A stretch of 64,000 nucleotides of DNA from assembly GCF_900112895.1 (NCBI RefSeq), contig NZ_FONL01000008.1, positions 1-64,000 on the forward strand, given 5' to 3'. The translations under genes were made by a program, and so were the position numbers. Within the stretch, counting starts at the first letter, position 1, and each line of letters starts with the position of its first letter. Below, piece by piece: positions 1-64,000 of the stretch. Under the pieces are notes generated by a model, which had not been told where the DNA came from, searched no databases, and saw only the letters and a program-made list of their open reading frames with translations. Origin of the DNA: Succiniclasticum ruminis DSM 9236. Lineage in GTDB: Bacteria; Bacillota; Negativicutes; Acidaminococcales; Acidaminococcaceae.

Positions 1-891
1 TTTATACCGGAACCGGTGAAGGTAAAACTGCCGGAGGCTAAGTTAGACGGAGGCAGCGGCGGGGGCCCGGAAGTTTCCCTGAAACTGTTGGAACCGGCGG
101 AGAATGATATCTGGCTGAAGTTTGGCAAGAACTGGGGCGATTTGAAAGACGGCGCCGATTACCACAGCTCCACTACGTTGCTGGGCTGGGACAAGGCTGT
201 TGCTCCCAACTGGCGGGCCGGTGCGTATGCCGGTTACAGTAAAACGGGTTTTGCGGACAATACGGCAGGCAACGAGCTGAAAGACACACGCATTGGCCTG
301 TACGCCGGTTACAACAAAGCCGGACGGGAAGGTCTGGTGTTCCTGAATTATGGCTGGATGCGCAACAAACTGCACAGGGGCGTTATGGGCATGACTGCCG
401 GTGCGGATTATCACAGCCGCATTCTGGAACTGGGCGGCGAGTATCTGTACGACCTGCAGGCGCGGAAGGATGTACCCTGGCATGTGCGGCCTTATGTGAA
501 CATACAGTTGTCCAGGCTGTGGCAGAACGGTTACAGCGAAACGGGTGCCGGTGTATTCAACCAGGTCGTGGAGAGCAAGCACAACGATTATTTCGGCGCA
601 GGAGCCGGGGTAGAGTTCAAACGGTACCTGACCGGAGGGAATTATGCCGTCCGGGCCGGCATCCGTCACGCCTTTGCCGGCGCGGAACCGAGGCTGCGAT
701 ACAGTTATATGGGTGATCAGGCGAACAGCTACGATATGCGCAACGTGCAGGACAGAACTCACTTTGTTTTATCCATCGGCGGTGAGACGGAACTTGGCAA
801 AGGCTGGAGCATCGGCGGCGATGCCGGCTTTGTGCGGGGCAGTCACGACAAAGACTGGTCCTGCAGCGTTACGGTGAAGAGAATGTGGTAA
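1..891 (+). CDS. autotransporter outer-membrane beta-barrel domain, 5' truncated by window edge
   Basis: The reading frame is open from base 1, so this is the C-terminal part of a larger protein. The visible 296 residues are rich in alternating hydrophobic and aromatic residues with many Gly, Tyr and Asn turns (for example GAYAGYSKTGF and GLYAGYNKAG) and end in VKRMW, an aromatic C-terminus of the kind recognised by the BAM machinery. This fits the translocator barrel of a type V autotransporter, which inserts in the outer membrane and exposes or releases an upstream passenger. The passenger lies outside the window. It implies a diderm cell. A strong hairpin terminator follows. The family is clear; the substrate is unknown. 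Confidence 0.85.
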   Translation, partial: FIPEPVKVKLPEAKLDGGSGGGPEVSLKLLEPAENDIWLKFGKNWGDLKDGADYHSSTTLLGWDKAVAPNWRAGAYAGYSKTGFADNTAGNELKDTRIGLYAGYNKAGREGLVFLNYGWMRNKLHRGVMGMTAGADYHSRILELGGEYLYDLQARKDVPWHVRPYVNIQLSRLWQNGYSETGAGVFNQVVESKHNDYFGAGAGVEFKRYLTGGNYAVRAGIRHAFAGAEPRLRYSYMGDQANSYDMRNVQDRTHFVLSIGGETELGKGWSIGGDAGFVRGSHDKDWSCSVTVKRMW

Positions 892-1010
892 ATGGATGAT
901 TGCTTGTTTAATTATTAGTGTATAAACGGCAGTTAATTTTTGAGAAAAACGAGCTGTTATGTCAGTCAACAGAAATGAAGACAACAGACCGTAACATCTG
1001 CTTTTTGTCG

Positions 1011-1042
1011 GACAGCCGCGGAATTTCCGCGGCTGTCTTTTC
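1011..1042 (+). terminator. rho-independent terminator after the autotransporter gene
   Basis: An 11-bp perfect stem (GACAGCCGCGG / CCGCGGCTGTC, 1011-1021 and 1027-1037) with an AATTT loop is followed by TTTTC. Confidence 0.9.
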
Positions 1043-1064
1043 TTGGTGCTAAAGCTCCAAGCAA

Positions 1065-1104
1065 CAAGCCGGGAAACCGATACAACGGTTTCCCGGCTTG
1101 TTTG
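1065..1104 (+). terminator. second long hairpin, possible back-up terminator
   Basis: A 15-bp perfect inverted repeat (1065-1079 with 1086-1100) with a six-base loop is followed by TTTG only. It may be a second terminator or another kind of structured site. The rest of 892-1237 holds no gene that I can see. Confidence 0.55.
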
Positions 1105-1154
1105 TGCGGTTTCAGAATCTTTGCTTTTCGTAAAGTTGTAATTTTCGTTTTTGG

Positions 1155-1184
1155 TTGAATGCGCCTTATTACTTATGATATAAT
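1155..1184 (+). promoter_or_regulatory. sigma-70-type promoter for the glycosylase/helicase genes
   Basis: TTGAAT (1155-1160) and TATAAT (1179-1184) are separated by 18 bases, about 50 bases upstream of the glycosylase start. Confidence 0.7.
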
Positions 1185-1237
1185 TAAACAATTAACATGG
1201 GATAGTTTGCGTTTAATTTGTTTGGGAGGGCAGGACG

Positions 1238-1864
1238 ATGCAAAAGACCACGGACTGGTTGGCCGGCGAGGCGTATTTACGGGATAAGGCGCCGGAGTTG
1301 CTTCCTTTCATAAATAAATATGGTCACTGTACGCTGGAACCGGATGGAATGGAGCGGTATTTTGAGGTGCTGCTGACGGGTATCGCGGCCCAACAGCTGC
1401 CCCCGGAGTCCAGCGCGAAGATCATGGAACAGCTGCGGCATCTGGCGGGGAACCCGGTGATGCCGGAGAAGCTGCTGGCCCTTACGGACGAGACCGTTGC
1501 CACCTGCGGCCTCTCGGCAATCAAGATAACGTACATGAAGGAATTCGCCCGGTTGGTGTTGGACCGTACCATTGATTTTGCTGCTTTTGCGGATATGCCA
1601 GACGCACAGATTGTTAAGCTGCTGAAAACGGTACGCGGCTTGGGGCAGTGGACGGTGGAAATGTTTTTACTGCTTTCCCTGTGCCGGCCGGATGTGCTGC
1701 CTGGAGATGATTTCCTCCTGAAAAAGGAAATGCAGCAATTGTTTAGCCTGAAAGATGTTCCCAAACGGGGACAGCTGAACAAACTGATGGAAGGCTGGCG
1801 TCCCTGGCGGAGCCTGGCAGTCTGGTATTTATGGCAGCACAGCGCGGACACCCGGAAACGCTGA
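1238..1864 (+). CDS. DNA-3-methyladenine glycosylase, HhH-GPD (AlkA-like) family
   Basis: This 208-residue cytoplasmic protein belongs to the helix-hairpin-helix GPD base-excision repair glycosylases. The HhH is visible as VRGLGQWTVEMFLL (132-145) and the catalytic aspartate lies in the PGDDF stretch (DD at 157-158). AlkA-type members remove 3-methyladenine and other alkylated bases by cleaving the N-glycosidic bond. It lacks the iron-sulfur cysteines of the MutY/Nth branch. It is slightly shorter than E. coli AlkA because the N-terminal TBP-like domain is missing. The start follows GGGAGG. The DEAD-box helicase follows 46 bases later and may be co-transcribed. The exact damaged base recognised cannot be read from sequence. 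Confidence 0.85.
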   Translation: MQKTTDWLAGEAYLRDKAPELLPFINKYGHCTLEPDGMERYFEVLLTGIAAQQLPPESSAKIMEQLRHLAGNPVMPEKLLALTDETVATCGLSAIKITYMKEFARLVLDRTIDFAAFADMPDAQIVKLLKTVRGLGQWTVEMFLLLSLCRPDVLPGDDFLLKKEMQQLFSLKDVPKRGQLNKLMEGWRPWRSLAVWYLWQHSADTRKR

Positions 1865-1910
1865 GACGGAAGTTGCTAAGAGAGAAGAAGAAAGAAAAAG
1901 GAGAATGTTG

Positions 1911-3239
1911 ATGATAGATTTTTTTGAACAGGTTAACGTGCTTTCCCAGGTGAGGGAAAATTTGCAGAAAATGGGAATCAAAACACCTATGCCGGTGCAA
2001 CGGCAGGCGATACCTGCGTTGCTGAAGGGACGGGACGTGCTGGCCCGGGCCCAGACAGGGACGGGCAAGACGTTGGCATTTCTGATTCCGCTGGCCCAGA
2101 AGATCGAACCGGGCAGGAAATACGTGCAGGCGCTGGTGATTACGCCGACCCGGGAACTAGCCCAGCAGGTCAACGAAGTGATGAAGCAGGTGCTTGACGG
2201 GCTGGGGATCGCAACATTGGCGGTGACCGGAGGCCGTGATTTCGAAACCCAGAAAAACAAACTGGCGGGCAAGGCCCAGGTGCTGATCGGTACCCCGGGG
2301 CGCCTGTTGGACCATATTGAAAAAGGAAATACGGATCTGGGCGGAGTAAAATTCCTGGTGCTGGACGAAGTTGACGAGATGCTGGCTCAGGGATTTATGG
2401 ATGACGCGCTGGAGCTGATTGCCATGACCGGGCCGGAACGGCAGACCATGCTGTGTTCCGCTACGGTTTCGGAAGAAATCAATAAACTGGGGCGCAAACT
2501 GACCACCAACTGCCAGATCATTGACATCGATCCGGAAGAGGCGGTGGTGAAAGCCATTCAGCAGATCTGCATCCGTACAACGGAGGAAAAAAAGCCGGAG
2601 ACACTGATGCACCTCATCGACCGACTGAATCCTTATCTGATGCTGGTGTTCTGCATCAGCAAGGAGAGGGCGAAAGAAGTAGACGCTTTTTTGAGTGGGC
2701 ATGGTTATAATGTGGGCGTGCTGACAGGTGATATGAGTGCGGCAAAGCGTAAAACGGTGATGAAAGAGTTCCGTGACGCCAAAATTCAGATTCTGGCGGC
2801 CAGTGACATTGCAGCCCGGGGACTGGACGTAGAAGGCGTGACCCATGTCATCAACTACGATGTGCCCCATGATGCGGACTGGTATGTACACCGGGTGGGC
2901 CGTACCGGTCGGGCCGGCAAAGACGGCATCGCCATTACGCTGTACACGCCGGAGGAGCTGCGCTGGCTTCATAATGTAGAGAAAAAACTGGGCGTGACGC
3001 TGGAAAAGCAGACGGTGAACGGACGGAAGATTGTTCGCCGCACCCGTATCGCGACGGCCCGGCGGCGGGAAGCGGAACAGAAAAAGGAAGCCCCGAAATC
3101 TCGTGGCCGTAATTCCGTAGCGGACAAGCGCCATGCTCCGAAGACCGGTTCCAACCGCCGGCAAATCAGCCGCCAGGCAGCCCGGGAAGCCTCCATGGCA
3201 CTGAAAGAAAAGGCAAAAAAAGCGGCGAAACGTAAATAA
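1911..3239 (+). CDS. DEAD-box ATP-dependent RNA helicase
   Basis: This 442-residue protein has the two RecA-like domains of DEAD-box RNA helicases: Q-motif region PMPVQRQAIP, Walker A AQTGTGKT (47-54), PTRELA, GTPGR, motif II written DEVD (152-155) instead of DEAD, SAT (183-185), and HRVGRTGR near residue 325. A Lys/Arg-rich tail of about 65 residues follows and probably binds RNA non-specifically. Such enzymes remodel RNA duplexes in ribosome assembly or mRNA decay. An ATG at 1905 lies almost on top of the AGGAG at 1899-1903, so the third codon (ATG at 1911) was chosen. The helicase type is clear; the RNA target is not. Confidence 0.88.
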   Translation: MIDFFEQVNVLSQVRENLQKMGIKTPMPVQRQAIPALLKGRDVLARAQTGTGKTLAFLIPLAQKIEPGRKYVQALVITPTRELAQQVNEVMKQVLDGLGIATLAVTGGRDFETQKNKLAGKAQVLIGTPGRLLDHIEKGNTDLGGVKFLVLDEVDEMLAQGFMDDALELIAMTGPERQTMLCSATVSEEINKLGRKLTTNCQIIDIDPEEAVVKAIQQICIRTTEEKKPETLMHLIDRLNPYLMLVFCISKERAKEVDAFLSGHGYNVGVLTGDMSAAKRKTVMKEFRDAKIQILAASDIAARGLDVEGVTHVINYDVPHDADWYVHRVGRTGRAGKDGIAITLYTPEELRWLHNVEKKLGVTLEKQTVNGRKIVRRTRIATARRREAEQKKEAPKSRGRNSVADKRHAPKTGSNRRQISRQAAREASMALKEKAKKAAKRK

Positions 3240-3262
3240 TATCAGTATACAGGTGATTCGTT

Positions 3263-6200
3263 TTGTTTTTAAAATCAGTAACAGCCTTCGGGTTCAAATC
3301 TTTCGCGGAACGCACCGCCCTGGAATTCGGCGCGGGCATCACCGCTGTGGTGGGACCCAACGGTTCGGGAAAAAGTAATATATCCGATGCGGTGCGCTGG
3401 GTGTTGGGCGAACAGAGCGCCAAATATCTCCGTGGCAGCAAAATGGAAGATATTATCTTTTCGGGTACCAGCAGGCGCCGTCCCTTGGGCGTGGCAGAAG
3501 TGACGCTGGTCTTCGACAACCGGGACCATATGCTGCCGCTGGATTTTGACGAGGTGAGCATTACCCGCCGTCTGTATCGTTCCGGCGACAGCGATTATGC
3601 TATCAACAAGAAAAACTGCAGATTAAAAGATATACTGGATCTGCTGGCGGATACGGGCATGGGAAAGGGTGCCATGTTCCTCATCGGGCAGAATAAAATC
3701 GACGAGATACTGAACAGCCGGCCGGAGGACCGTCGCTCCATCTTTGAAGAGGCGGCAGGAATTGCCCGGTTCCGCATGCGGAAGAAGGAAGCCACGCGCC
3801 GTCTGGATGATACGGCCAACAACCTGACCCGCATCAACGACATTAAAAGCGAAGTGGAAAGCCGGGTGGAGCCCTTGCGCATTGAGTCGGAGCGGACCAC
3901 GCGCTTCAACGAGCTGAACGGAAAGCTGCGAATCTGCAAGCTGACCCAGTTCGTGCAGCGGGTGGAAACCATTGAACAGGCCCGGGCCAAACTCCAGCAT
4001 GAGCAGGAGGACTGTAACCGCGTCTTTCTGGAAAAAAGCACGGAAGTGAGCGGACAGGAAGCGTTTCTGACCGGACTGCAGCAGGAACTGGACGCGTTAA
4101 ACGATCAGGTATCCCATATCCAGGCGGGCATCACGGAAAAGGAAAAGGCCCTGGAAGCCATCAAGGGTGAAGACGCCGTGCTGGATGAACGCATTGAGCA
4201 GAGTATCCGGCAGCAGGGGAATATTGCAAAACGCAATGGAAAATTGCAGGAGCAGATCGGCCAATGGACGGCCCAGATGGAAACGCTGGCCAAAGAGTTT
4301 GACGTACTGGAAGCCAAACGGGACGAGGCTGCCGCACTGGTAACGGATCTGGAACAACAGCAGCAGGAACGCCTGCAGGCCCAGAAGGATAACGAGGCAA
4401 AGATTCAGGAACTGACAGACAGCAATTTTGAAGATATGCGCAAGATGGTAGAATTGCGCAATGAGATCCGCCAGCTGGAAACGGAGCAGGAACAGCGCAT
4501 GAACCGCCGCAACCGGTTGAAGGACGACGTGGACGCTGCGGAACAGCGGGTCGCGGAATTAACAGAAGAACAGCGGAATCTGATTTCCCGCAAGGGTGAG
4601 CTGGAACAGGATGTGTCCCGCTACATAAAAGAAGGAAACGAACTGGCAGGCACAGCGGCGGAACGCCGGGAACTGTTCCAGACGATAGAACGTAAATACA
4701 ATGAATGCCAGACGCAGATTGCAGCAGCAGAATCCCGTCTGCACCTGTTGCGTGAGATGCAGCAGTCCCTGGAAGGCTTTGGCTTCGGTGTAAAAGCAGT
4801 CATGCAGAGCCGGGAGGACTGGCATGAGGACTTAATCGGGCCAGCCGCGGCGCTGATCTCTGTGGAACCAGAATATGTGACCGCTGTGGAAACGGCCCTG
4901 GGCGCCGGGGCCCAGAACATTGTGATTCAGTCGGCGGAGGCGGCGAAACGTGCCATCCGCTATCTGAAGGAGCATAAAGAAGGCAGGGCGACGTTCCTGC
5001 CCCTGGATACCATAAAAGAACCGGTGTTGAAGTCGGACGAGAAAGCCCTGGTAAAACTGCCGGGGATCCGGGGATTTGCGGCGGACCTGCTGCAATGTGA
5101 GGAAAAAGTGAAACCGGCTGTCCGGTTCCTCGTGGGCAGGGTGCTGGTGGCGGAAACCATGGATCATGCCCTGGCCGCGGCAAAAAAGAGCAACTTCCGG
5201 CTCCGGGTGGTAACGCTGGACGGTGACGTGGTGAACACGGGCGGTTCCCTCACCGGCGGCAGCCGCCAGAAGAAAGAGTCCGGTTATCTGACCCGGGAAC
5301 GGGATGTGAAAGCACAGGAAGCGGCGTTACGGAAATTCAATAAAAACCTGTTGTCTATCCAGGAAGAAAAAGAAGTTCTGGAAGACGAACTGGCAGAGCG
5401 GGAAAAACGGCTCTCCGTATTACGGGATACCGTGCAGCAGAAAAATATCCGCCTGACGGAAATGAAAGCGGAAGAGCAACGCCTTTCCGATGAACTGAAA
5501 CGGGAGAATGAGGCGCTGGAGCTGGCCATGGATACCCGCAGCCAGCTGGGCAATGAGTACCTTTCGGTACGGAAACTGCTGGCGGAGAAACAGAAACCCC
5601 TGCAGGAAATGGAAGCGGCCAACGAAGAAGCGAAGAATACGCTGGACGCGTTGCAGAAAAAGATATCGTCCGACAAGAGCGCGTTGGAAACGCTGGCGTT
5701 ACGGTTGCAGGATGCACGGGTTCAGTCGGAAACCGCCAACACCCAGCGGCAGCTGAAAAACGAACGTATGCAGCAGTTGGACAGTGATTTGGGACGGTTG
5801 CAGGGCGATTTTAACGTTAACGAGGAAGAAAGTGAAAGACTGGCGGGCGTAGTTGAAGCCAGCAAAACAAAGAAGACTGAACTGGCGGAACAGACGAAAA
5901 CCCTGATGCACGAGCTGCAGGATATCCTCACCGGTCAGCACGATTTTTCGGAGCAGCGGCTGGAGCTGATCCAGAAGCAGGGGGCTGCCGGAGAAAAACT
6001 GAAAAACCTGCGGGGCGAACTGGCGAAAGCGGAAAGCAAAGTGCATCAGAACGAGATCGATAACGCAAAGCTGGAAAGCGATTACCAGAACGCGCTGGAG
6101 CAGCTGACCTCTGAATACAAGGTGAACCTGGCGGAAGCCAAAGAAGAGGCGAAAGCGGAAGGTGTGCTGGAGGACAAGAGTGAGACGGCTCTGCGCCGGA

Positions 6201-6850
6201 TGCAGGTTTCCCTGCAACGGCAGATTGAAGAACTGGGACCGGTGAATCCCGGTGCCATTGAAGAGTACAAAGCGGTCAGCGAACGCTATGAGTTTTTGCA
6301 GAAGCAGTACAACGATCTCTGCGAGGCAAGGGACAAGCTCCAGTCTGTTATAGCGGAAATCAATTCGGGTATGACGAAACGGTTTAAGGAAGCCTTCGGC
6401 AAGATCAACGGCTTTTTCCAGAATACCTATGTGCAGCTCTTTGGCGGCGGCACCGCGGTGCTGAAACTTTCGGACCCGGAAAACATTCTGGAGTCCGGCA
6501 TTGATATTGAAGCCCAGCCTCCGGGGAAGAAACTCCAGAGCCTGTTTCTCCTTTCCGGCGGGGAAAGGGCGCTGACGGTCATCGCGCTGCTGTTTGCGCT
6601 GTTGAGTTACCATCCGTCGCCATTCTGTATTCTGGATGAGATTGACGCACCGCTGGACGATGCGAATATAGGGCGCTTCTCCAAGTTCCTGGAAGGCTAC
6701 GCCATGCAAACCCAGTTTATCGTCATTACCCACCGGAAAGGAACCATGGAAGCAGCTAATGTCATGTACGGGGTAACCATGGAGGAATCCGGTGTGTCCA
6801 AAATTATTTCCGTGAAGATGAGTGATAAACTGATTAAGGATAGTGTATAG
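3263..6850 (+). CDS. smc: chromosome segregation protein SMC
   Basis: This is a full-length SMC ATPase (1195 residues), the motor of the SMC-ScpA-ScpB condensin that compacts and separates chromosomes. The head is split: Walker A GPNGSGKS (31-38) at the N-terminus, and LLSGG signature (from about 1096) plus Walker B FCILDEIDAPLDD (about 1121-1133) at the C-terminus. Two long coiled coils flank a Gly-rich hinge near residues 500-665. The start is a TTG after AGGTGAT, since FLKSVTAFGFKSF is the conserved SMC beginning. ftsY follows in the same orientation, the usual Firmicutes order. Confidence 0.98.
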   Translation: MFLKSVTAFGFKSFAERTALEFGAGITAVVGPNGSGKSNISDAVRWVLGEQSAKYLRGSKMEDIIFSGTSRRRPLGVAEVTLVFDNRDHMLPLDFDEVSITRRLYRSGDSDYAINKKNCRLKDILDLLADTGMGKGAMFLIGQNKIDEILNSRPEDRRSIFEEAAGIARFRMRKKEATRRLDDTANNLTRINDIKSEVESRVEPLRIESERTTRFNELNGKLRICKLTQFVQRVETIEQARAKLQHEQEDCNRVFLEKSTEVSGQEAFLTGLQQELDALNDQVSHIQAGITEKEKALEAIKGEDAVLDERIEQSIRQQGNIAKRNGKLQEQIGQWTAQMETLAKEFDVLEAKRDEAAALVTDLEQQQQERLQAQKDNEAKIQELTDSNFEDMRKMVELRNEIRQLETEQEQRMNRRNRLKDDVDAAEQRVAELTEEQRNLISRKGELEQDVSRYIKEGNELAGTAAERRELFQTIERKYNECQTQIAAAESRLHLLREMQQSLEGFGFGVKAVMQSREDWHEDLIGPAAALISVEPEYVTAVETALGAGAQNIVIQSAEAAKRAIRYLKEHKEGRATFLPLDTIKEPVLKSDEKALVKLPGIRGFAADLLQCEEKVKPAVRFLVGRVLVAETMDHALAAAKKSNFRLRVVTLDGDVVNTGGSLTGGSRQKKESGYLTRERDVKAQEAALRKFNKNLLSIQEEKEVLEDELAEREKRLSVLRDTVQQKNIRLTEMKAEEQRLSDELKRENEALELAMDTRSQLGNEYLSVRKLLAEKQKPLQEMEAANEEAKNTLDALQKKISSDKSALETLALRLQDARVQSETANTQRQLKNERMQQLDSDLGRLQGDFNVNEEESERLAGVVEASKTKKTELAEQTKTLMHELQDILTGQHDFSEQRLELIQKQGAAGEKLKNLRGELAKAESKVHQNEIDNAKLESDYQNALEQLTSEYKVNLAEAKEEAKAEGVLEDKSETALRRMQVSLQRQIEELGPVNPGAIEEYKAVSERYEFLQKQYNDLCEARDKLQSVIAEINSGMTKRFKEAFGKINGFFQNTYVQLFGGGTAVLKLSDPENILESGIDIEAQPPGKKLQSLFLLSGGERALTVIALLFALLSYHPSPFCILDEIDAPLDDANIGRFSKFLEGYAMQTQFIVITHRKGTMEAANVMYGVTMEESGVSKIISVKMSDKLIKDSV

Positions 6851-6898
6851 TACTATTTTTATAAGTATATATTTTACGTATAGAAAGGAAGAAGAGCC

Positions 6899-7825
6899 AT
6901 GGGCTTTTTTGAGAAACTGAAATCGGGGCTGACCAAGACGCGTCAGAACTTTACCGACCGGATTTCGGAACTGGTGGGCATGTCTGCCAAAGTGGATGAG
7001 GATTTTCTGGAAGAACTGGAGATGATTCTGCTAACGGCCGACGTAGGCGTGAAGACTACGGAAAAACTGATTGAGAACGTGCGTCAGGCTGCTAAGAAAA
7101 AAGAAATCAAAGGTACGGAGGACGTGCTTCCGTTCTTGAAAAAACAGATTGCAGCCATGCTGAAGGACGACGGAGTGCGGACCCGTATCGGCGCGCGTCC
7201 CACTGTAATTCTGGTGGTAGGTGTCAACGGCGTGGGTAAGACAACCACCATCGGCAAGCTGTCCAACTACTTCCGTCTGTTTAATTACAAAGTGATGATG
7301 GCGGCGGGGGATACCTTCCGTGCCGCGGCCTCTGCCCAACTGAAAATCTGGGGCGAGCGGGCCCAGTGCGATGTGATTGCCCATGGAGAGGGGGCAGATC
7401 CGGCTGCGGTGGTATTTGACGCACTGAAAGCGGCCAAGGCTCGCGGCATTGACGTGCTGTTCATTGATACGGCAGGGCGCTTGCAAAACAAGGTGAACCT
7501 GATGAACGAGCTGGGTAAAATTGACCGAATAATCAAACGTGAGATTCCGGAAGCACCTCACGAAGTGTTCCTGGTGTTGGACGCTACAACCGGACAGAAT
7601 GCCATTACGCAGGCCAAGGTGTTCACGGAAACTACCAAGATTACAGGCATTGTGCTGACCAAGCTGGACGGGACTGCTAAAGGCGGCGTGGTTGTGGCCA
7701 TCCGCGAAGAACTGGGCCTGCCGGTAAAATGGATCGGTATCGGGGAAGGAATCATGGACTTCCGGCCCTTTGAACCGGATAAGTTTGTCGACGCGCTGTT
7801 TGCCACGGACGAACCGGAGGAGTAG
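6899..7825 (+). CDS. ftsY: signal recognition particle receptor FtsY
   Basis: FtsY (308 residues) is the membrane-associated GTPase that docks the SRP-ribosome complex on the Sec translocon. It has a short N-terminal helical part, the N domain, then the G domain with GVNGVGKT (108-115), DTFRAAA (138-144), DTAGR, and TKLDGTAKGG, all diagnostic for SRP GTPases. It lacks the long acidic N-terminal region of E. coli FtsY, as usual in Firmicutes. A GGAAGAAG-type ribosome site precedes the ATG. It sits between smc and the DUF554 gene, with the other SRP parts (ylxM, ffh) just downstream. Confidence 0.97.
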   Translation: MGFFEKLKSGLTKTRQNFTDRISELVGMSAKVDEDFLEELEMILLTADVGVKTTEKLIENVRQAAKKKEIKGTEDVLPFLKKQIAAMLKDDGVRTRIGARPTVILVVGVNGVGKTTTIGKLSNYFRLFNYKVMMAAGDTFRAAASAQLKIWGERAQCDVIAHGEGADPAAVVFDALKAAKARGIDVLFIDTAGRLQNKVNLMNELGKIDRIIKREIPEAPHEVFLVLDATTGQNAITQAKVFTETTKITGIVLTKLDGTAKGGVVVAIREELGLPVKWIGIGEGIMDFRPFEPDKFVDALFATDEPEE

Positions 7826-7856
7826 AAATGCGACGCATTGAGGGGACAACAGTTTT

Positions 7857-8552
7857 ATGTTTGCGGTTATTGTAAATACTATTACCATACTCATCGGCGC
7901 CTCCGTCGGGCTCCTGCTTCGCAAAGGATTGCCCGAATCCATTTCCGATGCCATGATGAAAGGCCTTGGCCTTTGCACGATCGTTATCGGCATTCAGGGG
8001 ATGATTGAGGAAGAGAATATCCTGGTTTTGATTTTATCAACTATTATCGGTATCGTCATCGGTGAATGGCTGGATGTGGACGGGCGAATAAACCGGGCTG
8101 CGGAAAGCCTGACATCCCGCTTTACAGGGAAAGGCGAAGGGGCGAAGATTGCCCAGGCTTTTGTGACCTCCTGCCTGATTATGAATGTTGGAGCCATGAC
8201 CATCGTGGGATCTCTGGACGCGGGGTTGCGGGGTAATTTCAGTATGCTGTATACCAAGTCGCTGCTGGATCTGATTTCCGGCATCCCCATGGCGGCGGCC
8301 ATGGGCGTGGGTGTAATGGGCTCCGCACTTTTTACGCTGGTCTTCCAGGGCGGTATCGTCCTGTTGGCAGAATACATCGCGCCCTATTTATCCGAAACGC
8401 TGATAAAGGAACTGATTTGCACCGGCAGTCTGATGATTCTGGCCATCGGCCTGAACATGCTGGAACTTACCAAATTGAAAGTGCTGAACTACCTGCCGGG
8501 TCTGCTGGTTGTTCCATTAGCGCTGAAGCTGATGCAGGCGCTGGGGCTTTAG
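7857..8552 (+). CDS. DUF554 family integral membrane protein
   Basis: This is a 231-residue polytopic membrane protein of the DUF554 (YdfK-like) family. The start MFAVIVNTITILIGASVGLL, the small-residue-rich helices with GLCTIVIGIQGM and MNVGAMTIVGSLDAGL, and the end NYLPGLLVVPL match this family, whose transport role is not established. About six hydrophobic segments are visible. It starts 31 bases after ftsY with only a distant GAGGGG as a ribosome site, so it may be translated at a modest level. Function is left open. Confidence 0.85.
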   Translation: MFAVIVNTITILIGASVGLLLRKGLPESISDAMMKGLGLCTIVIGIQGMIEEENILVLILSTIIGIVIGEWLDVDGRINRAAESLTSRFTGKGEGAKIAQAFVTSCLIMNVGAMTIVGSLDAGLRGNFSMLYTKSLLDLISGIPMAAAMGVGVMGSALFTLVFQGGIVLLAEYIAPYLSETLIKELICTGSLMILAIGLNMLELTKLKVLNYLPGLLVVPLALKLMQALGL

Positions 8553-8584
8553 TATCGTTTTTTCTGTACAGGAATAGCACTGGA

Positions 8585-8593
8585 TGATATAAT
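8585..8593 (+). promoter_or_regulatory. extended -10 promoter of the secreted-protein gene
   Basis: TGATATAAT (TG at 8585-8586, TATAAT at 8588-8593) is an extended -10 element; no good -35 is seen. A 90-base leader follows. Confidence 0.6.
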
Positions 8594-8685
8594 ATGTTTG
8601 TAATTGTAGGGAGATTTCTTCCTGCCACTGGGTAAATGTTACCCGCTAGAAGTGAATTACTTTAACGGAAAAGGAGATGAAAAGT

Positions 8686-9159
8686 ATGAAAAAACTGTCT
8701 GTGCTGGCTGCTGTTCTCTGTGCCATGGCGATATCTCTGCCAATGTCCGCAGACGCGGGTTTTAATATTGGCAACGTACTAAAAGGAAAACCAACTGCGA
8801 AAACCGAAAAACCTTCTGCCGGAAAAGTAAATCCTGCCGCACCGGTGAAACAAGGAGGGAAAGCAACTATTACTGTAACTTGTGATGGCGCACCGCTTCA
8901 ATATGCAAGTGCTTATATCGGACCAGGCATTGAATATCGCCTGGAAGACGGGAAATGCCATGTCATCAATAAAAGCAGTATGGGCGGCATGACCAGCGAT
9001 AAGGGCATTGTGGAAGTTGAGTATCCCAAGCAGGGCTGCAACATTGTAATTTTCAAGGTCGGGTTTGAGCCGATTCTCCTGCGGAATGTTGTTCTTCCCA
9101 GCAGCCATACGCTGACGACCACGAAAAATCCAGATGTAAAAGGCGTTAAATTTGACTGA
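8686..9159 (+). CDS. small secreted protein of unknown function
   Basis: This 157-residue protein begins with a clear Sec signal peptide (KK, hydrophobic core LSVLAAVLCAMAISLP, then SADA-G as a likely signal peptidase I site). The mature part has a Lys/Pro-rich linker followed by a beta-rich region with ITVTCDGAPLQYASAYIGPG and NIVIFKVGFEPILLRNVVLP, which reads like a carboxypeptidase-regulatory-like or Ig-like beta domain. It probably acts in the periplasm. The ATG at 8686 was chosen because AAGGAG (8671-8676) is correctly spaced for it, whereas the ATG at 8677 touches that site. It has its own promoter and terminator, so it is a single-gene unit. No family is firmly recognised. Confidence 0.75.
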   Translation: MKKLSVLAAVLCAMAISLPMSADAGFNIGNVLKGKPTAKTEKPSAGKVNPAAPVKQGGKATITVTCDGAPLQYASAYIGPGIEYRLEDGKCHVINKSSMGGMTSDKGIVEVEYPKQGCNIVIFKVGFEPILLRNVVLPSSHTLTTTKNPDVKGVKFD

Positions 9160-9238
9160 TCTGTCAGAACACAGTATGTTTTGGTGAAGGTATCACGATA
9201 ACGCAGCAACAATAATTACTGTGACGAAATTATTTTTT

Positions 9239-9276
9239 AAAGCTGTCAAGCAAAAATACTTGACAGCTTTTCTTTG
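9239..9276 (+). terminator. rho-independent terminator whose 3' arm carries the next -35 box
   Basis: AAAGCTGTCAAG (9239-9250) pairs with CTTGACAGCTTT (9259-9270), with TCTTT after it. The stem contains TTGACA at 9260-9265. Confidence 0.92.
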
Positions 9277-9288
9277 TCCGTGTATAAT
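9260..9288 (+). promoter_or_regulatory. consensus sigma-70 promoter for ylxM-ffh
   Basis: TTGACA (9260-9265) and TATAAT (9283-9288) are both perfect consensus boxes with a 17-base spacer. The -35 lies inside the terminator stem of the preceding gene. Confidence 0.9.
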
Positions 9289-9323
9289 GCTCATGTTGAG
9301 TAAAAGGGAATGAGGTTGACAGA

Positions 9324-9686
9324 ATGGCAGCAAATGCGTTTGATGACCGGATCCGTTTCGGCAGCCTGTATGAAATCTACGGTGCCCTGCTGACGGAAAA
9401 GCAACGGCAGTGCCTGGAGCTGTACTTCTGTGAAGATTATTCCCTGGCAGAAGTCGCCGAAGAGATGCAGGTGTCCCGGCAGGCAATCCACGATTTGCTG
9501 AGGCGCGTGGAACAGACGCTGGAGCATTACGAAACGATGTTGGGTTTTTTACAGCGCATGGAGAATACCAGAAGGCTGACCGAAGAAGCGGCGGCGATTC
9601 TGGACAGCGAGGCAAAAAAACGTAAAGATACAGAGTTTTCCCGCTTGAGGGAAATCCTGGAAGAATTGAACGATGAAAGCAGGTAA
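9324..9686 (+). CDS. ylxM: YlxM family DNA-binding protein, SRP-associated
   Basis: This 120-residue protein has the YlxM/p13-like helix-turn-helix: the stretch LTEKQRQCLELYFCEDYSLAE followed by VSRQAIHDLLRR resembles sigma-factor region 4. In Firmicutes ylxM lies directly upstream of ffh and its product has been linked to the SRP pathway, with a proposed modulating role. Here it ends four bases before ffh, so the two are translationally close. It is driven by a perfect-consensus promoter. The C-terminal part is a charged helix. Confidence 0.92.
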   Translation: MAANAFDDRIRFGSLYEIYGALLTEKQRQCLELYFCEDYSLAEVAEEMQVSRQAIHDLLRRVEQTLEHYETMLGFLQRMENTRRLTEEAAAILDSEAKKRKDTEFSRLREILEELNDESR

Positions 9687-9690
9687 CTGA

Positions 9691-11040
9691 ATGGCTTTTG
9701 AGAGCTTGTCCGAGCGGTTGCAGAACGCGATCAAGATGTTCCGCGGCACGAAAGAAATAACCGAAGAAGACCTGAAGGAACCGCTGCGCCAGGTACGCAT
9801 GGCGCTGTTGGAGGCTGACGTAAATTTCAAAGTCGCGAAAAATTTTGTCGCAAAAATCAAAGAGCGCGCCTTAGGCGCGGAAATTCAACAGAACCTGAGC
9901 CCCAGCCAGCAGATCATCAAAATCGTTGACGAAGAGCTGACTGCGCTTTTGGGTGGAACCCAGGCCAAACTGACGGTGGCGGATAAGCCTCCCACCATTA
10001 TCATGCTGGTTGGTCTGCAGGGCACCGGTAAAACCACTACGGTGGGTAAGCTGGCCTACAATCTGAAGAAGAAAAAGAAAAGCCCGTTGCTGGTGGCCGC
10101 TGACGTATATCGACCGGCTGCTATCACCCAGCTGCAGGTGCTGGGCGAACAGGTTGGGGTACCGGTGTTTTCCCTGGGGAACGAAATTTCACCGGTGGAA
10201 ATTGCCCGGCAGTCGCTGGACAAAGCGGCCCATTTGGCCTGCGATACGATTATTATCGATACCGCCGGCCGTCTGCACATCGATGAGAAGCTGATGGAAG
10301 AACTGCAGGATATCAAAGCGACGGTAAATCCCCATGAGATTCTGCTGACAGTGGATGCCATGACCGGCCAGGACGCCGTGACCGTGGCGGATACCTTTAA
10401 TAAAGACCTGGGCCTGACGGGCCTGGTGGTAACCAAGCTGGACGGCGACGCCCGGGGCGGCGCGGTGCTTTCCGTACGGGAAGTGACCGGTTGTCCGGTA
10501 AAATTCGTAGGTATGGGTGAAAAGCTGGACGCGCTGGAACCGTTTTATCCGGACCGTATGGCTTCCCGTATCCTGGGTATGGGCGATATCCTGTCCCTGA
10601 TCGATAAGATCAAAGATACCACCGACCTGGCCAAAGTGCTGGAGGCGGAAAAGAAGATCAAGAAAGACGAGTTTACCCTTGAGCAGTTCCTGGAGCAAAT
10701 GCAGCAGATCAAGAAGCTAGGTTCCCTGGATACTATCCTGGGTATGATTCCCGGCATGGGCGGCATCAGCCAGAAGCTGAAGGAAGCCAACGTGGATGAA
10801 AAAGAATTCGCCAGAGTAGAAGCGATTATCCGCTCCATGACACCGAAGGAACGGCAGAAACCGGAGATTATCAACGGCAGCCGCCGCAAGCGTATTGCTG
10901 CCGGCAGCGGCATGAAGGTTCAGGATGTGAACCGCCTGCTGAAGAACTTCGACGACAGCAAGAAGCTGATGAAGAAGATGCAGGGCATGGCCAAGTTTGC
11001 TTCAAAGGGTGGCAAAATGCTTCCCTTTATGCATAAATAG
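9691..11040 (+). CDS. ffh: signal recognition particle protein Ffh
   Basis: Ffh (449 residues) binds signal peptides of nascent chains together with 4.5S RNA. The N domain is followed by the G domain with GLQGTGKTTTVGKLA, DVYRPAAITQL, DTAGRLHID and TKLDGDARGG, and then the Met-rich M domain from about residue 300, with the RNA-binding stretch containing INGSRRKRIAAGSG. The length is normal. It follows ylxM and precedes rpsP in the classic order. Confidence 0.98.
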   Translation: MAFESLSERLQNAIKMFRGTKEITEEDLKEPLRQVRMALLEADVNFKVAKNFVAKIKERALGAEIQQNLSPSQQIIKIVDEELTALLGGTQAKLTVADKPPTIIMLVGLQGTGKTTTVGKLAYNLKKKKKSPLLVAADVYRPAAITQLQVLGEQVGVPVFSLGNEISPVEIARQSLDKAAHLACDTIIIDTAGRLHIDEKLMEELQDIKATVNPHEILLTVDAMTGQDAVTVADTFNKDLGLTGLVVTKLDGDARGGAVLSVREVTGCPVKFVGMGEKLDALEPFYPDRMASRILGMGDILSLIDKIKDTTDLAKVLEAEKKIKKDEFTLEQFLEQMQQIKKLGSLDTILGMIPGMGGISQKLKEANVDEKEFARVEAIIRSMTPKERQKPEIINGSRRKRIAAGSGMKVQDVNRLLKNFDDSKKLMKKMQGMAKFASKGGKMLPFMHK

Positions 11041-11057
11041 GCAAAAGGAGCTGTACG

Positions 11058-11089
11058 GTTCCGAAGCCTGAGGGAAGGCTGATAGGAAC
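11058..11089 (+). promoter_or_regulatory. nested hairpin in the rpsP leader
   Basis: GTTCC (11058-11062) pairs with GGAAC (11085-11089) around an inner AGCC/GGCT stem. It lies between ffh and rpsP. It may be a processing or regulatory structure; no function is known. Confidence 0.35.
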
Positions 11090-11154
11090 GGTCTTCCATT
11101 ATACCAGGTAATTAGTCAGAAGTATGAATCCCATGATAAGGAGGTGAAACTGAA

Positions 11155-11427
11155 ATGGCAGTAAAGATTCGTTTAAAACGTATGGGCGCTAAGAAAGTTC
11201 CGTTCTACCGTGTAGTTGTAGCTGACGCGCGTTCCCCGCGTGACGGCAAGTTCATCGAAAGCATCGGCTATTACGATCCCGTTGCGACTCCTGCAAATGT
11301 AAAGATTGACGAGGAAAAAGCTCTGGAATGGCTGGGCAATGGCGCACAGCCGACCGATACCGTGAAGAACCTGTTCAGCAAACAGGGCATCATGAAGAAA
11401 TTTGCGGAAGCTAAAAACGCGAAGTAA
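11155..11427 (+). CDS. rpsP: 30S ribosomal protein bS16
   Basis: bS16 (90 residues) is recognised by [26 protein letters not shown] and ESIGYYDP. It is a small-subunit assembly protein. A very strong ribosome site (AGGAGGTGA) precedes the ATG. It opens the ribosomal/tRNA-modification group rpsP-khpA-ylqD-rimM-trmD-rplS. Confidence 0.98.
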
Positions 11428-11446
11428 TTAAGGGGGCGTGATTTGC

Positions 11447-11677
11447 ATGAAGGAATTGGTAGAAGTTATGGCCAAATCTCTGGTTAGCAATCCGTCGGCA
11501 GTGACAGTGGAGGAGGAAACGACCGGTACAACAACTGTACTCCGCCTCCATGTTGCCCCTGATGATATGGGTAAGGTAATTGGCAAACAGGGCCGCATAG
11601 CGAAAGCGATCCGCTCCGTTATGAAGGCGGTTGCAACCCGTGAGAATGTGAAAGTTATCGTAGAGATCGTTGAGTAA
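11447..11677 (+). CDS. khpA: KH-domain RNA-binding protein KhpA
   Basis: This 76-residue protein is a single KH domain: the GxxG-type loop appears as MGKVIGKQGRIAKAIRSVM. KhpA works with KhpB as a global RNA chaperone affecting cell division and elongation in several Firmicutes. The start was placed at the ATG at 11447 (MKELVEVMAKSLV), correctly spaced from AGGGGG at 11431-11436; a GTG three codons earlier is less likely. Its place between rpsP and ylqD/rimM is conserved. Confidence 0.93.
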   Translation: MKELVEVMAKSLVSNPSAVTVEEETTGTTTVLRLHVAPDDMGKVIGKQGRIAKAIRSVMKAVATRENVKVIVEIVE

Positions 11678-11710
11678 AGATTTATAACTGGTACGTAAAG
11701 GTGGTAAATT

Positions 11711-12121
11711 ATGGCAGATTCTATGTGGATTCGTGTTCCCGTTGCAATTAAGGCAAAAGTTACAGAAGATTTGAAACTGAAAATAATTGGAGATCTCCAA
11801 AACACGATAAAACAAATGGAAGCAGACCTGAATCAGTTTGATTTCCAGGCGAAACAGGTAATGAATCAGGCTGCCAACGATCTTTCCGCAGCTCCCCGTC
11901 TGCGCGAGCAGATTGAAGTGGAACGCAAAAAACGCACCGATGCGAAAGCGGAAGCGGAAGAACAGCTAAAGCAGGCGAACAATCTGCAGCTTGGCGCGGA
12001 AATCGGATATGGAACCCCGATGGAACGCATGGTTGAAGTCAAAATCGGCGACAACCTGCAGGCACTGATGGGTGCGGAAATTTTAACGGAAGACGGGAAG
12101 ATCATCGCTTTCCGTATGTGA
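11711..12121 (+). CDS. ylqD: YlqD family protein
   Basis: This 136-residue protein matches YlqD by position between khpA and rimM and by its shape: a short N-terminal beta segment (IRVPVAIKAKVTE), a long amphipathic coiled-coil helix (about 35-95), and a C-terminal beta segment ending in DGKIIAFRM. Its molecular function is unknown. The gene overlaps the possible GTG start of rimM by four bases (GTGA). Confidence 0.85.
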   Translation: MADSMWIRVPVAIKAKVTEDLKLKIIGDLQNTIKQMEADLNQFDFQAKQVMNQAANDLSAAPRLREQIEVERKKRTDAKAEAEEQLKQANNLQLGAEIGYGTPMERMVEVKIGDNLQALMGAEILTEDGKIIAFRM

Positions 12122-12129
12122 GAAACGCA

Positions 12130-12636
12130 ATGCAAAAAGTTGTATTAGGCCAGATAGTCGCTCCGCACGGTGTGCGGGGCGATTTACGTATTATGCCGTT
12201 AACATCCAACACGCAGCTGTTCCTGGACATGGACTATCTGCTGCTGCCCAATGAACGGCGGCTGCAGATTGTAAAGGCCCGGCCCCATAAAAACATCATG
12301 CTGGTTACCGTGAAAGAGATTACCTCCATAGAGGAGGCGGAAAAACTGCGGGGCCAGAAGGTTTCCGTGTACCGGGAAGACATGCCGGAACTTCCTGAAG
12401 GGCGTTACTATGTGGGCGACCTGATCGGTCTGCCGGTAGTGGATGAAGAGGGCAAGCAGATCGGCATATTCAAGGATGTGCTGCAAACCGGCAGTAAGGA
12501 TGTGTATGTGATCCAGCCTCCGGAAGGCAGGGATATCCTGGTAGTCAACATTCCCGAAAACATCCGGGAAATTGACCTGCAAAACCGACGAATTGTTGTC
12601 CGCCTGCCGGAATGGGACGAGGAAGAAATACGCTGA
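12130..12636 (+). CDS. rimM: ribosome maturation factor RimM
   Basis: RimM helps 30S assembly, binding uS19 and the 16S 3' domain. The N-terminal beta-barrel is shown by LGQIVAPHGVRGDLRI and the PRC-like second half by GRYYVGDLIGLPVVDEEG and ILVVNIPENIREID. The start is set at the ATG at 12130, which gives the usual MQKVVLGQI beginning; a GTG at 12118 overlapping the ylqD stop codon is an alternative, and neither has a strong ribosome site. Followed by trmD. Confidence 0.95.
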   Translation: MQKVVLGQIVAPHGVRGDLRIMPLTSNTQLFLDMDYLLLPNERRLQIVKARPHKNIMLVTVKEITSIEEAEKLRGQKVSVYREDMPELPEGRYYVGDLIGLPVVDEEGKQIGIFKDVLQTGSKDVYVIQPPEGRDILVVNIPENIREIDLQNRRIVVRLPEWDEEEIR

Positions 12637-12688
12637 ATGTTCTTTGTGAAATGCCCGCGCGGGGCAGCAGCAATGAGGAAGAGATACG

Positions 12689-13417
12689 ATGAAATTTATC
12701 TTTGTCACCCTGTTCCCGGAACAGATTGAAGCCGCGGCAGACCACAGCATGCTGAAGCGCGCCATGGATACGGGCATCCTTCAGATGGAATGCGTCAACC
12801 CGCGGGATTTTTCACTGAACCGGCATCATTCGGTGGACGACGCACCTTTTGGAGGTGGCGTGGGCATGGTGCTGAAACCAGAGCCCGTGGTAGAAGCCAT
12901 CAGGGTTGCCAGGGCCAAAGCACCGGGAGCCCCTGTCATTGCCATGAGCCCGGGAGGATGTACTTTTAAACAGTTACTGGCGGAAGAGTGGGCGAAAAAC
13001 GAAAAAGGCCTGATTTTTCTCTGTGGGCATTATGAAGGCTTTGACGAACGCATCTATCATTGGGTGGATTTGAAGATTAGCATCGGCGATTTCGTCCTGA
13101 CAGGGGGCGAACTGCCCGCCCTGATGATTATGGACGCGGTAAGCCGGTTTGTGCCCGGCGTGCTGGGCAAGCTGGCCAGCGCGGAAGAGGATTCCTTTTC
13201 CAGCGGGTTGCTGGAATATCCCCAGTACACCCGCCCGGTGGTGTTTGAAGGCATGGAAGTGCCGGAAGTGCTGCGCAGCGGTAATCATAAACTGATTGCC
13301 CGGTGGCGGCGGAAACAGGCGTTGAAGGTTACTTATCTGCTGCGTCCGGACATGCTGCCGGAAGAATTGGATAAGCAGGATAAGAAACTGCTGGAAGAAA
13401 TTAAGGACGAAGTATAA
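12689..13417 (+). CDS. trmD: tRNA (guanine(37)-N1)-methyltransferase TrmD
   Basis: TrmD (242 residues) methylates G37 of tRNAs with G36 using S-adenosylmethionine, preventing +1 frameshifts. The SPOUT trefoil knot is visible as LCGHYEGFDERI and SIGDFVLTGGELPALMIMDA; FGGGVGMVLKPEPV and the C-terminal LARWRRKQAL-like segment are also conserved. The start follows GAGGAAGAG. It lies between rimM and rplS as in most bacteria. Confidence 0.98.
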   Translation: MKFIFVTLFPEQIEAAADHSMLKRAMDTGILQMECVNPRDFSLNRHHSVDDAPFGGGVGMVLKPEPVVEAIRVARAKAPGAPVIAMSPGGCTFKQLLAEEWAKNEKGLIFLCGHYEGFDERIYHWVDLKISIGDFVLTGGELPALMIMDAVSRFVPGVLGKLASAEEDSFSSGLLEYPQYTRPVVFEGMEVPEVLRSGNHKLIARWRRKQALKVTYLLRPDMLPEELDKQDKKLLEEIKDEV

Positions 13418-13457
13418 TTTTATTGTAAGAAATAGTTGTAAGTTTTATAAAAAAAGC

Positions 13458-13486
13458 TTGCAACGTAATTACTTGTGTGGTAAAAT
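13458..13486 (+). promoter_or_regulatory. promoter of rplS
   Basis: TTGCAA (13458-13463) and TAAAAT (13481-13486) have a 17-base spacer, in the 145-base gap between trmD and rplS. Confidence 0.75.
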
Positions 13487-13562
13487 ACTACACGTGTAAA
13501 ACGGACGGTCCGCTGTGCAGCATTCGTAAGTCGCATGAACGTCTATGATTTAGGAGGAAAAC

Positions 13563-13904
13563 ATGAACATCATTGAAGCACTGGATAAAGAACAGTTACG
13601 TTCTGATATCCCCGAGTTCCGTGCCGGCGACACCGTTAAAGTTTATGTTAAGGTTGTTGAAGGTACACGTGAACGCGTACAGTTATTTGAAGGCGTTGTA
13701 ATTTCCCGGAGTGGTTCCGGTGTCCGCGAAATGTTCACCGTCCGCCGTATCTCCTACGGTGTAGGCGTAGAAAGAACGTTCCCGGTACACAGCCCGCGTC
13801 TGGAGAAGATCGTAGTAGCGCGCAAGGGTGTTGTTCGCAGAGCGAAACTGTACTATCTGCGTAACCTTACCGGTAAAGCTGCTCGTATCCGTGAACGCCG
13901 CTAA
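13563..13904 (+). CDS. rplS: 50S ribosomal protein bL19
   Basis: bL19 (113 residues) lies at the 30S-50S interface. Diagnostic stretches are [45 protein letters not shown] and [15 protein letters not shown]. It is preceded by TAGGAGG and followed by its own terminator, so it can be transcribed apart from the upstream operon. Confidence 0.98.
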
Positions 13905-13916
13905 TCTGGTGCATAA

Positions 13917-13946
13917 AGGGGGCTGCAAAGGCAGTCCTCTTTTTTG
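13917..13946 (+). terminator. terminator after rplS
   Basis: AGGGGGCTGC pairs with GCAGTCCTCT (with G-U pairs) around AAAG and runs into TTTTTT. Confidence 0.8.
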
Positions 13947-13990
13947 TTAGCCTGAAGATACAGATTTGCATAGTGAGAGGGGTAAACTGT

Positions 13991-14542
13991 ATGAGCGATA
14001 AATCCGGAGGATCCTTTCAGGATTCGCTGAATGACTGGCTCGTGTCTATCATCGTCGCGGTAGCGCTGGCCTTTTGTATCCGAACTTTTATTTTTGAACC
14101 TTATAAAGTGGAAGGCACTTCCATGTATCCGACGCTGTTCAACCAGGAAAGGCTGATCGTAAACAAATTCGGCTATTTCCTGGATGATCCGAAACGTAAT
14201 GAAATCGTCGTGTTCCGTTATCCGAAAGACGAGAGCCGCGATTTTATCAAACGTGTCATCGCGGTAGGCGGTGACACGGTGGAAATGCGTGACGGTGCCG
14301 TGCTGATTAACGGGAAGAAAATCGACGAGCCCTACACCTGGAAGGAAGACCCGAAAGGGCTGAACCATTCCAATTACCGCAAGAGCCTGGTGCCCAAGGA
14401 TCACATTTTCGTGCTGGGCGATAACCGCAACAATTCGGAAGACAGCCGCTTCGCGGATGTGGACTTTGTGCCGCTGCGTCTGGTAAAAGGCAAGGCTGCT
14501 GTTGTGTTCTGGCCTTTTGAAAGGTTCCGTAAACTGCCGTGA
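13991..14542 (+). CDS. lepB: signal peptidase I
   Basis: LepB (183 residues) cleaves signal peptides at the outer face of the inner membrane. One N-terminal membrane helix (about 16-36) is followed by the serine nucleophile in EGTSMYPTL (Ser44) and the lysine general base in DFIKRVIAVGGD (Lys88); the GDNRNNSEDSR box confirms the S26 family. The ATG at 13991 follows GAGAGGGG; a GTG six codons earlier is less likely. Only one transmembrane helix is present, as in Firmicutes. The rbgA gene follows after seven bases. Confidence 0.97.
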   Translation: MSDKSGGSFQDSLNDWLVSIIVAVALAFCIRTFIFEPYKVEGTSMYPTLFNQERLIVNKFGYFLDDPKRNEIVVFRYPKDESRDFIKRVIAVGGDTVEMRDGAVLINGKKIDEPYTWKEDPKGLNHSNYRKSLVPKDHIFVLGDNRNNSEDSRFADVDFVPLRLVKGKAAVVFWPFERFRKLP

Positions 14543-14549
14543 GGTCGTT

Positions 14550-15413
14550 ATGGATGTAAAGGATTTTAAGATTCAATGGTTCCCGGGGCATATGACCAAA
14601 GCCCGGCGGATGATGGAGGGGCAGTTACGCCTGGTGGACGTGGTTGTGGAGTTGCTGGATGCCCGTATTCCCGGTTCCAGCATTAACCCCATGCTGCGGC
14701 AGATGGCAGGGAACAAGCCCCGTGTCATTGCGCTGAACAAAATGGATATGGCCGACCCGGTCAAGACAGAAGCCTGGCTGCTGAAACTGAAACAGGGGGG
14801 CGTACCGGTCTGTTCCATTGACTGTCATACAGGCAAAGGTGTCAAGCAGATGATCAGTCTGGTAAAGGAAGCCGCAAGACCCATTACGGAGAAATGGCTG
14901 AAAAAAGGCGTAAAGAACCGTGACGTCCGGCTCATGATCGTGGGTGTGCCCAATGTGGGGAAATCCACACTGATCAACCGGCTGGCGGGGCAGGTGAAAG
15001 CCATCGCTTCCGACCGTCCCGGTGTGACGAAACAAAAGCAGTGGGTGAACATCGCCAGGGGATTGCAGTTGCTGGACACCCCCGGGGTGTTGTGGCCTAA
15101 GTTTGAGGATCCGGAAACAGGACTGCATCTGGCTCTGACCGGAGCGGTAAAAGATGACATCTATGACCGCAGGGACGCGCTGGTCCTGTTGCTTCAGGAA
15201 ATGCTGAAAAAATATCCGCAGCAGCTGGCTATGTTTTACCATATCACACTGGAACCGGAAGATACAGCGGAAACCGTTATGGAAAAAATCGGCGCCGCCC
15301 GGGGTTGTGTGAAAGCCGGCGGAGTTCTGGATATGAACAAAGTGGAGCAGATGGTCCTTTATGAATTTAAAACCGCGAAGATGGGGCGCTTCACCTTGGA
15401 CGAACCGATATAA
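14550..15413 (+). CDS. rbgA: ribosome biogenesis GTPase RbgA (YlqF)
   Basis: RbgA (287 residues) is a circularly permuted GTPase that acts late in 50S assembly. The motif order is permuted: G4 ALNKMD comes first, then G1 GVPNVGKST, then G3 DTPG. WFPGHMTKARR near the N-terminus and the C-terminal ANTAR-like helical region agree with the family. The start at 14550 follows GAGGTCG and gives the conserved IQWFPGHM beginning. It lies between lepB and rnhB as in Bacillus. Confidence 0.96.
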   Translation: MDVKDFKIQWFPGHMTKARRMMEGQLRLVDVVVELLDARIPGSSINPMLRQMAGNKPRVIALNKMDMADPVKTEAWLLKLKQGGVPVCSIDCHTGKGVKQMISLVKEAARPITEKWLKKGVKNRDVRLMIVGVPNVGKSTLINRLAGQVKAIASDRPGVTKQKQWVNIARGLQLLDTPGVLWPKFEDPETGLHLALTGAVKDDIYDRRDALVLLLQEMLKKYPQQLAMFYHITLEPEDTAETVMEKIGAARGCVKAGGVLDMNKVEQMVLYEFKTAKMGRFTLDEPI

Positions 15414-15459
15414 ACGTTACAGGTAGCAGAGAATAATCTGCAAAAACCAAATTAAAACT

Positions 15460-15483
15460 GCCGGCTTAGAGCCGGCTTTTTTA
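15460..15483 (+). terminator. terminator after rbgA
   Basis: GCCGGCT (15460-15466) pairs with AGCCGGC (15470-15476) and is followed by seven T. Confidence 0.92.
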
Positions 15484-15608
15484 TTAGCGGAAATGAGGTT
15501 GCCAAAAAGGCAGGGCAGGCGGTACAATTTAAAAAGATAATTATTCTTACCTGAAAAAATAGTAGGATGGAGTAACGTACATGAGTTTCATCCGGGGAGG
15601 ATATACAA

Positions 15609-16463
15609 ATGAAATTAGCAGAAATCAAAACAATATTAGCTGGTACCCCGACAGAAGAGCAACTGGTTGAATTGAAAAAGGACGAACGCAGCGGTGTACA
15701 GAAACTGCTGGCGGCGTACGATAAAAAACGGGAAAAAGAAAAGATGGAACGCCAGCGTTTTGCCAACATGCTGAACTATGAAAAAGAATACATGGCATTA
15801 CCCGGCATTCAATATATTGCCGGCGTGGATGAAGCAGGCCGGGGCCCGCTGGCAGGTCCGCTGGTCATTGCGGGGGTCATTTTGCCGGAAGATGTGTTTA
15901 TCGCCGGCTTGAACGACAGCAAAAAGTTGAGCGAAGCAAAGCGGGAGGCACTGTATCCGGAGATTCTGGAGAAAGCGGTTGCCGTGCTGGTCAATGTTGT
16001 CAGCATATCCAATATTGACAAGGAGAATATTTACCACGCAACCCAGGAAGGCATGGAACAGATTTTGCGTCAGTTGCGGGTGCGCCCCCAGGTGGCGCTG
16101 GTGGATGCCATGCACCCTCACGTGGAAGGTGTTGAGACCGTTCCCATCATCCACGGCGATGCTCTGAGCGCCTCTATTGCTGCGGCTTCTGTTGTGGCAA
16201 AGGTAACCCGTGACCGCCTCATGCAGAAACTGGATCAGGTTTATCCCCAGTACGGGCTGGCACAGAATAAAGGGTACGGCAGTCAGCTGCATATGGACGC
16301 AATCCGGAAGTTCGGCGCCACGAAAATCCATCGCCGCAGTTACGAACCTGTCCGAAGCATGAACCTTCCACCGGTGGAAGCCCGGGATAATTACCTGTTC
16401 GAACCGGAAAACGGAAGGGAAGACGCAGGATTGCAAGAGTTGCTGGAAGATTTGGAGGCGTGA
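15609..16463 (+). CDS. rnhB: ribonuclease HII
   Basis: RNase HII (284 residues) cuts RNA in RNA-DNA hybrids and single ribonucleotides in DNA. The catalytic DE pair is in GVDEAGRGPLAGP (Asp74-Glu75), another conserved Asp is in LVDAMHP, and ASVVAKVTRD is typical. An N-terminal helical extension of about 65 residues precedes the catalytic domain, as in Bacillus RnhB. The ATG follows GGGGAGGATAT. yraN starts immediately at its stop codon. Confidence 0.97.
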   Translation: MKLAEIKTILAGTPTEEQLVELKKDERSGVQKLLAAYDKKREKEKMERQRFANMLNYEKEYMALPGIQYIAGVDEAGRGPLAGPLVIAGVILPEDVFIAGLNDSKKLSEAKREALYPEILEKAVAVLVNVVSISNIDKENIYHATQEGMEQILRQLRVRPQVALVDAMHPHVEGVETVPIIHGDALSASIAAASVVAKVTRDRLMQKLDQVYPQYGLAQNKGYGSQLHMDAIRKFGATKIHRRSYEPVRSMNLPPVEARDNYLFEPENGREDAGLQELLEDLEA

Positions 16464-16901
16464 ATTATTTTAAGCAAAAAGGAAATTGGCAGTCGGGGCG
16501 AAGAGATTGCCGCAGAGTTTCTGGAACGTAAAGGACTGCAGGTTGTGGAGCGGAATTATCGCAGTCGCTGGGGAGAGTTGGATTTGATTGCGATAAAATC
16601 CGATCCGGAATATTTTGAGAGTGAAGTGAATTATGATGATGCACTTCAGAAAATAAGCAATGTTGCGCAGGCACAGCGGGGAGCCAGCGTGCATTTTGTG
16701 GAAGTGAAAACCAGGACCGGAACGGGCTATGGTACTCCCGGTGCCGCGGTCACCTGTACGAAACAGCAGAAGTTACGCAAAACCGCGCTGATTTGGCTAC
16801 AGGAGCAGGAACAGTATTATTCTGATTTGTGTTTTGATGTCATTGAAGTTTGGGTTGTGGGGAAAGCAGCTAAAATCCGATGGTTGCAACGTTGTTTTTG
16901 A
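16464..16901 (+). CDS. yraN: YraN family nuclease-fold protein, non-canonical start
   Basis: This UPF0102/YraN protein (about 145 residues) has the restriction-endonuclease-like core: IGSRGEEIAAEFLERKG, ERNYRSRWGELDLIAI and HFVEVKTRTGTGYG. It probably acts on DNA or RNA; its exact role is not established. The conserved N-terminus is in frame back to the rnhB stop codon (16461-16463) but contains no ATG, GTG or TTG; the first GTG (16545) would remove the conserved N-terminal helix. An ATT at 16464 or 16467, spaced 5 or 8 bases from GGAGG, is therefore the likely start. An insertion of about 20 residues separates the two core motifs. Confidence 0.85.
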   Translation: MILSKKEIGSRGEEIAAEFLERKGLQVVERNYRSRWGELDLIAIKSDPEYFESEVNYDDALQKISNVAQAQRGASVHFVEVKTRTGTGYGTPGAAVTCTKQQKLRKTALIWLQEQEQYYSDLCFDVIEVWVVGKAAKIRWLQRCF

Positions 16902-16919
16902 AAAGGAGTGTGATGGTAT

Positions 16920-18437
16920 TTGTACGCAAGAGTGTCAGGTGAGACGCCGGCTGGATTAAACGGCGCTGGCGTGGTGGTGGAGGTGGACATTGAACGGGGT
17001 CTGCCTGCTTTTGAAATCGTAGGCCTGCCGGATATGGCGATTCGCGAATCCAGGGAGCGGGTACGGACAGCGCTGAAGAATTCAGGATTTCCTTTCCCGC
17101 AGAACCGGATTACGGTGAATCTGGCACCGGCCAATTTGCGAAAGGACGGCAGCGGGCTGGACCTTCCTATCGCAGTTGGAATTCTGGTCTCTCTCGGAGT
17201 GCTGCCTCAGGATAAAGTTCAAGACAAGGTGTTTATCGGGGAACTTTCCCTTGAGGGAGCAATCAGAGAAGTAAACGGGGTGCTTCCCATGGTGTTGGAC
17301 GCCCGTCGTCAGCATATGCCTGAGGTTTTCATTCCTCAGGGAAACGGGGAAGAAGGGCGGCTGATAGATGGTATCGCAATTTACACGCCGGTACATTTAA
17401 AGCAGCTGGTGACCCATTTGCTGTGTCCCTGTCTGGAATTGTTGCAACATAAGGAATTGGAACTTTCAGAACCGGAGAATGTCGACATTGATTTTTCCGA
17501 TGTTCACGGGCAGAGGGTGGTAAAGCGGGCATTGGAAATTGCGGCGGCAGGCGGCCATAATATCCTGCTGACAGGTTCTCCCGGCAGCGGAAAGACCATG
17601 CTGGCCCGCAGACTGCCTACTATTTTGCCGCCAATGACCAAAGAAGAGGTGCTGGAGGTTACGAAAATCTACAGTATTGCGGGTCTGCTGAATAACAAAT
17701 CGAACTTGATAAACCAACGGCCGTTCCGCAGTCCCCACCACACGATTACCTTAAGCGCGCTGATTGGCGGCGGCTCGGTTCCTGTTCCGGGGGAAGTGAC
17801 GCTGAGTCATAACGGTGTTCTGTTTCTGGACGAGTTCCCTGAATTTTCCAAGGCGGTGCTTGAGGTGTTGCGCCAGCCGCTGGAAGATCACATTGTAACA
17901 ATTAACCGGGTGCATGGCTCTTATATTTTTCCCGCTTCATTCCTTCTGTGTTGTGCGCAGAATCCCTGTTATTGTGGATTCGCCGGGGATCCGGTTCACG
18001 AATGCATCTGTCGTCCCGCTGATATTGAGCGCTATCAACGTAAGATTTCCGGACCTATTTCCGATCGTATTGACCTGCAGGTGTACGTGCCAAGGGTAAA
18101 ATATGAAGATCTGCACGCAACGGAAGCGGAAGAAACATCAGCGCAGATTCGTGAGCGTGTCTGCGCGGCCCGCAATATTCAACTGAAGCGGCTAAAACGA
18201 TATGGTGTTTACTGCAATGCCGGCATGAATCACCGGCAGGTGGAACGGTTCTGTAAACTGGATGCGGCTTGCAATACGTTGATGGAAAACGCCTTCTGCA
18301 AGCTGGGGCTCAGCGCCCGCAGTTATGACCGGATCCTGAAAGTAGCCCGCACTATTGCGGACTTAGAAACAAGCGACATCATTTTTCCGTCACATATTGC
18401 GGAAGCCATTCAGCTACGGACACAGGTGAATCAGTGA
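16920..18437 (+). CDS. comM: YifB/ComM family Mg-chelatase-like ATPase
   Basis: This 505-residue AAA+ protein has the N-terminal ChlI-like domain (VVVEVDIERGLPAFEIVGLPD), Walker A GSPGSGKTMLARRLP near residue 220, Walker B LFLDEFPEF and a C-terminal domain with LSARSYDRILKVARTIADL. ComM-type proteins are hexameric helicases that drive branch migration during natural transformation. The start is a TTG preceded at some distance by AAGGAG, chosen because YARVSG gives the family beginning. It closes the housekeeping block behind rnhB and yraN. Confidence 0.93.
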   Translation: MYARVSGETPAGLNGAGVVVEVDIERGLPAFEIVGLPDMAIRESRERVRTALKNSGFPFPQNRITVNLAPANLRKDGSGLDLPIAVGILVSLGVLPQDKVQDKVFIGELSLEGAIREVNGVLPMVLDARRQHMPEVFIPQGNGEEGRLIDGIAIYTPVHLKQLVTHLLCPCLELLQHKELELSEPENVDIDFSDVHGQRVVKRALEIAAAGGHNILLTGSPGSGKTMLARRLPTILPPMTKEEVLEVTKIYSIAGLLNNKSNLINQRPFRSPHHTITLSALIGGGSVPVPGEVTLSHNGVLFLDEFPEFSKAVLEVLRQPLEDHIVTINRVHGSYIFPASFLLCCAQNPCYCGFAGDPVHECICRPADIERYQRKISGPISDRIDLQVYVPRVKYEDLHATEAEETSAQIRERVCAARNIQLKRLKRYGVYCNAGMNHRQVERFCKLDAACNTLMENAFCKLGLSARSYDRILKVARTIADLETSDIIFPSHIAEAIQLRTQVNQ

Positions 18438-18494
18438 ATGGTATGTCTTAAAGGGCTTTTCATAAGATGTTTTCTGTAAATGAAGAATTAAATC

Positions 18495-18525
18495 AGAGGT
18501 GGCTGGCAAGGTCACCTCTTTTTTT
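18495..18525 (+). terminator. terminator after comM
   Basis: AGAGGTG (18495-18501) pairs with CACCTCT (18513-18519), followed by six T. An extended -10 (TGGTATAAT, 18525-18533) for the next gene directly abuts it. Confidence 0.8.
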
Positions 18526-18589
18526 GGTATAATACTATAAAGTCCAGGTTAATGAAATCGTAATGTTATATTGTACAGGAGCGTTAAAA

Positions 18590-19102
18590 ATGGAATTTAA
18601 GGAAGTAGTTAAAAACCGTTATTCCTGCAAAAAATTCAACGGCAGGCAGGTGGAAAGTGATAAGCTGAAAGCAATTCTGGAAGCGGGGAGGCTGGCTCCG
18701 ACCGCAAAAAATCTACAGGAGCAGCGTATCTATGTGATTCAGTCCGATGAGGTTCTTGCCAGAATTGACACGGCAACGCCGTGCCGGTATGGCGCGCCGA
18801 CAGTACTTGTCGTCGCTTATGATAAGAACAATGTGTTCACCTATCCGGGTGGCAAATGTAATTCCGGTGCAGAAGACGCAACGATTGTAGCGACGCATAT
18901 GATTCTTGCTGCTGCTAATGAAGGAGTGGACAGCTGCTGGCTGAATTTTTTTGATCCGGAAAAACTGGCGGAAACGCTCGGTTTGCCGGAGAACGAAGAA
19001 ATCCTGATGCTGATGGATCTGGGATACGCAGCGGAAGGCATTGGTCCGCTTCCCAAACATACGGACCGGAAACGCCTGGACCAGACTGTGAGTTTTATGT
19101 AA
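18590..19102 (+). CDS. nitroreductase family protein
   Basis: This 170-residue protein belongs to the FMN-dependent nitroreductase fold. The FMN-phosphate-binding start NRYSCKKFNG, the LEAGRLAPTAKNLQ helix, and ATHMILAAANEGVDSCWLNFF are characteristic. Such enzymes reduce nitro groups or quinones with NAD(P)H; the native substrate cannot be told. The ATG at 18590 follows CAGGAG and gives the family start; an upstream ATG adds nine atypical residues. It is transcribed from an extended -10 promoter next to the comM terminator. Confidence 0.88.
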   Translation: MEFKEVVKNRYSCKKFNGRQVESDKLKAILEAGRLAPTAKNLQEQRIYVIQSDEVLARIDTATPCRYGAPTVLVVAYDKNNVFTYPGGKCNSGAEDATIVATHMILAAANEGVDSCWLNFFDPEKLAETLGLPENEEILMLMDLGYAAEGIGPLPKHTDRKRLDQTVSFM

Positions 19103-19132
19103 AAACCTTGCATTTAATAAGGATGAAGTATC

Positions 19133-19573
19133 ATGATTACGTTGTCTGGACTTAAGAAATTCTTTGATGCAATTGATAGCGGTCATACATGGAAATGTGT
19201 TGTCGCGGGAAGCGAGATTGATGACGTAAAAAAGGATCGTGAAAGTTCCGTTATAATTGAAGGCTATGATTTTTCAGAAAAAGCTGTTTATTTTGAAGGG
19301 CGCTACCTGCCGTTTTCACAGATAAAAAGTATCCGCAGTCAACCTTCCGCTATCCGTATACGGGGAGGCGGCTGCGGTATCGGGCTTCCGGTTTTTAAAA
19401 TCCGGCTGGATTACGGCGTAAAAAATCCGGTTGTACTGGTTGTGGAAAATAAAGACAATGTGGACGAAATCATCAACAGAATTTGTATGGGTAATCGTGA
19501 TACTACCCTGGAATATTATGTGGATCCCCACACCGGATTAAGACCGGAGAAAATTTCGCCGCCTTTATACTGA
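19133..19573 (+). CDS. hypothetical protein
   Basis: A 146-residue protein that I do not recognise. It has no signal peptide or membrane segment. A central all-beta region (SVIIEGYDFSEKAVYFEG, RIRGGGCGIGLPVFKIRLDYG, PVVLVVENKD) suggests a small beta-barrel-like domain. It starts 30 bases after the nitroreductase and could be co-transcribed with it. The codon pattern looks like that of the neighbours. Confidence 0.7.
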   Translation: MITLSGLKKFFDAIDSGHTWKCVVAGSEIDDVKKDRESSVIIEGYDFSEKAVYFEGRYLPFSQIKSIRSQPSAIRIRGGGCGIGLPVFKIRLDYGVKNPVVLVVENKDNVDEIINRICMGNRDTTLEYYVDPHTGLRPEKISPPLY

Positions 19574-19676
19574 GCAATTTCGATAAACGATCGTGTAAAC
19601 CGGTAATTTCAATGGGGCATCATTTTTCCGTTTATTCACTGTTGCTTTGCTTACATATCAGAGGAGAGATTCCACT

Positions 19677-20078
19677 ATGATTACTGATAAGGAATGGGAA
19701 GCGAACCTGAAACGGCTCAATGACCTTGCGATGCAGAACGAGGTAGGCATCAAACCGCTGTATGAAAAAGACTACTTGAAAGAGTTCTATGATTTCTATG
19801 AAATTAAAAACAGAAAGGCAAAACTGGTTCCGGCAGAAGAAGGTTTTGAGGAAACATTAAAAAACGTAAGCGGTGAGTACCGATGGGAGGCTATTGCTGA
19901 AAAGACGAAAAGCCTGTTTGGTTTACCGCTTCGTGTGACAGTCTTTGACGATGATACAAAGCTGAAGGAGGAATTGGAAGGCCCCGACGGACTTGCTCCC
20001 TTCTTCTTTGTTTTTGATATGATGTTCTGCGAATATGGGGAGTATACCTTGTGCTTCATTTCGGGAAGCAACAACTAG
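19677..20078 (+). CDS. hypothetical protein
   Basis: A 133-residue soluble protein that I do not recognise. It is highly charged and helical at the N-terminus (KEWEANLKRLNDLAMQNE), with a C-terminal aromatic part (PFFFVFDMMFCEYGEYTLCF). The ATG at 19677 follows GAGGAGAG; an upstream ATG lies before that ribosome site. The gene ends 31 bases before the amidohydrolase start. No catalytic motif is visible. Confidence 0.7.
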   Translation: MITDKEWEANLKRLNDLAMQNEVGIKPLYEKDYLKEFYDFYEIKNRKAKLVPAEEGFEETLKNVSGEYRWEAIAEKTKSLFGLPLRVTVFDDDTKLKEELEGPDGLAPFFFVFDMMFCEYGEYTLCFISGSNN

Positions 20079-20109
20079 AAAACAGAAGAACAGGCAGGCT
20101 GTAGAAAGC

Positions 20110-21009
20110 ATGATAGAAATGATTATTGACGCGCATATGCATTATTTCAATGTTGAGGGTTTTGACGAACTTGCCAGGCTGGCGGACCATGAAAATTCCC
20201 GCCGGGGCTGGCAGGATATTTGCGAAACAAACCATATCGCTTTTTCTGTCGCCATGGGGAACAGTTACGATGCGCCCTGCCGATTTGGAGGAGTTACGCC
20301 CCGGCTTATAAACCTTGGGGGGGAACCTTTTTGCGTACAGCCTTATAATCAGCCTGACAACGTGGGATACTGCCTGGGGGTGCAAAGCGAAGAGATAACC
20401 CCGGGCAACGCCGAAAGGACCGCTATGGAGTTTGAGTATTATTTGCAACGTGACCCCCATTGCCTGGGCATAAAGTTTTATATGGGTTACCAGAACGTAC
20501 ACCTGTATGACCCGCGTCATGAACCGCTGTTTGAACTGGCGAAATCCTACGATGTGCCCGTGGCCATGCACAGTGGGGAAACCGCAAATCACCACGGCAG
20601 GCTGCGTTATTCCCATCCGCTGACGGTAGACGAAGCGGCTTGCCGGCACCCGGATGTACGTTTTGTTATTTGTCACATGGGTAATCCATGGATTGTGGAT
20701 GCTTTTGAAGTGGCGAGTAAAAATGAGAACGTTTTCATGGATTTTTCCGGTTTGTGGGAACACCGGCTGACGCCGGAGAGAGAGCGTGAAATTGAGGACT
20801 TTCAGAAGTATGTACGCATGTGGCTGACTTATCACGGAATATGGGACAAGATCATGTACGGAAGTGACTGGCCCCTTGTCAATATCCCGGATAATATCCG
20901 CAACCTGGGCAAGATTGTTCCGGAAGAACACTGGGGCGAGTTTTATTATGATAATGCGCTCCGGGTGTACAGCAGGATTAAAATAATAAAGACTGTGACA
21001 GGTAGTTGA
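20110..21009 (+). CDS. amidohydrolase-family (TIM-barrel) metal-dependent hydrolase
   Basis: This 299-residue protein resembles amidohydrolase-2 enzymes. The HxH of strand 1 is DAHMHYF (His9, His11). Further likely ligands are GIKFYMGYQN (strand 4 Lys region), VPVAMHSGE, FVICHMGNPW and the late Asp in MYGSDWP. Family members hydrolyse or decarboxylate small carboxylated or amide substrates with one or two divalent metals. The substrate is unknown. The ATG at 20110 is used; an ATG three codons later is possible. The S4-domain gene follows after 22 bases. Confidence 0.8.
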   Translation: MIEMIIDAHMHYFNVEGFDELARLADHENSRRGWQDICETNHIAFSVAMGNSYDAPCRFGGVTPRLINLGGEPFCVQPYNQPDNVGYCLGVQSEEITPGNAERTAMEFEYYLQRDPHCLGIKFYMGYQNVHLYDPRHEPLFELAKSYDVPVAMHSGETANHHGRLRYSHPLTVDEAACRHPDVRFVICHMGNPWIVDAFEVASKNENVFMDFSGLWEHRLTPEREREIEDFQKYVRMWLTYHGIWDKIMYGSDWPLVNIPDNIRNLGKIVPEEHWGEFYYDNALRVYSRIKIIKTVTGS

Positions 21010-21031
21010 TGGTTGGTGTGAGGAAAATAAT

Positions 21032-21250
21032 ATGAAAAAAATAACAATAGAAATTGACACAGAATATATTCCGGCTGTTTCGCTGTTGAAACTGGCTGGC
21101 GTTGTGGAAAGTGGCGGTCAGGCTTCTTATGAGATAGAGCAGGGGCATGTGACCATGGACGGAGTCGTTTTAAAAGAAAAACGCAAAAAGGTAAGACCGG
21201 GAAGCACTGTGGTTCTGAATCATGAATACGCGATTCATGTAACCGGTTAA
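21032..21250 (+). CDS. S4-domain RNA-binding protein, YaaA-like
   Basis: A 72-residue protein consisting of one S4 domain: TEYIPAVSLLKLAGVVESGG, VTMDGVVLKEKRKKVRPGS and a final hydrophobic strand match the small stand-alone S4 proteins (YaaA/YbcJ type) that bind structured RNA. The start follows GTGAGG. Its partner RNA is unknown. Confidence 0.85.
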   Translation: MKKITIEIDTEYIPAVSLLKLAGVVESGGQASYEIEQGHVTMDGVVLKEKRKKVRPGSTVVLNHEYAIHVTG

Positions 21251-21270
21251 TGCAGTATCTTAAGCACAAC

Positions 21271-21310
21271 AAAAAAACAGCTAATCCAAGGTTTAACTTC
21301 AGATTAGCTG
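21271..21310 (-). terminator. hairpin terminator between convergent genes
   Basis: CAGCTAATC (21278-21286) pairs with GATTAGCTG (21302-21310). Read on the minus strand it runs into seven T (21277-21271), so it ends the His-rich gene; it may also serve the S4 gene. Confidence 0.75.
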
Positions 21311-21319
21311 ATTGTTGAT

Positions 21320-21586
21320 TTAGAAAACGTGTTCCAGGTGCCGGTGGCCGTGTCGGTCGCGCCATATTCTGTCCATGTGTCTGTGGCCGCGATGGTCAAG
21401 CCACTTGTGTACCCTTACAAGAACATAGCCATGATGACGGCTGAACCTGTGAACCGGTTGGTGATGTTCAATTCTGATCATATGAGGTGGCGGATTTTTA
21501 AGATGAGGGGCAGCTTCAGCGCTGTGCAACCCCATGATGCCGGTCAGAACGGTAACGGCCAATAATCCTCCCAGTATTTTCTTCAT
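21320..21586 (-). CDS. small His-rich secreted protein
   Basis: An 88-residue protein with an N-terminal signal peptide (KK, then ILGGLLAVTVLTGIMGL, cleavage likely after SAEAA). The mature part of about 62 residues holds 15 of the 16 histidines, with RHHGYV, DHRGHRH and DRHGHRH clusters, plus many Arg and Trp. It may bind metal ions in the periplasm; this is inference from composition. The ATG at 21586 follows AGGAGG; the much longer open frame upstream has no such site and is not used. Confidence 0.75.
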   Translation of the reverse strand: MKKILGGLLAVTVLTGIMGLHSAEAAPHLKNPPPHMIRIEHHQPVHRFSRHHGYVLVRVHKWLDHRGHRHMDRIWRDRHGHRHLEHVF

Positions 21587-21643
21587 AATATCAACCTCCT
21601 TTATTTTTGTTGGTAATACTATAACGTAAAAATCGCTCAAAAC

Positions 21644-21674
21644 TATGACATAAAAGGTACTTTTATTTGTCATA
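21644..21674. promoter_or_regulatory. imperfect inverted repeat, possible operator
   Basis: TATGACA (21644-21650) and TGTCATA (21668-21674) flank an AT-rich core with AAAAGGTACTTTT. It lies upstream of the His-rich gene and between it and the divergent HExxH gene. Confidence 0.45.
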
Positions 21675-21768
21675 GCAGAGTATGAGCAAGTTCTCAGCAG
21701 CATGATTTTCAGGTTACCCATTGAGGAGTGGATTTTCACAAGGGTATCAGGGAAAGAAAAGGTGAAGA

Positions 21769-22659
21769 ATGAAAACAGTTGAAGAATACCTGTCCCACTG
21801 CTATTCAATACCGGAAATTCCGCCGGCTCTCCCTTTGCCTGCGGAAACGTTTGTTGAAAGCTGGAAAGAGGCGGCAGGAAAAGAGGCGTTGGATTTTCTG
21901 GTGGAAATTTCCGGCAGTAGTAATAGGGTATTTCCTTTAAAAGATAAAGACGCACTTCGCATTTTTCTAAAAGAAACCCTGGGAGGTCCTCTTCCGGTTA
22001 TTGTCACAGGGAATCACGGGGATTTCCTGAGCGTGGAAGCGATGCTGAACGGCCGGGATGTTTTATCTGGTATACCGGTTACGGTAAACGCTTTTACTTT
22101 GCCGGCCCGGGCGGATAAAATCAGTGGCCATCGTGTGATTCTTCTGGGACGAGCACCTTACAGCAATGTTCCGTCCCAACAGCTTGGTCTGGAAGAAGAG
22201 TTGTGGCTGGAACGTTCTTTCCGACTGCGGCTTGCTCATGAATGCGTCCATTATGAAACGCTGCGGCTGTTTGGGGATATGCAGAATCACGCCCTTGACG
22301 AAATTGTTGCGGATGCGATAGGTCAGATTGTGGCATTTGGTAATTTTAGTGCGGAGCGGCAGAGGTTATTTTTCGGGCTCGGGAAGGGTACTGGCCGCTG
22401 CACCGGGAGGCTTTCCTTTTATTGCCGGGGTGTACTGCCATGGGAAAGGGAGAAAGTGTACCGGTCTGTGGATATGGTGCTTGATTTAATCGAAGCTGAA
22501 TTAACACGTTTCCTGGCCGGGAAAGCAGAACCTCCTGCAACAAAGGGCGCGTTATCTGATTTTAGCGATATTCTGTCACACAAAAAAGTAAAATATGAAC
22601 TGCTTGCCTTGCTTTCCGGAACAAGCATTGCGGAAAAGACCGGTAACAGGCGGAATTAA
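21769..22659 (+). CDS. hypothetical protein with zinc-metalloprotease-like HExxH motif
   Basis: A 296-residue soluble protein not assigned to a family. It contains HECVH at 157-161 within RLAHECVHYETLRLFG, followed by LDEIVADAIGQ, where Glu178 could be a third zinc ligand as in gluzincin-type peptidases. The N-terminal 120 residues are unlike any peptidase prodomain I know. The ATG follows AAGGTGAAGA. It has a strong terminator of its own just before the RiPP locus, so it is not clearly part of that operon, though a link is possible. Metalloprotease activity is inference from the motif only. Confidence 0.65.
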   Translation: MKTVEEYLSHCYSIPEIPPALPLPAETFVESWKEAAGKEALDFLVEISGSSNRVFPLKDKDALRIFLKETLGGPLPVIVTGNHGDFLSVEAMLNGRDVLSGIPVTVNAFTLPARADKISGHRVILLGRAPYSNVPSQQLGLEEELWLERSFRLRLAHECVHYETLRLFGDMQNHALDEIVADAIGQIVAFGNFSAERQRLFFGLGKGTGRCTGRLSFYCRGVLPWEREKVYRSVDMVLDLIEAELTRFLAGKAEPPATKGALSDFSDILSHKKVKYELLALLSGTSIAEKTGNRRN

Positions 22660-22668
22660 AACAGACAT

Positions 22669-22720
22669 AAGGTACTTTTCTGCTGTGAGTTTATTTATAT
22701 TTGGCAGTAGTACCTTTTTT
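22669..22720 (+). terminator. terminator before the RiPP locus
   Basis: AAGGTACT...CTGC (22669-22683) pairs with GCAG..AGTACCTT (22704-22716), with one internal bulge, and continues into six T. Confidence 0.75.
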
Positions 22721-22732
22721 GTAAAATTCACG

Positions 22733-22738
22733 TATAAT
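22733..22738 (+). promoter_or_regulatory. -10 box of the first RiPP gene
   Basis: TATAAT lies 28 bases upstream of the ATG of the radical SAM gene. No good -35 is seen. Confidence 0.5.
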
Positions 22739-22766
22739 ATGTAAAGATTTAAGCAGGGGGATTTTC

Positions 22767-24377
22767 ATGAGAACCAGTACATATGAAATAATCTTGCCGC
22801 TGATTGGCAGGGATGACAAGGAAATCGAAGGCAAAACGCTGCTTATAAACGGTTTATACGGCGCCATAGATGTGGTGGACACGGAGATTGCGGCAAAGAT
22901 CCGCGAAGAAGATTTTGCGGCAATTCCTTTTGTCATGCGGGAACGGCTGGCCCAGCGCGGTCATATCACCCGGAAAGATGAGGCGGGGGAACTGGCCGAC
23001 GCACGGCTGCTCGGTCGCATTTGGAACAAACTGATTGGTCACAGCGGCAGAGGACCGGTAATCCTGCCCACTTACGATTGCAACTTCCGCTGCCCATACT
23101 GCTTTGAACGGCACCGCCTGACAAGGGGACAGGAGTGGCTGGGTCATGAAATGAAGCCCGAAATGGTGGAGGCGGTCTTCACCGCACTCCAGAAACAGCG
23201 AGACCAGGGCTACAAAGTGGGAGACTGCACCCTTTACGGCGGCGAACCGCTGCTGAAGGAGAATATGGCTACGGTACGGAACATCTGCGAGCATGCGAAA
23301 GCCATGGGACTGTCACTGAGCGCCATTACCAACGGCTACGATCTGGATGCTTTCATCGGCCTGCTGGAAGAGTTCGGGTTTGAGAGGCTGCAGATTACGG
23401 TGGACGGCGTGGGCAGGCTGAATGACCGGCGCCGCCTTCACCGGGACGGCGTGCCTACTTATGACCGAATTCTGCAAAACGTGGCACTGGCTCTTGAGCA
23501 CGGCGTGGACATCAGCCTGCGGGTGAACGTGAACGGGGATAACATCGGCGGTATCAAAGCACTGATCGACGACCTGGCGGCCCGTGGGCTGCATGAAACC
23601 AGCCGGGAAGAAAGAGCGAAGGTCGGGAGAGAACGGCAGGAAGCAGTCAAAGCCGGAAAACCCGTTCCCAAACGAAAGGGACTGTTCTCCTATTATTTTA
23701 AGGCGGTATCGGAAGATAAAAACTCGCCGACGAAGGTTACGGAGAAGCAGGTGCTGGATGCCATTTTAGCGGCGGGTTTTCCCCCTGTTGATGCCATGGA
23801 GAGGCAAAGTCAGTATTCCATGCCCCTGCAGGGTTTGATTGCCGCTATGAAGAAAGAAGATTACCCAAGCTTTTCCCCGGCGTACTGTGGCGCGGAACAG
23901 GGGATGATCGGTGTCGGCCCTGACGGGCTGATTTATCCATGCTGGGATCTGGTGGCTATGGAAGAGCAGGCCGTGGGCTTTACGGACGTAAAGACGGGCC
24001 GCTTCTTCTTCAACTTTGGCAAGGCGAAATGGCGTACCCGTACTGCTGACCTTATGAAACCGTGTCAGACATGTCCTTATATCTTTATTTGCCGGGGCGG
24101 CTGCGCACCGGAAGCAAAACGGGAACACGGCAGCTATTTCAGTGAACACTGCGGCGAGGTAAAGGAAATCTTCGCCTATGTGGCGCCCCGGATTATTGGC
24201 AAGAAGTGGGAGGAAACGGGCGAGGACGAGCTTTCTGTTTCGCTGGCGGGTCCGCTTTCCCGGTTCACCGGGGCGGAGCGGGAAACGCTTATGACCACCA
24301 CCAGCCAGAAGGTTATGTTCGATCTCATCAATGACGCAGGCATTCTTCCTGCAGCGACTGACAGAGATAATAATTAA
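22767..24377 (+). CDS. radical SAM/SPASM peptide maturase
   Basis: A 536-residue radical SAM enzyme. An N-terminal region of about 95 residues, probably involved in leader binding, is followed by the CX3CX2C cluster motif in TYDCNFRCPYC (Cys105, 109, 112), then LYGGEP and ITVDG. A Cys-rich SPASM domain carrying auxiliary clusters follows: YCGAEQGMIGVGPDGLIYPC, KPCQTCPYIFICRGGC and EHCGE. Enzymes of this type working on Nif11-like or Cys-rich precursors usually form thioether bonds from cysteine to another residue. With the four-Cys precursor 106 bases downstream, thioether formation is the most likely role, but that is inference. The ATG follows AGGGGG. Confidence 0.88.
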   Translation: MRTSTYEIILPLIGRDDKEIEGKTLLINGLYGAIDVVDTEIAAKIREEDFAAIPFVMRERLAQRGHITRKDEAGELADARLLGRIWNKLIGHSGRGPVILPTYDCNFRCPYCFERHRLTRGQEWLGHEMKPEMVEAVFTALQKQRDQGYKVGDCTLYGGEPLLKENMATVRNICEHAKAMGLSLSAITNGYDLDAFIGLLEEFGFERLQITVDGVGRLNDRRRLHRDGVPTYDRILQNVALALEHGVDISLRVNVNGDNIGGIKALIDDLAARGLHETSREERAKVGRERQEAVKAGKPVPKRKGLFSYYFKAVSEDKNSPTKVTEKQVLDAILAAGFPPVDAMERQSQYSMPLQGLIAAMKKEDYPSFSPAYCGAEQGMIGVGPDGLIYPCWDLVAMEEQAVGFTDVKTGRFFFNFGKAKWRTRTADLMKPCQTCPYIFICRGGCAPEAKREHGSYFSEHCGEVKEIFAYVAPRIIGKKWEETGEDELSVSLAGPLSRFTGAERETLMTTTSQKVMFDLINDAGILPAATDRDNN

Positions 24378-24393
24378 ATATGCAGTTAGAATG

Positions 24394-24423
24394 TTGGACT
24401 TTTTAGCTTTTTTCGTATATAAT
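24394..24423 (+). promoter_or_regulatory. promoter of the precursor peptide gene
   Basis: TTGGAC (24394-24399) and TATAAT (24418-24423) are spaced by 18 bases, 60 bases before the precursor start. Confidence 0.8.
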
Positions 24424-24483
24424 AGTTTCGCAATATAATAAAAGCTGTTTTGGTATTTTTATATTATTTTAGGAGGGGCCATC

Positions 24484-24738
24484 ATGCCGATTAACGGAAA
24501 AGAAATCACAAAAGAAATGATCATGGCAGCCATGAAGTGCAAGAGCGCCGACGAACTGATTGCTCTGGCCAAAACCGGTGGCATTGAACTGACAAAGGAA
24601 GAAGCCGAAGCCTACATGGCGGAACTGGCAGACTTTGAACTGGATGAAAACGAGCTGAAACAAGTGGCCGGCGGCATCAAAACCTGCTACATGGTTGATG
24701 GCTGCTCTTTCAAATGCGGTACTCTGAAAGACTGCTGA
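24484..24738 (+). CDS. RiPP precursor, Nif11-like leader with four-Cys core
   Basis: An 84-residue precursor. Residues 1-64 are an acidic, helical Nif11-type leader (KEMIMAAMKCKSADELIALA; FELDENELKQVAGG) ending in a double glycine at 63-64, the cut site for C39 peptidases. The predicted 20-residue core (65-84) has Cys at 68, 74, 78 and 84: a CX5CX3CX5C pattern ending on a cysteine. One more Cys (19) is in the leader. A very strong ribosome site (AGGAGGGG) and its own promoter and terminator suggest high expression relative to the enzymes. The likely product is a thioether-bridged and otherwise modified peptide; activity is unknown. Confidence 0.9.
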   Translation: MPINGKEITKEMIMAAMKCKSADELIALAKTGGIELTKEEAEAYMAELADFELDENELKQVAGGIKTCYMVDGCSFKCGTLKDC

Positions 24739-24752
24739 GTTATGGTTTGCTT

Positions 24753-24781
24753 ACGCCTGCCTGCGCGGCAGGCGTTTTTTC
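24753..24781 (+). terminator. terminator directly after the precursor gene
   Basis: ACGCCTGCC (24753-24761) pairs with GGCAGGCGT (24767-24775) and is followed by six T. Partial read-through would feed the downstream maturase at lower level. Confidence 0.92.
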
Positions 24782-24805
24782 TATCAATAATGCAGGAGAG
24801 TTATT

Positions 24806-26743
24806 ATGGGAATAAACCGGGAAGGCGCTGTGGATGTGCTTTTTGTTGCCATGCCTTTCTGCGACGAATATATGCCCTGCCTGACCCTGGCCCTGTTCAA
24901 GTCGGTGCTGTCACGGGCAGGGATTAAGAGCCGTGTGCAACATGAGTATCTCTATTATGCCAGTCGCATCGGGTTGGAGAAATACAGAAGCATCATGCAG
25001 GTATGCACCATCGGTTACGGTCATGATTATTTTGCCTGCGAGACGGTTTTTGCGGAAGCAGCCCATGGTAAAACCATTTCTTCTTTTGACGACTACATCC
25101 GCTGGATGAAGGGAAAACATCTTCCGGGGAAGGTCTTTGCCGTCAGGCAGCGGGAGGAAACCCTGCACAGTCTGGCCCTGTTCCAGGAAGCTCACGCTAT
25201 GGCAGAAGCCTGCCTGGAAGAAGCCTGCGCCCGTATAATGGCGCAGCGACCGAAGATTGTGGCATTTCTTTCCATGTTCCAACAGCACAACGCCATGATT
25301 GCCCTGGCTCGCCGGCTGAAAAAGGAAAAAGACGCCCCCCTGATATTAGCGGGCGGCGCCAACTGCGAAGGAGACGCGGGAGCGGCCCTGGCGGAACATA
25401 TCGAAGCCTTTGATTACGTTTTTACCGGCGAGGCGGACGAAATCATCGCGCCATTATGCACACGGCTGTTACAGGACGGCACTGTGCCGGATAGTGAGCT
25501 GCCTCACGGCGTGGTATCCCGCACCAGACAGAAGTGTGCTCCGGCGAGGGTCACGCAAAACCTGGACGCATTGCCGCTGCCAGATTTCAGCGACTACTTC
25601 CGGGAGAGGGACATGCTGCTGCCCCGGATGAAAGGGCATTTTATCGTTACGGCAGAAGGCTCCCGGGGCTGCTGGTGGGCTGCCCGGCATCCCTGCCGCT
25701 TCTGCGGGCTGAACGGCAGTACCGCCCATTTGTACCGGACAAAAAGTACGGACAGGTTTGCGGATGAACTGGCGGAACTGGCCAGCCGTTATCCCGGAGC
25801 CCAGTGTTATTTTACCGACAATATCCTGAGCTTAACTCATCAGAAAGAACTGCCTTCCGCGCTATTGCAACGGGAAGCGTACCGAAATAACGGGCTCAGA
25901 CTGTTTACGGAAATCAAGTCCAACATGACGGAAGAAGACGCAAAACATCTGGCGGAAGCCGGTTTCTTCTGGGTGCAGGCGGGTATCGAAAGCTTTTCCG
26001 ATGGCATCCTGCGCCTGATGGGCAAGGGGGCTACCGCCATCCGGCAGGTGCAGACCCTGAAACACTGCAACGCCCACGGGATAAACGTGCTGTGGTATAT
26101 TTTGACCGGTACGCCGGGAGAAACGGAAGAACTCTGCCGTGAAGTCAACGCTGTCCTGCCGAAGATCATGCACCTGTCCGCCCCTAATACCGTGACCCAC
26201 GTCATGTTCCACCGTTACAATGATTATATGCGGCATCCGGACGATTCCGTCCCGGCCCTGCGGCCGGACCGGGGCTACGATTTTGTATTTCCCAATGAGG
26301 ACTTTATCCGCCGTGCGGCCCACCTGTTCGCACCGGTGGATGAGGCAGAACTGGCCCGGTATTATGATTACCGGCAGTTGGGACCTGCCTATGAAACCCT
26401 GTACGAACTGTCCGAAGCATGGAACAGGACGCGCCAGCTTCTTTATATGAAGGACAAAGGAGCATTGGTAAAAATTCTGGATACCCGTTTGATAGCGCGC
26501 CGGCCCATGTATTATCTGCAGGGCATCGAAGTGGAGGTACTGCGGGCATGCCGGAACGTGATGAAGGAAGAAAAACTGATGAAAGCGCTGGCGGATCATT
26601 ATGAAGAAGCAAGAATCCGGGAAGCACTTTCATGGTTGGAACAGGAAAACCTTTTACTCCACATCGGGCCGGAATATCTCGCTTTGCCCATTGACAGGGA
26701 CGCGGGAAAGCAGAAGCGGTTAATAGTTGGAAGAGGAGTATAA
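24806..26743 (+). CDS. RiPP maturation radical SAM protein 1 type (B12-binding-like)
   Basis: A 645-residue enzyme. The N-terminal part (about 1-260) resembles a cobalamin-binding domain. The radical SAM domain has the unusual motif GSRGCWWAARHPCRFCGLN with Cys289, Cys297 and Cys300 (CX7CX2C), which is the hallmark of the RiPP maturation radical SAM protein 1 family. Family members are annotated as C-methyltransferases, but few have been tested. The C-terminal 150 residues look like a winged-helix-type region. The gene lies 62 bases after the precursor, behind its terminator. Which core residue it alters cannot be read from sequence. Confidence 0.88.
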   Translation: MGINREGAVDVLFVAMPFCDEYMPCLTLALFKSVLSRAGIKSRVQHEYLYYASRIGLEKYRSIMQVCTIGYGHDYFACETVFAEAAHGKTISSFDDYIRWMKGKHLPGKVFAVRQREETLHSLALFQEAHAMAEACLEEACARIMAQRPKIVAFLSMFQQHNAMIALARRLKKEKDAPLILAGGANCEGDAGAALAEHIEAFDYVFTGEADEIIAPLCTRLLQDGTVPDSELPHGVVSRTRQKCAPARVTQNLDALPLPDFSDYFRERDMLLPRMKGHFIVTAEGSRGCWWAARHPCRFCGLNGSTAHLYRTKSTDRFADELAELASRYPGAQCYFTDNILSLTHQKELPSALLQREAYRNNGLRLFTEIKSNMTEEDAKHLAEAGFFWVQAGIESFSDGILRLMGKGATAIRQVQTLKHCNAHGINVLWYILTGTPGETEELCREVNAVLPKIMHLSAPNTVTHVMFHRYNDYMRHPDDSVPALRPDRGYDFVFPNEDFIRRAAHLFAPVDEAELARYYDYRQLGPAYETLYELSEAWNRTRQLLYMKDKGALVKILDTRLIARRPMYYLQGIEVEVLRACRNVMKEEKLMKALADHYEEARIREALSWLEQENLLLHIGPEYLALPIDRDAGKQKRLIVGRGV

Positions 26744-26769
26744 AAGCATCGCTGCGTGTAACAGGATAT

Positions 26770-26801
26770 TGCATATATAGTAACAGAATACTGCATATAT
26801 A
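26770..26801. repeat. two direct repeats TGCATATATA 22 bases apart
   Basis: TGCATATATA occurs at 26770-26779 and again at 26792-26801, a spacing of two helical turns, in the 293-base gap before the export genes. It could be a regulator binding site. Confidence 0.45.
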
Positions 26802-26910
26802 ATTGCAAATAAAGTTGTCGATTTGATAAAAAATACATATAGCGTGTTTTGTTTTTATTAAGTTAATTACCGGATGTGACAGAGACAGTTTGTTGCTTCC
26901 GGTGATTTTA

Positions 26911-26919
26911 TGTTATAAT
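26911..26919 (+). promoter_or_regulatory. extended -10 promoter of the export genes
   Basis: TGTTATAAT (26911-26919) is an extended -10; TGTTGC at 26891-26896 is a weak -35 with 17 bases between. The leader is about 110 bases. Confidence 0.6.
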
Positions 26920-27036
26920 AAACTGATGTATTGTAGCCTGATGAGAATGCAGGTATTCGCAAACCTTTTGGGTATATTGACAACATTTTTCTGAAGTTTA
27001 TTTTGTTTATTATGCGTACGGATTTCGGGGGTACTT

Positions 27037-28206
27037 ATGAAAAAGTATTTTATGATAGGGCTGGGTATTGTGCTCGCTCTGTCGCTGACCATAATATTGT
27101 ACGGCGCGTGGCTTAATGAACGGGGCGAGTTTCAAATCGCCAAACGTATGAGCGAACGCAGCATGGAACTGCAGGGCTCCCAGGCTTCCGTGCGTTTTAT
27201 CCGCCCCAGAGTTACGCTGAACGCCATCAATTTTTATTCCAAAGACATGGCGGATGCCGTGGCGTTGTCGGATGGGCGCATCATTTCCTGTCTTGCGCCG
27301 AAGGGCAGTTTTGTCCGTAAAGGCGACACCTTGTTTGTGATTGAAAATGAAGAATTGCCGCTGCAGATCCAGCAGGCAGAGGCAAACATTCTCAGTGCGC
27401 AGGCAGAAAAACACGGCAAGGAAAACCAGTATAAGCGGTTTTTGCTGCTGAAACAGAAGGACGCCATCTCTGCCCAGCAATTTGACGATGCGGAAGCGGC
27501 ATACCGGGCTGCGGTGGCGGCCCTTGATGTGGCGGAGGCCAAGCTGGGAAGCCTGCGTATCCAGGAAGCCCGGCAGCGTGTCACCGCTCCATTGGATGGT
27601 CAGGTGCTGCGGTTGTACCGGCAGCCGGGTGCCTATGTGCAGAGCGGAACATCTCTGGCTCTGGTTGGCGATTTCCGCACGCTCTATTTTGCTACGCCGG
27701 TTGACGATAAGATAGCAGGGCACCTGGTACAGGGGCTGGAAGCTGAACTGATTTTCAGCAACAGGGATTTCCAGAAAGCCTATGGCACGAATTATGAGAA
27801 AGGAAACATGGGCAGCGAACAATGCTTTCTTGCGTCTGTTGCGGAAATTACGCCGCCTGTGTCGGAACCGGCTGCCCTGCGCAATGTGATGTGGCAGGCG
27901 GATAACCGCTCCGGTCTGCTGGAACCACAGACCTACGGGCACGTGACCATGCAGGTCCGTACAGGCCGTGAAGCGCTGTCCGTTCCTCTGGACGCTATGG
28001 TAGACAGCAACCACACCCGGGTGTACGTGGCGAAAGAAGATAATACCATTGAAGAAAGAACGGTAAAGACAGGCACTAACGACGGTCAGTTCATCGAAGT
28101 CCTGGAAGGCCTTAAGGAGGGCGAAGTGGTAGTCACTTCAGGCATGGAGGGCCTGAAGGACGGGATGCGGGCGACCGTGAAAGTACAGGGAGGTGGAACG
28201 AAGTGA
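27037..28206 (+). CDS. periplasmic adaptor (HlyD/RND-type membrane fusion protein)
   Basis: A 389-residue membrane fusion protein. An N-terminal signal anchor (5-23) is followed by two lipoyl-type half-motifs (about 74-103 and 181-212) around an alpha-helical hairpin (105-178), a beta-barrel, and a membrane-proximal domain with TSGMEGLKDGM. Such adaptors link an inner-membrane exporter to an outer-membrane channel, in keeping with a diderm cell. It overlaps the next adaptor gene by four bases. No TolC-like gene is in the locus, so a shared channel may be used. Confidence 0.85.
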   Translation: MKKYFMIGLGIVLALSLTIILYGAWLNERGEFQIAKRMSERSMELQGSQASVRFIRPRVTLNAINFYSKDMADAVALSDGRIISCLAPKGSFVRKGDTLFVIENEELPLQIQQAEANILSAQAEKHGKENQYKRFLLLKQKDAISAQQFDDAEAAYRAAVAALDVAEAKLGSLRIQEARQRVTAPLDGQVLRLYRQPGAYVQSGTSLALVGDFRTLYFATPVDDKIAGHLVQGLEAELIFSNRDFQKAYGTNYEKGNMGSEQCFLASVAEITPPVSEPAALRNVMWQADNRSGLLEPQTYGHVTMQVRTGREALSVPLDAMVDSNHTRVYVAKEDNTIEERTVKTGTNDGQFIEVLEGLKEGEVVVTSGMEGLKDGMRATVKVQGGGTK

Positions 28207-29159
28207 GCAACGATAATATCTTCAATCCCAAGGCCCTGGAAAAGCTCCGTTCCCCTGACAAACTGGACAGTATGATCCGGATCACCGGCCCTGTGGGCTG
28301 GATGGGACTGGCAGCGGTGTCCCTGCTTTGTTTTGCCATTGTGCTGTGGTCTATATACGGCTCCTTTACGGAAAAAGCGGAAGGTTACGGGCTGATTGTT
28401 GACTCCGCTGGCGTGGTGAACATTACCCATGCGGCCTCGGGTAAGGTGACAGATGTGTATGTGAAGACCGGCAGCCGCGTGCGGAAGGGCGACTTGGTCG
28501 CCCGCATGGAACAGCCGGAGCAGTCAGCGGATACCCGTATGGCCCAGTACGGAACCGAGCTGGGGACCAGTGACCGGGATGTCCAGAGCCGCGTGTACGA
28601 ATACGATGCAAAACGGTACCAGCAGGCTGCCCGGGAAAATATTTACTCCGATTACGAAGGTATCGTGGGGGAAGTGATGGCTGCGGAAGGACAGCTCATG
28701 GAAGCCGGCAGTCCCATCTGCACGGTGCGTCTGACCCAGGACAGGAATGAGCTGCAGGGTGTCTTCTATATCAGCGTGGACAATGGTAAACGGGTGGAAC
28801 CGGGCATGACCATCCAGCTGGCTCCCAATGGGGTGGATATTACCAAGACCGGCAGCCTGATCGGTGTGGTGAAAAGCGTTTCCCAATATCCTGTTTCCGC
28901 TGAAGGAGTGAAAAAAAGTCTGGGCAACTCCCAACTGGCCCAATACATATTGCAAAAGGACGGCGGCGCGGCGGTGGAAGTGAGGTTTGAACTGGTGAAG
29001 GACGCAGATTCCGAGTCCGGTTATCTGTGGACCTCCGTCGTAGGACGCCATAAACCGGTGACGGCGGGCAGTTATTGCACCGGTTCTGTTGTTATTGAAC
29101 GGCAGCCGCCCATCGAGAAAGTGTTCTATAAGATCAGCCAGTGGCTGAGAAGCCGGTGA
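28203..29159 (+). CDS. NHLM-type bacteriocin secretion protein (HlyD family)
   Basis: A 318-residue HlyD-like protein starting at a GTG inside GTGA, overlapping the preceding stop codon, so it is translationally coupled. It has one membrane helix (about 31-52), a lipoyl-type segment (HAASGKVTDVYVKTGSRVRKGD) and only a short helical part before the barrel region. These features fit the NHLM/NHLP microcin-system adaptor family that works with the two ABC proteins downstream. Two different adaptors in one locus are notable. Confidence 0.85.
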   Translation: MSNDNIFNPKALEKLRSPDKLDSMIRITGPVGWMGLAAVSLLCFAIVLWSIYGSFTEKAEGYGLIVDSAGVVNITHAASGKVTDVYVKTGSRVRKGDLVARMEQPEQSADTRMAQYGTELGTSDRDVQSRVYEYDAKRYQQAARENIYSDYEGIVGEVMAAEGQLMEAGSPICTVRLTQDRNELQGVFYISVDNGKRVEPGMTIQLAPNGVDITKTGSLIGVVKSVSQYPVSAEGVKKSLGNSQLAQYILQKDGGAAVEVRFELVKDADSESGYLWTSVVGRHKPVTAGSYCTGSVVIERQPPIEKVFYKISQWLRSR

Positions 29160-29163
29160 GGAT

Positions 29164-31383
29164 ATGGATACAAGAGAACGGATCCGGCAGTTCTTTGCCG
29201 GAAAAGAGCGCGTGAAGGTGCCGACCGTCCTGCAGATGGAAGCAACGGAATGCGGCGCCGCGTCTCTGGCTATGGTGCTGGCCTATTACGGGCGCTGGCT
29301 GCCGCTGGAGTTTTTGCGGCAGGAGTGCGGTGTGACCCGGGACGGCAGCAATGCGGATAATCTGCTGAAAGCTGCCCGCCGTCAGGGTTGTGTGGCCAAG
29401 GCCTTTGCGGGCCGTAGCGAAGTGCTGCGCAAAAAGGAATTCCCCCTGATCCTGTTCTGGGAATTCAATCATTTTCTGGTTCTGGAAGGTTTTCAGGGGG
29501 ACACCGTGTTCCTGAATGACCCGGCCATGGGGCGGCGCACCGTAACATGGGATGAATTTCTGACTTCCTATACTGGCGTGTACATGAAGATTACGCCGGG
29601 TGAAAGTTTCAAACCCGAAGGGGAACCTTACAGCATCGTGAAAACGGTGGCGGCCAAACTCAGGGAGGATAAGTGGGCGCTTATCTTTCTGATGGTGCTG
29701 GGTCTTTGCATGATCATTCCGGGGCTTGCGATTCCGGTCATGGGGCAGATTTTCATTGACGATGTTTTCTCCCTTAAGCATGCGGACTGGATTGTAAAGC
29801 TGTTAAATGCCATGTTCGGGACCATGATTCTGCTGGGCATCATGACTGCCATGCGGGCTGCGGCGCTGACATACTGGCAGAAAAAACTGACTATTGCGGA
29901 TTCATCCGGCTTTTTCTGGCATGTTCTGCGGCTGCCGGTGACATTTTTCCAGCAACGGTACGCGGCAGACATTGCTTCCCGTATCCAGTTCAATGAATCC
30001 ACGGCAGCGGTGCTGTCCAACCAGGCGGCTACAGCGTTGCTGGATTTGCTGGTGGCGCTGTTTTACCTGTTGTTGTTGTTCCAGTACAGCGTGCCCCTGA
30101 CTCTGATTGGCGTATCCATCAGTATCGTGGATATTTTTGTGTTTTTATATATGCGGCGCCGCCAGACCGACCTGATTATGCGCATCCAGCAGGATGCTTC
30201 CAAGGCCTATGGCGTGCTGATGAGCGGCCTTATGATGGTGGAGAGCATCAAGGCCAACGGCAGCGAAGGGGATCTGTTTGCCAAGTGGGCAGGCTATGCG
30301 GCTAAAGCCACGGTGGCTGCCCAGGAAATGAAACTATGGGCCATGAAAGTAAAATTGCTGCCGTTGCTTCTTGGTGGACTGAATACGGCCCTGATTATGA
30401 CGGTGGGCGGATTTTCCATCATGGAAGGAATCATGACTGCCGGTATTTATATGGCTTTCAATAACCTGATTGTAAAATTCCATGAGCCGGTACAGAAGCT
30501 GCTTTCCCTGGGCAATGTGTTGCAGGACACGGAAATGCAGATGCGGCGTCTTGACGATGTGCGGCGTTATAAAACAGACAGTCTGAACTATCCCGGCGAT
30601 GATCAGGTGATATCGTTTAAAGGCAACCGTCTTTCCGGCGAACTGACACTGAAAGACGTAAACTTTGGCTACAGCCCCCTTGACCCGCCCCTCATCGAGC
30701 ACTTTGATCTCCATCTGGAACCGGGGCGCTGGGCTGCTGTGGTGGGATCTTCCGGCAGCGGCAAGAGCACGCTGGCTAAACTGGTGGCGGGGCTTTACGA
30801 GGAATGGTCCGGAGAGGTGCTGTTTGACGGTGTGAAGCGCCGGGAAATCCCGCGGCCCGTCATTGTGAATTCCCTGGCATCCGTGGATCAGGATGTGTTC
30901 CAGATTACCGGGACAGTACGGGAAAATATTACCATGTTTGATAAATCCGTTCCTTCGGCGGACGTCGTACAGGCTGCCCAGGACGCCTGTATCCATGAGG
31001 ATATTATGAGGCTGCCGGGAGGTTATGAGGCAGAAGTGGCGGAAGGCGGCCTGAATTTCAGCGGCGGTCAGCGGCAGCGTCTGGAAATTGCCCGGGCGCT
31101 GGCCTGCAACCCATCCCTGCTGATTCTTGACGAAGCCACCAGCGCCATCGATCCCATGACGGAACAGAAATGTCTGGAAAACATCCGGCGCAGGGGCTGC
31201 ACCTGCCTGATTGTGGCCCACCGTCTTTCCACCATCCGGGATGCGGATGAGATCATCGTACTGGAACGGGGGAAAGTAGCGGAACGGGGCACTCATCGGG
31301 AACTGATAGCCCATGACGGACCTTACCGCCGTCTCATCGAAGAACGGGACCGGATGGAAGCGGATGAAGAAACGCTGAATTAG
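29164..31383 (+). CDS. NHLP-type ABC exporter with C39 leader peptidase
   Basis: A 739-residue fused peptidase-permease-ATPase. The N-terminal C39 domain has QMEATECGAASLAMVL with the catalytic Cys30, then NHFLVLEG with His103 and NDPAMG with Asp119. A six-helix permease follows, then the ATPase with Walker A GSSGSGKST near residue 530, signature FSGGQRQR and Walker B LLILDEATSAID. It should cut the precursor after its Gly-Gly and export the core across the inner membrane. The start is four bases after the adaptor stop. Confidence 0.94.
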   Translation: MDTRERIRQFFAGKERVKVPTVLQMEATECGAASLAMVLAYYGRWLPLEFLRQECGVTRDGSNADNLLKAARRQGCVAKAFAGRSEVLRKKEFPLILFWEFNHFLVLEGFQGDTVFLNDPAMGRRTVTWDEFLTSYTGVYMKITPGESFKPEGEPYSIVKTVAAKLREDKWALIFLMVLGLCMIIPGLAIPVMGQIFIDDVFSLKHADWIVKLLNAMFGTMILLGIMTAMRAAALTYWQKKLTIADSSGFFWHVLRLPVTFFQQRYAADIASRIQFNESTAAVLSNQAATALLDLLVALFYLLLLFQYSVPLTLIGVSISIVDIFVFLYMRRRQTDLIMRIQQDASKAYGVLMSGLMMVESIKANGSEGDLFAKWAGYAAKATVAAQEMKLWAMKVKLLPLLLGGLNTALIMTVGGFSIMEGIMTAGIYMAFNNLIVKFHEPVQKLLSLGNVLQDTEMQMRRLDDVRRYKTDSLNYPGDDQVISFKGNRLSGELTLKDVNFGYSPLDPPLIEHFDLHLEPGRWAAVVGSSGSGKSTLAKLVAGLYEEWSGEVLFDGVKRREIPRPVIVNSLASVDQDVFQITGTVRENITMFDKSVPSADVVQAAQDACIHEDIMRLPGGYEAEVAEGGLNFSGGQRQRLEIARALACNPSLLILDEATSAIDPMTEQKCLENIRRRGCTCLIVAHRLSTIRDADEIIVLERGKVAERGTHRELIAHDGPYRRLIEERDRMEADEETLN

Positions 31384-31422
31384 GACAAGTCTTATACAAA
31401 TCAGAAAGAAGGAGGAACGCTG

Positions 31423-34143
31423 ATGAAACTCATTGCGGGTGAGCGTTTCCGACTGCATGATGACAATACATATATAAAACTGGTCTCCGGCAAATTGGAG
31501 GCTTATGCCGTTACGCGCAAAAAACAGTCTTTCCGGCAGATATTTCTGACAGAAGTTGCCCCGGGACAGGCTGCTTTCCCTTCTATGGACGAATTCGAAC
31601 AGATCGATGTGCTGGTTTATGCGGTGGAAGACAGCGAACTGACAGAAACATCCCTGCTGGAAATTGCTCCGGAAGAACTGCTGCCATTGATGAGGCAATG
31701 GTTTGCTGCGTTGGTTTCGCTGCCTTGGCTGCGGCTTTTGGCAGACAAGGGCGACGAAGTGCTGCGGAAATGGGCGGATGGCTCTGTTCTGACCGGCCAT
31801 GAGCAGGACAGAGAGAACCTGTTGGCGGATTTTGCGGACAACGAAGGCATTTTCGCCATGTTGTTGGGCGTGCGTTTCAACGCCCAGGACAAGCGTCTTT
31901 CACGGCAGATGGAAAAACGGGCAAAGCAGAAAACACGCCTGGTGGACGATACGATTTCCAAACTGCTTGGTGAAGCAGTTGCTCCGGAAGAAGAAACGGG
32001 CACTGGCAATACTGAGCTTGAAGATGCCGTATTTATTGTGCGTTGCGTTGCCCAGGCGCTGAAGATGCCACACGGCGGGATTCAGATGGCTCCGGAGATG
32101 GTGCGGAAACTGGACCGGCTTGGTTTGTTGCGCCGTCTGATGGAAAAAGGCGGTATGCAGATGCGTCTGGTGCATCTGGAACAGGACTGGTATTCCGGGG
32201 ACAGCGGAGTCCTGTTGGGTTGCTTTGGTGAAAAGAAAGAACTGGCTGCCTTTGTGCCGGAAACACCGGTTCGGTACCGTATGGTGACCCGGGAGCATTC
32301 GGAAGGAATTGTAGTAACAGCAGAAATTGCCAAAGAGGTAGACGCGGATGCATTCCTTTGTTATCCGGGGCTGCCGGATCGTAAACTTTCCATATATGAG
32401 TTCTTGCGTTTTCTGGTGCGGCAGTGCTGGAAACAGGACTGGCGTACGATTCTGGCCGTAAGCCTGGCTGCGGGACTGATTCCGCTGATTACACCGATTG
32501 TAACGGAAACGATCTTCAAAGACATTATTCCTATATTAGACCGGAAAGGACTGGCCACGGTGACCCAGGTTGTCATGGTAGCAGGCTTTACTACAGCGGC
32601 TCTTAACACGGTGCGTTCCGTAGCGCTGCTGCGTCTTTCCACCGCTGCCGACATGAACGTGAAACCGGCTGTTATCAGCCGCGTATTAAGCCTTCCCGTG
32701 AAGTTTTTCCGTACCCTGCAGACCGGTGAACTGGCCAGCCGTATTCTGGGACTGGAACAGGTGATACAATTGATTTCCGAAGAAATCGTCGGCGTTATCT
32801 TCAGCTTTCTTTTTTCTTTCTGGAGTCTGGCGCTGATGTGTTATTACAGCGTGAAGCTGACGGGTATCGCTGTGCTTATCTGGTTTATTTATCTCCTTGC
32901 TGTCTGGCTGATTATGAGTCGTCTTGTACAGGCCCAGCGGAAAATGACCACTGCCAGGAACCGCACCCAGGGTATTTTGCAGGAAATTTTTACCGGCCTG
33001 GTGAAGTTCCGTGTCAGGGGCGCGGAAGAGCAGGCCTATCATCTTTGGGGCGAGCGGTTCTCGGAAGAGTGGAAATGGAATTATCGTTCACGCTGGCTGA
33101 AAAACTATAATACGGTGATTACGGCGGTACAGCCCGTGTTGCTTTCCCTCATCCTGTATTATTTTGCGTTTCGGGAACTGGGCGAGACCATGACCCTGGG
33201 CACGGGAAATGTGATCAGTAGTGCTCTGGGAGCAGGCGAAGCCATGACGGCAGCTACCTTTATTGCGTTCCAGTCTGCTTACACCGCCTTTAATGCATCC
33301 CTGAACGCGGTGATACCGGCGGCCGAGTCTGTCTCTATGGTGAAACCGTTGCTGGAAAACATCCGGCCCATTCTGGACGCAGAACCGGAAAGTTCTGATG
33401 AGAGGCCTGACGCCGAAGTGCTTTCCGGAGCTATCGAAGTCAGGGATCTCCGTTTTGCTTATGATGCTGATTTACCGGAAGTATTAAAGGGGGTCAGCTT
33501 TCGGATCGCAGCGGGGGAACATGTGGCTATTGTTGGCAGATCCGGTTGCGGGAAGTCTACCCTGGTCCGTCTGCTGTTGGGCTTTGAAAAGCCTTTGGGC
33601 GGCGCGGTGTATTATGACGGGCAGAACCTGGCGGAGATAAACGCCGCTTCCGTCCGTGCCCAGCTGGGCGTGGTGCTGCAGAACGGTCAGCTGATGACAG
33701 GCGACATTTACCGGAACATTATCGGCATCAACGACCTTACCCTTGATGACGCCTGGGCTGCGGCGGAAGCGGCAGGCATTGCGGATGACATCCGGGAAAT
33801 GCCCATGCAGATGCAGACCGTTGTCAGCGAAGGCAGTACGAATATTTCCGGCGGTCAGCGGCAGCGTATCCTCATGGCCAGAGCTCTGGCCATGAAGCCG
33901 TCCATCATTATCTGCGACGAAGCGACCAGCGCGCTGGATAACCGGACTCAGGCCATTGTGACAAAGAGTCTTGACCAGCTTAAGGCTACCCGGATTGTGG
34001 TGGCTCACCGCCTTTCCACAATCCGGAACGCAGACCGTATCATTGTGCTGGATGAAGGACGCGTGGCCGAAAGCGGCACCTTTGAGGAACTGGTGAAGCG
34101 GGGAGGCCTTTTTGCCGCCATGGTGAAGCGGCAAATGGCTTGA
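31423..34143 (+). CDS. NHLP-type ABC exporter, second subunit
   Basis: A 906-residue ABC protein with a soluble N-terminal part of about 320 residues lacking the C39 catalytic residues, a permease (about 330-620) and an ATPase with Walker A GRSGCGKST near 704, signature ISGGQRQR and Walker B IIICDEATSALD. This matches the second NHLM exporter family, which is always found with the C39-bearing partner; the two are thought to form a heterodimer. The start follows AAGGAGG. The N-terminal part may bind the leader or a regulator. Confidence 0.9.
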   Translation: MKLIAGERFRLHDDNTYIKLVSGKLEAYAVTRKKQSFRQIFLTEVAPGQAAFPSMDEFEQIDVLVYAVEDSELTETSLLEIAPEELLPLMRQWFAALVSLPWLRLLADKGDEVLRKWADGSVLTGHEQDRENLLADFADNEGIFAMLLGVRFNAQDKRLSRQMEKRAKQKTRLVDDTISKLLGEAVAPEEETGTGNTELEDAVFIVRCVAQALKMPHGGIQMAPEMVRKLDRLGLLRRLMEKGGMQMRLVHLEQDWYSGDSGVLLGCFGEKKELAAFVPETPVRYRMVTREHSEGIVVTAEIAKEVDADAFLCYPGLPDRKLSIYEFLRFLVRQCWKQDWRTILAVSLAAGLIPLITPIVTETIFKDIIPILDRKGLATVTQVVMVAGFTTAALNTVRSVALLRLSTAADMNVKPAVISRVLSLPVKFFRTLQTGELASRILGLEQVIQLISEEIVGVIFSFLFSFWSLALMCYYSVKLTGIAVLIWFIYLLAVWLIMSRLVQAQRKMTTARNRTQGILQEIFTGLVKFRVRGAEEQAYHLWGERFSEEWKWNYRSRWLKNYNTVITAVQPVLLSLILYYFAFRELGETMTLGTGNVISSALGAGEAMTAATFIAFQSAYTAFNASLNAVIPAAESVSMVKPLLENIRPILDAEPESSDERPDAEVLSGAIEVRDLRFAYDADLPEVLKGVSFRIAAGEHVAIVGRSGCGKSTLVRLLLGFEKPLGGAVYYDGQNLAEINAASVRAQLGVVLQNGQLMTGDIYRNIIGINDLTLDDAWAAAEAAGIADDIREMPMQMQTVVSEGSTNISGGQRQRILMARALAMKPSIIICDEATSALDNRTQAIVTKSLDQLKATRIVVAHRLSTIRNADRIIVLDEGRVAESGTFEELVKRGGLFAAMVKRQMA

Positions 34144-34168
34144 CCGATTGGAAAAACAGGAGGAAAGC

Positions 34169-36010
34169 ATGATTGTTCAGGAATTGCCTATGCGGGAGTA
34201 TTATGCTCACCTGCGCCGTCATCCCATACCGGAAATTATGGACGATGCCTGTCTGGCGGCTGTTGCTAACGTGGAAGCGCAGTATGGCAACACGATTACC
34301 CACGGGGCCGGACTGGAAGTGCGGTTGGGGGAGCAGGCCCGTTATGTGGATTACATCATGAACATCGATGTGGAACATATTCCCTTCGTATCCTCCCTCT
34401 GGTATGAAATTGATTATGCAGAGTTTGCCAAAGGCGGACCCATTGAGCCCTGCCTGTTCACCAACCTGGCCCTTGCGGAACACAGCTATTCCGAACTATG
34501 GGACAAAATGCTGCCACCGTTTATGGGGGAACGGAGGGCCCGCCGGTTACGGGCTCCCCTGAACCGGGTGACAGCAGCCCTGCCAAAAGGCGCTTCTATT
34601 AAACAGATTGGCACCATGTCCGGCCGGGGCGAACTTGATATCATGCGCCTGGTTATTATCTTTTCCGTATGGGAATCCGTCTTTGACGGACTGAAGGCTA
34701 TCGGCTGGCAGGGAAGTACAGAAGCCCTGAGGGAAGCACTGGAACCCTGGAAAGAAACAAAAAACGTAGCTGTCAATATCGATCTTGGGGAAGCGGGAGT
34801 GCTGCCCAAGATTGGCATAGAGGTATGCTCCAACTGGCGCCATCCGCTGTTGATGGATAAATTCATAGCGCGTCTGGAGGAAGCCGGGCTGTGCCTTCCT
34901 TCCAAAGGGGAAGCACTGCGGCGCTGGATACGGATCCGGCCCGATGGGGCCCCCTTCATCCAGACCCTGATTGCCTATTTTAAGCTGAATTATAAAGATG
35001 GGCGCATCACGGAGGCAAAGGCCTACCTGGAACAGTCTCCCTACATCCACCATCATTATTTTGACGCATACGACCGGCCTCTGCGCCTGGATATGGAACT
35101 TGCGGGCGGACAGAAGATTCTTCCTGTGGGAAAAGCGCTGGCCCTGATCCGGGAATGCGGACAGAATAGGGTGCGCCATGTACGGCTTACAGGAGGCGTT
35201 GCCGGATATAAAGATATGCCCATTTTGCTGCAGGAGAGCAAAAAACAGGGCGTGGCAACAGAAATCGTAATCAGGGGGCACGTGCAGGAATCCTGGCTTG
35301 CTGCCACGGGTGCCGCGGGAGCGGACGCTTTCCTTGTGGATATGGAAGGTGCTGCGGACGTGGCAGCGCGGACCACGCTGCAATTGTTGCAGAAACTGCG
35401 ATTCAGTAACGTGCGGGCACGCTGGTATATGCATCGGGACAACACAGAAGAGCTGAAGGCAGTTGTTGAAACAGCAGCCGGGCTGGGAGTACAGGAACTT
35501 CTCATTACCGGGGCGAAACCGCAGGACGGAAACAAAATGAAAGCGCAACTTCCGGATTGGGCACAGATGGAAGCGGCAGCTGCGTTTATCAGGGAATACG
35601 AAGGGAGTAATGGGGTAGAGGACATACTGTTGCAGGATAAGAAGATGCATCTCACGGTGGAATCCTGTTTCTCACAGTTTCGGGCCTTTATGGGCGGCAC
35701 AGATGCCAGGTATAATGACAATCAGGGTATCGGGCGCGGCTGTGAGGCTGGCCGGTCTTTCTTTGCAGTGGCAGCGGACGGGAGTTTTACACCCTGCCTG
35801 TACATGGAGAAGAATGCCGAAACGCCGTCGACCGGTTACTGTAATACAGAAAACATCGTTGACTTTTGGGAAAAATCTTCTGTTCTCGGGACATTGCGCT
35901 GTTCCGGAGAAGGAATCAGTGAATGCGCAAATTGTTGTTTCCAACGCCGTTGCCTGCATTGCCAGGCCTTGGGGAAGGATATCTCGTGCCCGGTGTACCA
36001 TGCACTGTGA
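34169..36010 (+). CDS. SPASM-ended protein with cluster-less radical-SAM-like fold
   Basis: A 613-residue protein of unclear function. Residues 1-295 form a domain that I do not recognise (with YFKLNYKDGRITEAKAYL at its end). Residues from about 304 follow a radical SAM pattern: PLRLDMEL, then ALALIRECGQNRVRHVRLTGG, but the CX3CX2C segment is absent; only one Cys (330) lies between 300 and 345, and GGEP is replaced by GGVAG. The C-terminal SPASM-like part keeps many Cys (525, 543, 558, 578, 586, 589, 590, 595, 598, 607). The ATG at 34169 follows AGGAGG; a TTG seven codons earlier is rejected. It may be a scaffold or leader-binding partner of the active enzymes. Confidence 0.7.
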   Translation: MIVQELPMREYYAHLRRHPIPEIMDDACLAAVANVEAQYGNTITHGAGLEVRLGEQARYVDYIMNIDVEHIPFVSSLWYEIDYAEFAKGGPIEPCLFTNLALAEHSYSELWDKMLPPFMGERRARRLRAPLNRVTAALPKGASIKQIGTMSGRGELDIMRLVIIFSVWESVFDGLKAIGWQGSTEALREALEPWKETKNVAVNIDLGEAGVLPKIGIEVCSNWRHPLLMDKFIARLEEAGLCLPSKGEALRRWIRIRPDGAPFIQTLIAYFKLNYKDGRITEAKAYLEQSPYIHHHYFDAYDRPLRLDMELAGGQKILPVGKALALIRECGQNRVRHVRLTGGVAGYKDMPILLQESKKQGVATEIVIRGHVQESWLAATGAAGADAFLVDMEGAADVAARTTLQLLQKLRFSNVRARWYMHRDNTEELKAVVETAAGLGVQELLITGAKPQDGNKMKAQLPDWAQMEAAAAFIREYEGSNGVEDILLQDKKMHLTVESCFSQFRAFMGGTDARYNDNQGIGRGCEAGRSFFAVAADGSFTPCLYMEKNAETPSTGYCNTENIVDFWEKSSVLGTLRCSGEGISECANCCFQRRCLHCQALGKDISCPVYHAL

Positions 36011-36044
36011 TGATGATTCCTTCAGGTGAAGAAGGAGCGATTAT

Positions 36045-36512
36045 ATGAGTCAATCCGGTTTTTTCAGTTATCTCTACAGAACCTTTTTTACCTTTAGCGG
36101 AAGGCTGAACCGTAAACCGTATATTATGCGTTCCCTGGTGGCGATTTTCCTGCCTGTGATACTTGCCTTCGTATTGTTTTATCTGTTCGCGGGCGGGTTA
36201 AAGCCGGGGCAGGAATATCTGCATAAAGACCTGCTCTGGCTTCATGTGACTGTGCATTCGCTGTTGATTATACTTGCTATTTTCATGGGCTTTTCGCTGG
36301 GGGTACGCCGGTGTCATGACCTTGATAAAAGCGGTTGGTGGCTTCTGTTAGGCGCCGTTCCCTACATCAACATTGCCTGGGGGCTGTACCTGGCATGCAA
36401 GCGGGGGACTGTCGGACCGAATCGGTATGGCGACGATCCCATCCGTGATGATTATGAAAGGATGGAAGATATTGCGGAAAGCCTGCGGGAGAAACACGGG
36501 ACTCTGAAATAA
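36045..36512 (+). CDS. DUF805 family membrane protein
   Basis: A 155-residue protein with the DUF805 pattern: FFTFSGRLNRKPYIMRSL at the start, about three membrane helices, LGVRRCHDLDKSGWWLLLGAVP, and YLACKRGTVGPNRYGDDP at the end. The function of this family is unknown. It begins 35 bases after the last RiPP gene and could be co-transcribed with it, but it is common in bacteria outside such loci. Confidence 0.88.
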   Translation: MSQSGFFSYLYRTFFTFSGRLNRKPYIMRSLVAIFLPVILAFVLFYLFAGGLKPGQEYLHKDLLWLHVTVHSLLIILAIFMGFSLGVRRCHDLDKSGWWLLLGAVPYINIAWGLYLACKRGTVGPNRYGDDPIRDDYERMEDIAESLREKHGTLK

Positions 36513-36605
36513 TGATGCGGTGAAGACATGTTATATGGATATGTACGCGTTTCATAATTAGAAACATTGACTGTTCCGCATATTGTGATATAAGGAGGCG
36601 AGGTC

Positions 36606-37430
36606 ATGCCGGAACTGCCGGAAGTGGAGCAGGTGAGGGTATCGCTGCTTCCCCATATAAAAGGCAAAACAATTTTAAAAACAGAAGTCCGGCTGCCCCG
36701 TATGATACACCATCCGGCAGTGCCGGATTTTATTATGGGCGTGGAGGGGCGGACAATTACAGACGTGCGGCGCAGAGGCAAATACCTGACGCTGTTACTG
36801 GACGACGGACATTATATCCTGGCTCATTTGCGGATGACCGGGGCCCTGCTGGTCTTACGTGGTGATGCACCGGAGCCGTCTTATGCAAAATTACGATTTT
36901 TCCTTTCGGGTGGGATGGACTTATGGTTTACCGATATCCGGACATTTGGAACGGTATGCCTGTGTGGCGGCAGCGACTCCTGGAAAGACAGGGGCTATGC
37001 CGGCTTAGGGCCGGAACCACTATCTCCGGAATTCACGGAAGACTATCTGAAAGAAAAACTGAAAAAGAGCCATCAGATGGTGAAGTGTTTCCTTCTGGAC
37101 CAGCATAAAATAGCCGGCATGGGCAATATTTATGCGGATGAAGCGCTGGCAGCAGCAGGAATCCGGCCGACTCGATATACGGATAAACTGACGTTACAAC
37201 AAATCCATGCGCTGTATGAAGCGGTCAACCGGGTAATTGCCCAGGGCCTGCGCCATCGCGGAACCACTTTCCGCAATTATCAGGACGCGGACGGGCAGAT
37301 GGGAAACAACAAAGAGTTTCTTCAGGTGTACGGAAGGAAAGGGATGCCCTGTCAAAAGTGCGGCACAGAGTTAAAACAAATTAAAGTTGGCGGGCGGGGC
37401 AGCGTGTACTGTCCCCACTGTCAGAAATGA
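36606..37430 (+). CDS. mutM: formamidopyrimidine-DNA glycosylase
   Basis: MutM/Fpg (274 residues) removes 8-oxoguanine and formamidopyrimidines and nicks the abasic site. The N-terminal MPELPEVE gives the catalytic proline and glutamate, VRRRGKYL holds the conserved lysine, HKIAGMGNIYADEAL is the helix-two-turns-helix, and a CX2C...CX2C zinc finger (CQKCG...YCPHC) ends the protein. The start follows AAGGAGGCGAGG. Confidence 0.97.
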   Translation: MPELPEVEQVRVSLLPHIKGKTILKTEVRLPRMIHHPAVPDFIMGVEGRTITDVRRRGKYLTLLLDDGHYILAHLRMTGALLVLRGDAPEPSYAKLRFFLSGGMDLWFTDIRTFGTVCLCGGSDSWKDRGYAGLGPEPLSPEFTEDYLKEKLKKSHQMVKCFLLDQHKIAGMGNIYADEALAAAGIRPTRYTDKLTLQQIHALYEAVNRVIAQGLRHRGTTFRNYQDADGQMGNNKEFLQVYGRKGMPCQKCGTELKQIKVGGRGSVYCPHCQK

Positions 37431-37580
37431 TCAGTATGATGCGGCTGTAAGTTTGACCGCCGGTACGATATAAACCGGATTATGATTCAAAAGCAGTTAC
37501 TGGCGCAAGATGAATCACATGGAGATGAAAGTAGTTTTGATTAATGAAAATATGGGATATTAAGAGAGGTTCCAGAACCT

Positions 37581-39911
37581 ATGCAAACACTCTATATTGC
37601 AGAAAAACCGGACATTGCCAAAGCCATTGCAGACTACCTCTGGCCGTCCGGAGGATATAAAAAAGGCACGGGCTTTTACCGGAAAGATGATACCATTGTT
37701 TCCTGGGCGGTAGGGCATCTGCTGGAACTGGCGACGCCGGAAGCCTACGACAAACGGTACGCCAGGTGGACCAATTACCGCATTTTCCCGGCAGTATGGC
37801 AGCATGAGGTGATTGCCCGTTCCAGTGCCCAGTTCAAGGTGGTGGCTGGCCTTTTAAGGACTGCGGACGAGGTCATCCATGCCGGTGACCCGGACCGGGA
37901 AGGGCAGTTGTTGATTGAGGAAATTTTGCACTACTGTAATTACTGTGGCAGGGTACGGAGGCTTCTGATCAACGCCAAGGATGACGTGAGCATGAAGCGG
38001 GCGTTTGAAAACATCGAGGACAACACAAAATATGAAAACCTGTATGCGGCGGGTCTGGCACGGGAACAGGCAGACTGGCTGGTAGGGATAAACCTGACCC
38101 GTTGTTATACCACGAACGCGTCGAAATTTTCGCCGGGGGCTGTATGGAATATCGGACGGGTTAAGGTTCCTACGCTTGCGCTGGTTGTCAACCGGGAAAA
38201 GGAAATACGGAATTTCGTGGTCCATAAGTATTATGAGTTGAAAGCGGCTTTCACAAAAGAAGGAATCCGGTTCACAGCGTTATGGCACCCTGATGAAAAG
38301 AAGATTGCGTTAGACGAAGACGGCCGTCTGTTGGACAAACTGGTTGCGGAAGCCGTGCAGCAAAAGGTGTTGCCTGCCGACGGTATCGTGCAGAAGGTGA
38401 CGCGGAAAAAAGGGACGGAAGCGCCGCCCCTGCCGTACTCCTTGGACACGCTGCAGGTGGAAGCCAATGCCCGCTTTGGCATTTCTCCAAAGCTGGCGCT
38501 GTCCACGGTGCAGTCTCTTTATGAGAAAAAGTTCGTATCCTATCCGCGCTCGGACTGCAACTACATTCCCAAAGCTCAGCATAAGGAGGCGTTCCGCATT
38601 CTGAAAAAGCTGGCGGGGCGTAATGTGAGAGGTGCGGAGCAGGCTGATCCAAAATTGTATTCCAGGGCATGGAACGACAAAAAAGTGACGGCTCACCACG
38701 CCATTATCCCCACAGGGGAAATCCCGCAACAGTTAAGCGCCACAGAAGAGAAAATCTATACTATGATTGCGGAACGGTATGTGATGCAGTTCTATCCGCC
38801 CTGCGAGTTTGAAACGATTACCTTTGAAATTCTGCTGGCGGATGAATTGTTCAAGGGCAGCGGCAAAGTAATCCTGAAGCCGGGCTTCAAAGCGGTGTTT
38901 ATGACCCAGGGTAAAAAGAAAGATACTGCTGACACTGATTCGGAAGAGGAAAACCTGTCTCTGCCTAACCTGGTAAAAGGCGAAAACCTGGGGAAACCGG
39001 ATGCAGTGGACCTGCTGGAAAAAGAAACAAAACCTCCCAAACGGTTTACGGAAGGTACGTTGCTGGCGGCCATGGCTAACATTTACCGGTTCATGGATCC
39101 GAAAAATCCTAACCGGGAAAAACTAAAAGAAGTAAAAGGAATCGGCACGCCAGCTACACGCGATACCATCATTTCCGAACTGCAGGGTATCCGCGGCAGC
39201 AAACAGACCCAGATGCCTTTCATGGAAAAGGTAAAAAAAGAGCTGGTACCGACGGAACTGGGCTTCCAGCTCATTGATAACGTGGACTTGTCCCTGACGA
39301 AACCGGACACCACGGCGGAAATGGAATTTGCCCTGGCGGAGATTGCGGCAGGGGGAGGCTCTGTTGAACAGTTCAGACAGGATATTTACAATACTATCGA
39401 CAGGAATATCACATACGCGGAAGGACATCAGTTTCCCGGTTATGAGTTGGTTAAGTGTCCTCTCTGCAAAACGGGCAGCCTTGTAAAACATTTTTCAAGG
39501 AAAACGAAAAAAGCATTCTTTGTCTGCGACAACCCGGCCTGCGTGTCCCCGGTGACCGGAAAGCCGGTCTACTATAACGTAGATAAAAACGGGCAGCCAG
39601 TGATGAAACAGCAGGAGGCGGCTCCGGCGAAAACGTATACCTGCCCCGTGTGTGGTAAAGAGACGCTGAATTGCCATTATTCTGCCAAAACAAAACAGCA
39701 TTTTTATGTCTGTGACGACAAAAAGTGTGTATCGCCGGTTACGAAGAAAATCGTCTTCTATGCAGTGGACAAAACAGGGAATCCTGTTATTGAATACTGC
39801 CCGAAAGACAATGTTATCTTAGAAAAAAAGAAAAGCCGGTACGGCTTTTTCTGGGCCTGCCCCCAATGTAAGACAATTTATAAAGATAACAAAGGACGGC
39901 CGAAAATTTGA
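37581..39911 (+). CDS. topB: DNA topoisomerase III
   Basis: A type IA topoisomerase of 776 residues. The TOPRIM region starts with LYIAEKPDIAKAIADYL and includes HAGDPDREGQLLIEE; the active-site tyrosine is in FVSYPRSDCNYIP near residue 320; VKGIGTPATRD and LVPTELG are conserved. The C-terminus carries three Cys-rich zinc-ribbon-like repeats (about 630-776), two of them with CDN/CDDxxCVSPVT. It relaxes and decatenates DNA. A chromosomal copy is plausible here, as no plasmid genes are adjacent. Confidence 0.95.
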   Translation: MQTLYIAEKPDIAKAIADYLWPSGGYKKGTGFYRKDDTIVSWAVGHLLELATPEAYDKRYARWTNYRIFPAVWQHEVIARSSAQFKVVAGLLRTADEVIHAGDPDREGQLLIEEILHYCNYCGRVRRLLINAKDDVSMKRAFENIEDNTKYENLYAAGLAREQADWLVGINLTRCYTTNASKFSPGAVWNIGRVKVPTLALVVNREKEIRNFVVHKYYELKAAFTKEGIRFTALWHPDEKKIALDEDGRLLDKLVAEAVQQKVLPADGIVQKVTRKKGTEAPPLPYSLDTLQVEANARFGISPKLALSTVQSLYEKKFVSYPRSDCNYIPKAQHKEAFRILKKLAGRNVRGAEQADPKLYSRAWNDKKVTAHHAIIPTGEIPQQLSATEEKIYTMIAERYVMQFYPPCEFETITFEILLADELFKGSGKVILKPGFKAVFMTQGKKKDTADTDSEEENLSLPNLVKGENLGKPDAVDLLEKETKPPKRFTEGTLLAAMANIYRFMDPKNPNREKLKEVKGIGTPATRDTIISELQGIRGSKQTQMPFMEKVKKELVPTELGFQLIDNVDLSLTKPDTTAEMEFALAEIAAGGGSVEQFRQDIYNTIDRNITYAEGHQFPGYELVKCPLCKTGSLVKHFSRKTKKAFFVCDNPACVSPVTGKPVYYNVDKNGQPVMKQQEAAPAKTYTCPVCGKETLNCHYSAKTKQHFYVCDDKKCVSPVTKKIVFYAVDKTGNPVIEYCPKDNVILEKKKSRYGFFWACPQCKTIYKDNKGRPKI

Positions 39912-40008
39912 TGAGGAATGCGACGACTGACATGGACGGCAATCGGAGTTTCGGTCAACGCGTCTGGTACGTCTTTCATTTAGGCGCAGGAAATCTCTCT
40001 AAAAAAGA

Positions 40009-40041
40009 AAATCCGGGTGTAAAAACACCCGGATTTTTTAG
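40009..40041. terminator. bidirectional terminator between topB and the ABC genes
   Basis: AATCCGGGTGT (40010-40020) pairs with ACACCCGGATT (40025-40035) around AAAA, with A-rich sequence before it and T-rich sequence after it. Confidence 0.92.
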
Positions 40042-40071
40042 TATTCAGGATTAAGAAAAGATTAACGTCTG

Positions 40072-41886
40072 TTACGTCGCAAACCCTGCATACTGCGTCA
40101 TGTACAAATCGTAATATTTCTGCTTTCGTGCCAGCAGTTCGTCGTGGCTACCCTGTTCCACAATACGCCCCTGGTCGAGTACCACAATCAGGTCTGCGTC
40201 CCGAATGGTGGAAAGGCGGTGGGCAATGACGATGCTGGTGCGTCCTTTCATGACTTCCAGCATGGCGTCCTGAATGGCCTTTTCCGTACGGGTATCTACG
40301 TTGGATGTGGCTTCGTCCAGGATCAGGATGCGGGGATTGGCCACAAAAGCCCGGGCGATTGCCAGCAGCTGTCTCTGGCCCTGGCTGATGTTTTCCCCGG
40401 CGCCAGTCAGCAGGGTTTCATAGCCCTGTGGCAGCAGTTCGATCATTTCGTGGCAGCGGCTCATCTCCGCTGCCTTTTTGATTTCTTCTGCCGTAGCTTT
40501 TTCGTTGGCGTACTGCAGGTTATGGTGGATGGTATCGGAGAACAGGACCGTGTCCTGCAGCACGATGGCCACATGCTTGCGCAGGCTGTCCCGGGTGATT
40601 TCTTCCACGTTCTGGTCGTTGATCCAGATAGCGCCCTTATCAGCATCGTAGTAGCGCATCAGAAGGTTGACTACGGTGGACTTGCCGCTGCCGGTAGAAC
40701 CCACCAGCGCCACCTTTTTGCCTGCGGGGATGGTGAGACTGAAATCCTTCAGCACCGGTTTGCCCTGCACGTAACCGAATTCCACATCTTCGAAACGGAC
40801 GGAGACATGCTCCTGATCTTCCCAAATCAGGCCGTACAGATCTTCGCTTGTCTCATCCAGCACCTGGAAGACGCGCTCCGCGCCTGCGATGGCGGACTGC
40901 AGCTGACCGTAGATCTGGGCAATTTCATTGATAGGACGGCTGAACTGTTTGGCATACACGATGAAGGCGGAGATAACACCCACGGAAATCATGCCGTGGA
41001 TGGCAAAGTAGCCGCCGAAAGCAGCGATAATGACAAAACCGATGTTGCCGATGCAGTTCATAACCGGCCCCATGACCCCACTGCAAACTTCGGTGCGGAT
41101 GCCTGCTTTTGTGAGTCTGTCGGAAACGTCGCAGAATTTTTCCGCGGACTGGTCCTGCCGGTTATAGGCTACGACCGTACGGTAACCGTTGACGATTTCT
41201 TCCACAGTGCCGTTCATACTGCCCAGCAGGGTCTGCCGTTCTTTGGAGTATTTACGGACAAAGGAAGATAACAGACGGGTAACGATGACCGTCAGGAAGA
41301 TGGTGCCGCAGCTTAACAGTGCCAGCTGCCAGCAGTACCACAGCATGATGGCTGCCGTGCCGATGATGGTCAGCACACCGCTGAACAAAGAGGGCAGGGC
41401 CTGGGAAACGGTGGTGGAGATGTTTTCCACGTCGTTGGTCATGCGGCTCATTACATCGCCGTGTGAATGGGTGTCTGTGTATTTGACAGGCAGATCAATG
41501 ACTTTGCCGAACAGTTCCTCCCGGAACTGTTTTACGATGCGCAGGCTAAGATTCGCGCTGCAGACACCCTGGGCAAGCCGCATGAGGCTCACCGCCAGGT
41601 AGGTCGCCAGCATGAAGACCAGCGTCGTTCTCAAATCACCGGTACGTTGCCCGGCGATGATATCCACCGCGTTGCTTTGCAGCATGGGAGCATAGATACC
41701 CGCAAGGGTGCCGCCCAGTACTGCTGCCAGCATACCGAAAACCAGTTTCTTTTCTTTCACGAAGTAGGAAGCGATGCGCTTTAAGGTCCAGCCTATGTCT
41801 TTGGCGTATTCCGTTTCCGCAAAGCGGTTGCCGCGGCGGGGACCGATGCCTTGCTGCGGGGCCTGGGCTTTTACGTCTTTACTCAT
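40072..41886 (-). CDS. ABC exporter subunit, heterodimer partner with canonical Walker B
   Basis: A 604-residue half-transporter: N-terminal extension of about 30 residues, six-helix permease, then the ATPase with Walker A GSTGSGKST, signature ISQGQRQ (altered from LSGGQ) and Walker B ILILDEATSNVD with the catalytic Glu. Together with the gene before it, it should form a heterodimeric multidrug- or lipid-type exporter. Its start overlaps the upstream stop codon by eight bases (ATGAGTAA), so translation is coupled. The substrate is unknown. Confidence 0.9.
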   Translation of the reverse strand: MSKDVKAQAPQQGIGPRRGNRFAETEYAKDIGWTLKRIASYFVKEKKLVFGMLAAVLGGTLAGIYAPMLQSNAVDIIAGQRTGDLRTTLVFMLATYLAVSLMRLAQGVCSANLSLRIVKQFREELFGKVIDLPVKYTDTHSHGDVMSRMTNDVENISTTVSQALPSLFSGVLTIIGTAAIMLWYCWQLALLSCGTIFLTVIVTRLLSSFVRKYSKERQTLLGSMNGTVEEIVNGYRTVVAYNRQDQSAEKFCDVSDRLTKAGIRTEVCSGVMGPVMNCIGNIGFVIIAAFGGYFAIHGMISVGVISAFIVYAKQFSRPINEIAQIYGQLQSAIAGAERVFQVLDETSEDLYGLIWEDQEHVSVRFEDVEFGYVQGKPVLKDFSLTIPAGKKVALVGSTGSGKSTVVNLLMRYYDADKGAIWINDQNVEEITRDSLRKHVAIVLQDTVLFSDTIHHNLQYANEKATAEEIKKAAEMSRCHEMIELLPQGYETLLTGAGENISQGQRQLLAIARAFVANPRILILDEATSNVDTRTEKAIQDAMLEVMKGRTSIVIAHRLSTIRDADLIVVLDQGRIVEQGSHDELLARKQKYYDLYMTQYAGFAT

Positions 41887-43729
41887 GCGTGCTCACCCCC
41901 TCTCCGGTCCGGGAAGATTGCGTTACAGTATTCTCTTTTTCCTGTGCTGCATTATTGCGTGTTATCTGCGTCAATAGTTCATTTTCGCTTTTGTTTTCAT
42001 CCGGGGCGATATCGCCGACCTGTGATTGATAAATGTCCTGATAAATAGCGCAGTTCTTTAACAGATCCTTATGCGTTCCTTCCGCAATGACTGTTCCGTT
42101 TTCCAGAATTAAAATTCGGTTGGCGCGGCGTACGGAAGCAATCCGTTGCGCCACGATGATTTTTGTGCTGTGGGGGCTTGTTTTTGCCAGGTCGTTGTAA
42201 AAGCTGGCTTCTGTTTTCAAATCCAGCGCGCTGGTAGCGTCGTCGAAGATCATAATGGGAGATTCTTTCAGCACGGCCCGGGCAAGGGCAACACGCTGCT
42301 TCTGCCCGCCGGAAAGGCTCATGCCCCGTTCGGCCACGACAGTATCATAACCCTGTTCCAGCGGCGCGATAAACTCATGGGCCTGGGCGATACGGGCTGC
42401 GTTTTCGATTTTCTCATCTGCAGCGTCCGGGTTACCCCAGGCAATGTTTTCTTTGATTGAAGTACTGAACAGTTCGCTTTTCTGCAGCGCAACAGCGACC
42501 TTGTTCCTGAGAGCGCTCACTTTGTAATCCCGCACGTCCATGCCGTCGATGCAGACGCTGCCTTCCGTTACATCATAAAAACGGGGGATGAGATTGATCA
42601 GCGTGGTCTTGCCGCTGCCGGTGGAACCCATGATGGCGACGGTCTCACCGGGTTTAATGGTGAGGTTAATATGTTCCAGAACATTTTTGTTGCTGCCGGG
42701 ATAGGCAAAGGAAACATCTCGGAATTCGATAAGGCCGTTTCCGGCTGTGCTGTCTGCATATTCCCCGTCCTGAATTTCCGGCTTCAGATGCAGTACCGAC
42801 GCCAGCCGTTTCCAGGAAATGAAACCCCGGGAGATATTCTGGAACAGCATCATCAGCATCATAATGCCCATTAACAGCTGTGTCGTGTAGGTGATAGCCG
42901 CCATGATGCTGCCGGGGGAAGCGGTTCCTTCCAAAACATCCCTGGCGCCATACCAGAGGATGGCCGCGATAGTCAGGTTCATCAGCATGTTGACCACTGG
43001 GCCCATAAAGGCAAGGGTCAGCAGGACCTTCAGCTGGGTCTTGATCAGATCGCCATTGGCCTTGCCGAAACGGAGTTTTTCGTAGGTTTCCCGCACACAG
43101 GCCTTGATGATGCGGATAGCGGAAATGTCTTCCTGCAGCACATCATTCACACCGTCCAGCTTTTCCTGCTGCAGGGCAAATAACGGGTTCACCTTGCGCA
43201 GGCAGAACGCCATGGTGCCGATGATGAAAGGCAGGGCGCACAGCACGATAAAGGCAAAATCCGGACTGAGGGTGTACATAAAGTACAGGCTGCCGATGGT
43301 CATCAGCACCGTGCGGACCATGCCCCGTACAAACTGGGCGATGAGGCGTTCCACCTGGGTCACGTCGTTGGTGATGCGGGTGATGAGGGAACCGGCGCCA
43401 AAGCTTTCAATCTGGGGAAAGGAAAAGGTCATGATCTTCCGGAACGTATCCTTGCGCAGGTCGTTGCCCATGTTCTGGCTGACCATGTTGACGAACACAT
43501 TGTTCAGGGAACCGAAACAGCAGCCGATGAGTACCATGCCGATCATCCGGACGCCCAGATGCCAGACCAGTTCCATGTTACCCACGCCGTTATTGTTCAG
43601 GCCCAGCACACCGTCGTCCACGATGCGGCGCATCAGACCCGGCTGTATTAAATCCATCAGTACCTCGCCGCCCATGAACAGCGCGGCGATAATCGCGAAG
43701 TGCGCATAGCGCTTAATGTACTGCCACAT
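41879..43729 (-). CDS. ABC exporter subunit with degenerate nucleotide-binding site
   Basis: A 616-residue half-transporter with permease and ATPase domains: Walker A GSTGSGKTT, signature LSGGQKQR and Walker B IMIFDDATSALD. The catalytic Glu after Walker B is replaced by Asp. This, with the altered signature of the partner, is the pattern of heterodimeric exporters (such as TM287/288 or BmrCD) with one weak and one active ATP site. A C-terminal tail of about 35 residues is polar. It lies downstream of hydG on the same strand. Confidence 0.9.
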   Translation of the reverse strand: MWQYIKRYAHFAIIAALFMGGEVLMDLIQPGLMRRIVDDGVLGLNNNGVGNMELVWHLGVRMIGMVLIGCCFGSLNNVFVNMVSQNMGNDLRKDTFRKIMTFSFPQIESFGAGSLITRITNDVTQVERLIAQFVRGMVRTVLMTIGSLYFMYTLSPDFAFIVLCALPFIIGTMAFCLRKVNPLFALQQEKLDGVNDVLQEDISAIRIIKACVRETYEKLRFGKANGDLIKTQLKVLLTLAFMGPVVNMLMNLTIAAILWYGARDVLEGTASPGSIMAAITYTTQLLMGIMMLMMLFQNISRGFISWKRLASVLHLKPEIQDGEYADSTAGNGLIEFRDVSFAYPGSNKNVLEHINLTIKPGETVAIMGSTGSGKTTLINLIPRFYDVTEGSVCIDGMDVRDYKVSALRNKVAVALQKSELFSTSIKENIAWGNPDAADEKIENAARIAQAHEFIAPLEQGYDTVVAERGMSLSGGQKQRVALARAVLKESPIMIFDDATSALDLKTEASFYNDLAKTSPHSTKIIVAQRIASVRRANRILILENGTVIAEGTHKDLLKNCAIYQDIYQSQVGDIAPDENKSENELLTQITRNNAAQEKENTVTQSSRTGEGVSTHE

Positions 43730-43753
43730 GACAATTCCTTTAAGTTACAAATA

Positions 43754-43783
43754 ACCCGGTCGCGAAGAAGTACGTGACCGGGT
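43754..43783 (-). terminator. possible terminator after hydG
   Basis: ACCCGGTC (43754-43761) and GACCGGGT (43776-43783) form an 8-bp stem; only a broken T tract follows on the minus strand. Confidence 0.45.
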
Positions 43784-43804
43784 ATAAAATAATATAGAAC
43801 AGAG

Positions 43805-45244
43805 TCAGAACCTGAAATCCCGTTCGCCGCCTTCGATGCGTTCCAGATATTTTACCAGGGCGGAACGGACTTTTTCATTAGGGATGGTAGGGATTTCCCT
43901 GGCAATCATAGCGTCGCCTTTTTTGCGTGTTTGTTCCGAAGCGTAGTCCACCAAAAACTCTTTCAGTGTCATCAGCGCATTGGGATGGCAACAATTCTGG
44001 ATCTGCCCCGTCTTGCACAGGCTCATGAAACGGTCGCCGGTACGGCCCGCCCGGTAACAGGCGGTGCAGAAGGAAGGAATAAAGCCCATGTCCATGAGCC
44101 AGGCGATGACTTCATCCAGCGTGCGCTGGTCGGATACGTCGAACTGTTCCGTATCGTGGGGACGCTCCGGCTCGTCGTAACCGCCTACGGAAGTCCGGGA
44201 CGCACCGGAAATCTGGGAAATGCCCAGATGCAATGCCCTGGCGCGGACTTCCTGGCTTTCCCGGGTGGAAATGATCATGCCGGTATAGGGGACGCTGATG
44301 CGGATCAGGGCGATGAGCTTGGCAAAAATATCGTCGGAAATGCCGTTGTCAAATACGGAGGGGTCAATGTCGTCCGCCTTTTTGATGCGCGGCACGCTGA
44401 TGGTGTGGGGACCTACGCCGTGCACTGCTTCCAGATGTTCCGCGTGCATCAGCAGACCTGCAAATTCATAACGGTACAGTTCCAGTCCGAACAATACACC
44501 CAGCCCGACGTCGTCGATGCCGCCCTCCATGGCCCGATCCATGGCTTCCGTATGGTAGTTGTAATCATGCTTGGGGCCGAAGGGATGGAGCTTCAGGTAG
44601 CTTTCCTTGTGATATGTTTCCTGGAACAGGATGTACGTACCGATGCCGGCTTCCTTCAGTTTGCGGTAATTCTCCACGGTGGTGGCCGCAATATTCACAT
44701 TGACGCGGCGGATAGCCCCGTTTTTGTGTTTGATGGAATATATCGTTTTGATACATTCCAGAATGTATTCGATGGGGTTATGGAACGGATCTTCACCGGC
44801 TTCCAGTGCAAGGCGCTTGTGTCCCATATCCTGCAATGCGATTACCTGCCGTTTTACTTCTTCCTGGTTCAGCTTTTTACGGGGAATGTTCTTGTTGATG
44901 CTGTGGTACGGGCAGTATACGCAGCCGTTAATGCAGTAATTGGAAAGGTACAGCGGGGCGAAAAGAACGATGCGGTTGCCGTAAAACGCCTTCTTGATTT
45001 CTTCCGCCAGTTTGAACATCTTTTCGTTTAATGCGGGGTCTTCACAGGCCAGCAGGACGGAAGCTTCCCGATGGGTAAGGCCGGTACAGTTCAACTGTCC
45101 GTTAATCCAGCGGGGGCGGGCCTTTTCCAAAAGGCTTTCAATCAATTCTTTGTTATCTTTGTTAGCGTCGGCATAGGCCAGCGTATCCAGGATTTCCTGG
45201 TGGTCGATAAACTCGTCGGCCAGTAATGACTTGGGATTGTACAT
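43805..45244 (-). CDS. hydG: [FeFe]-hydrogenase maturase HydG
   Basis: HydG (479 residues) is the radical SAM tyrosine lyase that makes the CO and CN ligands of the hydrogenase H-cluster. The N-terminal cluster motif is CINGCVYC (Cys104, 108, 111); the C-terminal CTACYRAGRTG...C motif (CX2CX22C) binds the second, dangler-iron cluster and separates HydG from ThiH. The start was put at the ATG at 45244 behind AAGGAA; an upstream ATG adds 22 unlikely residues. HydE, HydF and the hydrogenase are not in the window, but the cell should ferment with hydrogen production. Confidence 0.95.
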   Translation of the reverse strand: MYNPKSLLADEFIDHQEILDTLAYADANKDNKELIESLLEKARPRWINGQLNCTGLTHREASVLLACEDPALNEKMFKLAEEIKKAFYGNRIVLFAPLYLSNYCINGCVYCPYHSINKNIPRKKLNQEEVKRQVIALQDMGHKRLALEAGEDPFHNPIEYILECIKTIYSIKHKNGAIRRVNVNIAATTVENYRKLKEAGIGTYILFQETYHKESYLKLHPFGPKHDYNYHTEAMDRAMEGGIDDVGLGVLFGLELYRYEFAGLLMHAEHLEAVHGVGPHTISVPRIKKADDIDPSVFDNGISDDIFAKLIALIRISVPYTGMIISTRESQEVRARALHLGISQISGASRTSVGGYDEPERPHDTEQFDVSDQRTLDEVIAWLMDMGFIPSFCTACYRAGRTGDRFMSLCKTGQIQNCCHPNALMTLKEFLVDYASEQTRKKGDAMIAREIPTIPNEKVRSALVKYLERIEGGERDFRF

Positions 45245-45420
45245 GATAGGATTCCTTCTTTCTTGCAGTCGGTAATATTCTATAATTAATATATTTGAAA
45301 AACATAACATATGCCTTTTAAACCATATTTAAAAAGCTTATATTACATTTTACTCTTAAAAAACCTGAATGTAAAGGAAACAAGGATTAAATCGGGTTTC
45401 CTGATAAATTTGAAAAAAAT

Positions 45421-45449
45421 TTGCGAAAAAACGTAAACTGTGCTACAAT
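45421..45449 (+). promoter_or_regulatory. promoter of tRNA-Arg
   Basis: TTGCGA (45421-45426) and TACAAT (45444-45449) are spaced by 17 bases, 24 bases before the tRNA. Confidence 0.7.
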
Positions 45450-45472
45450 ATTTCTCGTACAATTTATGAATT

Positions 45473-45547
45473 GCGCCTGTAGCTCAGTGGATAGAGCACC
45501 GGTCTCCGGAACCGGGTGCGGAGGTTCGATTCCTCTCAGGCGCACCA
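45473..45547 (+). tRNA. tRNA-Arg (anticodon CCG)
   Basis: The 75 bases fold as a tRNA: acceptor stem GCGCCTG/CAGGCGC, D-arm GCTC/GAGC, anticodon stem CCGGT/ACCGG with loop CTCCGGA (anticodon CCG), T-arm GGAGG/CCTCT with loop TTCGATT, and an encoded CCA. The 3' part is one of the direct repeats that bound the integrated element. Confidence 0.96.
45501..45547 (+). repeat. attL: 47-bp repeat in the 3' part of tRNA-Arg
   Basis: Identical to 58646-58692 except at 45523 (G versus C) and 45533 (C versus G). The repeat runs from the anticodon arm to the CCA. Confidence 0.92.
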
Positions 45548-45555
45548 ATAAAAAA

Positions 45556-45598
45556 TAGCCTCTGAAGTCAGCAACCACGCTGGTTTCAGAGGTTTTTT
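45556..45598 (+). terminator. terminator after the tRNA, supplied by the element
   Basis: CCTCTGAA (45559-45566) pairs with TTCAGAGG (45585-45592), with a further CAGC/GCTG pairing inside, and is followed by six T. Confidence 0.88.
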
Positions 45599-45663
45599 AA
45601 TGCCAGATTTTGACTTTAGTTTGTGAAAGGAAAATCGACTAAAATCGACTTGTTTTTACTACG

Positions 45664-45696
45664 AATGCTTGTTGAATGCTTGTGATAAGCTTGTGG
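45664..45696 (+). repeat. three tandem 11-bp repeats, probable integrase arm sites (left)
   Basis: AATGCTTGTTG (45664-45674), AATGCTTGTGA (45675-45685) and TAAGCTTGTGG (45686-45696) lie head to tail. The same motif occurs three times beside attR in the same direction. Confidence 0.75.
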
Positions 45697-45708
45697 TTCT
45701 AAGCCAGA

Positions 45709-45742
45709 AAAATACCCGGTTTGGAGTGGTTCCGAACCGGGT
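45709..45742 (-). terminator. terminator of the integrase gene
   Basis: ACCCGGTT (45714-45721) pairs with AACCGGGT (45735-45742); on the minus strand the stem is followed by ATTTTT. Confidence 0.8.
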
Positions 45743-45751
45743 TAGTTATTT

Positions 45752-46945
45752 TTATTTTGCTTGTTTTACTACCTTAATGATTTTTTTGCTTTCTGCAACG
45801 GTCTTTTTCTGCGATCTGGAGAACTGTTCAATCAGCTTCGTATTGTACGATGGGATGCTGTGTCCGTACAGATTCAGCGTGGTGCTGGCTTCTGTATGGC
45901 CCAGGATGCGAGATGTTTCCAGAATTGGAACTCCTTTAGCCAGCAACGTTGTCGCGAAGGTGTGACGGAAACAATGGATCGTCTTTGTGATACCGGCTTC
46001 TGCCTGAATGTGCTGATATACCCTGAAGAGGTTTCCGTAGCTCAGGGCCTTGCCGGTGCTGGTGGCGAATATGTACCCTTTGATATGAAGCACTCCATCT
46101 GCCTTCCGGAGCCGGTTTAGTCTGTTGTAGCAGGCATCCGAGAGGATAGGGATAAGACGGTTCCCGGCTGCGGTCTTTGTTTCTGTGATCACGGATGTTC
46201 TTCCGGAGTGACCGTTGCTTGCATGAACATGAATTTCGCGCTTGGTGAAGTCCACATCTTCCCATCTCAGCGCCAGAAGCTCACCAGCGCGCATTCCGGT
46301 TGTCAGCAGCAGCATGAATAAGGTGTGATAATCGCGCTGCAGCTTGGCACATCTGGGATCATTTTCAATCCGTTTGATGGCCCGGAACAGATTCAGTATT
46401 TCTGCGAAAGTGAAGATTTCAATATCTTTCGTTTTTACCTTAACACTTTCCACAGCGGACATGGGATTATATTTTATCATCTTTGAAGCTGCTGCCTTGG
46501 CGAAGGCGCTGCCCATGAGCTTATGAATTTTGCTTACGCTGCTGCTGGATAATTCTTCCAGGAGCGCGTTATAAGTGTTTTGGATCATAACCGGCTGAAC
46601 CTGATCCAGCGGAGTATTCCAGAGCGAGTCGGGAATCTTATCTGCAGATTGTTTCATCCGGATATAGCTTGATTCGCGCAGCTTCGGTTTCTTATAAATC
46701 TCTATGAACTGACTGATCCATTCTCCCAGGGTGATGCATTCGACCATGTATCCATCACTGATCTGGCTCCGGGTGTTTTTAATGAACTCATTCATTTCAC
46801 GCTTGCCTTCCGGAGTATCAGCAAATTTTTTCTGATGCTTCTTACCGGCATTGTCAATGTATTGGTAAATATAACCGCCAAAGCGCTTGTCTTTGAATAC
46901 GGAACCGTCACCTTTCAGGCCTTTCATCTTTTTACCTTTTTCCAT
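45752..46945 (-). CDS. int: tyrosine site-specific recombinase (integrase)
   Basis: A 397-residue phage-type integrase. It has an N-terminal arm-binding region with Gly/Lys-rich start, a SAM-like core-binding domain (about 70-165), and the catalytic domain with GMRAGELLALRW (Arg219), HCFRHTFAT (His324, Arg327), LGH (His350) and LNLYGHS (nucleophile Tyr360). It catalyses integration into tRNA-Arg and, with an excision factor, excision. The third codon (46945) was taken as the start since AGGAG is too close to the ATG at 46951. It lies next to attL and points toward it. Confidence 0.95.
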   Translation of the reverse strand: MEKGKKMKGLKGDGSVFKDKRFGGYIYQYIDNAGKKHQKKFADTPEGKREMNEFIKNTRSQISDGYMVECITLGEWISQFIEIYKKPKLRESSYIRMKQSADKIPDSLWNTPLDQVQPVMIQNTYNALLEELSSSSVSKIHKLMGSAFAKAAASKMIKYNPMSAVESVKVKTKDIEIFTFAEILNLFRAIKRIENDPRCAKLQRDYHTLFMLLLTTGMRAGELLALRWEDVDFTKREIHVHASNGHSGRTSVITETKTAAGNRLIPILSDACYNRLNRLRKADGVLHIKGYIFATSTGKALSYGNLFRVYQHIQAEAGITKTIHCFRHTFATTLLAKGVPILETSRILGHTEASTTLNLYGHSIPSYNTKLIEQFSRSQKKTVAESKKIIKVVKQAK

Positions 46946-46968
46946 TTTCATTCTCCTTTCTGCTGCGC

Positions 46969-47730
46969 TTATTCCAGATAGTTATCATAAAATTCAGGGT
47001 TTGGAATCGGTATTTTATGAAGTGCAATATCGTTTGCAACGAAGGTTGCCCAGAAATAGGTTGTTCGAATTCCGGTACGATATTCTTCACTTAACGGTTT
47101 GTGGTAAAGAAGAAATTCGTTGCGTTCTTTTTCAAGCTGCTCTAACCGCGGTTTAACTATGATATGGGCCACAAATCCCTGGAAGCAGCGCTTTTCATTT
47201 TCCTTGTTCTTAGCAAATCTGTCGCTGTTAAATTTAGCTCTTTCGGTTTCTTTGTTTGCTTCGGTGACAGCGCTGATAATTTCATCATAAGGAACAAAAA
47301 GTTCAGAAAGATCGGGCCATTCTTCATAATATTTTAAAACTTCTTCTTTTTCCTCTTTCGTGATTCTCTTACCGGTTCTTTTGTTCGTCTTGCGGAAAAG
47401 GAAGGGTTTGCCGATACAAACCATTTGTTGCTCCGGTATGTCGGTAACATAAAAGCCATTTGCTTTTAAAGTGTAAATTGCTTTTTCAATTTTCGACGTT
47501 CTCTTCCTGCCGAGGAGAGAGTCGATTGTCACATCCAGGATGTCTGCTATTAGCATCAGGTTTTCCGGTGGGGGCCAGACTCCTTTGTTTTCATAACCCA
47601 CATAAGTGGTTAATTTGATTTTGTCCGAGAACAGCATCTGGAATTCTTTCGCGGAACGATAGCCTGCTTCCCGACGAGCTTTTTTCAGATTGTTTGAAAA
47701 TACTTTTTTCATATCGACGGCATTTTCCAT
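46969..47730 (-). CDS. CI-like repressor with XRE helix-turn-helix
   Basis: A 253-residue protein. Residues about 8-75 form an XRE-type HTH (FSNNLKKARREAGYRSAKEFQ, then a DNA-recognition region and LMLIADILDVTIDSLLGRK). The remaining 180 residues are charged and lack the Ser-Lys autocleavage pair of LexA/CI C-terminal domains that I could recognise. It probably keeps the element quiet. It is divergent from a Cro-like gene, with a TACCAAATTTTGGTA palindrome in its own promoter. Start chosen at 47730 by spacing from AAGGAG. Confidence 0.8.
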   Translation of the reverse strand: MENAVDMKKVFSNNLKKARREAGYRSAKEFQMLFSDKIKLTTYVGYENKGVWPPPENLMLIADILDVTIDSLLGRKRTSKIEKAIYTLKANGFYVTDIPEQQMVCIGKPFLFRKTNKRTGKRITKEEKEEVLKYYEEWPDLSELFVPYDEIISAVTEANKETERAKFNSDRFAKNKENEKRCFQGFVAHIIVKPRLEQLEKERNEFLLYHKPLSEEYRTGIRTTYFWATFVANDIALHKIPIPNPEFYDNYLE

Positions 47731-47790
47731 GGTGTTCACTCCTTTAAAATGACTTGGTTGCCAGAGGTAAAATATTTATTTTTTATAGTT

Positions 47791-47815
47791 TACCAAATTT
47801 TGGTATATAAGTCAA
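47791..47815 (-). promoter_or_regulatory. repressor promoter with palindromic operator
   Basis: The 15-base palindrome TACCAAATTTTGGTA (47791-47805) sits between a minus-strand TTGACT (47815-47810) and TAAACT (-10), 17 bases apart. This suggests autorepression and control of the divergent operon. Confidence 0.65.
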
Positions 47816-47919
47816 CAAAAAATTTAACCATATCTTTACTTATTTACGTTGTTTGTATAAACTTTAATTAGCGAAAGACAGTACGTCAGGCGCGGATTCT
47901 TATAAAAGGTGGTGAGAAA

Positions 47920-48114
47920 ATGTTCGATAAGCAATTCCTGCGGAACGCGATGGTAGCAGAATGTTTGTCAATGAAGGCGCTGGCTGAGAAGTCAAACGTA
48001 ACGCTGACTACAATATGCCTGATCTTAAGCGGAAAGAGGAATCCGTCATTGGCAACGGTAGGAAAGTTGGCAAAAGCTTTGAACCGGAACCCAGCAGATT
48101 TTTTCAAAGAGTAA
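47920..48114 (+). CDS. Cro-like XRE regulator
   Basis: A 64-residue single HTH domain: LRNAMVAECLSMKALAEKSN, VTLTTICLILSGKRNPSLAT and LAKALNRNPADFF. Its position divergent to the larger repressor is that of Cro in lambdoid switches. A possible promoter (TATAAA at 47856-47861) and a GGTGGTGAG ribosome site precede it. It opens the rightward operon with the excisionase-like gene and the primase-helicase. Confidence 0.85.
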   Translation: MFDKQFLRNAMVAECLSMKALAEKSNVTLTTICLILSGKRNPSLATVGKLAKALNRNPADFFKE

Positions 48115-48135
48115 GAAGAGAGGAGAGAGTATCAT

Positions 48136-48384
48136 ATGATTTTAAACGCAAGGGAATTTTGCGAAAAAACAAATTTTCCGCTGAAGTACATCCGGAGACT
48201 CTGCCGGCAGAACCTGATCCCGAATTGGAACACCGGCTCACAGTATCTTCTGGATGAAGAAGAGGCCATGAAGGTGCTGGCAGCGCTGCGTGATACCAGG
48301 ATAAAAATGCCGGTGAAGTCATCCAGAGCTGGCAGCGCGGTTGTTCCGGGGGTGAAACACTATGATTACCGGAAGCAAAAATAA
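48136..48384 (+). CDS. excisionase-like small DNA-binding protein
   Basis: An 82-residue protein with the MerR/excisionase-type winged HTH: LNAREFCEKTNFPLKYIRRLCRQNLIPNW and SQYLLDEEEAMKVL. Such proteins bend DNA at attachment sites to favour excision, or act as small regulators. The C-terminal 30 residues are basic and probably flexible. It starts 21 bases after the Cro-like gene behind GAGAGGAGAG. Confidence 0.75.
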   Translation: MILNAREFCEKTNFPLKYIRRLCRQNLIPNWNTGSQYLLDEEEAMKVLAALRDTRIKMPVKSSRAGSAVVPGVKHYDYRKQK

Positions 48385-48491
48385 AAAGCAGCACCCAGAT
48401 GGCCGTCTGAGCGCTGCAGGAGAGAAAATGCAGATTCTGGCGAAGTGCATATTCCTCACTCATATTATATTCAGAAGTTGGGTGTAAGTCT

Positions 48492-51323
48492 ATGAGTAAT
48501 ATTAAATATTTATATCCGGATGCAGTTAGCATCCTAAAAAGTTACGGAAAAATAGAAAAACGTGGCGAGCAGCTGGTTGGCTACTGTCCGGTATGCGGTG
48601 ATGATCATCATCTTTTTATAAAACAAGGTGATGATGTAGACGTTGTAGCCTACTGTCAAAAGTGTAATGCCAAAGGGAAGGATATCTTTGCTGCCTGGGC
48701 CAGAGACGGTCATAAGCCTGCGCTGGTTTTTACATCTGACGATCCCATAAGGGAATGGTCGCCTGGCGCAGTATGGTACCCATATAAAACCGAGTCAGGT
48801 GACATTGGCTTCTATAAAAAACGCATGGAATACTATGACAATTATCCGGATGGTACGCGGAAACGCGGAAAGATGACTCCGTATTATCATGCTGATAAGC
48901 TAAAGAAGGGCCAGCCGAAAACGTGTAAAGATACGTTGCACATTTATAATCTGTACGAAGCTGCACAAGCCGAGCCAGGAATGCTTTATATCGTAGAAGG
49001 TGAAAAGTGCGCGGATGCCCTGATGAAGAACGGAGTGCTGGCTATAACCACAAAGGCTGGAGCTAAAGTCGGAGCCGATACGGTGAAGCTGACCGCGAGA
49101 GAGCAGGAACTTGTAAACCGTCATACCAGGATAATTATCATACCGGACAATGATGAACCTGGCTGGTATTATGCGGAAGCATGGAGCAAATATGTTCCGA
49201 AGCTCCAGGTGATAGACGTGAAGCGCTTAAAACCGGAAGCACCGGCAAAGTACGATATTGCCGATTGGATCGCGGACGGTGGCAACGTTGCTGAACTGAT
49301 GCAGATGGAACCGGTTCCTTATGAGTCAAAGGCAAATCCGTATGCAGAAGAGTGGAATAAGGTGTATTCCTTCGATAATCCCATTGATCTGGAAGGCGGT
49401 GAGTCATCCGGTAAAGAGGTGGCCCTGACGGTTTCGCTGCCGACTCCGGAGATGGAAGAGGAGCTGGATCCGGGCGAGTGGCAGCGAGAGGACTTCCGGA
49501 ACCGTGAAAAACTCAATGCGCTTTTTGATCACATTTACCTAAATAAAGATTCTTTCCTTCTGGAAGTTTTCAAAGACCGCGCCAGAGAGCTGAAGGTTGT
49601 CGGAATGGCTAAGCTTTGGACAGAATACGAGAAGGCCAGAGATAAACAGATCAATGCTTCCGAAATAGCAAAGAAGAAAAGCAAGTTGATTCCTTTGGTA
49701 GAAGCAGGAAGCCTCAGAACCGGTGCATATACTATAAGCGCAAAAGGAATCATTAAAGAAGTTGAAAAAAAGGAAGAAATTATTATCATTGATGTTATTT
49801 CGGTTCCGGTGCTGCCGGTGTCGATACTGACCAACGTTGAAACCGGTACCGTAAGAACGCGGTTATGGTGGAAACATGAAAACAGACCAGCGCATGAGGA
49901 GATCGTTGAGAACCGGATTCTGGCAGATAGAAGTAAAATTCTGATGCTGGCGAGCAGAGGCCTTCCGGTTGACAGCACAAATGCCTTGGATGTGGTGGAA
50001 TATTTGTCGGTGATCGCTGCAAAGAACGATGATCTCATTCCGCATGATGAATCAGTCTCATCTCTGGGCTGGCATAACAACAACAAATTTTCTCCATATG
50101 ATCCGGAACTTATTATCGACAACATAACCGAAAACAATACCGTATTTCAGAGCATTAAAAGCAAAGGAACCCTGGAAGAGTGGGTGACCTTCATGGCTCC
50201 GCATATGGCAGACAAACGTTTTCACATTGTCATGGCTGCCAGCTTCGGAAGCGTAATCCTTCGGCTCGTGGGTGCGCTGCCATTCATTCTTCATTTCTGG
50301 GGAAAGACCGGAACCGGCAAAACGGTCGGCTTGATGGCAGCAGCATCCGTCTGGGGAAACCCAGCGCCAGGCGCTTATCTCCGCAGCATGGATGCCACAA
50401 CGAATGCGATAATGAGGATAGCAGGCTTCCTGCGTAATCTTCCGGTTATAGCTGATGAGATGCAGACGGTACGCGACAAAGAAGGCAATTATGATAAATT
50501 CATTATGCGAGTTTCGGAAGGTGTGGAACGGAGCCGTCTCAATTCTGACAGCAGCCTGAGGCCGTTGCAGGAGTGGAACTGTATCTTTATTTGTTCCGGA
50601 GAGGAACCGATTGTCAGCATCCGATCCGGAGCCGGTGCTGTGAACCGTGTTATCGAAGTGGAGCTGGATGCAGCGGAACCGTTGTTTCCCGGAAGCCTGG
50701 GAAACGAAGTCGCGAATTTCTGCCGGGATCACTACGGTGCTGCCGGGCCAGAATTGGTAAACCACATTAAGGCGCTGGAACCCGATACGATCCGGGCCAT
50801 GTATAACGAACACTGTAAAACACTGACAGCAGAGAAACTCAGCGCTAAGCAGGCGCTGTCTGCTGCAGCAATACTGACCGCGAGCCAGGTTATCAGCACA
50901 TTGATTTTCTGCGACAAGGTGGAACCGCTGCATCCGGGTGATATTATCCCATACCTGAAAACGGAGCTGACGGTTGATCCAGCGGAACGCGCGTATACCG
51001 CGCTGATGAACAGATTCGCTGCCAATCGGAACCGGTTCATGTCAAAGACGGAAACCCAGGATGCGGAATACCATCATGAGCCGATAGGCGAAATCTGGGG
51101 AAAATTCATTGATGAAAAATATGGGCAGAGCAGCATATATGCGGTAAACAAAGGAATCCTGGAACGTGAGCTGCAGGACATCGGATTCCAATTTAACGCG
51201 GTAAAGAAGGCCTGGGCCGATAAAGGATATCTGCAGAAAAACAGCCAGGGCCTATATTTTCACCAGCGTAATGAGCATGGAACGCGTGTGGAGTATGTTT
51301 ATATGGTTAATATGCCAGAGTAA
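48492..51323 (+). CDS. DUF927-type primase-helicase
   Basis: A 943-residue replication protein. The N-terminus has a CHC2-like zinc motif (CPVCGDDHH, Cys32/Cys35, then CQKC, Cys55/Cys58). A TOPRIM-like part follows with IVEGEKCADAL and IIIPDNDEPG. The second half is a DUF927 helicase with Walker A WGKTGTGKT near residue 605 and a C-terminal winged-helix-type segment. It should start and unwind replication of the excised element. It is the largest gene of the element and follows the excisionase-like gene after 107 bases. No separate replication initiator is visible. Confidence 0.85.
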   Translation: MSNIKYLYPDAVSILKSYGKIEKRGEQLVGYCPVCGDDHHLFIKQGDDVDVVAYCQKCNAKGKDIFAAWARDGHKPALVFTSDDPIREWSPGAVWYPYKTESGDIGFYKKRMEYYDNYPDGTRKRGKMTPYYHADKLKKGQPKTCKDTLHIYNLYEAAQAEPGMLYIVEGEKCADALMKNGVLAITTKAGAKVGADTVKLTAREQELVNRHTRIIIIPDNDEPGWYYAEAWSKYVPKLQVIDVKRLKPEAPAKYDIADWIADGGNVAELMQMEPVPYESKANPYAEEWNKVYSFDNPIDLEGGESSGKEVALTVSLPTPEMEEELDPGEWQREDFRNREKLNALFDHIYLNKDSFLLEVFKDRARELKVVGMAKLWTEYEKARDKQINASEIAKKKSKLIPLVEAGSLRTGAYTISAKGIIKEVEKKEEIIIIDVISVPVLPVSILTNVETGTVRTRLWWKHENRPAHEEIVENRILADRSKILMLASRGLPVDSTNALDVVEYLSVIAAKNDDLIPHDESVSSLGWHNNNKFSPYDPELIIDNITENNTVFQSIKSKGTLEEWVTFMAPHMADKRFHIVMAASFGSVILRLVGALPFILHFWGKTGTGKTVGLMAAASVWGNPAPGAYLRSMDATTNAIMRIAGFLRNLPVIADEMQTVRDKEGNYDKFIMRVSEGVERSRLNSDSSLRPLQEWNCIFICSGEEPIVSIRSGAGAVNRVIEVELDAAEPLFPGSLGNEVANFCRDHYGAAGPELVNHIKALEPDTIRAMYNEHCKTLTAEKLSAKQALSAAAILTASQVISTLIFCDKVEPLHPGDIIPYLKTELTVDPAERAYTALMNRFAANRNRFMSKTETQDAEYHHEPIGEIWGKFIDEKYGQSSIYAVNKGILERELQDIGFQFNAVKKAWADKGYLQKNSQGLYFHQRNEHGTRVEYVYMVNMPE

Positions 51324-51563
51324 AAACATAGGTAGCTTAGATTCGTTTTAAAAATATGGGTAAGCTGAAATCCACAGCAGGCGCGGATTTGAGACGTTTT
51401 TACATAGAAACATATATTTACCAAGATACCCTATGTATGGAGAAGTTGTTATTCAGAATCAGGCATAATGACGGATGGTAATACACATGATTTATATATA
51501 TGGGATTATCGCGGTAAATAAACTATGTTTCTAAGTTTTTTAAGAAAAAGGAGAGATGAAATT

Positions 51564-52127
51564 ATGAGTATTCAGTTGAGCAGCAACGTAATGAAAGTAA
51601 CTGATCTGATGGATCAGCGCAGAGAGATTGATGAAAGAATCAAGGAAACTATGCAGGAAGCCTTGTATGAGGCGCTGCAAAAAATGCAGAGTGCCCTGGA
51701 AGCAGCCGGTTTTGATACGGACGACATCAATGTGGACGTTACTCCCGACGGCCTGATGTTCCGGATGAACGGTATTGCAAACAGAAGGCTGTTGAGAATC
51801 TTTTGTAATCGCGGTGCTGGGCCTTCCGGGGAGCTGGTTGTAGAGTGGTGTAGAAAACATTACAGCCAAGTCGATCCGCATGACTTTATTCGCAGGAACA
51901 AGTTCTATTTTAAAGTTATAGATTGGGAGAAGCTGCTGCTGGAAGAGACCAGGAGCAGCGATATCCCGGTTGAAGGTGAATGTCCGGAGCTGAACGGTAA
52001 ATTCGACTATACCGGTGAATGGGACACATTCGCGCTGGACGGAAAACGGTACCGCATAGAAGTAGGCCAGCAATTTGTTCTGAACGGTTCCTGGAGACAA
52101 TGGGCCGGTGGGCAATTCGTTAATTAG
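51564..52127 (+). CDS. element protein of unknown function, long paralog
   Basis: A 187-residue protein that I do not recognise. Its first half (MDQRREIDERIKETM, FDTDDINVDVTPDGLMFRMN) resembles the whole of the next gene product (MDQRKRTENNFKRGI, FSEGIFIQMN), so the pair are probably paralogs. The second half adds about 85 residues ending in a beta-rich part with aromatic residues. The ATG at 51564 follows AAGGAGAG; an upstream ATG is rejected. The 240 bases before it hold no gene. Confidence 0.65.
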   Translation: MSIQLSSNVMKVTDLMDQRREIDERIKETMQEALYEALQKMQSALEAAGFDTDDINVDVTPDGLMFRMNGIANRRLLRIFCNRGAGPSGELVVEWCRKHYSQVDPHDFIRRNKFYFKVIDWEKLLLEETRSSDIPVEGECPELNGKFDYTGEWDTFALDGKRYRIEVGQQFVLNGSWRQWAGGQFVN

Positions 52128-52151
52128 TGAACTACGGAAGGAGATAAGGTC

Positions 52152-52430
52152 ATGTTAAGAGATATTAAAGAAATGATGGATCAGCGCAAAAGAACCGAAA
52201 ACAATTTTAAAAGAGGCATCCGCGTATATGTGTCGGAGATAATCGAAGAAATTATGGATGTGTTTGATAATAACGAAATTAATCCGGTTGGCAACGAACC
52301 TGAAGTTGAAGTGATGGCCTTTAGCGAAGGGATTTTCATTCAGATGAACACTAAGGAAGGCCGGGAACTGATGAAGATTTACTCTGAAGGCCACTCCATC
52401 AAAGATTACTGTGAAGCTATACTGAAATAG
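52152..52430 (+). CDS. element protein of unknown function, short paralog
   Basis: A 92-residue acidic protein, related to the first half of the preceding protein by MDQR near the start, a long helix, and a beta segment with EGIFIQMNTKEGRELMKIY. It follows its paralog after 24 bases behind GGAAGGAGA and is followed by a terminator, so the two form the end of the left operon. Confidence 0.65.
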   Translation: MLRDIKEMMDQRKRTENNFKRGIRVYVSEIIEEIMDVFDNNEINPVGNEPEVEVMAFSEGIFIQMNTKEGRELMKIYSEGHSIKDYCEAILK

Positions 52431-52447
52431 AATCTGGAAACAAAAAA

Positions 52448-52488
52448 TCACCCAGGCAGATCATTGTCTGGGTGAATCTTTTTTTTTG
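52448..52488 (+). terminator. terminator of the left element operon
   Basis: TCACCCAG (from 52448) pairs with CTGGGTGA (to 52475), followed by a long T tract. Confidence 0.88.
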
Positions 52489-52490
52489 TA

Positions 52491-52812
52491 ACGGTAACCA
52501 GGCAGCCGCGCCCAAAGTTAAGAAAAATTACATACAGTTGTCGGGGCCGGTATCATGAACCATACCGGGGTGTTTTTCAGGAGTGGGGTGGGGGGTGGAA
52601 CTGCCATTTTTGGAGGAATTTTCGACATTTTTGTACAGTCTCCTGCAGACCATTCTATCCCGCATCCCGCCTGCGTTTAAAGACTCTTTTTGAGAGCTAA
52701 ATAGGTGAAATGCTAATATATATTATATATAAGAGTACGGTTCCGCATCTTTTAACTACTCTCTCATGCAGTCGATGACCTGCAGCGGAACCTTCGGTCC
52801 GGGCCGTAGTTG
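52491..52812. other. non-coding gap with G-rich tract and inverted repeat
   Basis: The 322 bases have no convincing gene. They hold a G-rich run (GGGGTGGGGGGTGG, around 52585-52598), an AT-rich TATATATTATATATA-like stretch near 52718-52731, and an 8-bp inverted repeat GGTTCCGC/GCGGAACC (52739-52746, 52785-52792). This may be a minus-strand terminator region or part of a replication origin; no function is proven. Confidence 0.4.
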
Positions 52813-53346
52813 CTATTTGTCATCTGAATAAAAGAAGGTGACGGAACCCAGCTCGGCCTGATCATCATATTTGGAAAGCTCGTTTATAATTCTTTCAAAT
52901 AATAGATTTTCGATATGATCCTCGATAACGTCGTCCGGGAACATATGCAGATATTTGTCTCTGGGCAAATCAATATACAGCGCTAAATCGTATTCGTGCT
53001 TATGGCGATCGTCATCCAGGTGGCCTTCAAAGGTGAATGAAGGGTATTTGCTTTGTGCGAATGCGATCCTTCCGGTAAAGGGTGAATATTCCTTCATACT
53101 CACAGCATCTATACTTTCAAAATCAATCACGGTCTCCACAACGTCAATGTCATAATATGCGAACAGTTCTCCGGGAGTAACTGACAGATAACCGCAGAGC
53201 TTATTCAGTACATCAAAGCTGATACCCTTACCATTACCGTAATATAAGCTGGTAAGCGTAGGACGCGTGACTCCGGTCTCATTGATAACATCGACGATCT
53301 TTAATTTTTTCCTTCCCAGAATCTCCGAAAGCTTATTAATTATCAT
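52813..53346 (-). CDS. second XRE-family repressor of the element
   Basis: A 177-residue protein with an N-terminal HTH (MIINKLSEILGRKKLKIVDVINETGVTRPTLTSLY), then LNKLCGYLSVTPGELFAYYD, and a C-terminal domain of about 105 residues that is acidic and beta-rich and may sense a signal or mediate dimer formation. It is divergent from another Cro-like gene, so the element carries a second genetic switch. The start at 53346 has GGTGAT just upstream. Confidence 0.8.
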   Translation of the reverse strand: MIINKLSEILGRKKLKIVDVINETGVTRPTLTSLYYGNGKGISFDVLNKLCGYLSVTPGELFAYYDIDVVETVIDFESIDAVSMKEYSPFTGRIAFAQSKYPSFTFEGHLDDDRHKHEYDLALYIDLPRDKYLHMFPDDVIEDHIENLLFERIINELSKYDDQAELGSVTFFYSDDK

Positions 53347-53397
53347 AGTATCACCCATGATAAATATAAAGCAAACAGCTATTTTTGTAAAGAGTAA

Positions 53398-53426
53398 TTG
53401 ACATTACGCAAAGCAAAGTATAAAAT
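53398..53426 (+). promoter_or_regulatory. strong promoter of the right element operon
   Basis: TTGACA (53398-53403) and TAAAAT (53421-53426) have a 17-base spacer. Confidence 0.8.
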
Positions 53427-53438
53427 AGTTTGTATAGA

Positions 53439-53458
53439 ACATAAAGACCGCTTTATGT
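53439..53458. promoter_or_regulatory. palindromic operator candidate
   Basis: ACATAAAG (53439-53446) and CTTTATGT (53451-53458) form a perfect inverted repeat around ACCG, just after the -10 box, a fitting place for repression by the divergent XRE protein. Confidence 0.65.
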
Positions 53459-53497
53459 GATGAAAAGACAACATTATGAAAGGAGTGATGCGGAACA

Positions 53498-53692
53498 ATG
53501 CTGATTGATTACAATAAGCTGCAGACGGAGTGCGCCAGACGGTGTTACAGTATGACCGAGGTATTGAAGCAGGCGCACATATCGACAGTAACGTTGCAGC
53601 GGATCAAGATCGGGAAACCGGTCAGGATCAAGACGGCTGGCAAGTTGGCCCAGGCTGTGGGTGTTGATGTTGTAAAATTGATTAAGGAGTGA
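53498..53692 (+). CDS. second Cro-like XRE regulator
   Basis: A 64-residue single-domain HTH protein (ARRCYSMTEVLKQAHISTVTLQRIK, KTAGKLAQAVGVDVVKLI), same length and layout as the first Cro-like protein of the element, though diverged. It is divergent from the 177-residue repressor and heads the right operon. A GAAAGGAGTGATG ribosome site precedes it. Confidence 0.82.
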   Translation: MLIDYNKLQTECARRCYSMTEVLKQAHISTVTLQRIKIGKPVRIKTAGKLAQAVGVDVVKLIKE

Positions 53693-53710
53693 ATTGAAAG
53701 GGAGAGCATC

Positions 53711-53959
53711 ATGACTAAAAATTATGTGGACATGACGATGGAAGAAATAGAGCAGAGGCTGGCAAGTGATCCTGCGGAGAGAGAGAACGTAAAACAGTGC
53801 CTGGAGCTGCTGCATATCTTTGAGGAACTGTCTCCAGACGGTAAGGAAGAGGTAATTAAATTTACTGAAACCTTAGAAGGTGGCAAGAAAATGGCTGAGG
53901 CCTTGCGCCTGATCGCAGCCAGACATCCGGTTCCCGGAGCAAAGGCGGTGACAGCATGA
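53711..53959 (+). CDS. small acidic element protein
   Basis: An 82-residue acidic, helical protein (MTMEEIEQRLASDPAERENVKQ; LSPDGKEEVIKFTETL). I do not recognise it. It may be a regulator like the small helical proteins near phage switches. It overlaps the next gene by four bases (ATGA), so the two are co-translated. Confidence 0.65.
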   Translation: MTKNYVDMTMEEIEQRLASDPAERENVKQCLELLHIFEELSPDGKEEVIKFTETLEGGKKMAEALRLIAARHPVPGAKAVTA

Positions 53960-54213
53960 AACCAGACAGCACCTTTGTATGGAACGCAAACAGCATAATG
54001 CGGAAGATAGGCGAACAGAAGCTTGATTATTTTTTCGACAATGATGTTATGACCGTAAGGGAAACGTTCCTGAACATTCCCGAACCGTATTGCCAGCCTT
54101 ATAAAGTGGCTGTTCATTTTGCGAATGACTTGCTGTTCTCTATGTACGAGCTTGGAAGGATGCATGGAATTCGGCAGGAGAGAGAGTCCAGAAAGAGAAA
54201 AGCGAAGAAGTAA
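53956..54213 (+). CDS. small element protein
   Basis: An 85-residue protein of unknown function, starting at an ATG that overlaps the preceding stop codon. It has a helical middle (YKVAVHFANDLLFSMYELGRMHGI) and a basic C-terminus (RQERESRKRKAKK). A nucleic-acid-binding role is possible from the basic tail only. Confidence 0.65.
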   Translation: MKPDSTFVWNANSIMRKIGEQKLDYFFDNDVMTVRETFLNIPEPYCQPYKVAVHFANDLLFSMYELGRMHGIRQERESRKRKAKK

Positions 54214-54530
54214 CAATAAGGCTGCCGGTTCCGCGCTGGCAGCTTTATTCATTTATCACGGCAGAAAAGGTTCACCATTCCGGTGGGCCTTGTTTTTATT
54301 TTCCTTCCCGGCAACGTTGAACCTGATCCGGATGAGCGCCAGAATAGGGGGGGGGACTGTTTAGGAATTTTGGAGGTACCCGGGCCGAAACCGAAGGGGG
54401 CCTATCCTTTAAAAAAAGAGTCGGATTTTTATCATTTTCTGATAATTTTAACTTTTTACTAAAATTATAGTGAGTTTTCTTCGGTTTTTCTATATTTTTT
54501 CTGGTTTTTTTATAGTGCTTTTTAATATGA

Positions 54531-54560
54531 AATCCCATAACAATGGGGTTTTTGTTATTT
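54531..54560 (+). terminator. probable terminator inside the non-coding region
   Basis: AATCCCAT (54531-54538) pairs with ATGGGGTT (54543-54550) around AACA, with a T-rich tail. Confidence 0.65.
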
Positions 54561-55051
54561 TTATTAGCTGGTCAAAAATTGAGTTAAGAAAAAACGCAAA
54601 GGCTACCCTCGATTTTGACCGGGGGTGTTCGGAAATTCCTAAACAGGGGTATGGGGGTATTTTTCATTTTTACGCGGTAACCGCTGCAGAAACCGCTCAT
54701 TCGCTGGATCTTGGAGAGCTTCCCGAAAAACCGACCGCGTAAAATGACCGTAGAACGCGGTTTGAATGCCCACGCGAGTAATTTGTCGCGCTAATAATTA
54801 GGATGCGCCAGCGAAGGCGCTGGAGCCGTCTCTGCGGATAATAACAAAAGCGCCCGGTGGAACTGAGTCCAGATCAGGCGCTGCAGGTTGGGTAACACTG
54901 TTATTATGTGTGATTGTAGGAGAGAGCGCCCTGCAGCAGCTAAAGGAGTGAAAGCCGTTGCAGGACGGTAAGAAGGAGAGAGCATCAAAAGCATGGAAGG
55001 TGCCTCTAATTAATTATATTCCATGCGGTGCAATATGTCAATTATATACGA

Positions 55052-55071
55052 AATATAGTATATACTATATT
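55052..55071. promoter_or_regulatory. perfect 20-bp palindrome over a -35 box
   Basis: AATATAGTAT followed by its exact reverse complement (55052-55071). Its end overlaps the TTGTAC -35 box of the promoter at 55070-55098. Confidence 0.65.
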
Positions 55072-55098
55072 GTACATCATAAGCATATAGTGTATAAT
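55070..55098 (+). promoter_or_regulatory. promoter of the small-gene operon
   Basis: TTGTAC (55070-55075) and TATAAT (55093-55098) are spaced by 17 bases, about 40 bases before the 95-residue gene. Confidence 0.75.
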
Positions 55099-55136
55099 AT
55101 ATATCAAAGGGAAAATGTACGGAAGAAGGTGAAGGA

Positions 55137-55424
55137 ATGCTTGCCAAGGTAATTGCCACAACGGTGCTGCTGACCGCGGTTATTTGCGTTATCCGGTGGA
55201 AGCGTGACCAGGAACGGAGACGGCTGCAGGAAGAGGAGCTGGAAGCTTTTCTGAGCCTGGGAGATGGTGCATATAGTTGGCAGAACATAGGGAAACATCA
55301 GGCAGCAGCTTCATCTGACTCGGTTCCGGTGATACATACGCAGATAGATGGCAGCGCCCAGGCACCCGATCGGGAGAACCTGGCACCGGGTGAAACGTGG
55401 AGCAGACGGTACCGGTTCAGATAA
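55137..55424 (+). CDS. small membrane-anchored element protein
   Basis: A 95-residue protein with one N-terminal membrane helix (about 3-19, VIATTVLLTAVICVI) followed by a highly charged cytoplasmic helix (KRDQERRRLQEEELEAF) and a polar tail. No family is recognised. The ATG follows GAAGGTGAAGG. It is the first gene behind the palindrome-controlled promoter. Confidence 0.6.
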   Translation: MLAKVIATTVLLTAVICVIRWKRDQERRRLQEEELEAFLSLGDGAYSWQNIGKHQAAASSDSVPVIHTQIDGSAQAPDRENLAPGETWSRRYRFR

Positions 55425-55459
55425 ACGGATCAGGCAGAGAAGAGGAGACGTGAAGCATC

Positions 55460-55612
55460 ATGCCATTTGTTAAAGAACGGAATAGGAAGCTGACTTACAA
55501 GGTTGGCAATATGCAAAAGTTTAAAGAGGATATGTATAAAACCCGGCAGAAATATTCTGGCCCGAACCCAGCCAGGGAGCGCCAGAAGCATAAGACCGGA
55601 AGAAAGAAGTGA
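55460..55612 (+). CDS. small basic element protein
   Basis: A 50-residue very basic protein (PFVKERNRKLTYKVGNMQKF; RERQKHKTGRKK). No family is recognised. It has an ATG 35 bases after the preceding gene, preceded by GAGGAGACG. The coding pattern and position within a tight row of small genes support it. Confidence 0.55.
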   Translation: MPFVKERNRKLTYKVGNMQKFKEDMYKTRQKYSGPNPARERQKHKTGRKK

Positions 55613-55627
55613 GAGAGGAGTGAGAGC

Positions 55628-55822
55628 ATTAGCAGCAGGCAGGAAGTCTGTTATTATCTGTGTAAGGCGATCCAGGCAACGGATGAAGGGAAGCAGATCG
55701 CATCCATTACATCCGGGAGTCAGTACGTTTTCATTACTTACACAAGCGGACATATCAAACCGATACGGATAAAAGGTGGTAATGAGATTACCATGATTAA
55801 AGAAGTGCTGAGCAAGATCTGA
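55628..55822 (+). CDS. small element protein, probable ATT start
   Basis: A 64-residue reading frame with a protein-like sequence (SRQEVCYYLCKAIQATDEGK, QYVFITYTSGHIKPIRIKGG, EITMIKEVLSKI). Upstream of it the frame hits the preceding gene's TGA without any ATG, GTG or TTG; the ATT at 55628 is seven bases after AGGAG. Only a late internal ATG exists. It fits between its neighbours with 15 and 14 bases of spacing. Confidence 0.5.
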   Translation: MSSRQEVCYYLCKAIQATDEGKQIASITSGSQYVFITYTSGHIKPIRIKGGNEITMIKEVLSKI

Positions 55823-55836
55823 AGGAGTAAAGTTGT

Positions 55837-56172
55837 ATGGCACCTAACAAAGAAAAGATTATTATGGGAATGCTGAGGAACAAAGACCAATATTGGGCCG
55901 TGAAGCATAGCGCGGATAAGTTTCTGCTGAATTCCGCGATAGAGAACAGAACCGGTATCAAAGCTTGCCAATTTATGACAAAAACGCTGCAGGCAACGAA
56001 ATCCGGGAAGAACATCCGAATGATAAAATTAGCTTCGGACGATAACGGAAAGAAATGCATCAAGGTTATGCTGAAGAACGGAAAGACCGATTGTATTAGT
56101 ATTCCGGATACGGAAGTAAAGACGATCACGGACAGCATAATTAATTATTGGGTGAACAGAAAGGAAGAGTGA
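55837..56172 (+). CDS. element protein of unknown function
   Basis: A 111-residue basic protein (MAPNKEKIIMGMLRNKDQYW; NGKKCIKVMLKNGKTDCISIPD). I do not recognise it. It starts 14 bases after the preceding frame behind GAAGGAG and ends one base before the next start, so it belongs to the same operon. Confidence 0.65.
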   Translation: MAPNKEKIIMGMLRNKDQYWAVKHSADKFLLNSAIENRTGIKACQFMTKTLQATKSGKNIRMIKLASDDNGKKCIKVMLKNGKTDCISIPDTEVKTITDSIINYWVNRKEE

Positions 56173-56173
56173 A

Positions 56174-56749
56174 ATGTACGAATATAAATCAAGCTATACC
56201 AAAGAAGATTGGGATAAGCTGCAAACCAAAGAACAGCTCTATTCCGTATTGGATGCCGATTATACAAACAAAAGAATGAGACCGTATATTGAAGGCGCTC
56301 TGGGCGGTGATCCTGAGATGAAGCAATTCTATTCCGATGAAGAATTCCGGGAAATGGCTGCTAAAATCAGGGAAGCTGCCGAACCGCTGCTGCCGTTGCT
56401 GAATGATGTTCTGAAGCATCTTCCCGAAAAAGATGGAAACGGCTTTAGCTATTATCCGGATAGAGCAGAAGCTTTCATTAGGAGATATATCAATCCTAAT
56501 TCACCGGACAGAATGGTTATTTATGCTGCTGTACTGATGCTGGCATTGAAATCTAATTTCATTGAACGGCTGGCTGCCGGTTTCGGTCTCGCTAAAGAAA
56601 GAGCAGGCAAGCGCGCATTCCAGCGTTACCTGGCATTCAAAAAAGAGGATGACCGGAAGCGCAAAGAGTTTGAAAAGACGGAAGCCTTCCGGGTGCAGAG
56701 CATGGAGCTGCAGCTTGGCCTGCGCGATCACATTGATTATCCGGAATAA
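56174..56749 (+). CDS. element protein of unknown function
   Basis: A 191-residue helical, charged protein (YTKEDWDKLQTKEQLYSVLD; PLLPLLNDVLKHLPEKDG; MVIYAAVLMLALKSNFIERL). The hydrophobic stretch around residues 117-132 is short and probably not membrane-spanning. No family is recognised. It ends the small-gene operon, with a terminator 67 bases later. Confidence 0.65.
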   Translation: MYEYKSSYTKEDWDKLQTKEQLYSVLDADYTNKRMRPYIEGALGGDPEMKQFYSDEEFREMAAKIREAAEPLLPLLNDVLKHLPEKDGNGFSYYPDRAEAFIRRYINPNSPDRMVIYAAVLMLALKSNFIERLAAGFGLAKERAGKRAFQRYLAFKKEDDRKRKEFEKTEAFRVQSMELQLGLRDHIDYPE

Positions 56750-56815
56750 TAAGACGATACCTGGACATTAATTTAATCCTTAGCAGGCGCAGCGCGGATG
56801 CAGCGCATTGTTACG

Positions 56816-56853
56816 ATGGCAGAAAGAGTGATATGTTTTTCTGCCATTTTTTA
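56816..56853 (+). terminator. terminator of the small-gene operon
   Basis: ATGGCAGAAA (56816-56825) pairs with TTTCTGCCAT (56838-56847), followed by six T. Confidence 0.88.
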
Positions 56854-56881
56854 CTATCGGCTTTATGACGGATGAAGGCGA

Positions 56882-57376
56882 ATGGTGGAACTAAGTTATA
56901 AACAGAAGCTCACAAAGGTAAAGTATTGGTTGACGGCTGCAGAGTATTGTCAGCGGAAAATCGATGCTTATATTAACGAAACGCAGGAGCTGCGTTCTCT
57001 GGCAGAAAAATGTACGGCAAGCTATTCTCATGCCCATGTCTCCGGTGGGCCGTATGACCGGATGGGCAGCGCTGCGATCCGGATGGTTGAATATGAGTAG
57101 AAGATTCAGAAAGAGATAAAGGAGCTGCTTGATAGGAAAGAGCGCATCCAGGCTGTGATCACAAATTGTCTGGAAGATTACAATCAGCGGATCGTCATGG
57201 AATACAGATATGTGCATCTGTATAAATGGGAAGAGGTTGCCGAAAAAACTCATTATTCGTGGGCCGGTGTGTTTAAGGTTCATGACAAAGCGCTGAAGCG
57301 CCTGGTGGAACAGTATCCCTTTGAACCGGAACAGAAAAGAGAGGAGAATCAGGATGCCAATATACAGACGTTGTAA
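56882..57376 (+). pseudogene. DUF1492/ArpU-like late regulator split by an amber codon
   Basis: Two reading frames in the same phase are separated by a single TAG at 57098-57100. Joined, they give 164 codons: an N-terminal helical part (YKQKLTKVKYWLTAAEYCQR) and a C-terminal sigma-like HTH (YNQRIVMEYRYVHLYKWEEV, SWAGVFKVHDKALKRL). The latter resembles phage proteins that activate late genes. The downstream protein at 57885 shares YNQMIVMEWRYINGEPWETI at the same place. The amber codon may be a recent point mutation (for example CAG or GAG to TAG), or be suppressed. I call it a broken gene. Confidence 0.7.
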
Positions 57377-57881
57377 CACTTGCCATCAGCTTTATACCGG
57401 GAAGAAATGCCCGGAGTGCAGCAGGAAGCGCGATGCAAAGTATAGGAAGAGGCTGAAGGAGCAGGAGAGCCACAAACAGAACTATCATCTGTATTTATGG
57501 CAGAAGTGCAGACGGAACGTCATGCTGCGGTATATGAACTACGATATCTGGCTCCTGGGTGTAGGCCAGACGTACGTCATGAGCAACGAGGAAGTCATCG
57601 TTCACCATATCGCGGAAAGAGACGATATGCCCGACTATTTCTGGAATATTGATAACCTGATCACAGTATGCCGGGAGAGTCATAACGAAATTCATGCCTT
57701 ATATGACGGCTCCAGAGAGGAGAAGCTTCAGGCGCTGGATCGGATCGCTGCCGGCATCCGGTATTTCAATGAGAACATCAGCGAAAATACCATGCTGGGC
57801 AACGATATGAGCATCCTGGATGAGTACCGCGATATGGTGCGGAGCGGTTCTGCAGAAATCTGCAAAAACGGTTATAGATAA
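57354..57881 (+). CDS. HNH endonuclease, phage type
   Basis: A 175-residue nuclease. It begins with two CX2C zinc knuckles (RRCNTCHQLY, CPECSRKRDAKY) and has the HNH core EVIVHHI...NIDNLITVCRESHNEIH. Such HNH proteins lie just before terminase genes in many Firmicutes phages and help DNA packaging. Here no terminase follows. It overlaps the split regulator gene by 23 bases and starts at an ATG behind GAGGAGAATCAGG. Confidence 0.88.
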   Translation: MPIYRRCNTCHQLYTGKKCPECSRKRDAKYRKRLKEQESHKQNYHLYLWQKCRRNVMLRYMNYDIWLLGVGQTYVMSNEEVIVHHIAERDDMPDYFWNIDNLITVCRESHNEIHALYDGSREEKLQALDRIAAGIRYFNENISENTMLGNDMSILDEYRDMVRSGSAEICKNGYR

Positions 57882-57884
57882 TAA

Positions 57885-58364
57885 ATGAAAACCAAAGTCT
57901 TAAGATCACCGGAAACAGAAGAGGTTATTAAAGCTTTGTCTGTTTATGTGGAAGCCGGTAAAGAGTTTGATAGGCTGCTGGAGTTAAAAAAAGAAAAGCT
58001 TTCCAGGGCTATTTATCAAAGTCCATCTTTTGACGGTCCAGGCGGTGTGAACCGGAACGGACTACGGTCAGATAAAATGGCAAATGCTATGGTCAGCATT
58101 GAACGGATAGATAGAAAACTGTGTAAAATAGCAGGCAGCTTTCAAACACTTATTAACGAAGTCCAGAGCATTATTGATAACCTTAAACCTGATTATAACC
58201 AGATGATTGTTATGGAGTGGCGCTATATCAACGGAGAACCCTGGGAAACAATATCAGAAAAAACCGGTTTCTCTATGAGCCATTGTTTTCTGCTTCATAA
58301 CAAAGCTATCATTACATTATGCGAAAAAGGAATTAAGAAAGGAGACGGATGCAAAGATGATTGA
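57885..58364 (+). CDS. DUF1492/ArpU-like transcriptional regulator
   Basis: A 159-residue protein with a helical N-terminal part and a sigma-like HTH near the end (YNQMIVMEWRYINGEPWETI, SMSHCFLLHNKAIITL). It is an intact relative of the amber-split gene upstream. Phage proteins of this type act on late promoters. It starts right after the HNH gene stop codon with no strong ribosome site, so it is probably coupled to it. It overlaps the next gene by eight bases. Confidence 0.75.
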   Translation: MKTKVLRSPETEEVIKALSVYVEAGKEFDRLLELKKEKLSRAIYQSPSFDGPGGVNRNGLRSDKMANAMVSIERIDRKLCKIAGSFQTLINEVQSIIDNLKPDYNQMIVMEWRYINGEPWETISEKTGFSMSHCFLLHNKAIITLCEKGIKKGDGCKDD

Positions 58365-58557
58365 CGGAATCAATGCAGAAAAGAAAACAGCGCGGATGAA
58401 TGTGCTGGTAAGGCAAAGCGTAAAAGACAATGCCAGCAAAATCGCGTATATGCAGCGCGAGACATTGAACGCGGTAACCGATAAGCTGCTGGAAAAATAC
58501 GTTGCGGATCATCGGGATGCCCTGGTGAAATATCACGAGGTATTCGGGGAAGCTTAA
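58357..58557 (+). CDS. small ribbon-helix-helix-like protein
   Basis: A 66-residue protein (KKTARMNVLVRQSVKDNASK, MQRETLNAVTDKLLEKYVAD) with the basic strand and two-helix layout of ribbon-helix-helix DNA-binding proteins. It is the last gene of the element and its stop codon overlaps the first right-hand arm-type repeat. It could act as a directionality factor or regulator; this is inference from place and fold. Confidence 0.65.
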   Translation: MIDGINAEKKTARMNVLVRQSVKDNASKIAYMQRETLNAVTDKLLEKYVADHRDALVKYHEVFGEA

Positions 58558-58596
58558 TGCTTGTGAAAATAGGTAATGCTTGTTATATGCTTGTTG
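58556..58596 (+). repeat. three 11-bp repeats, probable integrase arm sites (right)
   Basis: AATGCTTGTGA (58556-58566), AATGCTTGTTA (58575-58585) and TATGCTTGTTG (58586-58596) match the left-hand set in sequence and direction. Confidence 0.75.
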
Positions 58597-58645
58597 AGAC
58601 TTTTGAAAATGTGTCAACCGTGCGGTTTGCAGGCATTTATTAAGA

Positions 58646-58692
58646 GGTCTCCGGAACCGGGTGCGGACGTTCGATTCGTCTCAGGCGCACCA
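58646..58692 (+). repeat. attR: 47-bp repeat of the tRNA-Arg 3' part
   Basis: Matches 45501-45547 with two differences that exchange one T-stem base pair (G-C to C-G), so the fold is kept. It lacks the tRNA 5' half. Confidence 0.92.
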
Positions 58693-58702
58693 GAGATAAT
58701 TA

Positions 58703-58732
58703 CCCTGCAAATTGATTTGCAGGGCTTTTTTT
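58703..58732 (+). terminator. terminator next to attR, probably the original tRNA terminator
   Basis: CCCTGCAAAT (58703-58712) pairs with ATTTGCAGGG (58715-58724), followed by seven T. Its position behind attR fits the tRNA-Arg terminator before integration. Confidence 0.88.
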
Positions 58733-58866
58733 ACTTATAAAACTGTGATACACTTGTTTTGTATTATCAGCTTACAGTAAAATTATTATGTAGGATTATG
58801 TGTATATTGCTGTTGTTTTTACGTGAATATCTTCTTTAATAAATTGCTACACAGGAGTTATCTGCT

Positions 58867-59226
58867 TTGAAACTATTTAAACAGTTTACCATCATCATAT
58901 TTCTCTCGTTCCTTGGTGAAGTTCTGCATACGCTGATTCCGTTTCCGATACCTGCGAGTATTTACGGAATAATGCTCCTGTTCTTTTTGCTGGAGCGGAA
59001 CGTGCTGCGGATTGATGACGTCAGGGAAGTGTCGGATTTTCTGATTTTCATTATGCCATTGCTGTTTATTCCTTCGGCCGTAGGTCTGATCGATGTCTTG
59101 GACGAATTGCGCGCGTCCCTGACAGCCTATGTCATCATTATTATTTCGGTCACGCTGATCGTCATGGTTGTAACGGGGCGGATTACGCAATGGTTTTTAC
59201 GAAATCAAAATGAAAAGGAAACATGA
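58867..59226 (+). CDS. lrgA: CidA/LrgA family membrane protein
   Basis: A 119-residue membrane protein with about four helices. FPIPASIYGIMLLFFLL and FLIFIMPLLFIPSAVGLID are typical of the holin-like CidA/LrgA family, which works with LrgB in murein hydrolase control or in export of small organic acids such as pyruvate. The start is a TTG 10 bases after AGGAG, since the frame has no upstream ATG. lrgB follows after three bases. Confidence 0.9.
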   Translation: MKLFKQFTIIIFLSFLGEVLHTLIPFPIPASIYGIMLLFFLLERNVLRIDDVREVSDFLIFIMPLLFIPSAVGLIDVLDELRASLTAYVIIIISVTLIVMVVTGRITQWFLRNQNEKET

Positions 59227-59229
59227 ATC

Positions 59230-59922
59230 ATGAACACATTTTGGGAAGTGTCAACTTTTTTCGGCGTATTCATCACGCTGTTCTTTTATAGCATTGGCAC
59301 GTTTCTGAAGCAGAAAGTGAAACATCCGCTGGTAAATCCCATGCTGCTTGCTATTATCTTTACCATTTTATTTCTGCACATTTTCGGGATAAATTACCAA
59401 ACCTATAACAACAGCGCAAAATACATCAGTTACCTGATGACGCCGGCTACCATCTGCCTGGCGGTGCCCTTGTACCGGCAGCTGGATACGCTGAAGAAGA
59501 ATTTTAAGGCTGTCATGTTCGGTATCTCGTCCAGCGTCATTGTCACCATGGTTTCGGTGCTGGCTTTTTCCCGCTTTTTCGGACTGAGCCACGCTTCCTA
59601 CGTGACCATGCTGCCTAAATCAATTACCACACCCATCGGAATTGGCGTAGCCGAAGAACTGGGAGGATATGTTGCGATTACGGTAGCTTCCATTGTTATC
59701 TCCGGTATCCTTGGCAATATGTTTGCGGAATCTGTCTGCAAGATGTTCGGCATCTATGAACCTGTCGCCAAAGGTGTCGCAATCGGTTGCTCCAGTCACG
59801 CCATGGGGACGGTAAAGGCGCTGGAAATGGGTGAAGTGGAGGGAGCAATGAGCTCGCTGTCCATTGCGCTGGCAGGGATTTTGACGGTCGTCGCAGCCTC
59901 GGTATTTGCAACACTGCTGTAA
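59230..59922 (+). CDS. lrgB: LrgB family membrane protein
   Basis: LrgB (230 residues) has about seven membrane helices and the conserved MLPKSITTPIGIGVAEELGG, FGIYEPVAKGVAIGCSSHAMGT and EGAMSSLSIALAGILT. Together with LrgA it forms a membrane system connected with pyruvate uptake or export and lysis control. The pair is the usual two-gene unit. Confidence 0.93.
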   Translation: MNTFWEVSTFFGVFITLFFYSIGTFLKQKVKHPLVNPMLLAIIFTILFLHIFGINYQTYNNSAKYISYLMTPATICLAVPLYRQLDTLKKNFKAVMFGISSSVIVTMVSVLAFSRFFGLSHASYVTMLPKSITTPIGIGVAEELGGYVAITVASIVISGILGNMFAESVCKMFGIYEPVAKGVAIGCSSHAMGTVKALEMGEVEGAMSSLSIALAGILTVVAASVFATLL

Positions 59923-59992
59923 GAAAACTCAGGCCGTTTAATACTTGTGTTTTGAAAAAAAGAGAATCACTTCTTAATGTTTTTTGAATACA

Positions 59993-60001
59993 TGCTATAA
60001 T
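59993..60001 (+). promoter_or_regulatory. extended -10 promoter of the cysteine-rich protein gene
   Basis: TGCTATAAT (59993-60001) is an extended -10 box, 59 bases before the start codon. Confidence 0.6.
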
Positions 60002-60060
60002 ATTTAAGAAACAATAGATTGACTCATCTGAGTAGTTTTGCATGAGAAAGGGGAAGCGTT

Positions 60061-60711
60061 ATGCGATACTATTTTCCAAGCTGCATTTTTACAAAACTGC
60101 GCCCGGAAACTTCTGAAAAGGTAAAAAACTTTATGGTTTCGAAAGGGGTGCGCGTAGTCGGTTGCTGCCGCCCGGGGCATAAAGCGTTGTCGGGCTGGAA
60201 CGATACCGTAATTACCGTTTGTGAAACCTGCAGCATCATTATCGGGGAGAACCGTCCGGCCGCAAATGTAATCAGCCTGTATGAGTTCATCGACAGTCTG
60301 CCGGATTTTTCGTTCCCGGATTATAAAGGAGAACGCATCACACTGCAGGACTGTTACCGGGCCAAAGCAAGAGAAACGGAGAAAGCGGCGGTACGCAGCG
60401 TACTCCGCAAAATGAATGTGGAAATCGTGGAGCTTCCCGGCACAGAAGAAGAGATCAACTTTGACGGCAGTTTTTTGCTCGGGCCCATACGGGCCGACAA
60501 TTTTACGCTGGCGCCACAGCATTTTGCGGAAATCAAAAAGGACATGCAGCCGAAATCTCCGGAAGAAATCGACGCATACCTTAGGGGTTATTGTCAGCGA
60601 TTTACAACAGACAGGGTGGCCTGTTACTGTAACTCCTGCCTTTCTGGACTGGTGAAGGGTCTGCCGGAAGGAAAGCAGGCGGTGCATGTGGCGGAGTTGT
60701 TGTTTATGTAG
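60061..60711 (+). CDS. cysteine-rich (HdrB/CCG-like) protein
   Basis: A 216-residue soluble protein with ten cysteines: Cys8, RVVGCCRPGH (35-36), VCETCSIII (54, 57), Cys98, Cys178 and ACYCNSCLSG (188, 190, 193). The CC pair followed by CX2C resembles half of the heterodisulfide-reductase HdrB-type cysteine-rich domain, which holds an unusual iron-sulfur cluster. The usual duplicated CCG motifs are incomplete, so the match is tentative. It faces the nitrogenase-like genes across a shared terminator. It may be an electron carrier or a cluster-binding protein. Confidence 0.6.
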   Translation: MRYYFPSCIFTKLRPETSEKVKNFMVSKGVRVVGCCRPGHKALSGWNDTVITVCETCSIIIGENRPAANVISLYEFIDSLPDFSFPDYKGERITLQDCYRAKARETEKAAVRSVLRKMNVEIVELPGTEEEINFDGSFLLGPIRADNFTLAPQHFAEIKKDMQPKSPEEIDAYLRGYCQRFTTDRVACYCNSCLSGLVKGLPEGKQAVHVAELLFM

Positions 60712-60731
60712 AATCAAAAGAAAATAGAACA

Positions 60732-60797
60732 AAAGAACAGGCATCGCAAAAACGCAATCGTTTCCTATGTTTTGCTTATGCCTGTTCTTTTTTTATT
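60732..60797. terminator. terminator between convergent genes
   Basis: AAAGAACAGGCAT (60732-60744) pairs with ATGCCTGTTCTTT (60778-60790), with T-rich flanks on both strands. Confidence 0.85.
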
Positions 60798-60818
60798 AGC
60801 ATTATTTCTCGAAAACAG

Positions 60819-62117
60819 TTAACATCCCGATTTAACCTCGCCCATGCATCCATTCAGTTTTGCGTTCCAGATTCTTTCGAACAGGTAAGCGGCGCCGCGC
60901 ATGCCGCAGAGAGGCAAATCCGTGGCAATGATTTCGTGGTACGAAGGCAATACGATATTGCAATTAACAAAAGGCTTTTTTAAACGTACGAGACGGCTCG
61001 TTTCCAGGGAAGAACCGATTACAAGACCGCCCGTCCAGTTTTCAAAAGTTTCTTTCATGGCCGCATCGTCTTTGCCCGCTATGCAGATTTTAGTGGCAGC
61101 TTTGGGACGCAGAGGTGTTTCCTGGGTGAAATGGATTACCAGGTTTCCTGTGTCCGCCCATTCGCCCCGTACCGCTTCCGCGATGCCTGCCGCTTCCGAA
61201 GGCGGCGCGGCGATGAGGATGTTATCAAACCACAGAGGTCCCCACAGGGACTGCATGTTGCTGCTGCGGAACTGCAACCGCGCGTTGACGGTTTCCGCTT
61301 CTTGCCGTATTGCTTCCGTATTTTTGGCGGGCAGTGCGGTATTTATTATATCCAGCCAGCGTAACGTTCCGGCAATCCCATAAGGCATGCCAACGGAAAG
61401 GAAAGGCATGCCGAATTCTGCTTGCAGTTCTTTGGCTGCTTTCAGTGCCAGCTCGTCACGCAAAACCAAATTCAAATCCGCCTGGGGCAGTTCCATGATT
61501 TCGTCCCAGGCCGAACCGCCGCCGGGAATGGCGTTGATATGATAGCCCGCCGTTTCCAGAATGCGGCGGATTTCTTTTATGTCTTCTTCGCCCCGGAAGT
61601 ACGTGGGGGAAAGGCCTAATAAGTTCACGGAAGGTGAGGCTAAATTACTTTTGGCTTTTGCGTTCTTCTTCACTTCCTTAATCACCCGCAGCAGCGCAAT
61701 CTCATATCCTTCCGCAAAATCACCGGCGATGCCGCCGCAGTCTGCGGCGTAAACGGGGCAGGGGAGTTCTGCTCTGTCTGCGATGCCCGCGATGTCGTCG
61801 CCAACCAGACTGACGCTGCAGTTATTGAGGATGAAGATACGTTCCGGCGTAAAGTTTGCTTTTACAAATTCCAGACCGGCCAGCAGGTCTTTTTCCGTTC
61901 CGTAGACCAGCGCATTGCCTTCCGGCTGGGTGCAATGGAAACGCCGCAGGGCGGAGGCATCGTAATCCTCTACATATTTCATGGCGTAAAAATAACACCA
62001 GAGAGGTCCGTTGATCAGCATAAAACTGCGGGGGATGGCATCGAAGAATGCAGAGGCGCCAGTGAGGGCGCAGGTGGACATATGATGGCAGGAGGTTTTG
62101 AAGTCGTTGTCACGCAT
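60819..62117 (-). CDS. nitrogenase component-1-like protein, NifK-like position
   Basis: A 432-residue protein of the oxidoreductase/nitrogenase component 1 fold. Cys16 (STCALTGA), Cys41 (NGPLWC) and Cys100 (ILNNCSVSLVGDD) are spaced 25 and 59 apart, very near the spacing of the P-cluster ligands of NifK. This suggests a bridging iron-sulfur cluster shared with the next subunit. The ATG at 62117 is seven bases from AGGAGGG and overlaps the end of the preceding gene by eight bases, so it is co-translated. The substrate is unknown; the N-terminal extension of true NifK is missing. Confidence 0.82.
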   Translation of the reverse strand: MRDNDFKTSCHHMSTCALTGASAFFDAIPRSFMLINGPLWCYFYAMKYVEDYDASALRRFHCTQPEGNALVYGTEKDLLAGLEFVKANFTPERIFILNNCSVSLVGDDIAGIADRAELPCPVYAADCGGIAGDFAEGYEIALLRVIKEVKKNAKAKSNLASPSVNLLGLSPTYFRGEEDIKEIRRILETAGYHINAIPGGGSAWDEIMELPQADLNLVLRDELALKAAKELQAEFGMPFLSVGMPYGIAGTLRWLDIINTALPAKNTEAIRQEAETVNARLQFRSSNMQSLWGPLWFDNILIAAPPSEAAGIAEAVRGEWADTGNLVIHFTQETPLRPKAATKICIAGKDDAAMKETFENWTGGLVIGSSLETSRLVRLKKPFVNCNIVLPSYHEIIATDLPLCGMRGAAYLFERIWNAKLNGCMGEVKSGC

Positions 62118-63462
62118 ACGCAATCCCTCCTTTGTTTCCGTACAGGCACAGTAACCGGTAAATGGTACGCATCACAATTAACTCGCCGTCGGTTCCGGCC
62201 AGGGGAACCATGGGAATAAAGAACTGTTTTACCGGATTGCCGGGCAGTTCGTCTGTGGTCAGCAGGACGTCTGCCTGCTCCAGGCAGTCTTTATAATCGC
62301 CGTTGGAGATTATTGGAATATCCGGAAACTGAGACACTTTTTTCCAGTCTTCCACAGCGGAAATGACCGCATCCTTTTCATCGGCCATTAGTTTGTCGTA
62401 CAGGATTACCGCCGAAAGCGTCATATTCATACGCTGGATGGTGTTCAGTGTTTCTGCCGGGTTGTACCAGCGGGGACCGCGGCCGATGCCCAGCACCGCT
62501 ATTTTGTTTTGGGTCACGGGCAAAATGGATTTTACATACTCCTTCAGCCGTTCTTCTTCCTGCCGGATCACGGCTTCGCCTTTTGCTTTATCTTTCACAA
62601 ATTCCGCGATCTTACGCAGCCATGTGCAGGTGTTCTGCCAGCCTACGGGGTACACGTCCCGGATGGAAGGGGTGTCAAACCGTTCTGTCCATGCAGTGGC
62701 TGTTTTTTCCAGACCGCCCTGTGTCTGTCCCGCGTAATTCAGTGGGATAAGCAGGGAAGCAGTGGACAGTTCGTTCCACTCCCCAAAGGGAACGTAGCCT
62801 GGAAACTGCCATTTCACTTCCAGATCAAAACAGGCAAGCAGCCGTTTTACTTCCCGGGCATACTGGCCGCAGGGTCCCATCTGGTCGCCGAACAACAGGA
62901 CATGGCCGGGGATTTTCGGCTGCGGTTGGATGAAGCGTTCCATAATCAGCCGCACTGTCTGGAAATAACCGTCGGAGTATTCACCGCCCAGAAACCCGCC
63001 GTAGGGTACGCAGAGGACAGGGATGTGATATTCTGCTTCCGCATCTTCGGCTTCCTGTTCCACGTCGTCCCCGATGACGCCCGCTACGCAGGACGTGGCA
63101 ATGATCAGACATTTGGGCTGCCAGGTTTTCATTACATGGGCGATGCAGCCCCGCAGTTTTTCCGAGCCGCCGAAGATGGTATCCTTTTCCTGCAGATTGG
63201 AAGAGATGAGAGGTACGGCGTCCAGGTTTTCGTTTTGGTGATCGCCGATAATACGGTATTGGGCTCCCAGATCCATCAGCGTTGCCACATGGGCGCAGCC
63301 CAACGGACTGTGGAAAATGACCGCGCAGCCGTCGCAGAAGCTGACTGCACGCCATACGCCGGGCATGGTGCAGCTGCAGGATCGGTTTTTGGTAAAAAGC
63401 CATTTTGTTGCTAATTTGTTATTATGTTTAACAGTATGATTGTTTGCCTGCATGATTTCCAT
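62110..63462 (-). CDS. nitrogenase component-1-like protein, NifD-like position
   Basis: A 450-residue protein of the same fold. Cys31 (SCSCTMPG), Cys56 (SPLGCAH) and Cys125 (IATSCVAGVIGDDV) have the spacing of the NifD P-cluster ligands (25 and 69). Extra cysteines (29, 43, 46) are close by. No FeMo-cofactor ligands are evident, so it is not a molybdenum nitrogenase. The start at 63462 gives a normal length; the open frame continues 110 Lys/Pro-rich residues upstream, but this is the tautomerase gene read in another frame. No nifH-like gene is in the window. Confidence 0.82.
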   Translation of the reverse strand: MEIMQANNHTVKHNNKLATKWLFTKNRSCSCTMPGVWRAVSFCDGCAVIFHSPLGCAHVATLMDLGAQYRIIGDHQNENLDAVPLISSNLQEKDTIFGGSEKLRGCIAHVMKTWQPKCLIIATSCVAGVIGDDVEQEAEDAEAEYHIPVLCVPYGGFLGGEYSDGYFQTVRLIMERFIQPQPKIPGHVLLFGDQMGPCGQYAREVKRLLACFDLEVKWQFPGYVPFGEWNELSTASLLIPLNYAGQTQGGLEKTATAWTERFDTPSIRDVYPVGWQNTCTWLRKIAEFVKDKAKGEAVIRQEEERLKEYVKSILPVTQNKIAVLGIGRGPRWYNPAETLNTIQRMNMTLSAVILYDKLMADEKDAVISAVEDWKKVSQFPDIPIISNGDYKDCLEQADVLLTTDELPGNPVKQFFIPMVPLAGTDGELIVMRTIYRLLCLYGNKGGIAYA

Positions 63463-63517
63463 TGTCTTTAGCCTTTGATTATCGTTTGTTCTGGAAGCAG
63501 AACGTTTTTTGTTGCAA

Positions 63518-63541
63518 AACGCCTGCCGGATGGCAGGCGTT
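63518..63541 (-). terminator. hairpin between tautomerase and nitrogenase-like genes
   Basis: AACGCCTGCC and GGCAGGCGTT form a 10-bp stem with a four-base loop; on the minus strand only TTTTGC follows, so it may be a partial terminator or a processing site. Confidence 0.55.
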
Positions 63542-63550
63542 AACTGTTTG

Positions 63551-63988
63551 TTATTTTTTCTTTGATTTTTTTTCTTTTTTAGCGGCTTTTTCTTCCGCTT
63601 TTTTTGCCTTGGCTTCTTCTTTGGCTGCTGCTTCAGCGGCTTTGGCGGCAGCCTTTTCGGCTTCCTTTTTCGCTTTTTCTTCCGCTTTGGCGGCTTTGGC
63701 CATTTCTTTTTCTGCTTTCTTTTTTGCTTTGGCTTCTTCTTTAGCGGCCGCTTCGGCAGCTTTTGCTTCCGCCGCTGCTTTTTCTTTGGCAATCTTACGG
63801 AGCTCCGTTACCGGCACGCCGCCGATACCCCAGTTATCCATATCAACTTCATCGATGGTTACAACCAGGGTTTTGGTGTTTTTGTGCAGCACATCGGCCA
63901 GCAGTTTGGTGGCGCCTTCAATCAGCTGGCGTTTCTGTTCCGGAGTGACGTTACCTTCTCTTGTAATTTTGATGTTTACATAAGGCAT
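63551..63988 (-). CDS. 4-oxalocrotonate tautomerase-like protein with Lys/Ala/Glu-rich tail
   Basis: A 145-residue protein. Residues 1-67 form a tautomerase monomer: MPYVNIKITREGNVTPEQKRQ with the catalytic proline after the Met, and TIDEVDMDNWGIGG. A tail of about 78 residues made nearly only of Ala, Lys and Glu (AAAKEEAKAKKKAEKEMAKA) follows and should form a long charged helix, like histone H1-type or TolA-type tails. Stand-alone 4-OT proteins are normally about 60-70 residues, so the tail is an addition. It is upstream of the nitrogenase-like genes on the same strand. Confidence 0.85.
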   Translation of the reverse strand: MPYVNIKITREGNVTPEQKRQLIEGATKLLADVLHKNTKTLVVTIDEVDMDNWGIGGVPVTELRKIAKEKAAAEAKAAEAAAKEEAKAKKKAEKEMAKAAKAEEKAKKEAEKAAAKAAEAAAKEEAKAKKAEEKAAKKEKKSKKK

Positions 63989-64000
63989 AATAAAAATCTC

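Follow-up and report, generated by a model that had tools for sequence, protein, structure and literature searches.

Our analysis of a 64,000-nucleotide stretch of the Succiniclasticum ruminis DSM 9236 genome (positions 1 to 64,000 of contig NZ_FONL01000008.1, hereafter the window) revealed a 613-aa protein that is, on balance, probably a two-part RiPP maturation factor, in which a precursor-engaging domain of predicted ABBA fold is carried on a dead radical-SAM/SPASM chassis and works with a separate, intact radical SAM/SPASM maturase, referred to here as rSAM_B. The protein is encoded on the + strand at 34169..36010 by an ATG-initiated, stop-free frame, with a GGAGGA-type ribosome-binding site (aggaggaa, 34158..34165, +) ahead of the ATG at 34169. 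The window holds an NHLM/Nif11 RiPP cluster, as indicated by matches above cut-off to TIGR03794, TIGR03796 and TIGR03797, and the order of its genes, all on the + strand, is as follows: a DUF7005 protein (21769..22659), rSAM_B (22767..24377; CX3CX2C at C105-C109-C112), a Nif11-type precursor with the core IKTCYMVDGCSFKCGTLKDC (24484..24738), which scored 29.8 bits against TIGR03798, slightly below the cut-off of 32.3, a B12-type RiPP radical SAM C-methyltransferase (24806..26743; TIGR03975), two HlyD-type adaptors, namely an HlyD/RND-type adaptor (27037..28206) and an NHLM HlyD-type secretion protein (28203..29159; TIGR03794), and two NHLM ABC exporters, namely a C39 peptidase/ABC exporter (29164..31383; TIGR03796) and NHLM ABC exporter 2 (31423..34143; TIGR03797), the last of which stops 25 bp upstream of the gene under study. 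That gene is the final recognisable one of the locus, which is where the first-pass annotation of this DNA had placed it. The neighbouring SpoIIE, Hsp90, M20 peptidase, enoyl-CoA hydratase and TolC-like genes, orphan neighbours, were examined and judged unrelated. The DUF7005 protein was met repeatedly in RiPP loci of this kind, and its HExxH-like HECVH sequence is a possible zinc metallopeptidase motif.

Comparison with intact homologs (L039, L040, L045, L090 and L091), which share the same N-terminal domain and carry TKCPLxCPQCYCDL and GGET, showed what the C-terminal half has lost. No CX3CX2C was found near the barrel start of the 613-aa protein, either in the sequence or in the alignment, and a piece of ~14 residues, (T)TKCPLHCPQCYCDL, is absent following residue 312 (35102..35107, +; alignment columns 386-400), so that the deletion proposed in the first-pass annotation is borne out. 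A second loop, past strand 4, is likewise shorter, the intact forms carrying STEEINRKSRDGY there. The replacement of the GGET/GGEP motif by GGVAG, also part of that earlier description, was seen at residues 342-346 (35192..35206, +); GGE is retained in several other motif-less copies (L006-L009), which makes this change a recent and local one. Residues 299-493 (35063..35647, +) correspond, by alignment and predicted model, to a pseudo-radical-SAM (beta/alpha)6 barrel, and residues 494-613 (35648..36007, +) to a SPASM region, which is the sole library match of the protein above a curated cut-off (Pfam SPASM, 22.3 bits against a gathering score of 21.5). The SPASM-like region described earlier is therefore real, although it was credited with ten cysteines and eleven are present from residue 500 onward. 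Eight of these are family-wide (500, 525, 543, 586, 589, 595, 598 and 607), six being found in 29/29 motif-less copies and the remaining two in 28/29 and 26/29.

The full-protein AlphaFold2 model, built from the family alignment, had a mean pLDDT of 91 and showed six beta/alpha units at residues 306-479, followed by the SPASM region. Its best matches among solved structures were PqqE (E 2.9e-10, TM 0.69 by target), SuiB, SkfB and anSME. The absence of a radical SAM barrel was thus ruled out by the predicted (beta/alpha)6 barrel and its matches to SPASM enzymes in the PDB, and the C-terminal half is radical-SAM-like, as had been proposed. With the SAM-binding cluster loop gone, reductive cleavage of SAM would be impossible, and we take this half to be an anciently inactivated radical SAM/SPASM enzyme that has kept its predicted barrel and its SPASM site.

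Wider homolog searches indicated that this loss is not confined to the window. CX3CX2C is absent from the 613-aa protein and from 28 further full-length homologs. The wider set of motif-less sequences comprises ~30 distinct full-length proteins and comes from Acidaminococcaceae (uncultured Succiniclasticum among them), Selenomonadaceae (with S. ruminantium HD4), Lachnospiraceae and Spirochaetia; the sources, where named, were mostly the ruminant digestive tract. In the genus of the window, the motif is absent in 11/11 copies, and a second copy type, 57% identical, is present in the window genome and in two others of its genus. A maximum-likelihood tree with 38 rows placed the 29 motif-less rows, together with two nested rows consisting of the N-terminal domain only, on one branch with 100/100 support, and the intact and standalone forms outside it. 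Values of dN/dS (Nei-Gojobori) were below 1 in the tested pairs from the window genus, with ranges of 0.05-0.20 (N-terminal domain), 0.24-0.38 (barrel) and 0.18-0.60 (SPASM region). The single shared branch and these ratios argue that the loss is old and that the protein is under selection, which is strongest in the N-terminal domain. A damaged single copy was ruled out, as at least 29 copies, divergent yet conserved and drawn from two phyla, share the loss, with intact relatives elsewhere in the tree. Relatives with a normal CX3CX2C, which had been put forward as a sign that this copy is only damaged, do exist (the five intact homologs above), but they lie on separate branches.

Decay of a pseudoenzyme with no present role is consistent with the lost catalytic loop and with the few losses or breaks of the C-terminal half seen in the family (L099 and L066). 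Against it stand a single ancient loss followed by conservation in two phyla, open reading frames, dN/dS below 1 and co-occurrence with a partner; as a general account it is already refuted, and we regard it as very improbable. At L099 (9775-10806), the copy consists of the N-terminal domain only and lies near rSAM_B, its 3' end running into another Nif11 precursor, and tblastn found no C-terminal half in that locus. Separately, an intact-type homolog from a gut Lachnospiraceae (L092, 1579-3304) has a frame break between the N-terminal domain and the barrel, at the cluster motif, which could be an assembly error.

At 30/40 motif-less loci, rSAM_B, an exporter, an HlyD protein or a precursor was present in the stretch; weighing against a role in RiPP maturation, some copies (L050, L051, L055 and L074) are far from recognised RiPP genes. 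The link to rSAM_B was quantified in 301 sampled Negativicutes genomes by comparing an N-terminal domain search with an rSAM_B search (E<=1e-60). rSAM_B was present in 19/20 genomes with a protein of the motif-less clade, a set that includes one genome with the N-terminal domain only (G275), compared to 1/281 others (Fisher p 7e-28, which is illustrative, as the genomes are related and not phylogenetically independent). In the one exception (G056), a fragment of rSAM_B lies immediately upstream, where the contig ends (L085); in the one genome with rSAM_B only (G277), that gene also sits at a contig end. A genome that has the intact form alone, with weaker matches of the rSAM_B kind (G279), was not separated out in this table; when it is counted in, the second figure becomes 2/281. 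The motif-less gene and rSAM_B abut, with a gap of -25 to +18, in eight loci (L059, L070-L072, L080-L082 and L085); in the window they share a strand at a distance of ~10 kb, and in other genomes they are unlinked within the same genome, which suggests that they may work in trans. One option raised in the first-pass annotation, that of a catalytically dead partner, is thereby strongly supported: the protein and one intact maturase co-occur almost perfectly, and their genes frequently abut.

This partnership also bears on why the C-terminal half was retained. The SPASM clusters of the pseudo-radical-SAM half might supply rSAM_B with electrons or modulate it, making the protein an auxiliary iron-sulfur subunit. 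Consistent with this are the eight near-invariant SPASM cysteines, kept despite loss of the catalytic cluster, the obligate-looking partnership and the analogy of Dph1-Dph2 (PMC11048331). The cysteines could serve fold stability, however, rSAM_B has SPASM-type cysteines of its own, and L099 is a natural case of the N-terminal domain occurring near rSAM_B without the C-terminal half; we consider this role rather unlikely.

The N-terminal domain (residues 1-298; 34169..35062, +) had been described as an unknown domain of 295 residues. It is indeed without a family in the libraries searched, but it is 298 residues long, and its model, predicted with high confidence, shows the ABBA fold (ten-stranded PT-barrel) of aromatic prenyltransferases. 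An ABBA-like strand pattern had been proposed from the alignment ahead of the structure model, and the AlphaFold2 model of the domain alone (pLDDT 92) has ten strands as five hairpins with helices between. Foldseek searches of this model against the PDB gave 27 matches at E<=0.001 (best E 1.5e-5), all of them ABBA aromatic prenyltransferases, the top ones being among Trp prenyltransferases; TM by query reached 0.59 (CymD) among the 50 matches listed, and TM was no more than ~0.4-0.6, with rmsd of 5.8-13 A. At the level of sequence, the domain matched no Pfam or NCBIfam family and no member matched an ABBA-kind prenyltransferase family, hhalign against NphB alone gave a probability of 0.3% and therefore no profile similarity, and a profile search of the PDB returned no match (best E 0.51). 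Because of the lack of profile similarity to NphB and of a Pfam or NCBIfam match, the ABBA assignment is one of fold only, and the domain family appears to be undescribed in the libraries searched. 

Residues E50, D61, W78, E80, D82, G148, M150, R153, R160, D205, K214, C242, K246, K272, K284 and Y286 are near-invariant in the domain. In every one of its forms, approximately 20 residues do not vary; they lie on the ten strands with i, i+2 spacing, which suggests, from residue alternation and not from coordinates, that they line the barrel. By the same alternation, the candidate lumen residues for binding prenyl diphosphate and Mg2+ include conserved D61, R160, K214, K272, K284 and Y286, but E50, E80, D82 and D205 would be placed there too. 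The barrel has several invariant acidic residues and is without a clear full diphosphate-binding set, which weighs against the ABBA reading.

When sought on its own, as the first-pass annotation had advised, the N-terminal domain was found standalone, fused to intact radical SAM proteins and fused to a 2OG oxygenase. Standalone forms adjoin a separate intact radical SAM protein, with NHLM exporters in the locus, in Firmicutes (L097 and L098); another, from Nostoc (L146), has precursors of the Nif11 and NHLP types nearby as well as a protein with CX3CX2C, and one from Acaryochloris (L149) has a Nif11 precursor and a RiPP C-methyltransferase in its vicinity. Overall, the domain occurs mostly by Nif11/NHLP RiPP genes, in cyanobacteria, Azospirillum, Firmicutes and Spirochaetes. 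The fusion to 2OG-FeII_Oxy_3 is in a LanM/Nif11 cluster on a Pseudanabaena plasmid (L147, 7989-9779), where the next gene (9769-11565) encodes 598 aa without a known family. In four genomes (L138, 1198-2499; L139, 1204-2499; L140, 1198-2499; L141, 1201-2496), the domain is followed by a C-terminal tail that looks like an NHLP leader, with the ending ..PPxLKPSWLTSK. Library support for this tail came to a single weak match, to nitrile hydratase alpha (E 0.026), seen for just one of the four, and these proteins are possibly enzyme-precursor fusions.

The predicted ABBA fold makes two further options of the first-pass annotation, a leader-binding scaffold and a distinct enzyme, concrete. As a scaffold, the ABBA domain would be without transferase activity, having lost it or never had it, and would act as an RRE-like module that binds Nif11/NHLP leaders, the whole protein delivering precursors to rSAM_B. 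This would suit a domain joined or adjacent to an intact radical SAM protein, a pseudo-radical-SAM half, a 2OG oxygenase or an NHLP-like tail, mostly with Nif11/NHLP precursors, and it would suit a genome with 23 Nif11 candidates, in which unlinked genes for the dead protein and rSAM_B would need to act in trans. However, a module that did nothing but bind would not need ~20 invariant, probably lumen-facing charged residues conserved from cyanobacteria to Firmicutes, and we hold this reading to be unlikely, if not strongly so.

The alternative, that the ABBA domain is an active Tyr/Trp prenyltransferase which depends on a leader and that this is the main activity of the protein, would leave the pseudo-radical-SAM half as a positioning chassis and give a prenylated, radical-crosslinked peptide as the product. 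Besides the fold, with its top matches among Trp prenyltransferases, each of the ten strands has a conserved residue, several of them basic, in addition to D61 and Y286, and MppC offers a precedent (PMC12715784). The precursors provide further evidence. In loci of the intact fusion or split form, 18/20 precursors have a C-terminal Trp (of the two that do not, one is probably no precursor), compared to 2/33 in other loci. In the loci of the motif-less family the short cores are rich in Cys, and the first core Cys is flanked by Tyr or Trp in 17/30 (shuffle mean 5.7, with 0/2000 shuffles above 13), counts that are indicative, as the cores share ancestry and the shuffle test overstates their independence. 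Set against these points, no sequence relation to known prenyltransferases was detectable, the basic residue set is incomplete and the C-terminal Trp could equally be a target of the radical SAM enzyme, so that we regard this reading as possible but doubtful. That the ABBA domain still transfers prenyl groups is, likewise, a real but minority possibility. A corresponding history, in which a fusion of ABBA prenyltransferase and radical SAM enzyme lost its radical half and the kept prenyltransferase now modifies Tyr/Trp on Cys-rich Nif11 peptides with a separate radical maturase, is offered tentatively.

The Nif11 precursors of L090, L091, L094, L095, L096 and L098 end in ..RRW, ..GRW, ..GKW or ..LSW. 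The core in the window has one Tyr and no Trp, which weighs against the preferred reading. In the window genome, TIGR03798 identified 23 Nif11 candidates, five of them above the curated cut-off, scattered over contigs C33, C35, C37, C24, C6 and others; many have C-Y/W cores, and they would form a dispersed substrate pool.

Under the preferred reading, that of a two-part maturation factor, the ABBA domain would engage Nif11/NHLP-type precursors and hold their leader, as suggested by genomic context and by MppC, whose need for the whole Nif11 leader is a precedent for leader engagement by an ABBA domain. The pseudo-radical-SAM/SPASM half may dock to rSAM_B or pass electrons to it, by way of a putative physical partnership and loaded clusters. 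The Cys-rich core would receive its radical modification from rSAM_B, and the ABBA domain may itself prenylate an aromatic residue beside the core cysteines.

Pseudo-radical-SAM proteins recur in RiPP clusters, and the motif-less family offers a clean test case, with a single ancient loss, intact relatives, a near-obligate partner and a fused domain whose possible activity, prenylation, can be read out in an assay, as well as a cultivable host in Selenomonas ruminantium HD4 (L064). Our searches of the literature on rumen RiPP/Nif11 and 'pseudo-rSAM' found nothing direct. The analysis also brings to light an ABBA-fold domain family tied to Nif11/NHLP RiPPs and the C-terminal-Trp signature in the precursors of the intact relatives. 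If the prenyltransferase reading were true, the domain would represent a new family of peptide prenyltransferases that depend on a leader, one that has also been joined to a 2OG oxygenase and to a precursor-like tail. Its products, peptides both prenylated and radical-crosslinked, would then make up a new class that is common in the rumen.

Among known systems, PqqE, SuiB, SkfB and anSME share the predicted barrel and SPASM fold and the SPASM cysteines with the 613-aa family, but they keep CX3CX2C and cleave SAM, whereas this family is without the loop. The ABBA aromatic prenyltransferases DMATS, CymD, NphB and AmbP1 have the same predicted ten-stranded PT-barrel as the N-terminal domain, which differs in its conserved residues and in its fusion to radical SAM parts, and no sequence-level link was found. 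MppC is an ABBA prenyltransferase that binds and needs the whole Nif11 leader and geranylates Trp (PMC12715784); it belongs to a Nif11-leader RiPP cluster, and cyanobacterial relatives of the N-terminal domain are in similar Nif11 clusters, one with LanM. However, MppC is a separate single enzyme of a lanthipeptide cluster and is likened to our domain by description, not by sequence. The Dph1-Dph2 heterodimer, in which each radical SAM subunit has an atypical cluster (PMC11048331), resembles the proposed pair in its paired radical SAM subunits, although the chemistry is unrelated and the likeness is an analogy only. Closest in kind are the pseudo-rSAM proteins (IPR026418) of Bacteroidales RiPP clusters, which are hypothesised partners and for which PMC10352776 gives no experimentally assigned function, and the TIGR04347 pseudo-SAM/SPASM proteins; as in our family, these are radical-SAM-like proteins alongside an active radical SAM enzyme and a precursor. 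The 613-aa protein did not match the NCBIfam pseudo-SAM models at E<=0.1, and its family differs further in having an N-terminal ABBA domain and in its Nif11/NHLM setting. Taken together, the ABBA fusion, the retention of SPASM and the tight rSAM_B partner distinguish this family from the known Bacteroidales pseudo-rSAM proteins.
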